Origin: Anadara kagoshimensis
Taxonomy: Eukaryota > Mollusca > Bivalvia > Arcoida > Arcidae
DNA: 64,000 nt
Direction: 5' to 3'
NCBI GenBank assembly: GCA_021292105.1
Contig: CM037869.1
Coordinates: 28,845,536-28,909,535 of the forward strand
In this document: positions 1-64,000 of the stretch, piece by piece
Layout: every line of letters starts with the position of its first letter
How positions within the stretch are numbered: position 1 is the stretch's first letter
Program-made: the position numbers and the translations under genes
Notes under the pieces: model-generated
The model's database searches: none
What the model saw: the letters and a program-made list of their open reading frames with translations, nothing else
Told to the model about the DNA's origin: nothing

Positions 1-42
1 GTAGCTACCTGTAAGTTATGTAAAAAACTATTATTCTTTCAG

Positions 43-197
43 TAAAATAGATGGTTATGGATTTCAAAGACCTGAAGGTTTTGATTATGCGACATATGAA
101 GAGTTCATGGCTGGTTATATATCGGTGCTAGCAAGGAGAGCCTCTAAATGGAACAGACTTATAGGTGACAAGACTAGAATACCAAAGTCAAGGAAAG
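43..197 (+). CDS. GRTP1: GRTP1-like exon a: N-terminal region
   Basis: Acceptor ttctttcag at 34-42 and donor gtaata at 198. Encodes KIDGYGFQRPEGFDY through SRKG, the conserved region before the TBC domain. Enters with the last base of a split codon, so at least one coding exon lies before the window. Confidence 0.88.
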
Positions 198-3100
198 GTA
201 ATACAATTTGTAATAATCATTCTAAAGAATTTTCACTGGGTTTATTATTATTATTTTTTTTTTTTGATAAATTGTTTCTGAAAAACGCATCTTTGTAGTG
301 GCAGGTTGTCATATATCTTTGATATTTTCAGACTGAACAACCTATATTCTCACAGCCATGTATAATATTTATTACTACTTGACAATGCTAGACAATTTGT
401 GGTACACGTGGTATGTCAGTAGACTCAGTACAGTACTAGCTAAACTATTATTTTATAGTACCGGTACATGTACTGTTAAACTGTGATACTTGACTTTGAT
501 ACAAATGAGGCCTGACCAGTTTTACAACACTTGATTATTAATTTCTTTATTGTAACACTCAAATTTGTAAAGACATGGTCTGTTGATATTAGTAATTAAT
601 ATTAAACTACTGGTACTACTTGTCTGTATAAACTGCATGTACAGTAAACTTAACAATCTTTTATTATCAGTACTGGTAATTGATCAGATGTTATAAGTTT
701 ATTGATGATATTTGTGTACATAAGACAGTGTATAATTAAAGTGTAATTATAGCACTTTCAGTCTTTCAGTTGATGTTGTAATTATTGAATTATTTAAACA
801 TGTTTAAGTACAGTCAATTCTTGCATAAAAGCCACAGCGCCAGGATTTCCGGCAAATCTAGTCAATCCAAATAAAACCTCCACTTGCAGTCTGTTGAGTG
901 TTGAGTTCTTTCATATCATTTATAATCAGCTGTAGGTGAAGTGACAGGTCACTTTATGAGGTGGTTGCTGTTGCAAGTTTTACTGTATTGTAGCAATATT
1001 AACTATTTATTACCGTATATATAGTGTATGTGAATATTTGTAAACTACTGGTGGTTTACCTATGGTGTTTTGTTGTTAAGTTTTGTCATTACAACAAATG
1101 TTGCCATGTTAGGGTATTCAGATATTTGATTTGTAAAGATTTATTGACTATTGTGGCCATTGATTTGCAACATATGCTACTGGTATAAAACTGAGAATAA
1201 ACTGTATTATTAAATGTGTCTTATCCATGATCGCTTACTGAATACCTAAATAATAGATGGTTTAACAATAGAACTATCAAATATCAGCAAGAAGAAGGAA
1301 ATTTTACTGTCCAATATATGAAATTCTATAAAATGATTTTAAAATAAATAGAATGTCATCATATCAAAATTTAAAGAAACAATATAAGTATATTTGCTTA
1401 AAATTGCAAGGTAATAACCATGATAACTGTAATACAAGTTTTTTTTATAAACGGTCTGCATTAGTCGACATTAGACAACAATTCTGACAATCATCAAGTT
1501 TTGTCAATAATGTTTAACTATTGATAAATTAACATCTAATGGCCTTTTTAGGATTTATAACTAGGTCACTTGATAGTTTATTAAAATTGAAGACTTAATA
1601 TTTTCTGTTTGAAAAATGGTGTACAGTAAAAATGTTATCACATTGTGAGTCTGTCTTTGGACAGAAGCATTTTGAGCATCAGAAGTTCAAAATTATGTTT
1701 TATACAAGTAATGGAAGGTTCTTTAGAACATTTTTCTTTAATTTTTGCAAGTCACACAAACAATTTTGAAAGTCCAATATTATCATTGAAGATTCATGTG
1801 CAAATATGTTCTCATAAGAGAAATTAATATTATCCTGGTAAAAAATGGCAGGTCTGTTGGACTTTTACTGTTTAAATATAAAAGGTCCCAATGTAAAATT
1901 AATATCTTGTAGGTTCCAGACCCTGGAATAGAGAAATTTTGAAACCCTTGGGGCATTCTAAACTTAATGGATACCTTTGAACTTTTCTGGTGAATATTGT
2001 GCAGTTGGGGCTACTTTAGTTGTTTTATATAATTTGTACTTTGATTATGTCCAGTTAATTGTCAATGAAAAGGGAGATAACATGAATCTTGAATTAATCC
2101 AGCTGAAATTTTACACAATGAATACTACCGGTAGATGATAATGAGATTTTTACTGGACTATTAATTATAACAAAGTTATTGAATTCTTGTGACAAAATTA
2201 ACATGATTATTATATTTCTTTTTTTGTAGTGAAAAGATTTTGTAGGAAGGGAATTCCTAATGAACATAGACCAATGGTAATTAATACACATGCTTTAAAT
2301 TTAATTTTTTTTATTCTTGAATCGTTCTAATTACATCACCATTAGTACATGTACAATGGTTACATTCTACTATAAAATTTATTGTTATAAATTGTCTTTC
2401 TAATACCATAATTATTGTGTCATTCTGTCTTCAAGATAATTATGTTGATTCTAGCTAACTATAGTATGGTGAAGGGTGCATTTATAAACTACTCTTCCAT
2501 TTTGAACCAAATTTGATGGGGAAGGTCACAAACAAACACAATGTATAACCCAGGCCACCTTTGTAAAACATAGAGAGGGATATAATATATAACTCAGGCT
2601 ATTGTAACAGAGAAAAATCATTCTGTTATTTTGTATATCTTATTTTGTTGATGCTTTTTTGGTATTGATGATGGTTGTTTTCTGTAGATCTGGATGTGTA
2701 TATCAGGCAGTGCAGATAAAATGCTGGAAAATCCAAACACCTACAAAACAATATTACTGAGTCAGAAAGATGATCAAGTGGTGGAAGAAATAACAAGAGG
2801 TTAGTTATTGTATATGTATATATGTTCAGTTAAATCTGTACACCCAAGGGGACCAGTAAAAGTGGCCTTGATAAGGAGGTGACTCTGATATACAGGTCCA
2901 AGTAACACGAGCAATTTGGATAAAATTTTACTGGCCTTTAAAAGCAGGTGGCTCTTATATAGAGGGGAACTTTAAGACAGGTCGACTGTATATTGAAAAA
3001 AAACCTTTACTACAATGTGGTAGTCTATGATATTGCTACAGAAAACAAAAAATAACAAGAAATGCTATTCCTTCTTGGCTCATTTTAGTATTTATGCTTA

Positions 3101-6100
3101 GATCTAGAGCTCTATACTACTTAGGTCGTTATGTTGTTAAATTACATATACTCTATCATGATAAAATTAAAAACAATTGTTCAAATACATTTAGTTAGAT
3201 TGCAATAAATGTATATTGTTGCAAATTGAAAGTGAAATATGCTGAAAATTATATGAAAATTATCAAATCAAGATTATGTATAGCTATTTAAGGAGAGAAC
3301 TGATCAATTGCTCTGGCTGAGTGATCATATTATATTTGTTAACACTCAGTAATGTCAGACCACCTCTTTGGCTCAGTGATAGAGTTTTTGCCTTGAAACC
3401 CATAGGCTGGGTTCTATTAAGGTTTTAAAAATCGGGATACCGTTTCCTCAACATTGCAAACAATTACAACAATTAGTAATGAGAATATGTGAGAAAAAAT
3501 ATTTTAAAAAGAAATAGAATTATGTGATTAAATGATTTTAATTTTTTAACTGATGTGTGAAAATGGTTTTATTTTATTATGTTTGCAGATCTTCACAGAA
3601 CATTCCCAGACAATATTTATTTTACCTCTACTAGTGATCATGATGGTTTACAGAACTCACTGTTTAATGTATTGGTAGCCGTTTCTCATAAAAATATAGA
3701 CAAAGGTTACTGTCAGGTAAGCTGAATATTGAGGCACAAGTCTGCAAAAAAATGTTGGTATGTCTAAGTTAACCTTTAAATACCTGTTCCAGTTTGGAGA
3801 TAAAGTAGAGTGGAGTAGTTGTGTTTAACAACACAGTCAAGATTTTTTTCACTTATGTCAGGGCTGTCAGTTCTTGCATGGTGGAGCAAACCAGAGTGCA
3901 TAAAGATTACAACCAATCCTAAAGTCATAAACTGTATAGAAAAGGATTTGAACCTAGGTGGTGATAGGCAATGTGAACCATAAGCCGGTGCTTTAGACCA
4001 CTTGGCAGCAGAGATCCCTCAGTTTTGAGGTAAAGAGAAACAGACCTTACAAAGTGGACTCTTTTTTTCTCCATCATGCCATGCTAATAAGAATTGAATA
4101 GAAATAGAGTTTAAGTATGTAAATTACAATAAAATCACCCTTTCTTTCTGTCCATCTGTGTAACTATGTTCATAAAAATAACACAAATGATCTCGAATGA
4201 AGAAAATAAATCTGAGAAATGTTTGTGTCTTGATCTTATGCCTGAGAAATATCTTGAAGGTCAAGGTCATGTTTGGAGTATGGTATGCACATTTACTGCA
4301 AAGTGTCTTTCCCTGCCTAGGTTCAATCCCACTTGGGTAGATCCTAATGTGAGAAACTTTGTCAGTTTGCTTACTGGAGATTGGTGGTTTTTTCCTAGCA
4401 CTATGGTGCCTAAGTGGGGTTCGAACCCAGGGAGTCAGAAATGTTGTGATCCATAAGCATGCATTTTTGACCACTCAGTCACTGAGATACATAGTATATA
4501 CATTGTGTACTTATTCAGTGTCTTGTATTAATTAACAGGGTCTGAATTATGTTGCTGGTTTAATGCTGCTGGTCATCAAAAATGAAGAAAAAGTATTTTG
4601 GCTTTTAGACACATTGATCAATGATTTTTTACAAGGTAAGTTTCAAATAAAATACCGTATAGCTGGTTATTTTGGCGGGGCTAAATTTTGGCGTTTTTGA
4701 CAAAAAAAGTCAGTTGTAAATTTTGGCGTATTTATTTTAGCGATTAAAACATGACAAGTTTTTATTTTGACGATTTTTATTACAATAGAAAACTGCTGTT
4801 AAATTCACAATGATATCTCGAAGTTTTCAAACTTCGTTTGTAAATAAAATGTTGAACTTCGAACAGCAAATCTATCGATATGGACAGTTCATTTGAATTA
4901 AATAAATTTGGTTGAAAGTAAAAGTAAACAACAACAACTGATGATATAAAATAAACTTACTTTATTTTCGTTGTAATACAGAGCACATGACCGGTTATTA
5001 ATAATCACCGGAACTGTCGGTAATACACATTGACGTGCGCATTCCAATGAAATGTAAATAACAGAATATGAATATTTTATGATGAGATAAAAAGTTTATC
5101 ATCTGGCGTGGACTCAGGTGTTTTACCGATCACGCACCTGTGGGTCGTAATCGGATTAAGAGATTACTGAACTGATCATGGTTAATTACTTATCTTGAGT
5201 AACACTCGATGTTCCAGGCGAGTTATTTCGTTTCGCTCTATTACTTTCGGTGAAATCTGTATCATGGCTTCAGCTTGTTTTGTTTACAATGACTGACCAC
5301 ATGTCATTCTGATAAAATTGTATTCGAGCGAAAGAAGTTGAATTTTCACCAAATTTACACCTCCAAGAATTATTTATTGTTCGAACGAGCGGGGTTATTC
5401 GAGCTATCGTAGTTCGAGCTATAGAGGTTTATTTACATATGATTTAATAGGGATTTGGACGGGACGGTAGATGACTTAGAGTTATCCGGGGTATTCAGGG
5501 CATCGTCGTTCGAGCGATTGAATTTCTACTGTATTTACTTTGTCACAGTGTAAGGTATTGTTAAGATAATAAATTTTGACTGTTCCATTTTTTGGCGATA
5601 AATATTTTGGCGATTTTAATGCTACCGCCAAAATACGCCAAAATTTACACCCCGCGAAAATAACCCGCTATACGGTATCGCTGACAAAATCTTAGAAACA
5701 ATTTCTTTCTTTCACAATTGACAGCCTTTTTTGCAGGCTTAATTAAGAACAACACATTGCAGTCAAGGTGCTATTTTTGTAGGTTGTCATGTGGTAAACT
5801 TTCTTTATTAGGGTCAGAGTTTTAGCCCAATAGTGGCATTGAGACTTAGCAGGATTGTTGCTACGCTCCTGCATTTTTGTTTACGAAAATGGATGACATT
5901 GACCCTCATTTAAAGGTCAACATAACTGTTACAAAGTAACTTACAATTATTTACTATGGTAAATGAGGTCCTTCAACCTAACCATCTTGTGGGTCAGACC
6001 TGACTTCAGCCAACAACCTTAGTTGGGTTAGACCACCTTGAGAGTCAGGTCTGAGGTCCTCATTTCACCACATTGACCTCTTACACAATAAATGATTGTA

Positions 6101-9100
6101 TAATATAGCATCAGACATTAAAACATGATAATGAAGTTGATACGTATTTCATCGACATGCTTGATACTAGTAGATGGAATAAGTGTTTGTTGTCTTTGAG
6201 TCCACAAAACATGTATTGACTGCGGTATTTTGTCGAAATTGTTTTGTTTTTATTAAAATGATCATGATAATAGCATCAAACCTGACAACAGCAGTCATAG
6301 CTGTTAATATTTGCAACAAGTGTTCCTACAGTAATACATTTATTCATTGTCACCATTTATTTAGTCACAAGTTGGTAAATGGGCTTGGCTATAAATTGAG
6401 GGAGTGATAAAAATACCAGAAAATAAATAGATATTGTCTGTTTAAAATGCTTACTTGATATTGAGGGTATTAATACAAGGTTTTACTGATAGCCCTCAAA
6501 TTCTTTGATGTGATCAGTTCGATTAGAATTACACAAAAGTTGTAGACCTGACATCAGCATATTTTCACCTATCTAATGCATGTGACCAAAGGTATTGAAC
6601 TGCAGTCTCATAGTGTATTATATCATTTCAGATTTTGCATACTCTAGTTTTTGCTTTAGACAATATTTTACCACTGTGATAGCTCAGTTTTTAGAGTGCT
6701 CACTCTGTAAATGGGAGATTGTGGGTTCAAATCCGGACCTGGTCTGACCAAAGACTTTAATGTGGATAGTGACTGTTCTTTTGCCAAGCACTTTGCATTA
6801 CAAATGAAAGTCACAGTTCTTTTATATGAGTACTTGAAATAAATGAGGTCCTGTGTCACAGTATGTGTGGCAATATAAAGAACTCTGCTGAATAATGCCA
6901 TCAGCGCAACACATAGAGAAAATTTCTGCACCTTCGCCTATAGCTGATGACATCTTGATATAAGTGAAATATTCTTGACTGAGACGTTAAACACCATTGC
7001 TCTACTCTATCTCGGACAATATTTAAGTTAAAGTATGAATAAAAAACAAAAAATTATATGATTTTATATAAATGTTAATAATTCTACATTTACAGATTAT
7101 TACAATCCTGATATGAAAGCCGTCAAGGCAGATCAGGAACTACTAGGGGAGATAATAAGGTAAGAGTGATGAAAATAATATGTCTCTGAAATCATATCAT
7201 GATTATAAATAATACACAAACTGACCATAGCTACGGCCTGACCATCTTGTTTATTTTTAATATTGGAACAACATATTACAGGGGTTCAAAATTGCCAGTT
7301 TCCATTGAAAGAATTGAAGTTGAACCTTGTAATTCTTCCTGTAGGACCCTTGGAATTTTTACTGTAAAAGTCTTGATTGATCAGCAGTTTATATCAGGAC
7401 CTGTTTCTCTGTTTTGCAATCATAAATCAAGGTAATTAGGCCATATCACTTGTGAATTATGATAAGGCATGGTCCTTTCATCCATATGTCTGTCTATATT
7501 AGTTTGTCCGACCTACTCCCTAGAGATTCTTGAAAATATTTTTACTAAACTTGATATATATGATTACAGGGTATAGCATCCGTGCACCAGAAGGGGAGGT
7601 AACTCTGTGCTATTCTCTAAGTGTGGTGCCACTTTGAAATTTTAATCATGTTTTTGCAATCTTGATGGCAAAAATGTAAATAGTTATATCTTGCTGTCTT
7701 TAGTGGTGCTTCTGTTCATAATGTAGATTTATCTGTAGACTTAGTTTGTAACAAATTAAGAAAAAATTATTAAGTACATAAAGTAGGTTTCTCCAATTAT
7801 TTTTTTTTTTTTTGTTGTAGATGGAAGGCTCCCGATATACATTCTCATATAGAAAAACTAGAAATACCGTGGGTATTAATAGCTACAAAATGGTTCTTGT
7901 GTCTGTTTGCTGATGTGATGCCAGTAGAGGTTAGTGTATAAGTTAATATTTAATGTATTTATACGTTGCAAACAAAGGGATATACAGAAAACATCCTGTC
8001 TATCCGTCCATCCTAATATTGTGTCCATTCCATATTTTCCATGTCTACAGATGGATTTGGATTAAACTTGGCACAAATATAAAGCAACATGAGACGTCGT
8101 GCCGCACACCAAATTTGGGTACATAAGCCAAGGGTCAAGACCTAACAGCACAGTAAATGCAAGGGGATATGTGCTTTTGAGTGAACATTAAATAGCTAGA
8201 CTAAGTTAAGTTTAGTTTGGTCTGTAAAAAGTTTTTTGTCATATTTCATTAGAAGGACAGGATAGACAGGTAAAGAAATAACACATGTGACATGAAAATC
8301 TTGATTTTACCCATGTGGGATTTTCTTATCTTACTCTATGATGAAATCACTTTTCCCAACCAACAATTTTCAAGTCTTGGGTCAGACCCGGTCAAGTTTG
8401 AACCCATGATCTCCCACTTACAGAGTGATCACTTTACAAACTGAGCTATGCAGTGGTTAATAGAATAGAGAGACACAAGATGGAGAAATAAAAATAAGTA
8501 AAAAAAATTATCTTGTTTAATGAATATTATATAAAACTTTCAAGTTAATGTTTAAATGTGTTTCTTTTATTGTTTTAGACAGTAATGCGAATTTGGGATT
8601 GTTTGTTCTATGAAGGAGATAAAATACTGCTGAGAGTGGCTGCTATGTTGATAATACAAAACAGAGATCAAATATTAGCTTGTAGAAACTTCACTCAGGG
8701 AACAGACCTCTTAAAGTCTATAGTCAGTAATCCAAAAATTGTAGACTGCCATGCTTTTATGAAGGTAAGTTCGTTGAAATGGGCCTTGGTGGTCAAGTGA
8801 TCTAAAGCACATGCTTTCAGATCACAGTTCTTATAATGGCTTTGGTTTGAATCCCACTCAGGCAGATCCAAGGCTGAGAAAGTTAATCAGATCAGTTCCC
8901 TTTCTGAAGGTGGGTGGTTTCTCTTGTCATTCAAGTTTCCTCCACCATCCATGAACTGACAGGTTTGATATGAGTGAAAGAATCTTGACTAGAGCATAAA
9001 ACTCCATCACTCAACTCCACTCATTGAAAGATGATATTAAGCTCACCAACCAAAAGGCCTTGTGGCCTTATCATGGCATCAGCATGTGTATTTGTTTGCA

Positions 9101-9656
9101 TATGCCATTAACACATTAATTAATTTTGACTCCTGGACAGCTGGGCATATTTCAGTGATATTTGGTTAAAAGCATATCTAGGTTAGTGTAGTTTCTTCAC
9201 AGCTTTTCAAAAATGACCAAAAATAGGCCACTGTGTCATAACGGCTCACAACTCTTCGAAAAGCAATATTTTTTTCCAAGCACAAGATTGCAGAAAAATC
9301 TGATGAAATATTTAGATTAAATTTGATGCCACAAGGCATTAATGATTGATAAAAAAGTGTGAAGGCTGGTCATTTGTAATAAAAAAAGTTGTGTCATTAT
9401 GTCAACCACATTTTTTGAAAAAGAAAAATGTCGCTAGTTTTTGCAAGGCCTCAACTAGGATGAACCTGAACTTTTTGTTGTTTGCCTAAGAAATGTTCTA
9501 TTTTGCTGTGGTCACGTATATTTGTCATCCATTTACAAATTTCTATGTTAAATTTTATATTTTGAATTGTTTCAGAAATGTTTTGAAGAATTAAACCCAT
9601 TTCCAAGTGCGAAGTTAAAGAAGCTAAGAGCAGAGTGTATGAGTAAAGTCATATAG
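43..9656 (+). CDS. GRTP1: GRTP1/TBC1D6-like TBC-domain Rab GAP (5' end missing)
   Basis: Growth hormone-regulated TBC protein family; TBC domains speed GTP hydrolysis by Rab GTPases on membranes. Nine exons join in phase with GT-AG borders: 43-197, 2230-2276, 2688-2799, 3589-3716, 4539-4635, 7096-7159, 7821-7929, 8579-8764, 9576-9656 (stop TAG 9654-9656). They encode about 325 residues; the vertebrate protein is about 336, so only a short N-terminal exon lies off the left edge. Seen: the family start DGYGFQRP, VKRFCRKGIP, the arginine-finger block TRDLHRTFPDN, the glutamine-finger block GYCQGLNYVAG, FWLLDTL, DYYNPDM, WFLCLFADVMPVE and RIWDCLFYEG. Both catalytic fingers are present, so the GAP is probably active. 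Introns hold SINEs and MITEs. A possible AATAAA lies at 10182, but the 3' end is not fixed by sequence alone. Family assignment is secure; the symbol is by similarity. Confidence 0.9.
2230..2276 (+). CDS. GRTP1: GRTP1-like exon b: TBC domain start
   Basis: 47-base exon after ttttttgtag; encodes VKRFCRKGIPNEHRPM, the conserved RKGIP block opening the TBC domain. Donor gtaatt. Confidence 0.88.
2688..2799 (+). CDS. GRTP1: GRTP1-like exon c
   Basis: Encodes IWMCISGSADKML through EEITR, corresponding to the VWM-SGA block of TBC domains. It ends one base into the codon for the Asp of the IxxDxxR motif. Confidence 0.87.
2827..2988. mobile_element. MITE, CAGT-type family B (old copy), GRTP1 intron
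   Basis: About 160 bp with degenerate inverted ends: cagttaaatctgtacaccc on the left and aagacaggtcgactg on the right, next to TA. Internal words such as 'ggcct-ttaaaagcaggtggc' match the copies at 26776 and 52129. Terminal CAGT and TA target sites suggest Tc1/mariner-type mobilisation. Confidence 0.6.
3589..3716 (+). CDS. GRTP1: GRTP1-like exon d: arginine finger
   Basis: Encodes DLHRTFPDNIYF and ends in GYCQ. It therefore carries the catalytic Arg of IxxDxxR and the catalytic Gln of YCQ. Borders are ttgcag and gtaagc. Confidence 0.9.
3850..4495. repeat. Composite of tRNA-derived SINE pieces
   Basis: Two family-2 (Leu/Ser-tRNA-like) SINE pieces lie head to head in this GRTP1 intron. The head of one is on the minus strand at about 3900-4019 (B-box-like ggatttgaacctagg, A-box-like ccaagtggtctaaagc when reversed). 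A body piece lies at about 4290-4400, followed by a second head in reverse. The open frames on both strands here are shadows of the repeat. Confidence 0.6.
4539..4635 (+). CDS. GRTP1: GRTP1-like exon e
   Basis: Encodes GLNYVAGLMLL and FWLLDTLINDFLQ, which completes the YCQG-N-AG block. Donor gtaagt. Confidence 0.89.
4655..5675. mobile_element. 1.0 kb MITE with TTTTGGCG-rich inverted ends
   Basis: Left end CCGTATAGCTGGTTATTTTG and right end, reversed, CCGTATAGCGGGTTATTTTC are inverted copies, and similarity continues inward through the 'aaattttggcg' words. TA flanks both ends (4653-4654, 5676-5677). There is no transposase frame inside, so it is a non-autonomous element. A second, partly palindromic 'ttcgagc' block at about 5385-5520 may be a nested insertion. 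Sits in a GRTP1 intron. Confidence 0.75.
6671..7014 (+). mobile_element. tRNA-derived SINE, family 1, with target-site duplication
   Basis: A tRNA-like head (A box tagctcagtttttagagtgc, B box gggttcaaatcc) is followed by a body ending in 'gatataagtgaaatattctt' and 'gagacgttaaacaccattgc'. Direct repeats gacaatatttta (6659-6670) and gacaatattta (7015-7025) flank it as a target-site duplication. The open frame on the minus strand is a shadow. Confidence 0.8.
7096..7159 (+). CDS. GRTP1: GRTP1-like exon f
   Basis: Encodes DYYNPDMKAVKADQELLGEI, matching the D-YYSP-M-KTDQEVLGEL segment of the family. Confidence 0.87.
7821..7929 (+). CDS. GRTP1: GRTP1-like exon g
   Basis: Encodes RWKAPDIHSHIEK through WFLCLFADVMPVE. 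The W-FICLF-D-LPVE block is a hallmark of the TBC C-lobe. Confidence 0.89.
8380..8458 (-). repeat. SINE family 1 head fragment
   Basis: Reads on the minus strand as ccactgcatagctcagtttg, then gatcatgggttcaaacttga and a tgacccaagacttg tail start, the same as the heads at 6671 and 51609. The rest of the body is absent. Confidence 0.65.
8579..8764 (+). CDS. GRTP1: GRTP1-like exon h
   Basis: Encodes TVMRIWDCLFYEGDKILLRV to DCHAFMK, the RIWD-LF-EG block and following helices. Both ends are phase 0. Confidence 0.9.
8781..9030 (+). mobile_element. tRNA-derived SINE, family 2 (Leu/Ser-like head)
   Basis: Head ggccttggtggtcaagtgat with a B box ggtttgaatccc, a body matching 44932-45147 (cagatcc-gagaaag-tcag, 'ctccaccatcc-tgaactgac'), and tail 'gaaagaatcttgact' then 'taaaactccatcactcaact'. 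Starts right after GRTP1 exon h. Confidence 0.72.
9576..9656 (+). CDS. GRTP1: GRTP1-like terminal exon
   Basis: Encodes KCFEELNPFPSAKLKKLRAE and six more residues before stop TAG at 9654-9656. Acceptor is tttcag at 9570-9575. Confidence 0.86.
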   Translation, partial: KCFEELNPFPSAKLKKLRAECMSKVI

Positions 9657-11026
9657 AATTAATATGTTATAAATACATATCATTATAATATATATATATA
9701 TACTTATGTAACATTGTGATATATTTATTTTTACTAGTCATTGTTTTTGTTTTGTTGTCTGATTAAAAACAATGTTTAAACAAATTAGCATTAAACAGGG
9801 CTTACCCTGGATCATTATTTGGGCAGATATTTTGCCCCATCCACAATTCAAAATCTTATGGGTTTTTTTCAAAGTCATTTTGCCAATTTTTTTTTACATT
9901 TTTATGAATTCCAGCTTTAAAAACAGGAGTTTTGGATTTTTAGATTATTTTAAATATTGTTTTTTCCTTCTTCACAATTTTGGCCATTATGATGCTTGTT
10001 AATACCTGGTGCTTTGATAAATTGAGAGGGGCTTAAAATATAACAAAAATGGATTTTGGGACTTCAAACTACTGTAGGGATAAGAAAGTTGGTTAAGTTA
10101 CCAAGGAGCATTATAGACCTTACAAGGTTAAATGTATATTGTCAATATTCATACTGTATAAGAAGAAATATCAGTGGCGGTAATAAATATTCACGGTTCC
10201 AACTGTAGGGAAAGGATGCCAAGGTAAATATGAAATTTCAGTTGAGAAGATATATTCGGTGTACAAAAGTCACTGTGAAGATTGCAAATATTTTTTCCTC
10301 ACAAATATTTCTTCTTAAGCAGTATGTCATTTTTATTTTATTACTATTGCATAGTTTACAAATGGTACCTGTTGTTTTACATGTTCTACTTGTATAAAGT
10401 ATATACGGTTAATTATTGTTACAGGGTTATTACATAAGTAGTATATTAGTATAACTTATTTACGGACAGGTACTTTATTTTATCACTGTTTATGATTGTT
10501 AATACAGTATTACAAATACTCTGATCTCCCCTCTGTAAGCATATCTGATTATATTTTATCTGAATTTATAAAATTTGAATCACCTCTACAATAACAATGT
10601 ATTTATAATTGTAGTATAATTCAATTCTCATTTGTTGTAAGCATTTTGACTGGTCAGATCTCTTCTGTTATATTTGCATGAATTGACAAGGCTATCATTG
10701 AAGTCAACTCATTATGGATGACTAAAGAGGCATTTGGATTCCTACACCATAGCATTGCTATTTTTGACTTGCTACGGCTACATTAATGTTTAAATGGTTG
10801 ATTTGTTGTTGAAAAATTTCTAAAAATTGAATTATAAGAAATGAAACTAATTTTTCATTTTGTTACAGAAGTATAAAAGAATTAGACAATTTGCACATTT
10901 AAAATAATTCGTTATGTGAATTATTCAGTGTGCAAAATGTCCAATTCCTTCATACTTCCATTACAAAAAGAAATATTAATCTCATTCCAAAAATGAAAGG
11001 AATTACATACAGTTAAAGAGAATGAG

Positions 11027-11219
11027 TGTATTGTAAATGTATTGATTTTAGAGTGTACTAACTTTGGCACAAATTATAATTTGGGTGAATTTACATAGAC
11101 TTGAATTAGTGTAAATATATCAACTTGTTCACAATGATCAAATTTAATTTGGCAGTGTATTCATTTTAGCACTACTGTATCTTTGACAAAAATGCTAAAA
11201 TAAATACATTTACAGTATT
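11027..11219. mobile_element. MITE of the actgtaaa/ttttcgc-like family (diverged)
   Basis: Left arm attgtaaatgtattgatttt and right arm aaaataaatacatttacagt are inverted copies, followed inward by 'gtgtactaactttggc' and its partner 'gacaaaaatgct'. This resembles the element at 52374-53009 with C/T changes. Confidence 0.55.
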
Positions 11220-11267
11220 TAAAAGTGCATCTTATTAAGACTTTTTGTGTCAGATATCTAGGTTTCC

Positions 11268-11436
11268 ATAAATTTAAAATAATTACCCGGTAGTAGCCAA
11301 ATTTCCCAAATTTGTGAAAATATAGTCCTTTTTAAAGTATCTTTCCACAAATTTGCTAAAATAGGTTACTTTTTGAAAGAATTTCCAGAAATTAGTAGCC
11401 AATGGCAATTTTGGCTACCAGGAATGGAAACATAGG
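11268..11436. repeat. 170-bp dispersed element 'aggtttcca ... ggaaacat'
   Basis: Nearly the same sequence recurs at 27314-27482 (shared 'tagtagccaaatttcc', 'gaaaatatagtccttttta', 'aataggttactttttgaaag', 'ttttggctaccaggaatg'). Short inverted ends aggtttcca and ggaaacata suggest a MITE. Confidence 0.65.
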
Positions 11437-11671
11437 ATATGATGTTTTTTGTTTATCTTCTGATTTATGATTATACATGTATAAGCTTGTTATTCTGTAA
11501 TGGGTAGGTCTGCATAATGGCAGTTGAGTTTCATGATAGTCAGTACATGTATACTCATTGAACATTGATGCCTGGCTAGGTTACTCTAAATAGATATTAG
11601 TTGAAGCGTCTCTAAATGTACAAACATATCTTTCATGATCTCATTTGACCTAAGATTTTAATTGTAAAGAC

Positions 11672-11803
11672 CTGGGCCCAGTTGCACAAAGCTTAATTAA
11701 AACTAATCATTGATTAAACCATAATAACCAAATCAATTGGTACAGTGCTGATTGTTGTTTAATTAATAATTAAGTCTGATTAAGATTTGTGCAACTGGGC
11801 CCA
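11672..11803. mobile_element. Short hairpin MITE 'gggcccagttgcac'
   Basis: About 130 bp with strong inverted ends: GGGCCCAGTTGCACAAA on the left and TTTGTGCAACTGGGCCC on the right. The interior is also largely self-complementary ('cttaattaaaactaatca' with 'ctgattaag'). No coding. Confidence 0.75.
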
Positions 11804-13436
11804 AAGTTGCTACAGGGACCTGAACTCTGTAACTAGCAAAACAGAGTTCAAGCAGAGCCTTATCACCTAAACCAGAGATTCAACAGGGACATAAGCTCTC
11901 TAACTAGTATAGAGTTGAAGGTCAAGCAGGTTCTTATCACCATGACCATTGTAATATGTATATTGGTTGGTAATGGTTATTATGACACCATGTGATCTCT
12001 TCACCAATTCCTTTATAGGCCCTGATTGAACTCTACCTGTAGGGTGACGGTTTGTACATAAGCCTTAAGGCCACATGTAGACGTAAACTCCATGAACAAC
12101 TGTAGGTTAATATGGTCTCGATTGACCTTCAAACTATCTAGTTAAAGACCTAATACTGTATAACAAGAAACATTTGCGATGTATTTATATCCTCCATTTT
12201 CACAGCCAAGTCTCAACTACGAAAAAAGTACACCATGATGTTTTCTAGATGTTAAAAATATACAAATGAGCTTGCACCTACCAGCTCGCCAACTGCAAAA
12301 ATGGGTACACGGAAACAAGTTTCTGAATGTTAAACTGCAAAAATTTTAACAAGTGAATAGTTCTTGTTATACAGTATCTGCTTGATCTCTACCTGAAGTT
12401 ACTCTTGTTGAGGTGAGAAGGCCTTAATTGTACTCTACTATGAAGTATTTTTATGATTTTATTACGCAAGTTGATGTGATAAACAAGTTTATACCAGTAA
12501 TTAATTTTATTTCTTCTACAAAATTTAACATATCTTTTTGTTTGTCACTTTTATCAATTTATCACATATATAAAAAATTTTCAGTTATTAATGGCTTTGT
12601 TTTTGTGTACCAGTATTTGTTTTTTATTTTTCTTGTTGTTTGTTTCAATTGTGTAAATTTAGATACATGTACCTGTATAATTGAATGATTTTACTTAATT
12701 TTTTGAAGTTTTAAAGTTTTTTAAAAGTGTTTTTAGGACTAATCTGTTATATTGACAATTACAAGTATTAGATCCACGTTTGGTGATTTATATATATATA
12801 TATATTATTTCACCACTATGAGTGGCATAGATAGGTGGAGGTGTCCATCCATCTGTGAACAGGTGATAAATTGAGAAAAGATAAAATAACTTTACAAGTT
12901 TGTAATTCAGTACATTTCTGTTTGTAGTGTAAAAACTAAAAAAGTTTTGGTTTTTGGGGAGAATTTAAGTAAAATATTTCTTTTGGTGTACATATATTTT
13001 ATTGCTCCATAGCATGACAGGGTATAATTTAATGTCCTGTTAGCAAGATTATTTTTTCATTAGCATGAACAAATATTGTTTTGAAACATTCCATTTACAT
13101 TGTATTAATATAAACTGAGCCAACATTTGCATGCAAAATGTAATTTTTCTCTAAATACTTGTGCTCAGTATTCAAATTAATAATAAGTATTTCTTTTTAG
13201 AAAGCATTTAACTGCATGGATTCTCTGGTGATTGTATTTGCTTGGTTGACATTGCCTGAGGTTTCAGTCTCTTTTTTAAGCCTTGTGAACAAAATAAAGC
13301 CTCTCAAAAAGTGGTTTTCAACAGTGTGTTGCCGTTTTAAGACAGCTAGTTTATAAAAAGTCCCGAACAATTATTTAGATGTACTTAAAGTTTTTATAAT
13401 ACTCTCTTAAATTTAAATGACAAGTTAGTTATTACA

Positions 13437-13813
13437 GTAAAACCTTGATTAATTGACACCATTTGGTCAGTCAGATTTAGATATAAAGGGTTTGTGACAG
13501 TTTAGAAACCTTGATTCCTCGTCATTATTTGCATAGTCAATTTTGGAATTATAAAGGGGTTTGGCGATAGTATATTAAAATCTTGATTAATTGCCATCAT
13601 TTGTTCAGTCAATTTGGGGAATGTAAAGAGCTTTGGTAAAACCATAATTCCTCCGCACCATTTGTTCAATCAGATTTTAATGTTATAAAGGTGTTTGGTG
13701 ATAAACCGAGGAAGGCTTATGAATAAAAGAAATAGATTTATGCTCTTAAGTAGAGTGTGACAATAAGTGAGATGGCAAAGTTATCAAGGGTCATTATAAT
13801 GAGGTTTTACTGT
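13437..13813. mobile_element. MITE with four internal ~70-bp repeats
   Basis: Inverted ends CAGTAAAACCTTGA and its partner AATGAGGTTTTACTG, with TA beside each. Inside, the unit 'accttgattaattg-acaccatttg-tcagtcagattt-ataaagg-gtttg' occurs four times (starts near 13443, 13506, 13588, 13643) with divergence. Confidence 0.65.
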
Positions 13814-15044
13814 AGTAATAACAGTAATATTTTTTGTTAAAACTTTTGATTATGTTGTTTGATTGTTGTTTAGATGTTAGATACGTTATATGGCTTTAAT
13901 ATTGTTTTACTTTGATGTGTCATTTTATCAACTACAACATGTATAAGTGCAATATTGATTTTGCTTTAGTTTTTGTCACTTTTATTTTCTTTATATCATT
14001 GTACACTACATTTTAAATTTTGTTTTGAGAGGATTTATATAGAAATTATCATGTCTGTCTGTCTGTAAATTCATGGCCAGGTTTCCACAATACAGATAAT
14101 TTGTTTGCATTACAACTGGTGTCACCACCATTGTTTTGCACTTCTAACACTTGTGCCACCACCATTGCTTTGCACTTGTTGACCTTTGAAAGCCCATCAT
14201 GGCTGCAGACATGTGCAATTCATGAAACATTACACAAATAATATCCATGGTTCATGGGTATGTCATGTCTTTTAACCAAGGTCATATCTTCAAGGTCACT
14301 CAGTGTACTTCTCTTTGATTCTTTGGAGAAATATTATGAAAGTTTGCATGCCCATTAAGGTTATATTTTAAAGTTATGCGTGTTCGAACATCTAGTCATA
14401 ACTCATTTCTTCTTCTGACACAAATGATCTCCAAAAGCGTGTTATGCCATTCTTGTAGAAATGGTCACTGAATGTGTATATTTCAAAAATTGTCGTCTCC
14501 ATGTCATACCTCATTGCTGCTTCTGAAACATTCCATGAAACTTTGGTGAAAGGGGTGGCATGACTTTTATATTGCAAATATTGAGGGTATTGTTGAATTT
14601 GTGGTAACATTTATGAGCTACTAGTTTCTTTTAGATAATTTTACTTTTAACCGACATTCAATTTTCTTTTACAATTGATTATCTACAAACATATTTGTCT
14701 GCTGTGTTTTGGTAGTGTTTATTAACAATTTGTAATCGGGCATTGACGTAGAAAATTGTTTACATTAATTTCTACAAATATGTGTAGTTTTAGCTACATT
14801 GACATTACACTTATGGCTTGGCAAAGTATGTCTTGGCTCATAAAGTTGATTCTGGTTTAAAAACTACTGGTCCAATTAGAACCAAATTTGGTTTAGAAGG
14901 TCTCTTTGTAGTATAGACTGAAGTTTGTACACATTAACTTTTGTGGCATCCAGTTTGGCTACTGTTATTATAAATAGCACAAAGTGGTAATATAATTAAT
15001 ATAGCTTTAGTACTCATTTGATTTTTTAAAGTTCATAACTGTCA

Positions 15045-15250
15045 ACTTATTTATTGTCGCTATGTACTAATTTTCGCTTATTTCGCGGTTCTTTGTTTTG
15101 CGTGAAAATTAAAACAGAGCAAAAATTAATTATGCTTATTGTGTTATAGTGCATATTTAAAAATGCAAAAATTTAAATACAGTAAAATGTCTGAATTTTA
15201 TATACCTCAAAAATAAATACACAGAGAATTAAATATGTTTACAGTATATA
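15045..15250. mobile_element. MITE, ttttcgc family
   Basis: Left part 'cttatttattgtcgctatg' and 'tactaattttcgcttatttc' match the inverted end of the element at 52374-53009. The right end is 'taaatatgtttacagtat'. Internal 'ttatgcttattgtgttatag' also matches the larger copy, reversed. Confidence 0.6.
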
Positions 15251-15282
15251 GAAAGTAAATGTATAACCATTCATCATACACA

Positions 15283-15396
15283 CTAGTCCGACTGATCAGC
15301 CCACTAAACCACCATTTTAATTTTTGACTTGTTGAGGGTTTGTATCAAGTCAAAAATTAAAATGAGGGTTTAGTGGACTGATTAGTGGGACTATAT
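15283..15396. repeat. Near-perfect ~50-bp-arm hairpin
   Basis: 'agtccgactgatcagcccac', 'taaacc' and 'cattttaatttttgacttg' are mirrored on the right by 'caagtcaaaaattaaaatg', 'ggtttagtgg' and 'actgattagtgggact'. It folds as one long hairpin with a loop near 15340. Probably a small foldback MITE. Confidence 0.7.
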
Positions 15397-15999
15397 ACGC
15401 CCAATATGAAGAATTAAGGTTAAGGTTTTATCAGCCTATCCAGTGGTTATGTGATTACCAATATCTTAATAATTGAAGTGCAATAAGTTTTTTTTTAAAG
15501 AAATGTATAACATTTTTTGTCTTTAGATGCCGTATTATGTTTTATTTGCATATTTTTCTTATTTAAAACAAATAATAATAAAAAAAATTGTATGGTAAAT
15601 TGGACTTTTTTGTGTTATCTATCATGAATGTATCTACCGTCTCCAAATAAATGAAAGAATCTTGACTGTTGTGTAAAATCACATTACCAGTAACCTCACT
15701 CCACTCTTATTTGAAAAAGCCATCTTTTGTATTAGCAGTTTTGTTTCAGTAGAAAGGGATTATACACAGGGTCCGAGCTGTAATTACGGAAATGTTAATT
15801 GCCGAAACCTTGGTATTAAGAGATGAGAAATTCCTTCAAACAAAAGACAAGGTTCTGTATTGTCATTGTGGTTACTGCATTACACCACTATACATTGCTG
15901 CGAGTTCATTGGATAAAGAGGGATCTTTGCTACTTCATGTATACAGCTTTTGACACATTTTTAGTGAGTAAAAAAAACCTGACTGAGGAACATCATAAA

Positions 16000-16205
16000 A
16001 CATACCAAAACAGAACTTACCATACTCTCATAGGGTCCCTCCTAAGAGACCTTAAAAACTGATGCCCCATGTCACAGCAGGCATGGCATGTCAAAGGACC
16101 CTCCCTGCACATTGCCCTGAGCACAGTGCAAAGGTTAAATTTTCTGCAATTCACCTATAGCTGGTGATGTCTCGATATAAGTAAAATATTCTTGAGTGGG
16201 AGTAA
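16000..16205 (+). repeat. SINE family 1, 3' part
   Basis: Contains 'ccccatgtcacagcaggcat', 'tctgcaattcacctatagct' and 'gatgtctcgatataagtaaa'. The tRNA-like head is missing or badly decayed. It abuts a family-2 piece in reverse. Confidence 0.6.
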
Positions 16206-16355
16206 AGTGGAGCAATGTAGTTTTAGGCCCTAGTCAGTTCATGATCAGTGATGGAAGAGGATACTCAGCAGGAACCACCGATTTTAGACAATTGAACTGA
16301 CATACTTCCTCACGATAGGATCTGCCATGATGGGAGTCCAAACCATGGGCAGACA
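16206..16355 (-). repeat. SINE family 2 body, reversed
   Basis: On the minus strand it reads 'ggcagatcctatcgtgagga', 'tcttccatcactgatcatga', 'actga' and 'taaaactacattgctccact', the family-2 body and tail. The tRNA-like head on this strand has been lost. Confidence 0.55.
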
Positions 16356-16432
16356 TGGCTGAGCGGCACTATCTATTGTTTTCGAAGTCAAGGGTTGTAG
16401 GTTCGAACCTCACTCTGGACTTGGAAATTTTC
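16352..16432 (+). repeat. Leu/Ser-tRNA-like sequence (SINE head)
   Basis: An A-box-like 'tggctgagcggcac' and a B box 'ggttcgaacc' lie about 45 bp apart, as in type II tRNAs. The acceptor arms do not pair cleanly and a body follows directly, so this is a SINE head and not a tRNA gene. Confidence 0.55.
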
Positions 16433-16460
16433 TGAGATGATTTTCAATACTAAAGCTGTA

Positions 16461-18300
16461 ACAAGAGGCCCATGGGCCTTAACGCTCACCTGAGGCAGAG
16501 TACATATCTTTTGCAGAGGTTCAATGGTCAATGACATTAATAAAAAAGAATATCACAACTTTCAGCAGTAAGGGCCAATAATATTCCAATATACATGCCT
16601 ATACAAAAAGTTTATAGTTTTTGAGATAATTAACCAATTTAAGTATTCATTCAATTCTATGACCTTGACCTTTGAACCCATGACCTTCAATCATATATCA
16701 AAATGATCCTTAGCCCAATACCTACAATATTCCAATATACATGCCTATACAAAGAGTTTATAGTTTTTGAGATAATTAACCATTTAAGTATTCATTCGCA
16801 TCTATGACCTTGACCTTTGAACCTATGACCTTCATTCATATATCAAAATGATTGTTGTGCAAATGCTTACAATATTCTAATATACATGCCTATACAAAAA
16901 AGTTTATAGTTTTTGAGATAATTAACCATTTAAGTATTCATTCAATTCTATGACCTTGACCTTTGAACTCATGACCTTCAATCATATATCAAAATGATCC
17001 TTAGGCCAATACCTACAATATTCCAATATACATGCCTATACAAAAAGTTTATAGTTTTTGAGATAATTAACCATTTAAGTATTCGTTTGCATCTATGACC
17101 TTGACCTTTGGACCTATGACCTTCATTCATATATCAAAATGATCGTTGTGCAAATGCCTATAATATTCTAATATACATGCCTATACAAAAAGTTTATAGT
17201 TTTTGAAATAATTAACCATTTTAATATTCGTTTGCAGCTATGACCTTGACCTTTGAACCTATGACCTTCACTCATATATCAAAATGATCGTTAGGCCAAT
17301 ACCTACAATATTCCAATATACATGCCTATACAAAAAGTTTATAGTTTTTGAGATAATTAACCATTTAAGTATTTGTTTGCATCTATGACCTTGACCTTTT
17401 TTGAACCTATGACCTTCAATCATATATCAAAATGATCGTTGTGCAAATGCCTATAATATTCTAATATACCTGCATATACAAAAAGTTAACAGTTTTCAAG
17501 ATAATTAACCATTCAGGTATTCATTCACATCTGTGACCTTGACCTCTGAACCCATGACCTTCATTCATATATCAAAATGATCGTTAGGATAATACCTAAA
17601 ATATTCTAATATACATGCCTATACAAAAAGTCTATAGTTTTTGAGATTAATAATCATTTCAGTACTTGTTTACATCTGTGACCTTGACCTTTAAACCCAT
17701 GACCTTAATCGATATATCAAAATGATCGTCATGTCAATACCTACAATTAACCAAAAATCCTACGTCATTATCACCAGAAATGTTTAAAAAATAGCATTTT
17801 TTATCAAAGGTCAAAAACTGGGACATGACCTTGACCTTGACATCAATCGGAAGAAAATCGCAAGACAAGATCAACAGTGAAAACTCCATACAATTATCTT
17901 CAGCAATTATGAAGTTATAACAATAAATGTCTCATTTTGAAAATAACATAATTTTACGCAAAAAACGTGTAATCTATTTTTCGTTCAATTTTCATGAAAA
18001 ACACAATTTTAGTGTATCTAGGTATCCTAAATCCAAAAATCTAATCAAAATTTGCCTGCACCTTTTGGTTTCAGAGAAGAAGATTTTTTTGTCTTTTGGC
18101 TATTTATAGTAACGGCAGCCATATTGTTGGGCGTGGTCAAACCCCGAACACAATTTTAAAAGCCTGTTACCTAGGCATAATAATCACCAAGTTTCATCAA
18201 ATTTGGCTCAGTAGTTTTGGAGGAGAAGATTAAAATGTAAAGTTTACGCACGACGGACGACGGATGGTGATAGATAGGAGCCTTTCGGCTCAGGTGAGCT
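16461..18300. mobile_element. 1.8 kb element with eight 145-bp tandem repeats
   Basis: The left end has a 14-bp palindrome AGGCCCATGGGCCT (16466-16479) and then GCTCACCTGAG (16484-16494). The right end has CTCAGGTGAGC (18289-18299), its exact inverse. In between, a 145-bp unit repeats eight times (16.5-17.75 kb), each with 'catgcctatacaaaaagttt', 'atagtttttgagataattaa' and 'tgaccttgacctttgaacc'. A unique right part ends 'cgcacgacggacgacggatg'. The architecture recalls bivalve elements with a tandem-repeat core, but the family is not established. No open frame of note. Confidence 0.75.
16530..17750. repeat. 145-bp tandem repeat array (8 units)
   Basis: The word tgaccttgacc starts at 16660, 16805, 16951, 17096, 17241, 17386, 17534 and 17679, giving spacings of 145-148. 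A ninth tgaccttgacc at 17826 lies outside the repeat, 147 bp further on. On the minus strand each unit gives aggttcaaaggtcaaggtca (some with base changes). Confidence 0.85.
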
Positions 18301-21300
18301 AAAAAGTTTGTTACTTGGTAGTCTTGGTAGACTCAAAACCAAGGTCCCATGTCTCTGGGCATGCTTAAGACACCTCTATTGTTTGAAAAGGAATAGGCTA
18401 TACCTGTGGTTGCTACAGAGGACACTTACAATTAGAAGCGACTGAAACAGACTAAGCAATATAAACAAAAACAATAGGGGGTGAGAGGTGATGTGGTCCT
18501 CAAGTGCATGCTTTATACCACTTGGCCACTTGAGCCAAGGGGTTGGGTAGAATACAGGTTAATATAAGATCATATAAAGAAACTGATTTCATGAGTTTTA
18601 TTTATTCTACATTGGATTTACTATATAACAATATCTGATACAAACTTTGTTCCGAGTTACATACATATATAAATGGTTCTTGTATAAATATTTAAGAGAT
18701 GAACAAAAACACTTACAACATACATAGTACAGGTAAATAACACTCACACAAATATGACAACCATATGACATAAAGAGACTGACTCCTTACAGAGAACTAA
18801 TTTTTACTTCCTAAATTTATCTTCTTTCATCCATTTTTCAAAGAATTTACTCCTTTTTCTATAAGTTTGGATTAAGGTTGATTTTTTTCTCGAAGTTAAT
18901 TTTGGCAGTGACACATCACATAACTTGATATACATGTATTTTTAGCACAAATGACATACCAATTGTGTTGCAAACACATTCTCAGCCAATCGGAACATGG
19001 CAAAATTAGTGATCTTAAACTATTATACTTCAAATCACATAGCACTATACAAGTCAGAAGAAAAACATTGATGGATTTATCCAAAAAGATATTAATCTAT
19101 TTGAGTAATTTTTTTGTTTGTCCAACTTCACCCCTTCCCCACATTTTCCAGCCATGTCCAAACAAAATATACATAACTCTGGGAATCAATGAGACAATAT
19201 CTGATATTACTTGTATGAAGATATATATAATAAATTTTTAACATTTTACCCTTATATTCACATTTGACAAAGACACAAGTCTAACTGCTATAAACATTTA
19301 ATATGAATTAATTTTTACCATTATTACAAAATCAAATTTGCACCAATCAACATCATCATCTTCATCATCATCTAGCACACACTAACAATTATATTGCTAA
19401 AATGGAATGTATATCAATGATAATTTATTGTATTTTACACCAGCAAATAGTTGTCCTAAAAAGGCCTTCCACTAGCTCACCTGGCCTACATTACAGATAG
19501 AGATCAAGACTTTGTACAAACACCTACAGCACATGTACATGTAGAGATGAAGACACAATTAAAATTCAGCATTATATCTGGTTTTATACCTTTAGATATA
19601 CATGTATATAATGAACCAGTATACTTTTTATACAGAAATGTCCAGTATGCTGAGATCCAAACCAATGTATCGTATCAATGGTGGGTCCACATTTAAATAT
19701 ATTTAATAAAAGCAATCTGTCATGTTTCTTTCAAACGGAGACAAAATAGTAGTACACGAAGACATGCCATAATATACCTCTTGATTATAATCATATACAT
19801 ATTTTTACAACAACATAAATTTTAATTTACACACTTTTCAGACCAGGTAGTTTGTAGTTTCAAAGAAAATTGATTACTAAAGATTGCTCCCCTTTTGCTT
19901 TTATGTTTTTGAGACAGTATCAAGCTTTTTTTAAACCAAAACAGAAAAATGATCGTAATAGGTAATTCTTAATTTCTGTTGTAAACTCACAAAAAAAAAA
20001 ACAAATACTATAATGTGATATGACTTGTAGTAATCATCATTATGTGATATATATCTTATTGTCAATGCTAACAAAGACTACCAGTACCTGTATGTATATA
20101 CATAAAACTACGAATAACTTGTATGACTAGATTTACCAGGTTATTACACAATCAAAATAAATTATTTCTATCAAATCAACTAGAATTATTACACAATCAC
20201 AATTAACATTTTTTTTAATTCAAACACACTAGATTTATTATACAATCACATTTTTATTACCATAATGGCATTTTTACAAAACTTGAAGACATTACTATGG
20301 TAGTACACTACCATTTAAGATTTTGAAAATGTAGATACAGAATTTGGATTAATATTAGTTTTCAAAATTGGCCGGTTTTCAATTAGTTTTCAAAATTTCA
20401 TTTTCCTTACTATTTTTTAACATACATGTAAAATGGATAACCCAGTTTACAGTTTACACAAAACAAAATAATTTTTTATTGCATTTACTGAATTTACAAT
20501 ACACAACTTTAAACATTTGTAGCCGAATGTGTCATTTACACACCAAATCAAATGTACAAGGTTTTTTGAACAACTAAAATATTGAATTACAGATCGATGA
20601 TAAATAAAATTCTAAAATCAAATAATGAACTGTAACATAAATGGATTTCTTTTTAATTTGTTCAGTTTCTCAGTATAATAATGATTTACATGTTCAATAC
20701 AATTGGTGAAAAAAATATTACAGTCATACTTTAATAATTTGAATACCTCGAATGACTTGAGGCCATCTGTCTGTCCCAACCATGTACCTATTATACTCTT
20801 TGCAAAATCGACACTGATCACTCTACCATCGATAATACCATAAACTCTCTAACAAAATCCTGTGTCCACATCAATGACAAAGTGCCTTCTTTAACTCAAA
20901 TACAATTCAAATCCGCAACTCGAAATTTGATTCCTCAAACATCTCAATGTCTCAATTACACAGACCAAGTCCTTTAGACCTCAAGCACTCAAATTTAAAT
21001 AATACTATAGATAACAAAAGTAAATAGGGTATTACTGAATGTAATAAGGAAAAACAATTATTGCTTACGGGGTATATATGATTTGATGATATAGTCAACA
21101 CAGAAAGAGAATTTATTTTATTGTCATGTGAATGGGAATTTTATAAGTATAAATACAACCACACATACATTTAATATCACAGATATATCAGAGGGAATTT
21201 GTAAACCTGTGTTGATGAGGTCGTCATCTTTTTGATGTTGATGACATCATCTTTTACGTTATAATATTACTTTTACACTGTCTCTTAATTATGTTCAATG

Positions 21301-22197
21301 AATGAATTGCTAAACAAAAAATACACAATTTAACTAGTATAGGTAATTCACGATTTGATGGAAAAGAATACAGCAGGTCTTATTTTAATATCAAGGTTGT
21401 TTTGACAAATGAAAGCGTAGTATAACATGATTATATACAAACTCAACAAGCTATCATTACAATTTCAGGTGGTATATAGATTTGCTTATGTTTTTTAACT
21501 TCTAAATACTCAGCCATCAGATCGTGAATGACCTATAACTATAACAATCAAATCGCCTGAAAAAATTCATAATTTGGAATGTTTTGATCAATAAATGATT
21601 GCCATGAGAGCTCCTTACATGCTGAACTTAATTCTGACCACTATTTAGTACCCGGTACTTAATATCTCTGAACATATGATGGCAAGATATAAGCTATGTA
21701 TATTTCAGACATGTAACCTCTTCTAAGCAGTGATTTCCCTAAAATTTGTGGCAGGAGACAGATTGACTAATCCCAACAGACCAGGGCTCAAGGGGTGTTC
21801 CTAGACCAACAACAATTTTCAGGTCTTCTGAAGGCAGTTTTATGAATTCTAACCAACCAATTTGGAGTTTTAGGTGGTCAAATCTGCCTGTTGCCACTTC
21901 TTATGGAAAATACTGTCTAAGCTCATATTTATTTTCCTTATTCCTAATTTACAAAGCAACTTTATTTACATGGAACAAAATGCTAGTTTTATTTTAATTT
22001 GGTTAAAAGATTTTTAATTTAAAATTTAAACAAGTAGTAATTTTAAGATAAATATTTAATAGAGAAAAGTTGTGAAACTTACTTCTCATGAGAACATGTC
22101 ATAAAGTGTAGTTTTTTAAATAGAACATTACAATGATTCAAAGAAAGAAATGCCCATTTGTGCCTGAATTGTAAAATTTAAGAAAAATCTATATTCC
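18301..22197. other. Non-coding; possible distal 3' UTR of ATP6AP2
   Basis: AT-rich (much above 60%) with no supported exon on either strand. If transcripts of the minus-strand gene read through the first poly(A) signal, this would be UTR. Only a MITE-like element at 21724-21917 stands out, with inverted ends around gtggcag/ctgttgccac. Confidence 0.4.
21724..21917. repeat. Inverted-end element (~190 bp)
   Basis: Left 'taagcagtgatttccctaaa' with 'gtggcaggagacagatt', and right 'aatctgcctgttgccacttc' with 'ttatggaaaatactgtctaa', are imperfect inverted partners. Confidence 0.5.
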
Positions 22198-22203
22198 TTT
22201 ATT
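22198..22203 (-). terminator. Candidate poly(A) signal for ATP6AP2
   Basis: AATAAA on the minus strand, about 130 bases after the ATP6AP2 stop codon. It is the first canonical hexamer after the stop. Confidence 0.5.
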
Positions 22204-22332
22204 TGCTGACATCTAAGAGTGGAAACTGAAGATTTCATCTTTTCAAAACACTATAAATACAATTTAATTACCCTCATACTATCATCAAAGTTTACATTAA
22301 TTGATATTTTAACTTAGATAAAAACCTAGACA

Positions 22333-22532
22333 TTAATCCTTCTTTAGTCTCGTACTGGTCATTCTGTAGATAATACTGTCCCTTCCAGGATCCATGTTCC
22401 ACATTCCATACGACACGGCGAAGAACGCCAGAAACATTAAAATCATCAACCATAATATAATGTTAAAAATAGCTGGATAATCTTCACTGTAATCTTTAGA
22501 TAAATTCAGCTCTTTTCTTCTGGGGTCAATAC
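22333..22532 (-). CDS. ATP6AP2: ATP6AP2 exon 9: membrane helix and tail
   Basis: Encodes IDPRRKELNLSKDYSEDYPA, a hydrophobic helix (IILWLMILMFLAFFAV), the conserved WNMDPGRDSIIYRMT tail, and stop TAA at 22333-22335. Confidence 0.93.
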
Positions 22533-25500
22533 CTGAAACATCAAAAACCAAAAAGTGTGAAAACATCAAACCAAGGAAACAAACTACCTGTACATTTAAT
22601 ATCACCCATTCTTTGAAAGGTGGATGGTATTAACTCTAGAAATGTTATCATCAATACAATATGATAATAGTTTAACCTTTGTGATTTTTTTTATGTTCAA
22701 GCATTTTGGCATACATATAAAACTGTCTGTAAGAGACTTTGTTGCTTCTCTAATGTTTTATACCTGATTTATCTGTTGTAATGTTGTTTAATGTCGCATC
22801 ATCAATTTTTCTGCTTTTTGTAACGAGAGCAAGTTTATTAATCTCAAAGGATTAATCTAAGAACACGTCTGTGTATGTGGGAGATGTGCCTTTAAGTTGC
22901 TAACTCACAGAGTCAGTATGTAACAGTCAAGCATACCACTCCCCAGTCACATTATCCTGATAATTTCAATATTGGATACACAACAATATATAACTGTATA
23001 CAGTACTTACATCATTTTTACCCTCCTGCATCAGACTCCTGACTTTACGTACATAACCACCAGCTTCTGGAGTTATTGTTAATACTTCTACTACAACATT
23101 ATCTTTATACAGTTTACGGAAGTTTTCTGTTGCCTAAAATATACAAAAATATTTCTCAATACAAGCAGAGACTAACAAAATAATATCTACATCAATCAAA
23201 CAGTGTTCAATGCAGAAATGTAGTTGGTGGAGTCATCCTGGCCCAGAAATTATTGCTGTCAGATTTAAATTCTTTATGACTAAACTAATATTCAAGCCAG
23301 AGATGTTTATACATTACTTTATTAATGTTGTAATGCAGTTTAACATTGAATCAGCAATGTTTCAGCCATTTGTCAAGGGATCTAGTTTATAAATCTCTAA
23401 GGATTAATCTAAGAACAGGTAATGTATATGTATGGGAGATGTTTTATGGTGTGCTTTGTACTAGCTTGCGCTCAGTCAAATTTAAGGTGCTAGCTCAGAG
23501 TCTGCATGCTATAGACAATATGTCTTCTGTATGCAGGGTTCGATTTTAGCGATATTTACCACTAGCAAAAATTAGCTTGTACAATTTTTATTCACTAGCT
23601 AAAATGAAAAATGACTAGCTAAAATTTATGAAACAGTTTTAAAGTTTTCTACAGTAAAGCATGACGGTAATGGGATTTCCACTGGTCTATTTTAAACAAC
23701 GAATTAGAGTCGAAGACTAAATTAAGCAGCCAATCGTAGCCACGTGTGGAAACCTAATATTATACATTGACGTATATGCCCGAGTAATCCGAATTTGTTT
23801 ATGATAGAGATGCCCAGACAATATGACTTATTTCGGCCGCTTTTCGTTTTTTTTTTTTTTTTTTTTTTTCGTTTTAAATTTCATTTGGAACATACAATGT
23901 GACAGTTAATTGAAAAGTAGATTGTAAATGATTTAGCTTCTTTTATTCACTCGCTCAACTATGCGAGTGGCTTTTATTTCCACTCGCTATTCGGCAGATC
24001 TACAAGCTATTAGCGAGTATGCGTGCCTAATTTCGAACCTTGGTATGACCTAATGATCAGATTTTGAACCCACAACCTAATTCTCTTGAAGCAGATGCTC
24101 TTACACTGAGCTATGGAGGTGCTCATATTATTATATCTGGACTTATGGACAAGTGGTGTAAGAATTTAACCATATTCAATATTATCATGTTGAACAAGTA
24201 TTCTTCAGTTCAACCCCAACATTTGATTTTAAATATTTGTGATGTTACCAATATATCAGAAATTGTAATGTTTATAAATATACAAAACAGGTATGGCATG
24301 CTAAAAAACCTTTCACTGAGCAAAATGCAAAGGTCAAACTATCTGTCACATCATTTATAGCTGGTGATTTACAGATATAAGTGAAATGTTCTAGCAATGG
24401 ACATAAAACCCAATTCAAGCAATTAAATATAATGTGAAAACAATTGATGGCAAATCTAGATAATTATATCATAAAGTTGTACCTTGTTTATAAAATCAGT
24501 AACGAGTTGTTTTGCGTCTGTGGCTTGTGTAGACTGATGTCCGTGTTTCTTCATGATGTCACGTAATCCAGAAATTGTAAAGGAGAACAGATCTGGTGTC
24601 TTTGTCTGGAGTAAACCAGGCTTATCTGTTAACTAAAATGAATATAAAAGTAGAGCGTATTAACTTAAACACACATGTATATAAAAGTTTAAGTTATTAC
24701 TTATACCAAATTGTTTACATCTAGCTTCTCGTACTTCTCTGCAGTGATTTTGTTACATTTTTATTAACACTACCCTCCTTATTTTAAATTGGGAAAATTT
24801 GAAGTTTTGAAATAGAACAAACTGCATAATGACATGTTTGAAATAGCATCATTGGATCCTCATTATAAAGGTGTTATAATGTGACAATAATATTCTGTGG
24901 GCAAGGACAACTCGATTTAATTTTCTAGTGTGTCATTATTCTTTTGGGAATTTTAGTGATCAAATTGAGAAAATGTACATGTACAAGAATTGCATACTGC
25001 AAAAATAAATAACATAAATCCTGATTTATGGTATACATACGGTATTTAGGACATCCTGTATCATCTGTAGTTCTCCCATCAATTTCAGATCAGTATGGGA
25101 ACTCGAGTTTAGAGTACCAACTGTGTGTGTATGTAATACAGAGTCTGAATCTAACAGTCTGTCTGCCATCTTCTTTATAGTGTCTGGTAACTTACGGAAA
25201 ACATCAAAATCTGTGTGAACATCAAATAACTGCAATAAAAAACAGAAATATATTAAAACTATTATAGCTGCAATTGCGGTTATAAACCATCAACCAACCA
25301 GTCAGTAACAAAACTTCATTCCATTGGATCTATACAAATGATCTTGATTGATACACTTACACCTAGAAAGAAGCTCTTGTACAATAAGAGCCATATTTGT
25401 TCTTCAAATTACAACAACAGCAAAAAAAATTGATTTACTAAAAAATAATTTGAAGTTAAAATTGGAGATAGGATTATTTCTGTGATTGTAAAAATGACAT

Positions 25501-28500
25501 TTATAATTTTAAATCATTGATAAATGATGACATCATATTAATGCCACAAATATGACATTGAAGCAAGTTAAATCAATTTACATCCCTTTTGAACAAAAAT
25601 TGTAAACAAGTACAGTACTTTGTATGATAATCAAATATGAGACTTTAGGTTGAATGTCACATGAGTGATATTGAAATAGACATTATCTCTATAAATTACC
25701 AAAATTTTGGCAGTTACAGACAATTTTATATGGCAGCTTTTGGTATAGTATTTTATATCAGTATCTAGATCATACATGTACTTGTGGAAATTTTTTAAGA
25801 AAAATAAATACTATGTACTTACATTATTATCAATACCAGCATCTAACATGAGAGGATTCTTATCAAAGAAGGCATTCTGTATGGTGTTCATAATACTACC
25901 AACATCAAACACTGGAATGTCCTACAATGTAAAACATAAATATCATGTCAGGTATTCATACACACAGATGACGGATAAAAAATAAACACCAACATGTATA
26001 AGCCAGATGCTGGCTTATCACTTACAGATGGTGGACCATAAAATGTAAAAATTTTTGCAGCTATGGGAACAAAATGAATGCTTACAGAATGAATGAAAAT
26101 ATCATGTATTTAGATATTCAATACTATGCTGTTATTTGTATTCTGTGTAAGGGGCCTTTGTGACCAGGTTGTCTCAAGAAATTGCTGATATTGTATACCA
26201 GTTTCAATTCAGGGATTTATCAGGGTCTTTTGGAAAAAGGCCCTAAACTAATTATTGAGAAAAAGTATCAACTTTTTGCTCATTTTGGGAAAACTTCGAC
26301 ATCATGTCAGAAGTCAGTTAACTCACGACCTTGGTAAGCATTTGATGTAGATATAGTGATATTTTGATGTTGTTTTCAAATAATCTAGAATCTTTTACAT
26401 GATTTTGCTGATTGGGGGGCTTTCACAAAATTTACTTTCGTTTTCATTTAAAAACATCACAATTGTCTAATTGGGAATTTTCTCAGTCGATTTTGGGAAA
26501 AATTAACTTTTTTTCCATTGGGAATGGGGCCAAATTTCGGCCCTAAATAGGCCCTTGATGAATCTTTGTATACTGCCTAGGTTTGACTCCTACTCTGGCA
26601 GATCCTACAGTGAGAAAGTTTGTCAGTTTGTTTGCTGAAGGCCAGTTTTTGTCTTCAAGTACTCTGGTTTTCTCCACCATCCCAAAACTGACTTCTTTGA
26701 TTTGTAAAACAATCTTGACTAAACAAACAATTCAAGTCATTATGTATTTATAGCTATACATGTTAGTCCAAACTACAGTCCAACCTAGCTGAAAAGCCAC
26801 CTCTGTATATGGGACACCTTCTTATAAAGGCCAGTAGAATTGTGTCCCAACTGCTCTTTATTCATATTATTTGAACCTGTATACTAAGGCCACCTGCCCA
26901 TAAAAGCCACTTTTACAGGTTCCCTTTGGTGTTATTATAGACAGGTTTGACTGTACATGTATCTGACCCATCATGTTTAATGGAAACAAAATTTTGCAAG
27001 ACAATACCATTAACTTACATTCTTCACTGGATATTTAGCTACGTTCTGTAGTTTCAGAGGATTTTCTTTCATTCCATCATATCCAACCACTGATATCATT
27101 ACATTAGCTTTAGGTCTTTTAAATAAAGATCCTTGAACCAATCCTGACCAATCAAATTCCTGTAATATTCAAAGCAACTAATGAGCAATATATCATTCTT
27201 GCAATTATCATACAACAGCCAATTATAAATACCTATGAATGACAATAAAGTAAATTGCTTCATTCTTTAGTCAGACCAAATACATGCACTGTTTAAAAAA
27301 ATTACATATTCTAGGTTTCCACAATATCAAAATTTTTAGTAGCCAAATTTCCAAAATTTGTGAAAATATAGTCCTTTTTAAAGTATTTTTCCCACATTTG
27401 CTAAAATAGGTTACTTTTTGAAAGAATACCTCAGAAATTAGTAACCAATGGCGATTTTGGCTACCAGGAATGAAAACATAGATATTATAGAACTATGTAA
27501 TAAGTGTTACGTTGATTGATTGATTGATTAAATATTACATAAAATATATTTCTTTGTTGAAAGCAAAAACTTTATAACGAGATAAACTAGATAACAATAT
27601 TTCATTAACTTAAGGACAATGTCACACTGGCAGACATGTACATATATATGTCTAATGCAGTTATGGACATAAGTCGAAAATTTCAACCATTTCTTATCTG
27701 ATAATTTCAACATTTTCTACTGAGATATATGTATATAGGAGGCTATTAAAGACAGTACCAGTCCTGTCTTGGACCGTTGGACTCACTGATATTTTTTCCA
27801 GACTATAATTATAATTGTTAAAAAAAAAGTCAAATTTCAACCAGTCCTTGTCTGATAATTTCAACATTATCTATTATCAATTGTGGAATACATTGGGACT
27901 ATTGAAAAAGCTGACAGACCTAAAAAGTTACCAGTCACGGACAGGTCAGACACTGCTACTATGTACTAACTAACCTTGTTTGTTGGAATTCCTAAGGTAT
28001 GAGTAATAACATGAGGAACATCACTGGTTTGTAAGGTTTGTTTTTGTTCTTGGAATTTAACATATGAAGGAGCATGTGTAACAACTAGTTCTTGACCACT
28101 GACTATTAAACCTGAAATACATAACAATTATAAATGATGTTATTAAAGTGATCAAATAATAAGTATTTATACATAATAGCAAATAATGTTATACAAAATC
28201 CTATCACAGTATTCATTATAGGTTTTTCCAAGAAGTCATTTTCAAAAATTTTCCTCTGTTACACATAACACACATGCAAGGTACACATGTCCAAGCAAAT
28301 TTATAATGGTTCTGTACTCCAATGGTGTGCCAGTGTTAGTAAGTATTTATGATCTGCTTTATGCTCTTATTAAGGACCTTTCGCATGCTAGAACACTTGC
28401 CTGCAATGTCACATATAAACATTGCAGACTTATTGCAAGCCAACCAATAAAGGCTTAGGAAAAGGAATAATTTACTGGGTATTTTCACCTCCAATCCACC

Positions 28501-29918
28501 CACAGCAGTGTTACATCTTCAGTTTTGAAGACCAGTGGTAGAAGGACTTTTCTGCTGTCAAAAGATATTGGATGATCGATGATAAGTAGAATGAATTCTT
28601 AATATTTTATATTTGTCTAAATTCTTCACTCGGATGTATCAAGGCTCTACAATTGCATATTTTTTCACTAGCCTCCTGGCTAGTAAACCCCGAGATGTTT
28701 ACTAGCCAGAGCAAAAATGTTACTCGCCACATATTTGTTTTATAAATACAATTTAACTGAAAACATTTCCCATTATTGCTTAATTTTGAAGATGCAGGCA
28801 CTTTTATTGTGGTATCAAACACAAAAATCGCAGTGCATGTCCAAAAGCAAATTAAGTTAAAAACTCATGAACTTAGTTCAGAGGTGTGAGTTGCTCCAGA
28901 AATGTAAGCATTTCCTGTCTAGCTAGATACATCTGTCTCATGTAAAATTTAACAGCATATCTTTTAAACATGCTTTTGCTGGTTTAAAACTGTTTTCCAG
29001 GCCAACTCGGGACCCGGCTTTCCGTCATCGCTTTAGTCTGTTTGTTTTTCCATTCATCGAGTAATCACTGGCACCGAGTCATAGTCGAAGTCGTTTCTTC
29101 ATGGTCAATGATAACATTAAAATTCTCGAAGCTTCTGGATTTTTATTCATACTCATGGCTTGAAAAATAAATTTACATTCGCCGATTTTGTTTACGACTC
29201 ATAGCGATGACATTGACACTTGAAAACGTGATCAAACAAACGCTTAACAACTTAACAGATTGGAGCTATATGATTTAAAGCGCTTAAGCTTAAGATTAAG
29301 CTTTACAAATAATTACTCGCAAATGCGAGTGTTTTACTCGCATAGTAGAGACCTGTGTATGAGGCTTGCTGTACACACCTGTTGAAAGTTTAACACTGAA
29401 CTAACTAAAGGGAGTCACAGCTCAACTGGCCAAGATATGGAAAACAATTGATAAGATATAGAGCAGCTGCTGAGATATAGACTTGGGACTTATTCATTAA
29501 AGTTTCGACAGGTTTGTATACTGATCATTCACCTTTGTGATTATAAATAATTTATTTTTGGGGTTGTCCAAGGACAAGATGCCACATCTGAACACTTAGA
29601 CATGAATATTCCAATAATCGTGACCGTGCAGATAATATTCCTTTTACCCAATACTACAAATTCAACCATAAACCATATAAATATTTCAATGACAGAAAAC
29701 AGATTTTTCTCTGACTGGGGTCCCTCGACTTGACAACCGAAAAATTTATGTAATGCATGCTAATTCAAGTAAGATTTGCCACCTAAAATTCAGATCATTT
29801 AACAAACATATAAAGTGACTCAATGTTATTAGATCACAAAGCAATAAAACACATTACCTGTGGAAAATAAATAAATAAATATGCTAAGTAAATGCGGAAG
29901 TACGAGTTGGTTCGCCAT
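22333..29918 (-). CDS. ATP6AP2: ATP6AP2, prorenin receptor / V-ATPase accessory protein 2
   Basis: Type I membrane protein that assists V-ATPase assembly and acidification; in vertebrates it also binds prorenin and links to Wnt signalling. Nine exons on the minus strand (29858-29918, 27975-28111, 27019-27159, 25823-25921, 25041-25229, 24483-24632, 23011-23133, 22764-22842, 22333-22532) sum to 1179 bases in perfect phase: 392 residues plus stop (human protein about 350). Signal peptide about residues 1-20, luminal domain, transmembrane helix about 349-368, then the diagnostic tail MWNMDPGRDSIIYRMT and C-terminus RLKKD, comparable to the basic ER-retrieval-like end in vertebrates. A basic KSRK at the start of exon 8 lies where vertebrates have their protease-processing site; cleavage here is only inferred. 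Start chosen at 29918 because it opens the signal peptide. Confidence 0.93.
22764..22842 (-). CDS. ATP6AP2: ATP6AP2 exon 8
   Basis: Encodes INKLALVTKSRKIDDATL and onward to TTDKS, and carries the basic KSRK site. It was found by requiring phase continuity between exons 7 and 9: 79 bases, phase 0 in and one base out. The acceptor (tttgag) has a weak pyrimidine tract, so the 5' border is the least certain in the gene. Confidence 0.72.
23011..23133 (-). CDS. ATP6AP2: ATP6AP2 exon 7
   Basis: Forty-one codons beginning ATENFRKLYKDNVVVEVLT and ending MQEGKND. Donor gtaagt at 23005-23010. Confidence 0.84.
23535..24042. repeat. Element with 'aggttcga' inverted ends, ATP6AP2 intron
   Basis: Left 'agggttcgattttagcg' and right (reversed) 'aggttcgaaattaggcacgc' are inverted partners. 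Inside are words 'actagctaaaat' and 'cactcgct-cgagtgg', also seen at 28640-29350. A T-run spans about 23847-23869. Confidence 0.5.
24288..24410 (+). repeat. SINE family 1 tail fragment
   Basis: 'aggtatggcatgc', 'atttatagctggtgatttac' and 'agatataagtgaaatgttct' match the family-1 3' body. A reversed tRNA-like head ('gaacccacaacct', 'actgagctatgg') lies just left, at about 24060-24120. Confidence 0.55.
24483..24632 (-). CDS. ATP6AP2: ATP6AP2 exon 6
   Basis: Fifty codons beginning LTDKPGLLQTKTPDLFSFTI and ending LVTDFINK. The PDLFSFTISGL segment is characteristic of the luminal domain. Confidence 0.86.
25041..25229 (-). CDS. ATP6AP2: ATP6AP2 exon 5
   Basis: Sixty-three codons beginning LFDVHTDFDVFRKLPDTI, luminal, with a helix-rich end (ELQMIQDVLNT). 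Phase 0 at both ends. Confidence 0.85.
25823..25921 (-). CDS. ATP6AP2: ATP6AP2 exon 4
   Basis: Thirty-three codons beginning DIPVFDVGSIMNTIQNAF, luminal. Borders tag and gtaagt. Confidence 0.83.
26214..26567. repeat. Inverted-end element 'gatttatcagggtc'
   Basis: Left 'gatttatcagggtcttttgg' then 'aaaaaggccctaaac', and right 'ggccctaaataggcccttga' then 'tgaatc', are inverted partners about 350 bp apart in an ATP6AP2 intron. Confidence 0.5.
26563..26745 (+). repeat. SINE family 2 body
   Basis: 'ctaggtttgactcctactct', 'ggcagatcctacagtgagaa', 'ttctccaccatcccaaaact' and a tail 'caatcttgactaaac'. The head A box is not visible. Confidence 0.6.
26776..26953. mobile_element. MITE, CAGT-type family B
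   Basis: 178 bp, left end CAGTCCAACCTAGCTGAAA, right end AGACAGGTTTGACTG, TA on both sides. Collinear with the copy at 52129-52305 ('ctctttattcatatt', 'aaggccacctgcccata'). Confidence 0.8.
27019..27159 (-). CDS. ATP6AP2: ATP6AP2 exon 3
   Basis: Forty-seven codons from EFDWSGLVQGSLFKRPKANV through VAKYPVKN. The 'RPKANV-ISV-G' motif is typical of the family. Both ends are phase 0. Confidence 0.87.
27314..27482. repeat. Second copy of the 170-bp 'aggtttcca' element
   Basis: Matches 11268-11436 along its length. Lies in an ATP6AP2 intron. Confidence 0.65.
27975..28111 (-). CDS. ATP6AP2: ATP6AP2 exon 2
   Basis: Encodes LIVSGQELVVTHAPSYVKF to LGIPTNK, the N-terminal luminal segment. Phases link exon 1 (one base) to exon 3 (phase 0). 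Confidence 0.85.
28868..28953 (+). repeat. Fragment of the 'ccaccaggga' dispersed repeat
   Basis: 'gagttgctccagaaatgtaa' and 'cctgtctagctagatacatc' match the bodies at 47970-48035 and 48620-48690. Confidence 0.45.
29372..29521. mobile_element. MITE family A, decayed copy
   Basis: Left 'cctgttgaaagtttaacact', 'gaactaac', and right 'cattaaagtttcgacaggtt'. These are the same ends as the elements at 32032-32734 with some substitutions, about 150 bp in all. Sits in ATP6AP2 intron 1. Confidence 0.6.
29858..29918 (-). CDS. ATP6AP2: ATP6AP2 exon 1: start and signal peptide
   Basis: ATG at 29916-29918; encodes MANQLVLPHLLSIFIYLFST, a short polar start and a hydrophobic core. Donor gtaatg. The bases just before it hold the presumed 5' UTR and promoter. 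Confidence 0.85.
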
Positions 29919-30060
29919 TTTCGATGGAGCATGTGATATGACGTCAGCGAGTTATAATATATAAAATGGTAACGGCATAGCCTATGTTCGGAACAATTTC
30001 CGGTTGATAGTGGACTTAATGGTTATACCGTAAAAACTTCTATCCACGCAACATAAAAAA
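29919..30060 (-). promoter_or_regulatory. Presumed ATP6AP2 promoter / 5' UTR
   Basis: The segment directly upstream of the start codon is less AT-rich than its surroundings and contains CG dinucleotides (tcggaacaatttccgg, gacgtcagcgag). The transcription start cannot be placed from sequence alone. Confidence 0.4.
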
Positions 30061-30382
30061 GGGGATCGCATTTATATAAATGTGGCGAAAGTACATTAAA
30101 ATTTAATAGACTGAGTATTTTGAACTTAAAATGAGGAAATTTATAAATGCTGATAGACCACTGTTCAAAATTAAATAATGACATATTATATACACTACAT
30201 GGGAAATTGTAATGCACGTAACTTTGCACTTAAAATGACGAAATTTATACTATTTATTATTCTTGAAACACAAATGATTTTGGAAACTGAATTAAGTGAC
30301 CTCTTTTAAAACACTGCCTATGCACGGGAAATTGAAAACAAACACGCGAATATTCCTGTTACCCCATACGAAAATGAAAAGT

Positions 30383-30441
30383 TGAGCCTCAATTGAAGCT
30401 CAACTGTGTCTCAATTGAGGCTCAAGTTTTACTTGAGGACA
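30383..30441. repeat. Foldback of 'ttgagcctcaattga'
   Basis: ttgagcctcaattgaagctc and tcaattgaggctcaag are inverted partners only a few bases apart, so the stretch folds on itself almost completely. 'cttgag' and 'ctcaa' words continue to about 30560. Confidence 0.6.
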
Positions 30442-31239
30442 ACGGTGGTGTAATCAATCTCAAGTAATTTGCATAATTGACTAATGAACTTGAATATAAT
30501 TGAGAAGATTTGAGATGGCCTGAGAACAGTTAAGAAGCACTTGAAACATTTTGCGAACTTGAGCTCGAATGAGAAAGAGATCTTTACATTTTTCTGCACT
30601 TAAAATATTGAGAATTTTAAATATGAAGCCTTTCCTGGGCATCATACTTGAGATATAAGTCTAAATATGAAGCTGAACTTACTTGAAGAATCAGTTGTAT
30701 CTTTAATTTAAATGTCAATTAAACACATGCCATTCACGTTATCTACCAATGGATTATCATTATCATGCAAAATCGTCTATATATATCTGTATGTAGAGTT
30801 GAATGATTGACCACAGTCTTTTCTCCAGATGCATAAAATCTGCTTCATACGAATAAAGAAAACAAATCAACAAGCATGCAATTGGACACAGTTCGTGCCC
30901 ATTGGTATACCAATTGTTTTTCGAAAAAAATATATGCTAAACACAACAAATAGGTATGTTGTTTATCAAAACCATTTTGTTGATGGCATCTTCATTATAT
31001 TTTGTTTGCAGTCCGAATGTTGCTTGACAATTGAATCAAAATCACTGTTCAGCACTACATACAAAATGTATTTGTATCTTGGTTACCATTTTTGTACAAG
31101 AATGACAAATCAGTAATTTGTTTTAGGCGTTATTTCAATTTGAAATGATGAATAGTGGTGTAAAGTGTAGAAAAATCAAATGTTATCATACCTTTTACAA
31201 GAGATAAAGCATTAATATAAGAGCAATAAAAAATTAAAA

Positions 31240-31345
31240 CAAACATACTAATCCATGTCTAAATCACAATCCAGTAGCAAAGTAAAAACTTTGAAAAGGA
31301 CAAATTAGGTTAGACACGCGAACTTCCACCAGGGAATGAGGCCTG
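31240..31345 (+). repeat. 'ccaccaggga' dispersed repeat copy
   Basis: 'atgtctaaatcacaatccag', 'gtaaaaactttgaaaaggac' and 'gcgaacttccaccagggaat' match the copies at 47905, 48517, 50812 and, reversed, 58985. Confidence 0.6.
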
Positions 31346-32031
31346 GTAATTCTTTAGTTTATATATAGGATCTATTATTTGGTTGAGACCAGATGTATAA
31401 AGGCTTTATTGGAAAAGACTAAAGGCCATTTTTGACGACTGTCAAAATATGTTAGAATTATTGATAATGATTTGGTGGTACATATATAGGAACCTGCTAC
31501 ATATCTTTTTGTATAAATTTTTGTAAAGTTAAAGAATCAAATACAAGTAAGAAAAACTCAAGAACTCCCCTGTGGCTGGAAAGATTTTCATCTTCGGTAA
31601 GATTAATTCTGCTATATACAAGATTCTCCTATCAACTGTCACAAACCAACTCCTAAATTACACATTGAAGTGCTTCATCATTTGGGATAACAATTACATA
31701 TTATACCAGTTTTTAATTTTAATTTGTTATGTTGTTGAATATGGACTTGTGATTTTGTTTTTGATTATGCATGTCATGTGGAAGATTGCAAAGGTCGCAT
31801 GGTCCTTAAGTACTGAAGAAGACTTAGAACAGATACAACTATTATGATTGATCACCATCCTTCTTTTGATAAAAGATTATTTATTTAAACTTTTTATGAG
31901 AAAGATCATATTAAGATATAGAGAAAATTTGATTGTAATTTAACTAAAAACCATAGATTATATTATACACATATATTTTATAACTCGTAAACACACGTAC
32001 GTTCGATATCTATATACGATACTAGTATCTA

Positions 32032-32244
32032 CAGTACAGGCCTGTCGAAAGTTTAACACCTTACTGACGAATTGGTCCTGAAAAGGAAGCTTATTTTAGC
32101 CCCTGTTAGCTATATTTATCTAGGCAGCTGCTATTTATCTCTTGTCAGCTTTTTGCCAATAGGTATCCAATTTCGGCAACATGGCTGTCGTGAATCGATT
32201 ACTTTTCGTCAATTCAGGTGTTAAACTTTCGACAGGTCTGTATG
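32032..32244. mobile_element. MITE family A, intact-looking copy
   Basis: 213 bp. Left end CAGTACAGGCCTGTCGAAAG continuing tttaacacc; right end, ggtgttaaactttcgacagg continuing tctgtatg, is its inverse over about 25 bp. TA sits at both sides. No coding. The CAGT terminus and TA target suggest Tc1/mariner-type mobilisation. Confidence 0.8.
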
Positions 32245-32336
32245 TAGTTTTTAATAACGTGAATATTGTTATATGAAAATCTGCTTTAATATAATATGTT
32301 GCTTTATAACATATAATATCAAACTATTGTAGACAC

Positions 32337-32516
32337 GGTACAGGCCTGTCCAAAGTTTAACGACGAACTAACGAATAAGCGCATAATCAACAAATTGTTT
32401 GACTTCACCTTCGATACATTTTGACAGCTTATTTATAGCTGAGCAAGACGTATATATATTTCTCGACAGTTTGTCGGTAACTTACTTTCCATTTCTCGTT
32501 CAAGTGCGGAGCATCT
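32337..32516. mobile_element. MITE family A, truncated copy
   Basis: Left end 'tacaggcctgtccaaagttt', 'aacgacgaactaacgaat' only; the matching right end is not found before the next copy begins at 32518. Confidence 0.5.
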
Positions 32517-32517
32517 A

Positions 32518-32734
32518 CAGTACAGATACAGACCAGGCGAAAGTTAAAACTTAACTAACGAATTGGTACCAAATCCGCAGCTTAAATCGGCTCTTCGTTA
32601 CTTTTTTCGGTAGCTTTTGGTAGCTGATATTTGTCTCTCAACTGCTTTTTGGCCACAAGCTTCGGAGAACTGGACAGCAGAGCCTTGATCCCGTTTCGTT
32701 AGCACAGTGTTAAACTTTCGACAGGTCTGTACTG
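32518..32734. mobile_element. MITE family A copy next to the satellite
   Basis: Left CAGTACAGATACAGACCAGG continuing cgaaagttaaaac; right tgttaaactttcgacaggtc continuing tgtactg and then TA. Its right 28 bp are the same sequence, apart from 'ttcg' for 'tctg', as the 40-bp satellite unit that starts here. Confidence 0.75.
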
Positions 32735-35700
32735 TATATCCTTCTTGTGTTAAACTTCTGACAGGTCTGTACTGTATATCCTTCTTGTGTTAAACTTATG
32801 ACAGGTCTGTACTGTATTCCTTCTGTGTTAAACTTCTGACAGGTCTGTACTGTATATCCTTCTTGTGTTTAAACTTCTGACAGGTCTGTACTGATATCCT
32901 TCTTGTGTTAAACTTCTGACAGGTCTGTATGTATATCCTTCTTGTGTTAAACTTCTGGACAGGTCTGTACTGTATATCCTTCTTGTGTTTAACTTCTGAC
33001 ATGTCTGTACTGTATCCTCTTGTGTTAAACTTCTAACAGGTCTGTACTGTATATCCTTCTTGTGTTAAACTTCTGACAGGTCTGTACTGTATACTTCTTG
33101 TGTTAAACTTCTGGACAGGTCTGTACTGTATATCCTTCTTGTGTTAAAACTTCTGACAGGTCTCTACTGTATATCCTTCTTGTGTTAAACTTCTGACAGG
33201 TCTGTACTGTATATCCTTCTTGTATTAAACTTCTAACAGGTCTGACTGTATATCCTTCTTGTGTTAAACTTCTAACAGGTCTGTACTGTATATCCTTCTG
33301 GTGTTAAACTTCTAACAGGTCTGTACTGTATATCCTTCTTGTGTTAAACTTCTAACAGGTCTGTACTGTTATATCTTCTTGTTCTGTTAAACTTCTGACA
33401 GGTCTCTACTGTATATCCTTCTTGTGTTAAACTTCTGACAGGTCTGTACTGTATATCCTTCTTGTGTTAAACTTCTGACAGGTCTCTACTGTATATCCTT
33501 CTTGTGTTAAACTTCTGACAGGTCTGTACTGTATATCCTTCTTGTATTAAACTTCTAACAGGTCTGTACTGTATATCCTTCTTGTGTTAAACTTCTAACA
33601 GGTCTGTACTGTATATCCTTCTTGTGTTAAACTTCTAACAGGTCTGTACTGTATATCCTTCTTGTGTTAAACTTCTGACAGGTCTGTACTGTATATCCTT
33701 CTTGTGTTAAACTTCTGACATGTCTCTACTGTATATCCTTCTTGTGTTAAACTTCTAACAGGTCTGTACTGTATATCCTTCTTGTGTTAAACTTCTAACA
33801 GGTCTGTACTGTATATCCTTCTTGTGTTAAACTTCTGACAGGTCTGTACTGTATATCCTTCTTGTGTTTAACTTCTAACAGGTCTGTACTGTATATCCTT
33901 CTTGTGTTAAACTTTTAACAGGTCTGTACTGTATATCCTTCTTGTGTTAAACTTCTAACAGGTCTGTACTGTATATCCTTCTTGTGTTAAACTTCTGACA
34001 GGTCTGTACTGTATATCCTTCTTGTGTTAAACTTCTGACATGTCTCTACTGTATATCCTTCTTGTGTTAAACTTCTAACAGGTCTGTACTGTATATCCTT
34101 CTTGTGTTAAACTTCTAACAGGTCTGTACTGTATATCCTTCTTGTGTTAAACTTCTAACAGGTCTGTACTGTATATCCTTCTTGTGTTAAACTTCTGACA
34201 TGTCTGTACTGTATATCCTTCTTGTGTTAAACTTCTGACAGGTCTGTACTGTATATCCTTCTTGTGTTAAACTTCTGACAGGTCTCTACTGTATATCCTT
34301 CTTGTGTTAAACTTATGACATGTCTGTACTGTATATCCTTCTTGTGTTAAACTTCTGACAGGTCTGTACTGTATATCCTTCTTGTGTTAAACTTATGACA
34401 TGTCTGTACTGTATATCCTTCTTGTGTTAAACTTATGACATGTCTGTACTGTATATCCTTCTTGTGTTAAACTTCTGACATGTCTGTACTGTATATCCTT
34501 CTTGTGTTAAACTTATGACAGGTCTGTACTGTATATCCTTCTTGTGTAAACTTCTGACAGGTCTGTACTGTATCCTTCTTGTGTTAAACTTCTGACAGGT
34601 CTCTACTGTATATCCTTCTTGTGTTAAACTTCTGACAGGTCTGTACTGTATATCCTTCTTGTGTTAAACTTCTGACAGGTCTGTACTGTATATCCTTCTT
34701 GTGTTAAACTTCTGACAGGTCTCTACTGTATATCCTTCTTGTTTTAAACTTCTGACAGGTCTGTACTGTATATCCTTCTTGTGTTAAACTTCTGACAGGT
34801 CTCTACTGTATATCCTTCTTGTGTTAAACTTCTGACAGGTCTCTACTGTATATCCTTCTTGTGTTAAACTTCTGACAGGTCTGTACTGTATATCCTTCTT
34901 GTGTTAAACTTCTGACAGGTCTGTACTGTATATCCTTCTTGTGTTAAACTTCTGACAGGTCTCTACTGTATATCCTTTGTGTTAAACTTCTGACAGGTCT
35001 GTACTGTATATCCTTCTTGTGTTAAACTTCTGACAGGTCTGTACTGTATATCCTTCTTGTGTTAAACTTCTGACAGGTCTCTACTGTATATCCTTCTTGT
35101 GTTAAACTTCTGACAGGTCTGTACTGTATATCCTTCTTGTGTTAAACTTCTGACAGGTCTGTACTGTATATCCTTCTTGTGTTAAACTTCTAACAGGTCT
35201 CTACTGTATATCCTTCTTGTGTTAAACTTCTGACAGGTCTGTACTGTATATCCTTCTTGTGTTAAACTTCTGACAGGTCTGTACTGTATATCCTTCTTGT
35301 GTTAAACTTCTGACAGGTCTCTACTGTATATCCTTCTTGTGTTAAACTTCTGACAGGTCTGTACTGTATATCCTTTTGTGTTAAACTTCTGACAGGTCTG
35401 TACTGTATATCCTTCTTGTGTTAAACTTCTGACAGGTCTCTACTGTATATCCTTCTTGTGTTAAACTTCTGACAGGTCTGTACTGTATATCCTTTGTGTT
35501 AAACTTCTGACAGGTCTCTACTGTATATCCTTCTTGTGTTAAACTTCTGACAGGTCTGTACTGTATATCCTTCTTGTGTTAAACTTCTGACAGGTCTGTA
35601 CTGTATATCCTTCTTGTGTTAAACTTCTGACAGGTCTCTACTGTATATCCTTCTTGTTTAAACTTCTGACAGGTCTGTACTGTATATCCTTCTTGTGTTA

Positions 35701-38700
35701 AACTTCTAACAGGTCTCTACTGTATATCCTTCTTGTGTTAAACTTCTGACAGGTCTGTACTGTATATCCTTCTTGTGTTAAACTTCTGACAGGTCTGTAC
35801 TGTATATCCTTCTTGTGTTAAACTTCTGACAGGTCTCTACTGTATATCCTTCTTGTGTTAAACTTCTGACAGGTCTGTACTGTATTCCTTCTTGTGTTAA
35901 ACTTCTGACAGGTCTGTACTGTATATCCTTCTTGTGTTAAACTTCTGACAGGTCTGTACTGTATATCCTTCTTGTGTTAAACTTCTGACAGGTCTGTACT
36001 GTATATCCTTCTTGTGTTAAACTTCTGACAGGTCTCTACTGTATATCCTTCTTGTGTTAAACTTCTGACAGGTCTGTACTGTATATCCTTCTTGTGTTAA
36101 ACTTATGACATGTCTGTACTGTATATCCTTCTTGTGTTAAACTTCTGACAGGTCTGTACTGTATATCCTTCTTGTGTTAAACTTCTGACAGGTCTGTACT
36201 GTATATCCTTCTTGTGTTAAACTTCTGACAGGTCTGTACTGTATATCCTTCTTGTGTTAAACTTCTGACAGGTCTCTACTGTATATCCTTCTTGTGTTAA
36301 ACTTCTGACATGTCTGTACTGTATATCCTTCTTGTGTTAAACTTCTAACAGGTCTGTACTGTATATCCTTCTTGTGTTAAACTTCTGACATGTCTGTACT
36401 GTGTATCCTTCTTGTGTTAAACTTCTGACAGGTCTGTACTGTATATCCTTCTTGTGTTAAACTTCTGACAGGTCTGTACTGTATATCCTTCTTGTGTTAA
36501 ACTTCTGACATGTCTGTACTGTGTATCCTTCTTGTGTTAAACTTATGACAGGTCTGTACTGTATATCCTTCTTGTGTTAAACTTCTGACAGGTCTGTACT
36601 GTATATCCTTCTTGTGTTAAACTTCTGACAGGTCTGTACTGTATATCCTTCTTGTGTTAAACTTCTGACAGGTCTGTACTGTATATCCTTCTTGTGTTAA
36701 ACTTCTGACAGGTCTCTACTGTATATCCTTCTTGTGTTAAACTTCTGACAGGTCTCTACTGTATATCCTTCTTGTGTTAAACTTCTGACATGTCTGTACT
36801 GTATATCCTTCTTGTGTTAAACTTCTGACATGTCTGTACTGTATATCCTTCTTGTGTTAAACTTCTGACAGTCTGTACTGTATATCCTTCTTGTGTTAAA
36901 CTTCTAACAGGTCTCTACTGTATATCCTTCTTGTGTTAAACTTCTGACAGGTCTCTACTGTATATCCTTCTTGTGTTAAACTTCTGACAGGTCTGTACTG
37001 TATATCCTTCTTGTGTTAAACTTCTGACAGGTCTGTACTGTATATCCTTCTTGTTTAAACTTCTGACAGGTCTGTACTGTATATCCTTCTTGTGTTAAAC
37101 TTCTACAGGTCTGTACTGTATATCCTTCTTGTGTTAAACTTCTGACAGGTCTACTGTATATCCTTCTTGTGTTAAACTTCTGACAGGTCTGTACTGTATA
37201 TCCTTCTTGTGTTAAACTTCTAACAGGTCTGTACTGTATATCCTTCTTGTGTTAAACTTCTAACAGGTCTGTACTGTATATCCTTCTTGTGTTAAACTTC
37301 TGACAGGTCTGTACTGTATATCCTTCTTGTGTTAAACTTCTGACAGGTCTGTACTGTATCCTTCTTGTGTTAAACTTCTGACAGGTCTACTGTGTATCCT
37401 TCTTGTTTAAACTTCTGACAGGTCTGTACTGTATATCCTTCTTGTATTAACTTCTAACAGGTCTGTACTGTATATCCTTCTTGTGTTAAACTTCTGACAG
37501 GTCTCTACTGTATATCCTTCTTGTGTTAAACTTCTGACATCTGTACTGTGTATCCTTCTTGTGTTAAACTTCTGACAGGTCTCTACTGTGTATCCTTCTT
37601 GTTTTAAACTTCTAACAGGTCTGTACTGTATATCCTTCTTGTGTTAAACTTCTAACAGGTCTGTACTGTATATCCTTCTTGTGTTAAACTTCTAACAGGT
37701 CTGTACTGTATATCCTTCTTGTGTTAAACTTCTGACAGGTCTCTACTGTATATCCTTCTTGTGTTAAACTTCTGACATGTCTGTACTGTGTATCCTTCTT
37801 GTGTTAAACTTCTGACAGGTCTCTACTGTGTATCCTTCTTGTTTTAAACTTCTAACAGGTCTGTACTGTATATCCTTCTTGTGTTAAACTTCTAACAGGT
37901 CTCTACTGTATATCCTTCTTGTGTTAAACTTATGACATGTCTGTACTGTATATCCTTCTTGTGTTAAACTTCTGACAGGTCTGTACTGTATATCCTTCTT
38001 GTGTTAAACTTCTAACAGGTCTCTACTGTATATCCTTCTTGTTTTAAACTTCTAACAGGTCTGTACTGTATATCCTTCTTGTTTTAAACTTCTAACAGGT
38101 CTCTACTGTATATCCTTCTTGTTTTAAACTTCTAACAGGTCTGTACTGTATATCCTTCTTGTTTTAAACTTCTAACAGGTCTCTACTGTATATCCTTCTT
38201 GTGTTAAACTTCTAACAGGTCTGTACTGTATATCCTTCTTGTGTTAAACTTCTGACAGGTCTGTACTGTATATCCTTCTTGTGTTAAACTTCTGACATGT
38301 CTGTACTGTATATCCTTCTTGTGTTAAACTTCTAACAGGTCTTACTGTATATCCTTCTTGTGTTAAACTTCTACAGGTCTGTACTGTATATCCTTCTTGT
38401 GTTAAACTTCTGACAGGTCTGTACTGTATATCCTTCTTGTGTTAAACTTCTGACAGGTCTGTACTGTATATCCTTCTTGTGTTAAACTTCTAACAGGTCT
38501 GTACTGTATATCCTTCTTGTGTTAAACTTCTGACAGGTCTGTACTGTATATCCTTCTTGTGTTAAACTTCTAACAGGTCTGTACTGTATATCCTTCTTGT
38601 GTTAAACTTATGACATGTCTGTACTGTATATCCTTCTTGTGTTAAACTTCTGACAGGTCTGTACTGTATATCCTTCTTGTGTTAAACTTCTAACAGGTCT

Positions 38701-41700
38701 CTACTGTATATCCTTCTTGTGTTAAACTTCTAACAGGTCTGTACTGTATATCCTTCTTGTGTTAAACTTCTGACAGGTCTGTACTGTATATCCTTCTTGT
38801 GTTAAACTTCTGACAGGTCTCTACTGTATATCCTTCTTGTGTTAAACTTCTGACAGGTCTGTACTGTATATCCTTCTTGTATTAAACTTCTACAGGTCTG
38901 TACTGTATATCCTTCTTGTGTTAAACTTCTAACAGGTCTGTACTGTATATCCTTCTTGTGTTAAACTTCTAACAGGTCTGTACTGTATATCCTTCTTGTG
39001 TTAAACTTCTGACAGGTCTGTACTGTATATCCTTCTTGTGTTAAACTTCTGACAGTCTCTACTGTATATCCTTCTTGTGTTAAACTTCTAACAGGTCTGT
39101 ACTGTATATCCTTCTTGTGTTAAACTTCTAACAGGTCTGTACTGTATATCCTTTTGTGTTAAACTTCTGACAGGTCTGTACTGTATATCCTTCTTGTGTT
39201 AACTTCTAACAGGTCTGTACTGTATATCCTTCTTGTGTTAAACTTTAACAGGTCTGTACTGTATATCCTTCTTGTGTTAAACTTCTAACAGGTCTGTACT
39301 GTATATCCTTCTTGTGTTAAACTTCTGACAGGTCTGTACTGTATATCCTTCTTGTGTTAAACTTCTGACATGTCTCTACTGTATATCCTTCTTGTGTTAA
39401 ACTTCTAACAGGTCTGTACTGTATATCCTTCTTGTGTTAAACTTCTAACAGGTCTGTACTGTATATCCTTCTTGTGTTAAACTTCTAACAGGTCTGTACT
39501 GTATATCCTTCTTGTGTTAAACTTGTGACATGTCTGTACTGTATATCCTTCTTGTGTTAAACTTCTGACAGGTCTGTACTGTATATCCTTCTTGTGTTAA
39601 ACTTCTGACAGGTCTCTACTGTATATCCTTCTTGTGTTAAACTTATGACATGTCTGTACTGTATATCCTTCTTGTGTTAAACTTCTGACAGGTCTGTACT
39701 GTATATCCTTCTTGTGTTAAACTTATGACATGTCTGTACTGTATATCCTTCTTGTGTTAAACTTATGACATGTCTGTACTGTATATCCTTCTTGTGTTAA
39801 ACTTCTGACAGGTCTGTACTGTATATCCTTCTTGTGTTAAACTTCTGACAGTCTGTACTGTATATCCTTCTTGTGTTAAACTTATGACATGTCTGTACTG
39901 TATATCCTTCTTGTGTTAAACTTCTGACAGGTCTGTACTGTGTATCCTTCTTGTGTTAAACTTATGACTGGTCTGTACTGTATATCCTTCTTGTGTTAAA
40001 CTTCTGACAGGTCTTACTGTATATCCTTCTTGTGTTAAACTTCTGACATGTCTGTACTGTATATCCTTCTTGTGTTAACTTCTGACATGTCTGTACTGTA
40101 TATCCTTCTTGTGTTAAACTTCTGACAGGTCTGTACTGTATATCCTTCTTGTGTTAAACTTCTGACAGGTCTGTACTGTATATCCTTCTTGTGTTAAACT
40201 TCTGACAGGTCTGTACTGTATATCCTTCTTGTGTTAAACTTCTGACAGGTCTGTACTGTATATCCTTCTTGTGTTAAACTTCTGACAGGTCTCTACTGTA
40301 TATCCTTCTTGTGTTAAACTTCTGACAGGTCTGTACTGTATATCCTTCTTGTGTTAAACTTCTGACAGGTCTGTACTGTATATCCTTCTTGTGTTAAACT
40401 TCTGACAGGTCTGTACTGTATATCCTTCTTGTGTTAAACTTCTGACAGGTCTACTGTATATCCTTCTTGTGTTAAACTTCTGACAGGTCTCTACTGTTAT
40501 CCTTCTTGTGTTAAACTTCTGACAGGTCTGTACTGTATATCCTTCTTGTGTTAAACTTCTGACAGGTCTCTACTGTATATCCTTCTTGTGTTAAACTTCT
40601 AACAGGTCTGTACTGTATATCCTTCTTGTGTTAAACTTCTGACAGGTCTCTACTGTATATCCTTCTTGTGTTAAACTTCTGACAGGTCTGTACTGTATAT
40701 CCTTCTTGTGTTAAACTTCTGACAGGTCTGTACTGTATATCCTTCTTGTGTTAAACTTCTGACATGTCTCTACTGTATATCCTTCTTGTGTTAAACTTCT
40801 GACAGGTCTGTACTGTATATCCTTCTTGTGTTAAACTTCTGACAGGTCTCTACTGTATATCCTTCTTGTGTTAAACTTCTGACAGGTCTGTACTGTATAT
40901 CCTTCTTGTGTTAAACTTCTGACAGGTCTGTACTGTATATCCTTCTTGTGTTAAACTTCTGACATGTCTCTACTGTATATCCTTCTTGTGTTAACTTCTA
41001 ACAGGTCTGTACTGTATATCCTTCTTGTGTTAAACTTCTGACATGTCTGTACTGTATATCCTTCTTGTGTTAAACTTCTGACAGTCTGTACTGTATATCC
41101 TTCTTGTGTTAAACTTCTGACAGTCTGTACTGTATATCCTTCTTGTGTTAAACTTCTAACAGGTCTGTACTGTATATCCTTCTTGTGTTAAACTTCTGAC
41201 AGGTCTGTACTGTATATCCTTCTTGTGTTAAACTTCTGACAGGTCTGTACTGTATATCCTTCTTGTGTTAAACTTCTGACATGTCTGTACTGTATATCCT
41301 TCTTGTGTTAAACTTCTGACAGGTCTGTACTGTATATCCTTCTTGTGTTAAACTTCTGACAGGTCTGTACTGTATATCCTTCTTGTGTTAAACTTCTGAC
41401 AGGTCTCTACTGTATATCCTTCTTGTGTTAAACTTCTGACAGGTCTGTACTGTATATCCTTCTTGTGTTAAACTTCTGACAGGTCTGTACTGTATATCCT
41501 TCTTGTGTTAAACTTCTAACAGGTCTCTACTGTATATCCTTCTTGTGTTAAACTTCTAACAGGTCTGTACTGTATATCCTTCTTGTTTTAAACTTCTAAC
41601 AGGTCTGTACTGTATATCCTTCTTGTGTTAAACTTATGACATGTCTGTACTGTATATCCTTCTTGTGTTAAACTTCTGACAGGTCTGTACTGTGTATCCT

Positions 41701-42015
41701 TCTTGTGTTAAACTTCTGACAGGTCTGTACTGTATATCCTTCTTGTGTTAAACTTCTAACAGGTCTGTACTGTATATCCTTCTTGTGTTAAACTTCTGAC
41801 AGGTCTGTACTGTATATCCTTCTTGTGTTAAACTTCTGACAGGTCTGTACTGTATATCCTTCTTGTGTTAAACTTCTGACATGTCTGTACTGTATATCCT
41901 TCTTGTGTTAAACTTCTGACAGGTCTGTACTGTATATCCTTCTTGTGTTAAACTTATGACAGGTCTGTACTGTATATCCTTCTTGTGTTAAACTTCTGAC
42001 AGGTCTCTACTGTGT
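32707..42015. repeat. 9.3 kb satellite, 40-bp unit, about 230 copies
   Basis: Head-to-tail array. The common unit can be written tgttaaacttctgacaggtc + tgtactgtatatccttcttg (two halves of 20). Period is 40 bp through most of the array; 36-39 bp and 41-42 bp units are scattered, mostly near the left edge. Recurrent variants are ctgaca/ctaaca/atgaca, aggt/atgt and tctgtac/tctctac. Short open frames inside are repeat translations and not genes. The first 28 bases equal the terminal inverted repeat of the adjacent MITE. The count is length divided by period. Confidence 0.95.
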
Positions 42016-42184
42016 ATTTATCAGTCGTGACTTGCTATCTCACATTTCGTGATTCATATCCAACTAGTGTGTCACAAAGTGAAGGTACGTCATAACACTG
42101 ATGTGCCGTGGATCAATTCTATGACTATCATTTTCAGAGATTACGATTAGCAGGGGCCCAGTAGCCTATGACAAATAAGCCTGG

Positions 42185-42438
42185 TCCCGGTTTCACAATC
42201 ACTCCTTAGCTAAGATTTTCCTTAATGTAAATATTGCAAAATTTCAAATCGATACAATTTTGTTAATTTTCAAGATATTGAGGAATTTAAGGTGTCATTT
42301 TTAAGATTACTTCCTGATAAGAACATTTGCATTTGGTTTTGGCAAAATATTCATCAGTAGTTCCAAAAAGAGATTACAAAAAATTGCTAAGTTTAAGTTA
42401 AGGAAAATCTTAGCTAAGGAATGATTGTGAAACTGGGG
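42185..42438. mobile_element. MITE 'cccggtttcacaatca'
   Basis: Left 'cggtttcacaatcactcctt' then 'agctaagattttccttaa'; right 'ttaaggaaaatcttagctaa' then 'ggaatgattgtgaaactggg'. Inverted arms of about 40 bp, total about 250 bp, no coding. Confidence 0.75.
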
Positions 42439-42721
42439 CCTGGCCCCTAAATCTTTACACATTAGGCTATTTATTACTTCTACAAGTTTTTTTATTTAGT
42501 GAGCTGGGCCCCCAACTCAAAATAGTTAAGATTCATCCATGATTTTGTGTTGACCAGTATACTTATATTGGACCAACGTTATCAAGTTGTCATGTATAGG
42601 GTCAACACTTTATGTAGTCTAGCTAGAAAGTCCAGATGGATGTCATACAGTTCATTTTAAACAAGTGTGGAAAAGGGCCGGGGTAGTGGTAGTAGGAGAC
42701 CTACCCCTTCGGTACATGTAG

Positions 42722-43035
42722 CGGGCAGGTTAGTTGGTAGAGTGCTTGTTCCGTAAGTCAAGGAGGTCGAGGGTTTAGTCTCTGGTCAGGTCTGACCCAA
42801 GAATTGAAAAAGTGTAGTGACTGTTCGCTCGGCATTAAAAATGAATGCAGGTCTTTCGGACAAACCTGAAAACCCGAGGCCCCTTGTCACGGTAGGCGTG
42901 GCAAGATAAAGAACCTTCACTGTATAATGCCACCACCGCAAAGCACAGATATTTCTGCATCTAAACCTATAGCTGGTGACGTCTCGATATAAGTGAAATA
43001 TTATTGACTTAAAAGTTAAACCCCATTAATCAATG
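42722..43035 (+). mobile_element. SINE family 1
   Basis: tRNA-like head 'ggttagttggtagagtgctt' with a decayed B box 'gagggtttagtctc', body 'aaacccgaggccccttgtca', tail 'gatataagtgaaatattatt'. Confidence 0.72.
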
Positions 43036-43489
43036 ATCAATCAAACTTAGGACCGGGATTCAAACAGAAAGACTTTCCACTGATGAGCTTGATTTATCAA
43101 CCCAACTGGATCACCCAGACCACTTTCATCCATTTATCGACCAAATTAAATCAAAACACTGGTATCCCTCTGATGGATCAACTTCAAAAGGTTGAACAAA
43201 CTCCTTTAATATAACGCAAAAAAGCGTCGGTCTGGATCTGGGGTGCACAATTACACCTGGACAGATAAAAAGGACGACAATACAAGTTACCGACGGCGAC
43301 AAATTTCGACAGCACATACAGTTGATAGACGATACTATGAACTCGCCGACACTCATAGCCACCAGCGTCAATATTATTTTTATTTTTTTTTAAAATAAGC
43401 TAAACTGATTATAGTTCTTTGACTGGTTTAGATCCACTTTGAATGCGAGGTAAAAAGGATGCTCGACAGTGTTCAAGATGCAGGAAATT

Positions 43490-43615
43490 GCACCATTTGT
43501 ACTGAAAAAAGCGAAATTTTTATGGGGGAGCATGCCCCCAGACCCCCCTAGTAGGTCGCGCCTTTGGCGCATACTTGTGCCCCCCCATTCACCAAGACTC
43601 TGGATCCGCCCCTGA
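43490..43615 (-). repeat. 'ggggcggatcca' repeat fragment
   Basis: Reads reversed 'caggggcggatccagagtct', then GC-rich 'ggcgcgacctactaggg' and 'tgggggcatgc'. The same style is seen at 57069-57327. Such ends are common on invertebrate transposon fragments. Confidence 0.5.
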
Positions 43616-43707
43616 ATCTTCTTTATGGCACTTCCTAATCCCGTTTTCATCTTCCTTTGCAGACATGCGGTTGGTTTGGTGATATTATGGTTTCACTGTC
43701 CAACAAG

Positions 43708-43840
43708 AGTTGAGTTGACTAATGATGTTTAACGTCCCAGTCAAGAATCCACGTATTTCATTTATATCGAGACGTCGCCAGCTATAGGCGAAGGTGCAGA
43801 AATTTTGCCCATGCATTGCGCTGACGGCATCTTTATGCAG
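43708..43840 (-). repeat. SINE family 1 tail, reversed
   Basis: Reads reversed 'gcctatagctggcgacgtct', 'cgatataaatgaaatacgtg', 'gactgggacgttaaacat'. It sits head to head with the next copy. Confidence 0.6.
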
Positions 43841-44139
43841 CAGGATGGGAGGTTATGGGTTCGAACGTCGACTGTGTCTGACTAAGACTTGTAGTGTGTA
43901 GTGACTGTTCTTTTGCCAAGCACTTGGCATTACAACATAAAGTAACGGTTCTTTTAGATGGGAACTTAAAATAAACAAGGTCCCGTGTCACAGTAGGCGT
44001 AGCACGATAAAGAACCCTGCTGTATAATGCCATCATCGCAGTGCACATGCAAAATTTCTTCACCTTCGCCTATAGCTGGTGACGTCTCGATATAAGTGAA
44101 ACATTCTTGACTGGGACGTTAAACACCATTGCTCTACGC
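43841..44139 (+). repeat. SINE family 1, lacking the A box
   Basis: From 'gatgggaggttatgggttcg' through 'gtgtctgactaagacttg' to 'gacgttaaacaccattgctc'. The tRNA-like head is cut by the junction with the reversed piece. Confidence 0.68.
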
Positions 44140-44931
44140 AACTTTTTCCTATTATTTTGACAATAAAAACAACTTTTCTAAACCAACATGACTAAACTAA
44201 ATGATGCTAGTTAACGAAAAGTTGAGTGATCGAACATCCGAAAAGACCAAGAGGTAGATTACAGCAAGCTCAAAACAGCGGCCAACATTCGTATCTCTTT
44301 CGCGACAAACGGAGCTAGGAGGTGGGCGCTGTTTCGGAGCTTGAGATTGCAGGTGCCGAAAATTACGAGATGTGGAGATGAGCCGCTCATTCGACACTAG
44401 GTATTTCACTTAAGACAGATCTGTAGTGTCTAGATATCATTACAATAATCAGTGTCAGTCCGCAAAGTAAACCTACTCGATTTGGTAGGACTTCCTTTTG
44501 TAAACCTCCCCCATTCTCTGTAAAAAAAAATTCACAAGAATATTCAAAAGACTTTGTCAGTCGGAAATGTAATTTTAGTGGGAGTCACAAATGGAAGTCT
44601 TTCCCCCGATTTGGTGTGTTTGCGTCTAGTGCATTGATGCATCATCTTTTGGTAAAATTATATAATATATAAAACACTAAGAAAACTTAAATATTAAACT
44701 TTTATTATACAAGTATTGTAATCGTTGGTATTTATTATAAAATATTAATTAATTAATAAATTTATTTTACAAATTCAGCTCTATGACATTAATTAAAATA
44801 TTAATTAAAATGACATATAACAATAAATATATTTTTAACCATAAAAATACAAATTCAAGAAAAATAACTGTAATGCATGCATTTAATAAAAATGGAGCTA
44901 TTTTTTTAATTCGTACTTTATACTCAGTAGG

Positions 44932-45147
44932 GGCCTCGGTGGCCGAATGGCACGCACCACAGTGGATCTCACTGCTAGGGATAACACCAGGACAGATCCT
45001 TGCGTGAGAAAGCTTGTCAGTACGCTTGCCAAAGGTCGGTGATTTTCTCCAGAGAATCTGGTTTCCCACACCATCCCTGAACTGACCGTCTTGACATAAA
45101 AGAATCTTGATAGGGGCGTAAAATTCCATAACTTCACTCAACTCAAA
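44932..45147 (+). mobile_element. SINE family 2
   Basis: Best family-2 copy here. Head 'ggcctcggtggccgaatggc' resembles Leu/Ser tRNA. Body 'gacagatccttgcgtgagaa', 'acaccatccctgaactgacc', and tail 'aaaagaatcttgataggggc' then 'gtaaaattccataacttcac'. Confidence 0.72.
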
Positions 45148-45326
45148 CTCAGTCTGTCGTTGACATTGACTCAAACTCAAAACATATAGTCAAACGCGAT
45201 AGAAGCGAATAAAAATCATTAACACTCAACACAATCAAACATTATATACATGTAATTTACGAGACAAAACGTCTTGTATTGAAGATACCATAAATGTATT
45301 TCGTCATCAACGTTATAGAACACTAA

Positions 45327-45898
45327 TGGCCTGTCGAAAGTGAAACATCGAGCTTATAAAAAGGAGTCGACATTCGACTGCCTGGTGGCCAATAGAGTAA
45401 AAGCTAGTGGGCAAAAAACTAGAGAGATAGAAATTGGCAACTATCGATACATAGCTTACTAGAAGCTGGAATGAGCTGTCTAGCAGGGGAAACACAAAGA
45501 GCAAATTGTGTTCCGGTTTTGTATTTTGAAACCTTCTGCGGTCGAAAAAACGGGATTACTTTTTGTCAAGTGTCCGAACCCGGGAAAAATCAAACACATT
45601 CAGTGTCGTATTTTAACTGTAAAATTTGCATTTATGGGTGAAAACGCGATATACGCACATGTTTCATGAAGTTAAAATTCCCGGTATGTATGATAAAATC
45701 TTAGATGACATTTCATACTTATAAAAATTCTCAATAAAATGTAAAAACTGTCGGCAAGACGACTATTTAATTTTGTCATGTGTGCCCTTTTTTTGGCTAT
45801 TTTTTTACCATTTCTGCGCGTGCAAATTGAATCAATGCGTAGACCGGGTTGGCGTTTCCCCTGTAGTGTTTAACTTTCGATAGGTCTGTACTGTATAT
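45327..45898. mobile_element. MITE family A, enlarged or disrupted copy
   Basis: Left 'ggcctgtcgaaagtgaaaca' and right 'tagtgtttaactttcgatag' then 'gtctgtactg'. At 570 bp it is over twice the usual length, so it has probably been interrupted at about 45500-45850. Confidence 0.5.
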
Positions 45899-46020
45899 AT
45901 GTAGATAGGTTACCTTAAGTTGCTGAATCGAAGTTTTGATGCAACACTATTTAATATTAATGATATGTATAACATACCTGTATACAAATAGTGTGTGTTT
46001 AATTAATACTGTTCAAGATG

Positions 46021-46334
46021 TTAATATTTAGGTGGTGGGGGACCGTCGTATACATTAGGAGGTGGGGATGGTGGATAACTCTGTGAGGGTTGTGCTGGTG
46101 GTGGATACACAGCTTGACCAGGTGGTGGATAATAATTAGCCGCCGGTGGTGCAACCACTCCCGGTGGATGTCCAGCAGGTTGAACACCAGGTTGACCACC
46201 AGGCTGACCGTAGGGGTACATTGGTTGTTGATTACCCGGTGTGTAAGCTGGCGGAGGTGGACCTAAGTGGTGCTGTTGTGTTATCTGTGCTGTGTTAGTT
46301 GGATTGATAACTGTCCCTCTTTGTGCTCGTTTTT
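46021..46334 (-). CDS. PPxY protein exon 5: Pro/Tyr-rich tail
   Basis: Acceptor ctttgtag. Encodes KRAQRGTVINPTNTAQ, GPPPPAYTPGNQQPMYPYGQ and repeats of PPP, YYPPP, VYPPP to the end PPPPKY; stop TAA at 46021-46023. The PPAY is a WW-domain ligand motif. The parallel frame starting at 46199 is a shadow. Confidence 0.82.
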
Positions 46335-47277
46335 CTACAAAGTAAATGTATTAAATTACATATTATACCAGTTTTAATTTTACAGCACTAGACGGTTGTT
46401 TAGGGATATAATTCGTCATCAGTAGAGCTTGAATTAAAATTATAAAACCATTTTTTCAAGATGTTAAAAAGATATCCAAAAGACCAAAATATATTTTACC
46501 AAACTAAGCTAAGGAAATACTTTGCACGAGGGAGTATACCGTAGTTTTTGAGGAATTTCAGTTTTTAACTAAGAGTATATTTGTGACAATACAAAATTAT
46601 TGCCTACTGAGTTTGTGATATCTTCGCGGAAACATTCCCCAATAGAAACACTGGCTCAGTGGTTAAAATTACATATTATACTAATTTTAATTTTACAGCA
46701 CTAGATGGCCTTTTCGGAATTCCTCATTAGTGTGCTTAGGCCAAAGATTTGTGAATTTGTTTAATATCAAAACCACTGTTAAATAGATTCTAAAGGTAAA
46801 TAGTCAGAATAAGAACCATTGAATACCTACTATCACAGTCACTCTGGCTCGAATTCTGGCAGTGAAAATCACATAATGCAAGTAATTTCATGTACTATTG
46901 TACTAGTATTGTCAACTCACCTGAACTGGGTCGTTCTAGAGAAATAACAACAAAACAAACTTCAAACAAAACATAAAATATGTAAAATCTCTAGTTATAT
47001 AAAAAAGACATTTCTTTCTTAGTTTGAATCACATCACCCACTCACACTGACGTAATAGAGTCGGGGAATTACGTTTTTCAATTTTTTTTCAATTATTTTT
47101 AGTTCTGTCAGTTCTGGGATGGCAGAGGAAACCTGAGTTATAAGGAGAAATATATACCTTCGGCAAGCGAACTGACAAACTTTCTGACACTAGGATTTGT
47201 CTGGGTGATTAACAAATCTAAGCGGTGAAATATGCTGTATTCCGTAAGCGCCCGCGCATTAGCATTAGAAAATTCGC

Positions 47278-47318
<41 letters not shown>

Positions 47319-50300
47319 TAGACTTACTTTTGTTACATATACAGATGACTACGATAGATATAATGATTACAACCACAATGACAACCGGTATAATTACAGT
47401 TCTGAAATATAAATAAAAGAAAAAACAATTACAGGAATTAGGCAGTGCTCAGATAAATAAATACGAAGGACGGATTTCCATTTGTACCATCCAGTAAAAT
47501 TAAAACCGGAACTGGAAAACTTTGAAAAATTACGAAATCAAGCTATTTTGAACTTTTACGTTCAAATATTTTATATAAAATTAAAATTGTCATGTGGTAT
47601 TTTGATTTTATTTATTTATTTATTTATTTATATTATTATTATTTTTTAAATTGTCGAGTGTTACCTTTGAATTGTTATCGTCGATATATTTTATAAAAAT
47701 TGAAAAGTAAAACATGACAAATTAAATAGATTAATTTAACATTGAACACATAACAGTTGCATTTTTCAACAGTCAAATATTTGTATTATACACGGATTCG
47801 GATTCGAATGGGCGCAATATTGCACAGTCATAATCAGTGACAATGAGGCAGTTTGCTGACAAACCACACCGTTGCATAGGTAACGTTTAGTTGTGTTAAA
47901 ACATACCGTTTATGTCCAAATCACAATCTCAAAAGCAAAACTTTGAAAACTGGCAAATTAGTGAAACCGTGGTTGCTCTGGAAGGGTTAGCACCTCCTAT
48001 TTAGCTAGCTACAGGTGCCACTTGTGAAATCAAATTTGAGAGTGAAAAGACTTGGAACTTTGAGACGTAAAATATTTTCAAGATAAATTTCGATACAAAA
48101 ACATCTTGCTAAATAAATTGAACTTTTACACTAACACATACTTACATTACATTGATACAGTTCTCCGTGCCTGTACATATGTAACCATGTGTGCAGCAGT
48201 AACCAGTATTATCATCACAGCAGTAATAACCAGTCCGACAATAACCAGTTATACCATTGACAGAACACAAGTCAAGTGCTGTAATAAAAGACAATCATGA
48301 TAGCAAATGTTAAGACCAAACACAAGCATGCCGGTTCATGTCCAAACCACAATTTCAAAAGAAAGGTACAAACTTCGAAAACTGGCAAATTTAGTTTAAA
48401 CTCCACCAGGGAGTTGATGTTTGGCTCCCCGTTACGAAAAAAAAACCGTTATACCATTGACAGTACACGGATGAAGGGCTATTAACAAAAGAAAGTATAG
48501 CAAATGTTATAACCAAACACAAACATACCGGCCCAATCCAAATCCCCAAAACATAGCATGAACTTTGAAAACTGAGAAATTAAGTGAAACAGTTGAACTT
48601 CCACCAGGGAAGTGAGATGGGGTGCTCCATAAAGGTAAGCACCTCCTGTCTATCCAGCTGCATCAGCCACCTGTGTAAAACGAAAAAATGAATACGTTCT
48701 TTCAAAAGTTTCTGACAGAGACCTTGGAAAGAAAAAAAAAATAAACTTAGTCAAAATGATCGAATTAATTTTAATTTAAACTAGCCCAAATATGCTTTCT
48801 CAACAGATATATACTTTGGTAAAATCGAAATAGAAATGTATCTTGCTGTCAAACACAGCTCCAGTCTTACCCAACCTAGACCCAATTGTTCGTAGCTTGA
48901 TTAGTCAATGACTAACATAGATTAAAAATATCAATTAAAATAATCATATCATTGTTACATACATAGATTTATAGCCATGTATTTCAATTTGTTAAAATTC
49001 TATTCACTTACCACATTTTCAGCATTAATTTCACAAAAGATTTGAAATTATGCATTATCTTAATTTTGACAAATCAATTGATTATACTGATCTTGCTTCG
49101 AACAAATCGATACTGTTTATAGTTTGCAATGTTTTGTCCAGTTAAATATTCCCTTAAAATTTGTGACAAAAAAAAGACTTCAAAGGGGTTCTTTGTAGCC
49201 AAAATAGCTTTGATGATAGAAATGCGTTATATGCGTATTAATTTAACGCGATTGCTAGGTGTGTCTAGTTATTACTTTTCTGAAGCTCACTTTGTGTCAT
49301 ATTGAAGACTTCATGACGACTGTGACCACTGCGGTAGCTTAGTTGGTAGAGTGCTCGATCCGTAAGTGGGAAGTCTTAGTTTTGAACCCCGACTGTGTCT
49401 GAGCCAAGATTTGAAAGTGGGTAGTGACTGCCAAACACTCGGCATTACGTAATAATGAAAGTCATGGTTCTTTCGGATGAGAACTTAAAATAAACGATTT
49501 CCCGTGTCACGATAGGTGTGGTACGATAACGAACCCTGCTGTATATAATGTCATCAGCGCAACGCTCAAGCAAAATTTCTGCGCCTTCTCATATAGGTTG
49601 CGACGTCTCGATATAAGTGAAATATTCTTGACTGAGACGTTAAACACCATTACTCAACTCAGCCCATATCGATTAACTATATCAACATCTGAAATAAAAC
49701 TGGAGATGATAAAGGCTTTGATCTATAATTCTTTATCACGTTCTGCTAAGCTCATATTTCAGATCTTATTCTTTCTCTTCCGTTCTAAATCGTATCCCTA
49801 TTTATAATTTCAGTCACTTTTGTTTTATTAATTACATACTTTGGTCATAGAAGCCAGGATAGTTTCTATTAGTATGAGATTATGTGAGTGTATTGTACTT
49901 AGACAGGTGTATGTGTATGTAGGCTACTGTAAGTGCACTTAAAAAATATTCGAGGTGTTATCATCACAAGATAACAAGTGCTGTAATATAAGATATATTG
50001 AACTATAACATAAATATTTAGCAACAGTAACCAGTGTTATCATCACAGCAGTAATAACCAGCCCGACAATAACCAGTTATACCATTAACAGAACACGAGT
50101 CAAGTGCTGTAATACAAGATATATTGAACTATAACATAAATATTTAGCAACAGTAACCAGTGTTATCATCACAGCAGTAATAACCAGCCCGGCAATAACC
50201 AGTTATACCATTAACAGAACACGAGTCAAGTGCTGTAATACAAGAACATAAGGTAAATGTCGAACTAAAACATAAACATTGATACTGTTTAGCACCAGTA

Positions 50301-53300
50301 ACCAGTGTTATCATCACAGCAGTAATAACCAGTGTTATCATCACAGCAGTAATAACCAGCCCGACAATAACCAGTTATACCATTGACAGAACACGAGTCA
50401 AGTGCTGTAATACAAGAACATAAGGTAAATGTCGAACTAAAACATAAACATTGATACTGTTTAGCAGCAGTAACCAGTGTTATCATCACAGCAGTAATAA
50501 CCAGTGTTATCATCACAGCAGTAATAACCAGCCCGACAATAACCAGTTATACCATTGACAGAACACTAGTCAAGTGCTGTAATACAAGACAATCATGATA
50601 GCAAATGTTAAGACCAAACACAAGCATGCCGGTTCATGTCGACCACAATTTCAAAAGAAAAGTACAAACTTCAAAAACTGGCAAATTTAGTTTAAACTCC
50701 ACCAGGGAGTTGATGTTTGGCTCTCCGTTCCGGAAAAAACGTTATACCATTGACAGTACACGGATGAAGGGCTATAACAAAAGAAAATATAGCAAATGTT
50801 ATAACCAAACACAAACATACCGACCCAATCTAAATCCCAATCCCAAAAACATAGCATGAACTTTGAAAACTGGAAAATTCAGTGAAACAGTTGAACTTCC
50901 ACCAGGGAAGTGAGATGGGGTGCTCCATAAAGGTAAGCACCTCCTGTCTATCCAGCTGCATCAGCCACCTGTGTAAATCGAAAAAATTAATACGTTCTTT
51001 CAAAAGTTTCTGACAGTGACCTTGGAAAGAAAAAAATAAACTTGGTCAAAATGATCGAATTAATTTTAATTTAAGCTAGCCCAAATATGCTTTCTTAACA
51101 GATACCGGTATATACTTTGGTAAAATCAAAATAGAAATGTATCTTGTTGTCAAACACAGCTCTAGTCTTACCCAACCTAGACCCAATTGTTTGTAGCTTG
51201 ATTAGTCAATGACTAACATAGATTGAAAATATCAATTAAAATAATCATATTATTGTCACATACATAGATTTATAGCCATGTATTTCAATTTGTTAAAATT
51301 CTATTCACTTACCACATTTTCAGCATTAATTTCACAACAGATTTGAAATTATGCATTATCTAAATTTTGACAAATCAATTGATTAAACTGATCTGCCTTC
51401 GAACAACTGACCCCTGTTTATTGTTTGCAATGTTTTGTCCAGTAAGATAATCTTTTAAAATTTGTGACAAGAAAAAAGACTTAAAACGGAGTTTTTACAG
51501 CCAAAATAGCTTTGATGATAGGAATGCACTATTGCGTATTAATTGAAAACGCGATTACTAGGGTTGTCTCGTCACCTTTTGTGCCATATCGAAGACTTCA
51601 TGACGGTTATGACCACTGCGGTAGCTAAGTTGGTAGAGTGCTCGCCCCGAAAGTGGGAGATCATGGGTTCGAACCCCGACCGGATCTGACCCCAAGACTT
51701 GAAAGTGGGTAGTGACTGTTGTTTCGCCAAACCCGCGGAATTACGAATTGAAAGTCACGGTTCTTTCGAATGGGAACTTAAAACAAACGAGGTCCCGTGT
51801 CACGGTAGCCGTGACACATTAAAGAACCCTGCTGTATAATGCCATCAGTGCAACGCACAGACAAAATTTCTGCGCCTTCTCATATAGCTGGCGACGTCTC
51901 GATATAAGTGAAATATTCCTGACTGAGACGTTAAACACCATTACTCAACTCAACTTATAACGATTGACTATATCAACATCTTATATTAAACCGGAGATGA
52001 TAAAGGCTTTGATCCGATCGTATAATTCTTTATCACGTTCTGCTAAAGTTCATGTTTCAGATCTTTCTCTTCCAATCTATATCGTATTCCTCTTTGTAAT
52101 TTCAGTCACTTTGTTTTATTATTACATACAGTCCAACCTGCCGTAAAGGCCACCTGTATATAAGGGCCACCTGCTTATAAAGGCCAGTTGAATTGTACCC
52201 CAATTGTTCTTTATTCATATTTTTGAAACTGTATATAAAGGCCACCTGCCCATAAAGGCCACCTTTACTGGTTCCCTTGGTGGCCTTTATAGACAGGTTT
52301 GACTGTATTTTGGTCATAGAAGTCATATACTGTCTATTAGTAGGAGATTATGTGAATGTATTATACTCAGGCTACTGTAAGTGTACTTTAATTCGCGGTG
52401 TACTAATTTTCGCTGATATCCTGGTCGAAAAATTTCCGCTAAAATTTGAACCACGCGAAAGTACATTAAAACGCTAAAGTGCATAGCCAACACCGATGTT
52501 TTCTGAAGACGTGTTCATGCGGCACACAGTGCATAGTCCGTTTCTTAAATCTGCGAGTATTAACACCGTGCGAAAAGACAGAAAATTAACAAACCGCGAA
52601 TATTTGACCCTGTGAAATTAAGAGCATTTTCTATTGAAAAACCAAGTTTCTTGTTAAGAAAGCACATCAATAAAACATATACCCGAAACTAGCTTATTTT
52701 CCTTTGTTTGCCATTTGTACTAAACCAAAAAGTCAGTTGACTTTTTAACACTTTTTAAATCATGTAGTAACAGTCCTAAAACCAACCGTTCAAATGGTAC
52801 AATAAACGTATTTAATTTCGCGTGTATTTATTTTCGCGGTAAAGGAAATTTAGACATATTCGCGTAGTTAAATTCTCGCGTTTTTGTTATATGCACTATA
52901 ATACAGCAAGCATAATATAAGTTTCGCTTGGTATTAATTTTCGCGCAAAACAAACAACCGCGAAATAAGCGAAAATTAGTACACAGCGAAAATAAATAAG
53001 TTTACAGTATCATTTATACATTTTAAATTAAAATCCCTGATACATTAGACAGTATAATGAGTATATACATAATACATATATTGACTGTCATACTACACAT
53101 TATTGCACTCTTAATGTTTCACCAGTGAACTGCAATAATAACCTAGGTTACCAATAAACACTAAGACACTTGGGAAATTAAACTTCAATTACTAGTATAT
53201 TCTAAACGATGGTTAGTCCTTTATGGTATATTATTTTAAGCTAGGCTTTTGTACAAATCATTTTAAATAATTTGCATAAAACGACTTTTTTATCCGGTGC

Positions 53301-54859
53301 CTTTTTTATATTGTAAACAATAGCGTTGTTGATATGTTACCAATGCTCATTGTCGTGGAATTGTTATAGTTTAGGGGTGGTGTTTCTGCCATATCCTGGA
53401 ATAGTGTTTTAAATATACGTCACTGTTATTGTTAATTGTTTATATTTTTACGTCTTATAATTCGGATGAAATCCGTTTGCGCCATTTTAGAGTCCTTTTC
53501 CGCTGCAACCTATTTGCGCCAGTATATCATTTTCACCACAAACTCAGTCCTTTTGCGCCAATATGGTATCCAACTGTCTCACTTTATATTGCAAGTGCGA
53601 TTGAGATTATGAACGATAATTTTGGTTTCCCTCCTCCTTTATCAGGGCTGGGAACATATAGATAAAATCCACAAATAATTTAAGATCACTTCAAATAGAA
53701 ATCAAACATTTCGAGACATACTGTGAATATTCAACCCACAGCTATATCAATGACTGGAACTTATAGCTCATCACACACACGTAGTCTCGGCGACTAGTTT
53801 CACCATTTAGATATTTATGATATTTTACCACAGAAAAGTTCTATTTCTCGAAGTTATGCCGACTCCTGACTGCAGTTGTATCTCAGTACTTCTTAGCGTA
53901 ATGTATGCTGTAGTCTGAAGTTTTAAACACTTATAACGTGAATTACCAGTACAGTTTGGCTGGCGCAAAAGACCTCCAGATTCTGGCGGAATCAAAACAC
54001 CAGAAATTTAAATTAGTGGCGGAAATGATACCTCTACAATATGCAATTGGTGCAAAAGGACGTTTCCATATAATTTTAATGCCTTACATACTGGTATAGG
54101 TAAAATATTGACCTGTCCGCTTGCTTTTTATTTTAAACATTTATTATGGATCAGTGCATTTATGTATAGGGAACACAGGTTTAGATTTTGTTTACATCAT
54201 GGAAAATGTTAATGTATTAACTAACTGCGAATCCTAATATTACCCATATATTGGGTGGATTCTCCAATATGAATATTCCTAATGAAAGGTCAAGCAGATA
54301 GGTCAATGTTGTTTGACTGTACCTATGTTTTATGATAGGGCTATGATTAAAATATTTATATTTGTATTGTTTAAATACTATTAGTTAAAATGACCCTGAC
54401 AAGAAGCATATGACACCAATAATAGTAAGTCCAAGGCAAATCAATCCTTACCACTGTTTTTATTTTTATCGGAACCCGTGTATAAAGACCATCTGTATAT
54501 ATAATTCAATTCTTTATCCGCTCAACACTATCGGTACTGGAGATGGTACATAAGGTTAAATATTTATAATATATTATGCGGCATAAATGTCAAAGTTTTT
54601 GAATTTCAATAAAACACTATCTAAAATTAATGAGAGAGAGAGAGAGAGAGAGATTTAAATAAATATTCAAGTTGATTAATATACATATTAGTCAATTTAC
54701 TTGGCGAATTCAGATTCACATGTATATATTTAAACATTTTTATAAAATCCCAATTCTTTTGATACCATTGATAAAATTATTTGACTTACCAGAAGCTACG
54801 TTACATATTGTTGTTAAGGTTAACAGTATATCCGCTAACAACTCGATGGAGGCCGCCAT
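46021..54859 (-). CDS. Shisa/CYYR1/WBP1-like PPxY membrane protein
   Basis: Five minus-strand exons (54790-54859, 48146-48278, 47328-47401, 46921-46935, 46021-46334) total 606 bases in phase, encoding 201 residues. Seen: signal peptide 1-23; cysteine-rich ectodomain 24-66 with Cys at 28, 37, 43, 44, 51, 52, 58, 64 (two CC pairs); transmembrane helix about 69-91; tail rich in Pro, Tyr and Gln with a PPAY motif at 125-128 and a P/Y-rich end. This order matches the small single-pass families grouped with Shisa, CYYR1 and WBP1/VOPP1, whose tails recruit WW-domain proteins such as NEDD4-type ligases. Which member it is cannot be decided, and the ligand is unknown. An ATTAAA on the minus strand at 45998-46003 could serve as poly(A) signal. 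The 6.5 kb first intron carries duplicated exon pieces. Confidence 0.75.
46354..46560 (-). repeat. Dispersed repeat C copy
   Basis: Reversed: ends 'gtgctgtaaaattaaaactg' then 'gtataatatgtaat', preceded by 'aatatattttggtcttttgg' and 'atatctttttaacatcttg'. Collinear with 58605-58822. Confidence 0.6.
46668..46737 (-). repeat. Dispersed repeat C, short copy
   Basis: 'acatattatactaattttaa', 'ttttacagcactagatggcc' and 'ttttcggaattcctcattag', the 75-bp end module in reverse. Confidence 0.6.
46921..46935 (-). CDS. PPxY protein exon 4: 15-base microexon
   Basis: Between ttctctag and gtgagt. Adds five residues (RPSSE in context) without changing frame, so it could be included or skipped. It is supported by splice sites only. 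Confidence 0.55.
47280..47315. repeat. (GA)n microsatellite
   Basis: About 17 GA units in the intron between the transmembrane exon and the microexon. Similar runs occur at 54632-54652 and 57130-57158. Confidence 0.9.
47328..47401 (-). CDS. PPxY protein exon 3: transmembrane helix
   Basis: Encodes TVIIPVVIVVVIIISIVVIC then ICNK. Acceptor atttcag, donor gtaagt. A (GA)n run lies in the intron just beyond the donor. Confidence 0.82.
47905..48035 (+). repeat. 'ccaccaggga' dispersed repeat copy (diverged)
   Basis: 'tgtccaaatcacaatctcaa', 'actttgaaaactggcaaatt', 'gttagcacctcctatttagc'. Unknown class, no coding. Confidence 0.55.
48146..48278 (-). CDS. PPxY protein exon 2: cysteine-rich ectodomain
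   Basis: 133 bases with acceptor ttattacag and donor gtaagt. Encodes LDLCSVNGITGYCRTGYYCC, then DDNTGYCCTHGYICTGTENC. It is the only copy of this exon here with an intact 3' half and donor. Confidence 0.82.
48517..48692 (+). repeat. 'ccaccaggga' dispersed repeat, in copy A
   Basis: 'gaactttgaaaactgagaaa', 'gaacttccaccagggaagtg', 'taagcacctcctgtctatcc'. A shorter companion lies at 48318-48420. Unknown class. Confidence 0.6.
49331..49668 (+). mobile_element. SINE family 1 in copy A
   Basis: Head 'gcggtagcttagttggtaga' and 'gtgctcgatcc', B box ttttgaacccc, full body, tail 'gacgtctcgatataagtgaa'. It has the same position in copy B, so it was inserted before the duplication. Confidence 0.8.
50018..50106 (-). 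pseudogene. Partial copy a of the Cys-rich exon
   Basis: Keeps the acceptor (attacag) and encodes LDSCSVNGITGYCRAGYYCC then DDNTGYCC, followed at once by stop TAA. The 3' half (TM-proximal Cys) and the donor are missing. A further stub of the same exon edge sits at about 49958-49985. Confidence 0.75.
50144..50232 (-). pseudogene. Partial copy b of the Cys-rich exon
   Basis: Same product as copy a (ending GYCC then TAA), with acceptor at 50233-50235. It lies 126 bp from copy a and 172 bp from copy c. Confidence 0.75.
50289..50404 (-). pseudogene. Partial copy c of the Cys-rich exon, internal repeat
   Basis: As copies a and b, but the segment GYYCCDDNT is doubled, ending GYWC then TAA. Acceptor at 50405-50407. 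No donor. Confidence 0.75.
50461..50576 (-). pseudogene. Partial copy d of the Cys-rich exon, early stop
   Basis: Same doubled segment as copy c, but the third codon is TAG (LD-stop) where the others have TCG or TTG. 172 bp from copy c. Clearly inactive as coding exon. Confidence 0.75.
50812..50972 (+). repeat. 'ccaccaggga' dispersed repeat, in copy B
   Basis: Duplicate of 48517-48692; companion at 50612-50715. Confidence 0.6.
51609..51952 (+). mobile_element. SINE family 1 in copy B
   Basis: Best-preserved family-1 head: 'gcggtagctaagttggtaga' and 'gtgctcgcccc', B box gggttcgaacccc. Body includes 'aaacaaacgaggtcccgtgt'; tail 'gagacgttaaacaccattac'. Confidence 0.82.
52129..52305. mobile_element. 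MITE family B with empty-site proof
   Basis: 177 bp, left CAGTCCAACCTGCCGTAAAG, right CTTTATAGACAGGTTTGACT then G, flanked by TA (52127-52128, 52306-52307). Copy A of the duplication reads straight through at 'attacatactttggtcatag', so ends and TA target are fixed. Confidence 0.9.
52374..53009. mobile_element. MITE, ttttcgc family (~640 bp)
   Basis: Left 'actgtaagtgtactttaatt' then 'cgcggtgtactaattttcgc'; right 'gcgaaaattagtacacagcg' then 'aaaataaataagtttacagt'. Inverted arms of about 40 bp. The left arm is shared with copy A, where the rest is deleted (49926-49955). Rich in internal 'ttcgcg' words; no coding. Confidence 0.72.
53010..54789. other. Intron 1 of the PPxY gene: repeats only
   Basis: No exon recognised. 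An inverted-end element with 'gtccttttgcgccaatatgg' at about 53549 and its partner 'aattggtgcaaaaggacg' near 54062 spans about 53478-54065. MITE family D follows at 54107. Confidence 0.5.
54107..54310. mobile_element. MITE family D, single-unit copy
   Basis: Left 'attgacctgtccgcttgc', right 'aatgaaaggtcaagcagata' then 'ggtcaatgtt', inverted ends of about 25 bp. Internal 'tttattatgga' and 'tttacatcatgg' are shared with the copies at 57334 and 62688. The right end occurs once here. Confidence 0.7.
54790..54859 (-). CDS. PPxY protein exon 1: signal peptide
   Basis: ATG at 54857-54859; encodes MAASIELLADILLTLTTICN then VAS. Donor gtaagt. Ends one base into a codon, which fits the acceptor phase of the Cys-rich exon. 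Confidence 0.72.
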
Positions 54860-55136
54860 TTTTTCTAAAGCGTATTTGTATCCCAGCGCGACGGAATTGA
54901 TCGTAAATATGAAAGACATATGACATTGTATATTTCAGTTGTATATTGATCATAAAACGATTAAATTAATTAAATTAAGCCATTTATTGTGCTATAAAGG
55001 AAGATTTTTGTTATAACTTAATGTAGATGTTAAAAGCTAGAAGTGATTCCTTAAATCTCCAAATATCTGCAATTAATAAAATAATTTAGATTTCAAATTT
55101 GCCTGATTTAAGTTATTTTAAAATGATTGTGTAACC

Positions 55137-55383
55137 GGGGCCAGACATTAATTCCGACAGTTTAGCACTTAGCTAACGGCAAGGAGTCGAAGCTCGGCTG
55201 CCGAGTGACCGAAAGTCCAAAATATGGATAGCTAGTGACGAAATGCTGCATAGAACAAGATTGCAGCTGCTGCTGAAAAGCTGTGGAGATGTAGCTAATA
55301 GGGAACGGGGATAAACCGGCGATTTGGCCAGACACTAATTTGTTAGCTTTGTGTTGAACTTTTGACAGATCTGTACTGTATGT
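55137..55383. mobile_element. MITE family A, diverged copy
   Basis: Right end 'gtgttgaacttttgacagat' then 'ctgtactg' is clear. The left end 'ttccgacagtttagcactta' then 'gctaacgg' is decayed. Internal 'aaggagtcga' is shared with the copy at 45327. Confidence 0.6.
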
Positions 55384-56499
55384 TCAAATTGCCATAATTA
55401 TTTAATTATGGGTTTGTGTGTTCGATGAAGAAACGCTTAAATAATAATAATACTTAAATGAATGTAAATTCTATTGTATAAAATAACAATTTATATTCAT
55501 AAATCTATGCGTGGATGAATAAATAAGTAATTAAAGAATTAATCAATAAATGCGACTGAAAATTTGTAGGAAATCTATCAATAACAAAAGTCAAGTTGCG
55601 AATATTATGTTGACCCACTTTGCTTTGGTATTGTGATTTTAACATGGACCGGTATGTATGTTTTTAATTTGGACATGACCATTTGGTGATTAACATTCAC
55701 CACTAACATTGTTTATAACAGATATTTTGTTTTTCTTCGTCTATATCTGTGTTTACCTTTTCTTCTCGGCAGTCACGACCATGTGTCAGGAAGTTTTTTT
55801 TTCAATTCTCCATATCGAAGTTTCCTCGAGCCATCCATCATAACCATTCGGAATAGAAAGGTCAAGTCCTGGAATGACCCGAACTTTGAGTTCTGGTGGG
55901 ATTCCACGCGTTTCGCACGTTCTAACAAGGTTGCCATTTTCCCAGTCTCAACAACGGTTGTCCTCGAATAAAGTTGAACATATACCTTGTTTTGGAACAC
56001 GTTTGGGTCCGACCCATGTTGCATTTGATAGAGTAATTGTTGTTTTATGTCAGACCAAACAAGATGTATCATATAGTACTTGGAGGCAACACTTGATAAA
56101 ATCCAACATGGCTTCTGAAACAGTCTTATGCAGGGACTAAATGCAAGTCTTACCCTACCTCTATGTGTATTTGTCGAACTTATTCAAAGAATGTTTCTTC
56201 AATAAGATGCCTTGTTCAAAGCGTATAACACATTTCCGTAGTCACGTTTAATATTGTCGCGTTTTGGTTGTTTTAAAACTATATGTCTGCAATGATGTGT
56301 TACCCCTTTTCTAGTGCGAAGTACAATAAGGGTCAACACGAGACTATTTGATATTGATGTATACTGCCGGTAACTAGATGGTATTGCCATTACTCCAGAA
56401 TAATAGAATCTTGCACTTCTATTTTTATGGATTTTTCTATCTTGGGTGCAAGAATTCACAGTCCAGACAAACGAAATCACAAGATGTGTTCCTAATTAT

Positions 56500-56660
56500 T
56501 ACTAAAACTGTGTTAAGTTGCAGCACTAGACAGCCGTTTCGGAATAAAATACCTCATTAGTGGTACTCGGGAAATTGTAAAAATCCAAATATTTTAAAGA
56601 TGTTGAACTGAGAAATATAGAAAGACTAAAATGTATTTTACAAAATTAAATATACGAAAA
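56500..56660 (-). repeat. Dispersed repeat C copy
   Basis: 'cagcactagacagccgtttc', 'ggaataaaatacctcattag', 'aaagatgttgaactgagaaa', 'aaatgtattttacaaaatta'. Same order as at 46354, reversed relative to 58605. Confidence 0.55.
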
Positions 56661-57068
56661 AAGGAAACTGAAGAAGCAATGTATTGATTTTTTTATTATA
56701 TTGTCTGAAAAAGCTGCATTGAAAATGTAATGACTTTATCAATATCTGGTGTACTATACCGTAAAGTGCTATAGAGATATGGTGCAAAACATGGTATGTT
56801 ATCATAGGGTTTGCAAAGCGTATTTAGTATATAAACATGCTGGCTGAAACCAGGCGTCAAGTTCCTTTTTTGTGGTGGAGAGATGTATTTTATCATTTTC
56901 AAGTCTCTATAATCTTTATTCATATTTCTTCACTTTTACTCTTACCATTTTAGGAAGTTGATCGTACTATTATCATTTTTACCACTAACTTTGGATTTGG
57001 ATCCGCCCGTTTAAATGTAAAGGTTGCTTAACTACAATTTCATAAACAATGTCAGTAGATAAGCAAAC

Positions 57069-57126
57069 AGTGGCGGATTTAAGAGGGGGGATTGCGGGGG
57101 TTGCAACCCCACTTTGAAAAATAAAA

Positions 57127-57158
<32 letters not shown>

Positions 57159-57327
57159 CTATTGACTGATTAAAAATTATTTTCTTGGCCCCCATCGGGG
57201 CTCTGCCCTAGACCCCTCGTTTCTGGAAGCTCGCGCCTTCGGCGCTCGCACCTAGCATTGTTATAATTCTCAACCCCCTTTCAAAAAATCTTGGATAATT
57301 CTCAACCCCATCCTGGATCCGCCCCTG
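57069..57327. repeat. 'ggcggat ... atccgcccc' element
   Basis: Left 'agtggcggatttaagagggg' and right 'tggatccgcccctgac' are inverted partners. The interior has G- and C-rich 'gcgccttcggcgctcgc' hairpin words and a (GA)n run. Confidence 0.55.
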
Positions 57328-57333
57328 ACAAAC

Positions 57334-57930
57334 AACATTGACCTGTCGGCTTGAACTTTATTGGAATATTTATTATGGACGAGGACATTTATAGGGAATG
57401 CAGGTTTTAATTTCGTCTACATCATGGGCATGTATTATCTGTGATTCTTAACACTAACCATGTACTGAATGGATCCACCTGTATGAGTACTCTTAATGAT
57501 AGGTCAAACGAACAGATCAATGTTGTGTGCAAATGAAAGATCAAGCGTGTTTGCCCATGGAAGGTCAAGCGGACAGGTCAATGTTGTTTACCGATGAAGG
57601 TGAAACGGACAGGTCAATGCTGCTTGCCAATGAAAGGTCGAACGGACAGGTCAATGTTGCTTGCCAATGAAAGGTCGAACGGACAGGTCAATGTTGTTTG
57701 CCAATGAAAGGTCGAACGGACAGATCAATTTTTTTGCCAATGAAATGTCAAGCGGACAGATCAATTTTCTTTGCCAATGGAAGGTCAAGCGGACAGGTCA
57801 ATGTTGTTTACCAATGAAGGTGAAACGGACAGGTCAATGTTGTTTGCCAATGAAAGGTCAAGCGGACAGATCAATTTTCTTTGCCAATGAAATGTCAAGC
57901 GGACAGGTCAATGTTGTTTGCCTATGTACT
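57334..57930. mobile_element. MITE family D copy with expanded right end
   Basis: Left 'aacattgacctgtcggcttg' and internal 'tttattatggac', 'tctacatcatgg' match 54107 and 62688. The right terminal repeat is present about eleven times in tandem where the other copies have it once. Confidence 0.75.
57500..57925 (+). repeat. 37-bp minisatellite from a MITE end (~11 units)
   Basis: Unit aatgaaaggtcaagcggaca + ggtcaatgttgtttgcc (37 bases; some units 35-38). Variants include gtgaaacgg, gtcgaacgg, aatgtcaag and 'agatcaattt-ctttgcc'. The 104-residue open frame across it (57661-57975) is a repeat translation. Confidence 0.88.
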
Positions 57931-58380
57931 ATAATCCGAAACGTAGAAACAATATCTATTTACAATATCAATTAGTATGTTAAACGCTGACAGCAATTTA
58001 AATTAAATTCTGATTGATCTTGTTAATTTTTTTCTCTTCCTCAAAAGCCTATAGTCATGGTAGAAAGAAACACAATTGTAATAATACACGTGTTATGTTT
58101 TTATACGGAAATTGTATATTTCATTGACGTCACAAGTCATATGATGATCTAAAAATAAATATTTTTTCATTATTTTTTATGTTTACAAGCTTGATAATTT
58201 ACCTTGTTGATTTTGAGTCTATACAAACGCAAAAGGGTACCAACTAAAACATGACAATTGTGTATTACGGAACAAACAAATTTTCTTCATTTTTTGTTTT
58301 ATATTGTTTCAATATAGTACAGATTACATAACAATTTGGAAAACAAATTGGTTTCACTCTTTTGGTCCAAGCGCAAGCCC

Positions 58381-58452
58381 TAATGATTAGGAATTGTATT
58401 TCGGAACGGCCGTCTAGTGCTGCAAAATTAAAACCGGTATAATATGTAATTG
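58381..58452 (+). repeat. Dispersed repeat C, short module
   Basis: 'gattaggaattgtatttcgg', 'aacggccgtctagtgctgca', 'aaattaaaaccggtataata'. One of six modules in the right third of the window. Confidence 0.65.
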
Positions 58453-58604
58453 AAATAAATAATTCCTTGATGCCCTAATTTCTTTTGTTTTATGGGACGA
58501 ATTACATGTCAACGAAAGCGTATATGTATTACAAGCTTACCGAGAGCGGTAACCATTAACCACAAATTTATCTTTTCAAGAAATGATATTTTTCTTAGAA
58601 CTAC

Positions 58605-58822
58605 AAAATTTGGACAAAACAATTCTTCAAAAACTAAAGTATACTCCCTCATGCAAAGTATTTCCTTAGCTAAATTTGGTTAAATCTATTTTGGACATTT
58701 GGATATCTTTTCAACATCTTGAAATTTTTATCACAATTTTGGTCAATGCCCTACTGATGAGGAATTGTATTCCGAAACGGCCGTCTAGTGCTGTAAAATT
58801 AACACTGGTATAACATGTAATA
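58605..58822 (+). repeat. Dispersed repeat C, longer copy
   Basis: From 'actaaagtatactccctcat' through 'tggatatcttttcaacatct' to 'gatgaggaattgtattccga', 'aacggccgtctagtgctgta' and 'aaattaacactggtataaca'. Confidence 0.65.
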
Positions 58823-58897
58823 TAAGCACAACAAAAGCTAATGATTTCACAGTACATGCGTTCCAATCATTACCTGAAATTAAGCAGTACAATCATA

Positions 58898-58982
58898 TTT
58901 GTAATACCTCTGCCCTTTCAATTCTGATACCGTACAAAGAGATACAATAACACTAATATCCATGACGGCAAGACTTATATTG
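58898..58982 (+). repeat. Empty-site paralogue of the mariner target
   Basis: 'tttgtaatacctctgccctt', 'tcaattctgataccgtacaa', 'agagatacaataacac' equal the two flanks of the mariner (59165-59187 and 60439-60500) joined without the insertion. Confidence 0.82.
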
Positions 58983-58984
58983 GA

Positions 58985-59165
58985 ACTAATTACACACATG
59001 ACGGGTGTAGCTAGCTAAACAGGGGAGGCTTACCTTCCGGACCACCAGACCACCAGACCTTACTTCCCTGATGGAATTTCACGTGTTTAGTCTAACTTGT
59101 CAGTTTCAAAGTTTTTACTTCTAGATTGTGAATCGGACATTGATTAGTATGTTTGTTTTTGATTT
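58985..59165 (-). repeat. 'ccaccaggga' dispersed repeat, reversed
   Basis: Reversed it reads 'catactaatcaatgtccgat', 'tcacaatctagaagtaaaaa', 'ctttgaaactgacaagtta' and 'ggtaagcctcccctgtttag', as at 31240 and 48517. Confidence 0.6.
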
Positions 59166-59189
59166 GTAATACCTATGCCCTTTCAATTA

Positions 59190-60436
59190 CGAGGGGAAGT
59201 AAAAAAGTTCATAGAACAGCGTATTCAGTCAAGCGTAACACATATTTTCTTTATTTGTCACAACATATTTTTGTAATTCTCAAAAGCATTCAAAGTTGGT
59301 GACCATCAAGCAATGATTGGAAATCAAAATGTTGAGTTTAGGGCAGTAATAACGTTCCTGACAGTAGAGGGATCAAATGCCAAAGCAATTCACCGGCGAA
59401 TGGCCGAGGTGTACGGTGACAGTGGTCCTGCCTATTCCACAGTGGCAAAATGGTCAGCTGAATTTAAACGTGGGCTAACCTCACTGAAGGATGACCCACG
59501 GTCAGGTCGGCCAGCTGATGCCATCACAAAGGAAATTGTCACGTCTGTGGAGACCCTCATCATGAATGATCGTCGAATTAGGATTGATGACATAGCTAGA
59601 GAGTGTGACATTTTACATGGAAGTGTATACACGGTTATCCACGAGCATCTTGGGATGTCAAAAGTATCCGCAAGATGGGTCCCCAGAAACCTTAATCTGC
59701 AGGATCGCTTCTAAAGATTCCAGTCAAGTCGGGAGCTTCTTGGCATTTATAATGATAACCCAGAGAGGTTCCATTTACGTTCAGTAACTGGTGATGAAAC
59801 ATGGATTCATCATTGGGACCCAGAAACCAAAAAAGAGTCCGTCCAATGGAAGCACCCTGGCTCACCCCCACCAAAGAAATTCAAAACCCAACCATCAGCT
59901 GGCAAAGTCATGGCCACTGTGTTTTGGGATTTTAAGGGTGTTCAGATAATCAATTATAAACCTGCTGGAATCTCTATCACTGGGGCTTACTATGCTGATC
60001 TAATGAAGCAGCTGAAAGCTGCTATTAAATTAAAAAGGAGGGGAAAGTTGAGCCGAGGGGTATTGGTTCTTCACGACAATGCTCCTGTGCACAAGTCAAG
60101 GATTGCACAAGCAGCGATTCGTGAATACAAGTTCGAACAACTTAATCACCCACCCTACAGTCCCGATTTGGCACCCAGTGATTATTTCCTATTTAGAAAA
60201 TTGAAATCCCATTTACGGGGAATCAGATTTCCTGATGATGATGGACTTAAAGCTATCACAGAGGCATGGTTTCAGGTCCAAACCGAAGGCTTCTATTTCA
60301 AAGGTATAGACAGTCTGAAAGAAAAGTGGGTTAAGTAGAATTGGGTAAATTGGGAATATACTGAAAAATAATAATAAAATGTATAGTTTGTTGAGGCAAT
60401 GTATACCCCGTTCTATGAACTTTTTGACCTCCCTCG
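59190..60436 (+). mobile_element. mariner transposon, 1247 bp
   Basis: Ends CGAGGGGAAGTAAAAAAGTT then catagaac (left) and gttctatgaactttttgacc then tccctcg (right) are inverted copies of about 28 bp. TA duplicates flank them (59188-59189, 60437-60438). It encodes a mariner transposase in one frame. Length and layout are typical of full mariners (about 1.3 kb). Confidence 0.93.
59313..60371 (+). pseudogene. mariner transposase, two nonsense codons
   Basis: Cut-and-paste transposase of the mariner family. One continuous frame from ATG 59313 to TAA 60369-60371 (352 codons, the usual size) interrupted only by TAA 59712-59714 and TAG 60336-60338; no frameshift. N-terminal helix-turn-helix DNA-binding half (RAVITFLTVEGSNAKAIHRR; SGRP hook; VPRNL linker) lies before the first stop. 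The catalytic half keeps all three acidic residues: TGDETW, VLHDNAPVH and YSPDLAPSDYF, with exactly 34 residues between the second and third Asp (DD34D). The second stop lies where relatives have KC before the YVEK-like end (EYTEK here). It cannot make full transposase as it stands, but is young enough to be almost intact. Confidence 0.93.
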
Positions 60437-60438
60437 TA

Positions 60439-61402
60439 TGATACCGGACAAAGAGGTACAATAACTGTAGTATCAATGAAAGCGGGGCTTATAAAGTTCT
60501 GTGCAATAACTTCCATTTTTGAGAGAAATTTTAAAATATATGAATAATATTTTAAACCTGATGTAGCTCCAACGTAAAATGATTGAATTCTTCGTTTTTC
60601 ATACCTTTCACAATTAAAAAATGTAATAAATAAAAAAATCTAATACATATAATGAAATATAGATTATAATTTCATGCTATGTAGCACCGTATTTTTTATA
60701 GAATACCAAGGTAAGTCAGGGTCATTGTCTAGTTATAAAATATGCTTTAAATTGCTATATCTTGACTATTCAAAAAGATGGGATGTTCAATTTTAATGGG
60801 TTTTTTTTAATTTTTGAAACTGTGTTCACGTTTGAGGTCAAGGACATAACCTATTTGTGATTTATTTTTGTTCTTTTGTCACTTCTATATTTATTTTTGA
60901 AGATGTTTAAATATAGACTTTCATTACTCATGTGTTGTAAAAAAAACACTGTAATCAAGGTCGAAAGTTAGGATTATGACCTCATTACGTAATAATATTT
61001 AAATTCTCCTTTCTTGATTATTTAAATAGATATTGAGATTGATTTCTTATGCCCTTTTCCCTTCAAAATTGGGTCAAGGTCGAGAGTCATTTTTTTACAT
61101 TTGCTTTTGTTCCAGCCTTTTAAAGGCATTCCAATTCATCCTCAATTAAGATTAATTACAGAAGGTTACCTTCACTATGTCAGCATTGACATTATTTACT
61201 TTTTTAAAATACAGAAAGAAGAATAGAGTTTTCTCGTTTTTAAGTTTTGTTTAATCTTCATCTATGCTATACTTGTTTGTTTTTATTCTCGTCATTACAA
61301 TTTTTGTGATAAAATGAAGCCTCCATGTCAAAAGGTATCCTGGATTCATCCGACGTCTTATAGTTCCATTCCATGTTCATTACATTCAAAATGTTGATTA
61401 CA
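60439..61402. other. Non-coding spacer
   Basis: AT-rich; no exon or clear repeat apart from the right flank of the mariner target up to about 60500. Confidence 0.5.
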
Positions 61403-61418
61403 CGCGTGGCGGGTAAAG

Positions 61419-61710
61419 TTTAAAGTCTGTCCCGAGCCATAAGGCCCATCAGGCCGGAGCTTATCCCGGTTTCCGTGGCGTTAAGCGACTGAGAGTACAA
61501 GACTCTCCCCTGAATGGGACGCCGGTCCATTGCAGGGTTAACCCCCAGCATTTTGCTGGTACTCATTTATTTTTCAGCTGAGTGAACTGGAACAACGTGA
61601 AATTAAGTGTCTTGCTCGAGGACACAACACATCGCCCGGTCCAGGGATCGAACCCACGACCTTCGAATCATGCGTCCAACGTCTTAACCACTAGGCCACG
61701 TGCTTCCACC
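61419..61710 (-). mobile_element. SINE family 3 with 16-bp target-site duplication
   Basis: Exact direct repeats CGCGTGGCGGGTAAAG at 61403-61418 and 61711-61726 flank a 292-bp insert. On the minus strand it begins tRNA-like ('gtggcctagtggttaagacg', 'ttcgaaggtcgtgggttcga') and continues with a GC-rich body 'gggataagctccggcctgat'. The open frame 61582-61782 is a shadow. Confidence 0.9.
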
Positions 61711-61726
61711 CGCGTGGCGGGTAAAG

Positions 61727-62687
61727 CATGCTCATATTTGTCATTCAATTTACACATTTCACACAAATTACATAGAAAATAATCTTAAACATGGAATATA
61801 CTCCAGTATGTAACGAATTATATATAATCTTGATTGAATTAAAAAAAACCAAACAAACCAATTCTTTTTCAAATCACAGTCCCTAAATATAAGAATTTCA
61901 AATAAAAATTCCCCAAACCTTTCACTTAGTTTCTAGTGATATTTTTCGTTATAGTCGTCCGTCCAAAGACCAAAATAATTCAACCGATAGCATTGTTGAG
62001 TAGAAGTTGGGGCATATGCTAAATCAATTGAAGATATGGTCCGGAAAGCTTTAAGGATAGTTGTCACGCTGCCATTTGCTCTATAAATGCAGAAGTGCAT
62101 AAACTGAGTTTTGTTATATCCAGTACAATTCTGCCCTTATGATACAAATAACTATGTACATTTAACTATTTGACATTACATTTTGGTTTCACAATTATTC
62201 GTCCAAGCACTACTGATGAGGAATTGTATTCCAAAACGGCCATCGTGCTGTAAAATTAAAACTGGTATAATACCGGTATCTACTATGCCAGCGTGGGATA
62301 CATCCTTAGGTACATCACGACCAAATACTTGATTTAGAATAAGTGCCAACTTCTACTAAAATGTCATCAGACTCGAAATAATCAATTTTTTCCATCTGAA
62401 TGGCTGTGCATTGTAACTAAGATAAAACCATTGTTTACAGATTTTTCTTTTATTATTGTTAACAAACGTTTATCACAATAAAAATAGACTCTTCAATCGT
62501 TCAATTTTCAAAAGCACAACACAAAATAACAGAATATCTTACTATTACTCAACATTTATAATTCTCAGGATTTTAACACTTATAAACAAAACAAAAATAG
62601 GAAATACGCAAGGCTAATGAAAATATTACAAAAACAAAAATGTTTATCAAAACAAAAATAAGAATAAATGGTTCTTTAGTCAAACTG
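61727..62687. other. Non-coding, with one repeat C module
   Basis: Unremarkable AT-rich sequence. A repeat C module ('gatgaggaattgtattccaa', 'aacggccatcgtgctg') lies at 62215-62272. Confidence 0.5.
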
Positions 62688-62934
62688 CATTGACCTTTCC
62701 GCTTGACCTTTAATTGAAATAGTTATGAGCCAGTACATTTATGGATAGTGTTCACAAGTGTTGATTTCGTCTACATAATGAGAGCACTAATGCCATGTGT
62801 ATACACTAGTTTGTAATTACCTGCTAATCCTAATATTATCCTTGTATTGAGTGGACCCTCCTATATGTATAAGGTAGATCGTTCTATATGAATATTTCTA
62901 ATGAAAGGTTCAGCGGACAGGTCAATGTTGTTTG
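62688..62934. mobile_element. MITE family D, single-unit copy
   Basis: Left 'cattgacctttccgcttgac' and 'ctttaattg'; right 'aatgaaaggttcagcggaca' then 'ggtcaatgttg'. About 245 bp; the right terminal repeat occurs once. Confidence 0.72.
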
Positions 62935-64000
62935 CCTATAGTAACTAGTGTTTTATTGTTACATGTTATGGTGGGAAAACATGCTTGCGCACATTTGGCA
63001 TTGGCACCAAAATTTATGAAATGTTTGTGTTCACGTCTCATAGCCAAGATTTCTTTGTTCCGAAGAAATTTAATACGTTTTTTTAACAAAACACCGGGAT
63101 TTTATTATTATTATTTTTTGTGGTTGCGTGCATTTTTCATGTGAACATTAGTCACAACATTTCTTTGCCACTGCTTGTGATCGTGAAAATCGACAAATTG
63201 ACATAGAAAATCATAAAAGTATGAATTATTTCATAATGCCAGCTAACTTGCGCGGAGTCGATCCAGGAAATCACAATTTTATGAACACAATCGGCTCCAT
63301 TATTCCAAAACAACAGAAAATGTTTTCTCCACAATGTTGTTTTCTTCAGTCAAGATGGTGGATGACATAAGAGTTCACTGTTAACAAGTATCAGTTGATA
63401 CCCATAACGCCTGTGTGGAATAGTTATTTTCAAATCAATACGCATTAATTTTAAGGGATAATGATCACGTGATATACTGGCGAACACTATTCTGTTGCGT
63501 TTGATGATCATAGAAATTCCAACAAACATGGAAAAATGTTATTTTCTGACAGTATTGTCGAATCCGTGGATGCCATGGCTAGTTTCTTTGTGCATACGAC
63601 AAAATGTGGCACCAGATATACAATCTAATGTTAACATCGCAAAATCCAAAAGATGTCTAAATCCTTAAAGCAGAACCATTTTTTTATAAAAGTATTTTTT
63701 GGTTAAAGCAGATGTATTTTGCGATTTTCAGCTACAACTAGGCTTAAGTAAGTGAACAATATCAGACAAGGTTTATTGGATTTTTATTATAAACGGTAAG
63801 CATATTTTACTGACACAAACATAGTGACCCTGATAGACTACGAATTATACTAATCAAACATTTCCCCTTCTCTCCTTTTTTGATAAAGAGTATAAACTGA
63901 TATTTGTATGAAAAGTTGCTTTAATTGTTTATGTGTCCAAAATTAAAATTTTGCATTATTGTTTTTAGATTTTATTTTTTCAAAAGAACTGCATCAATAC
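62935..64000. other. Non-coding right edge
   Basis: No exon, RNA or repeat was recognised. Short open frames (62932-63144, 63152-63334) have no family resemblance or splice context. Confidence 0.45.

Follow-up and report, generated by a model that had tools for sequence, protein, structure and literature searches.

The DNA analysed here (the window) is a stretch of 64,000 nucleotides of the Anadara kagoshimensis genome (C13:28845536-28909535), taken from an assembly of 1.115 Gb in 36 contigs. The features that concern us lie on the forward strand and begin with three copies of a MITE family, MITE A: m1 (32032-32245), a copy with single ends that serves as the family reference; m2 (32336-32515), the left piece of an older copy whose right end is absent there; and m3 (32518-32734), a complete copy of 217 bp that is read below as nested in m2. 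The m3 element has a TA on both sides (32516-32517 and 32735-32736), the target-site duplication, and its right terminal inverted repeat (TIR, 32707-32734) contains the pentamer TTTCG. There follow a 38-bp sequence plus TA, TATCCTTCTTGTGTTAAACTTCTGACAGGTCTGTACTG TA (32737-32776), which would be the first copy of the m2 right end, and the array proper (32737-42012), about 233 head-to-tail units in none of which the TTTCG of m3 is found. The DNA past the array (42013-42060) starts TGTATTTATCAGTCG.

Tandem Repeats Finder placed the array at 32707-42017 with a period of 40, 233.8 copies and 95% matches (9.3 kb). This agrees with the initial annotation, in which an array of about 9.3 kb and some 230 units was said to start at the right end of m3: the final 28 bases of m3 are unit 0, and a perfect spacer comes next. 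Our own decomposition gave 234 units, 194 of them exactly 40 bp long. The unit joins the 28 outermost bases of the right TIR of MITE A to the 12-bp spacer TATATCCTTCTT; in left-end orientation it reads CAGTACAGACCTGTCAGAAGTTTAACAC AAGAAGGATATA, where the 28 TIR bases precede a 12-bp stretch with TA at its end. Past the last TIR, whose final base is 42012, the sequence reads TGTATTTATCAG in place of the spacer TATATCCTTCTT.

The two edges of the array differ. Units 0-16, beside m3 (32707-33383), hold 18 rare variants, a value reached in 0 of 20,000 permutations, versus none in the last 17 full units; the right-side value alone is not unusual (0.09). No clear higher-order period was seen in the array, only one old block copy in which 19 units repeat once at a lag of 134 units. 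Of 49 deleted bases, 22 fell on the six variable columns (15% expected), a pattern that points to consensus error in the assembled sequence and leaves the exact copy number uncertain. The 28-bp end of MITE A had no match at up to six edits in 10 Markov-simulated sequences of window composition. The array is long, homogeneous and head-to-tail as a satellite should be, and it is a single array at a single locus, where a satellite would be expected to form many arrays or to lie in heterochromatin; "single-locus minisatellite" is the stricter name.

The initial annotation counted five other MITE A copies in the window, each with a single end. Four do have a single right end (ending at 32244, 45893, 55378 and 29523, the last matching with seven edits), and the fifth, m2, keeps its left TIR and body but lacks its own right end. 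The MITE A TIR is about 42 bp long; its inner part, ...AACTAACGAA, is retained by the m3 end and by the other copies and is missing from the array unit. In its target-site TAs m3 is like a Tc1/mariner-type MITE, and TA stands on both sides in 9 of 11 inner elements of the arrays compared. The short body with TIRs also fits that type: our reference set of 19 intact members from contig C1 has a median length of 215 bp and a range of 178-310 bp. Judged from this length, MITE A copies are too short to code for a transposase. The left TIR of m3 (32518-32550) has an additional ATACAG, from minor slippage in its TACAG repeats, and the right TIR agrees with the consensus of the family. The window also has a mariner-like transposase frame interrupted by one stop codon (59194-60433) between 34-bp inverted repeats, with its best match among named relatives from Haliotis rufescens. 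As a source of the MITE A ends this element was rejected, since the inverted repeat flanking its ORFs (59277-60338) is unlike that of MITE A.

The 40-bp unit is private to the window locus at the search sensitivity used. The exact unit gave 78 matches genome-wide, all on the plus strand and all inside the window array, and a 34-base junction pattern allowing up to three mismatches gave 191 matches, the same 191 as the window alone; the genome search proposed at the outset, as far as the unit is concerned, thus returned this locus only. The word tatccttcttg, taken from the spacer and named at the outset as support if confined to the locus and the array, is absent from the rest of the 64-kb window, the range over which that statement holds. 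Scans against viral and prokaryotic contigs gave no hit, the outcome to be expected with eukaryotic DNA.

The right end of m3 had been named as the parent of the array, and comparison of m3 with the units is at odds with this. The TTTCG of m3 occurs in none of the 233 later units: the second differing base is changed in all 233 and the first in 232, the sole exception being unit 30. The commonest forms at this site are TTCTG (157 units), TTCTA (54) and TTATG (16), and the first later unit is like the m3 end at 26 of 28 bases. We consider it probable that the satellite instead arose from an insertion of m3 into the end of m2, which put two direct TIRs side by side that then multiplied. Nesting accounts at once for the TTTCG mismatch, for the outer flank that does not continue the spacer and for the missing right end of m2.

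Further observations bear on this reading. First, comparison of the m2 left piece with the 19 intact members showed L015 and L016 to be closest and to predict 35 and 39 missing bases, and the unit supplies 38; the next six relatives predict 14-74. Second, when m3 was removed, one TA was kept and m2 was joined to TATCCTTCTTGTGTTAAACTTCTGACAGGTCTGTACTG, the product was 220-222 bp long, to be set against the median of 215 bp and range of 178-310 bp in the 19 members, and aligned with L015 across the junction. Third, the sequence on the far side of m3 scored 63 against the MITE library, versus a maximum of 34 among 400 control stretches. The case for nesting is made by anatomy and length and not by the letters of the spacer. 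Taken alone, the 12-bp spacer cannot be recognised as MITE sequence: a subterminal stretch that includes it scored 25, and shuffled spacers averaged 30. The outer borders of m2 are CA and TG, not TA, which we read as decay.

On the best reading, then, the word tatccttcttg belongs to the interior of m2. The initial annotation took these 11-12 bp for host flank and stated that its account would fail if the word belonged inside an older, longer element, which is now the best reading. Its interpretation is partly supported, the direction from MITE to satellite being right and both the parent and the host-flank label wrong.

In the proposed mechanism, m3 would have inserted at a TA in its sibling m2, 38 bp from the m2 right end, as the anatomy suggests. 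The intact m2 right end would have read TATCCTTCTTGTGTTAAACTTCTGACAGG, and the seed would have been m3 followed by one TATCCTTCTTGTGTTAAACTTCTGACAGGTCTGTACTG, not m3 directly followed by TATTTATCAG. Since MITE ends are inverted repeats, insertion into a sibling gives direct TIR pairs on either side whatever the orientation; the left boundary of any copy is the same in both orientations, and thus nesting always yields such pairs. The right-hand pair here, the m3 TIR and the m2 TIR, would have stood in direct orientation 40 bp apart, and the 40-bp length of the unit would be this distance from TIR to TIR, as set by the insertion point. Slippage or unequal exchange may then have amplified the terminal 38 bp of m2 plus TA to about 233 copies. 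Further exchange would have homogenised the interior more than the m3 side, a putative cause for the edge pattern described above. Hairpin-driven slippage was rejected, as single-stranded folding of one and of three units was no better than that of shuffles (z-scores -0.05, 0.42, 0.15 and 1.14).

The leading alternative is an in-place duplication, and subsequent amplification, of the m3 right end together with 12 bp of host flank. Unit 0 as the m3 end with a perfect spacer after it is what this would give, and the genome holds a precedent: L044 is a 108-bp dimer with 99% matches in which the flank continues past the second copy, a plain in-place duplication, and L018 looks similar. At the window, however, the lost TTTCG and the spacer that stops at the array's outer border both speak against it, and it leaves unexplained why m2 lacks a right end of about unit length. 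We regard it as unlikely.

Formation of the array elsewhere, followed by transposition through its outermost TIR, would make the spacer a relic of the flank at the original site. In 10 of 13 array ends, two of which (L051 and L052) are copies of one locus, the outermost flank and the spacer agree at no more than three bases, TA included. The exceptions are L044 (12 bases), L042 (8) and L055 (12), the L055 value being from an inner unit whose true edge differs, and the row for L041 is approximate. A 51-bp unit, moreover, is shared by C1 20.79, 23.70 and 24.47 Mb, where the six best inter-locus alignments cover the arrays. For the window this origin is improbable, as its 40-bp unit was found at no other place, the border on its outer side reads TG where TA would be expected, and the spacer is already accounted for by m2. 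The reverse origin, in which the MITE family acquired its end from a pre-existing satellite, has only the shared 28 bp in its favour and is scarcely credible: the inner-plus-outer TIR pattern matched 32,268 times in the assembly (16,650 + 15,618, up to two mismatches) versus one locus for the unit, counts that already contradict it, and the TIR runs about 14 bp past the unit's share, which bears out the direction first proposed.

The phenomenon is wider than the window locus. The initial annotation held that such a clear parent beside its daughters is rarely visible, but the same TIR is found in tandem with other units at many places in the genome. Direct TIR pairs with a unit of 25-55 bp numbered 2,999 (1,263 + 1,736), of which 75 are from the window array; for units of 56-86 bp there were 2,126 + 2,601, including double steps of shorter units, 69 of them from the window array. 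Backward-read controls gave 0 for each search. As the 25-55 bp pairs are so many, tandem ends are a habit of MITE A. A strict per-locus pattern of exact 11-mers (direct pair, body and opposite end) gave at least 20 matches at at least 18 places versus at least 1,655 standard-length MITE A bodies, also by exact 11-mers; tandem ends are thus a small, recurrent minority of copies. Side-by-side insertion of whole MITEs was rejected on the 26 places with head-to-head TIR pairs (looser pattern, gap range as for the 25-55 bp pairs) versus 2,999 direct pairs, which sets places against pairs; counted by place, the difference is gone (18 tandem-end versus 26 head-to-head). Because there is no excess over chance neighbours by place, the excess of pairs reflects amplification and not the first pairing.

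Tandem MITE A ends were seen at 16 or more places on C1, with two to about 90 copies and various units. The unit is 43 bp at 0.83 Mb (both ends) and 44.10 Mb, 77 bp at 4.91 Mb, 85 bp at 5.03 and 5.11 Mb, 108 bp at 6.26 Mb (two copies), 82 bp at 6.60 Mb (at least one pair), 63 bp at 7.68 and 7.70 Mb, 76 bp at 12.53 and 13.33 Mb (two copies each), 51 bp at the three places named above and 40 bp at 26.47 Mb; at 3.67 Mb there are a few irregular copies of about 180-200 bp. From the first 30 exact TIR matches, 7 of 24 distinct loci had tandem ends, a fraction to be read with the facts that two of the seven are one copied pair and that arrays are likelier to be picked; 10 further TIR loci had none. 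The pairs at 5.03/5.11, 12.53/13.33 and 23.70/24.47 Mb look like mutual copies. Some paired C1 loci lie about 0.4-0.8 Mb apart (for example 23.70/24.47, 12.53/13.33 and 22.26/22.67 Mb), L051 and L052 share 92.7% identity across some 2.9 kb, and such pairs would be either segmental duplications or uncollapsed haplotypes.

Nesting is not the sole route to these arrays. MITE-likeness beyond the inner MITE was scored in 11 arrays (L018 and L050 were left out). Three exceeded the highest score among 400 controls (34), namely the window (63), L055 (76) and, marginally, L054 (35), and were taken to hold nested remains. The other eight (L053, L043, L042, L051, L052, L041, L056 and L044) scored 22-27, with no far-side MITE remainder. 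In L055 the sequence past the inner MITE reaches a second right TIR; by comparison with eight relatives, 76-202 bases would be missing, versus 75 in the usual unit and 99 in a single longer one. For L054, the four relatives that reach the nested side predict 97-108 versus 83. Both fit nesting less well than the window does. Most other arrays show neither an outer flank that carries on from the spacer nor a nested remainder, and array-bearing elements that move by their outermost end might account for such flanks. Elsewhere, then, some tandem ends have a nested anatomy and others stem from local duplication or a further route.

That satellites can come from TIRs and MITEs is, as the initial annotation noted, well known in the literature; Xstir, miDNA4, Tetris TIR-220, Galileo and repeated-insertion dimers are covered between the parts of PMC12628747, PMC9659126, PMC6947457, PMC4079207 and PMC3573991 consulted. 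A Xenopus MITE gave rise to the Xstir tandem repeats (Hikosaka and Kawahara 2004, via PMC12628747 and PMC9659126), from its TIR according to a table in PMC9659126 or from internal sequence according to PMC12628747, and Xstir is described as occurring as MITE, array and composite. As presented there, Xstir is like the MITE A array in being MITE-derived and in having two close elements invoked as its start. It differs in that a stem-loop between neighbouring elements was proposed, whereas in the window one copy lies inside another, and in that MITE A units include the outermost end plus TA and differ from place to place. The Tetris TIR-220 satellite of Drosophila virilis is likewise a kb-size satellite-like array from the TIR of a non-autonomous element, but in the account consulted its repeats are situated within the TIR and preceded by a terminal domain, whereas each window unit carries a complete element end (PMC4079207).

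In Galileo and other foldback elements, direct tandem repeats alter TIR length, as in MITE A arrays (PMC3573991). The F repeats of Galileo, as described there, are internal, about 210 bp long and present in two or three copies, whereas MITE A units, mostly 40-108 bp long, take in the outermost bases of the element and number from two to hundreds. In the window the repeats are not internal to the element, 28 of the 40 bp are TIR, and the expansion is on the right side only, unlike the inverted tandem arrays at both ends of a foldback element. L050 (C1:824500-829000), with 53 + 20 inverted 43-bp units around a tiny body, is a foldback-like element built from MITE A and, with both ends expanded, resembles the elements described in PMC3573991. 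Dimers that form when elements insert repeatedly at a single target site (McGurk and Barbash, via PMC12628747) share with the window the making of first repeats by successive related insertions; as summarized in that source, whole elements repeat in the dimers, whereas here a short end piece repeats, from an insertion inside a sibling. In the literature consulted, mostly outside subscription papers, we met no account of nested self-insertion fixing a unit or of one family founding many locus-specific arrays.

The origin of a new satellite's first two copies is usually erased by later turnover. In MITE A, a single genome offers dimers together with arrays that range from short ones to some of about 10 kb, an experiment repeated many times, and in-place duplication, nested insertion and array transposition can be told apart by reading the edges. 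The geometry by which sibling nesting gives direct TIR pairs is valid for any element with inverted ends. We tentatively suggest that self-insertion could be a satellite generator, such that an abundant MITE seeds locus-specific arrays and arrays with a working end move and spread. As the TIR spacing is fixed by the target TA, an abundant family would keep seeding new satellites; spread by a working outermost end is suggested by the similar 51-bp and 43-bp units at separate places. If so, each array would add up to hundreds of putative transposase-binding sites.

Several further repeats were noted. The 63-bp end unit matches across at least 9.9 kb (C1:7699892-7709844), about 20 kb from the 63-bp array at 7.68 Mb and in the opposite orientation. 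In L043 a 33-bp array of 37 copies (896-2102) lies inside an element that has a 43-bp array as its right end; this 33-bp unit resembles the MITE A interior by eye, and MITE A interiors may thus amplify too. The window has a 145-bp tandem array of eight copies (16574-17747), and a 145-bp repeat in L043 (316-658) looks similar by eye. A MITE-like element with 61-bp inverted arms lies at 42179-42444. It is followed by a young SINE-like element (42620-43018) with 39 other copies of 91-98% identity among the 40 candidates scored; similar repeats lie near 6670, 43845, 49325 and 51612, and the one near 51612 matches a tRNA.
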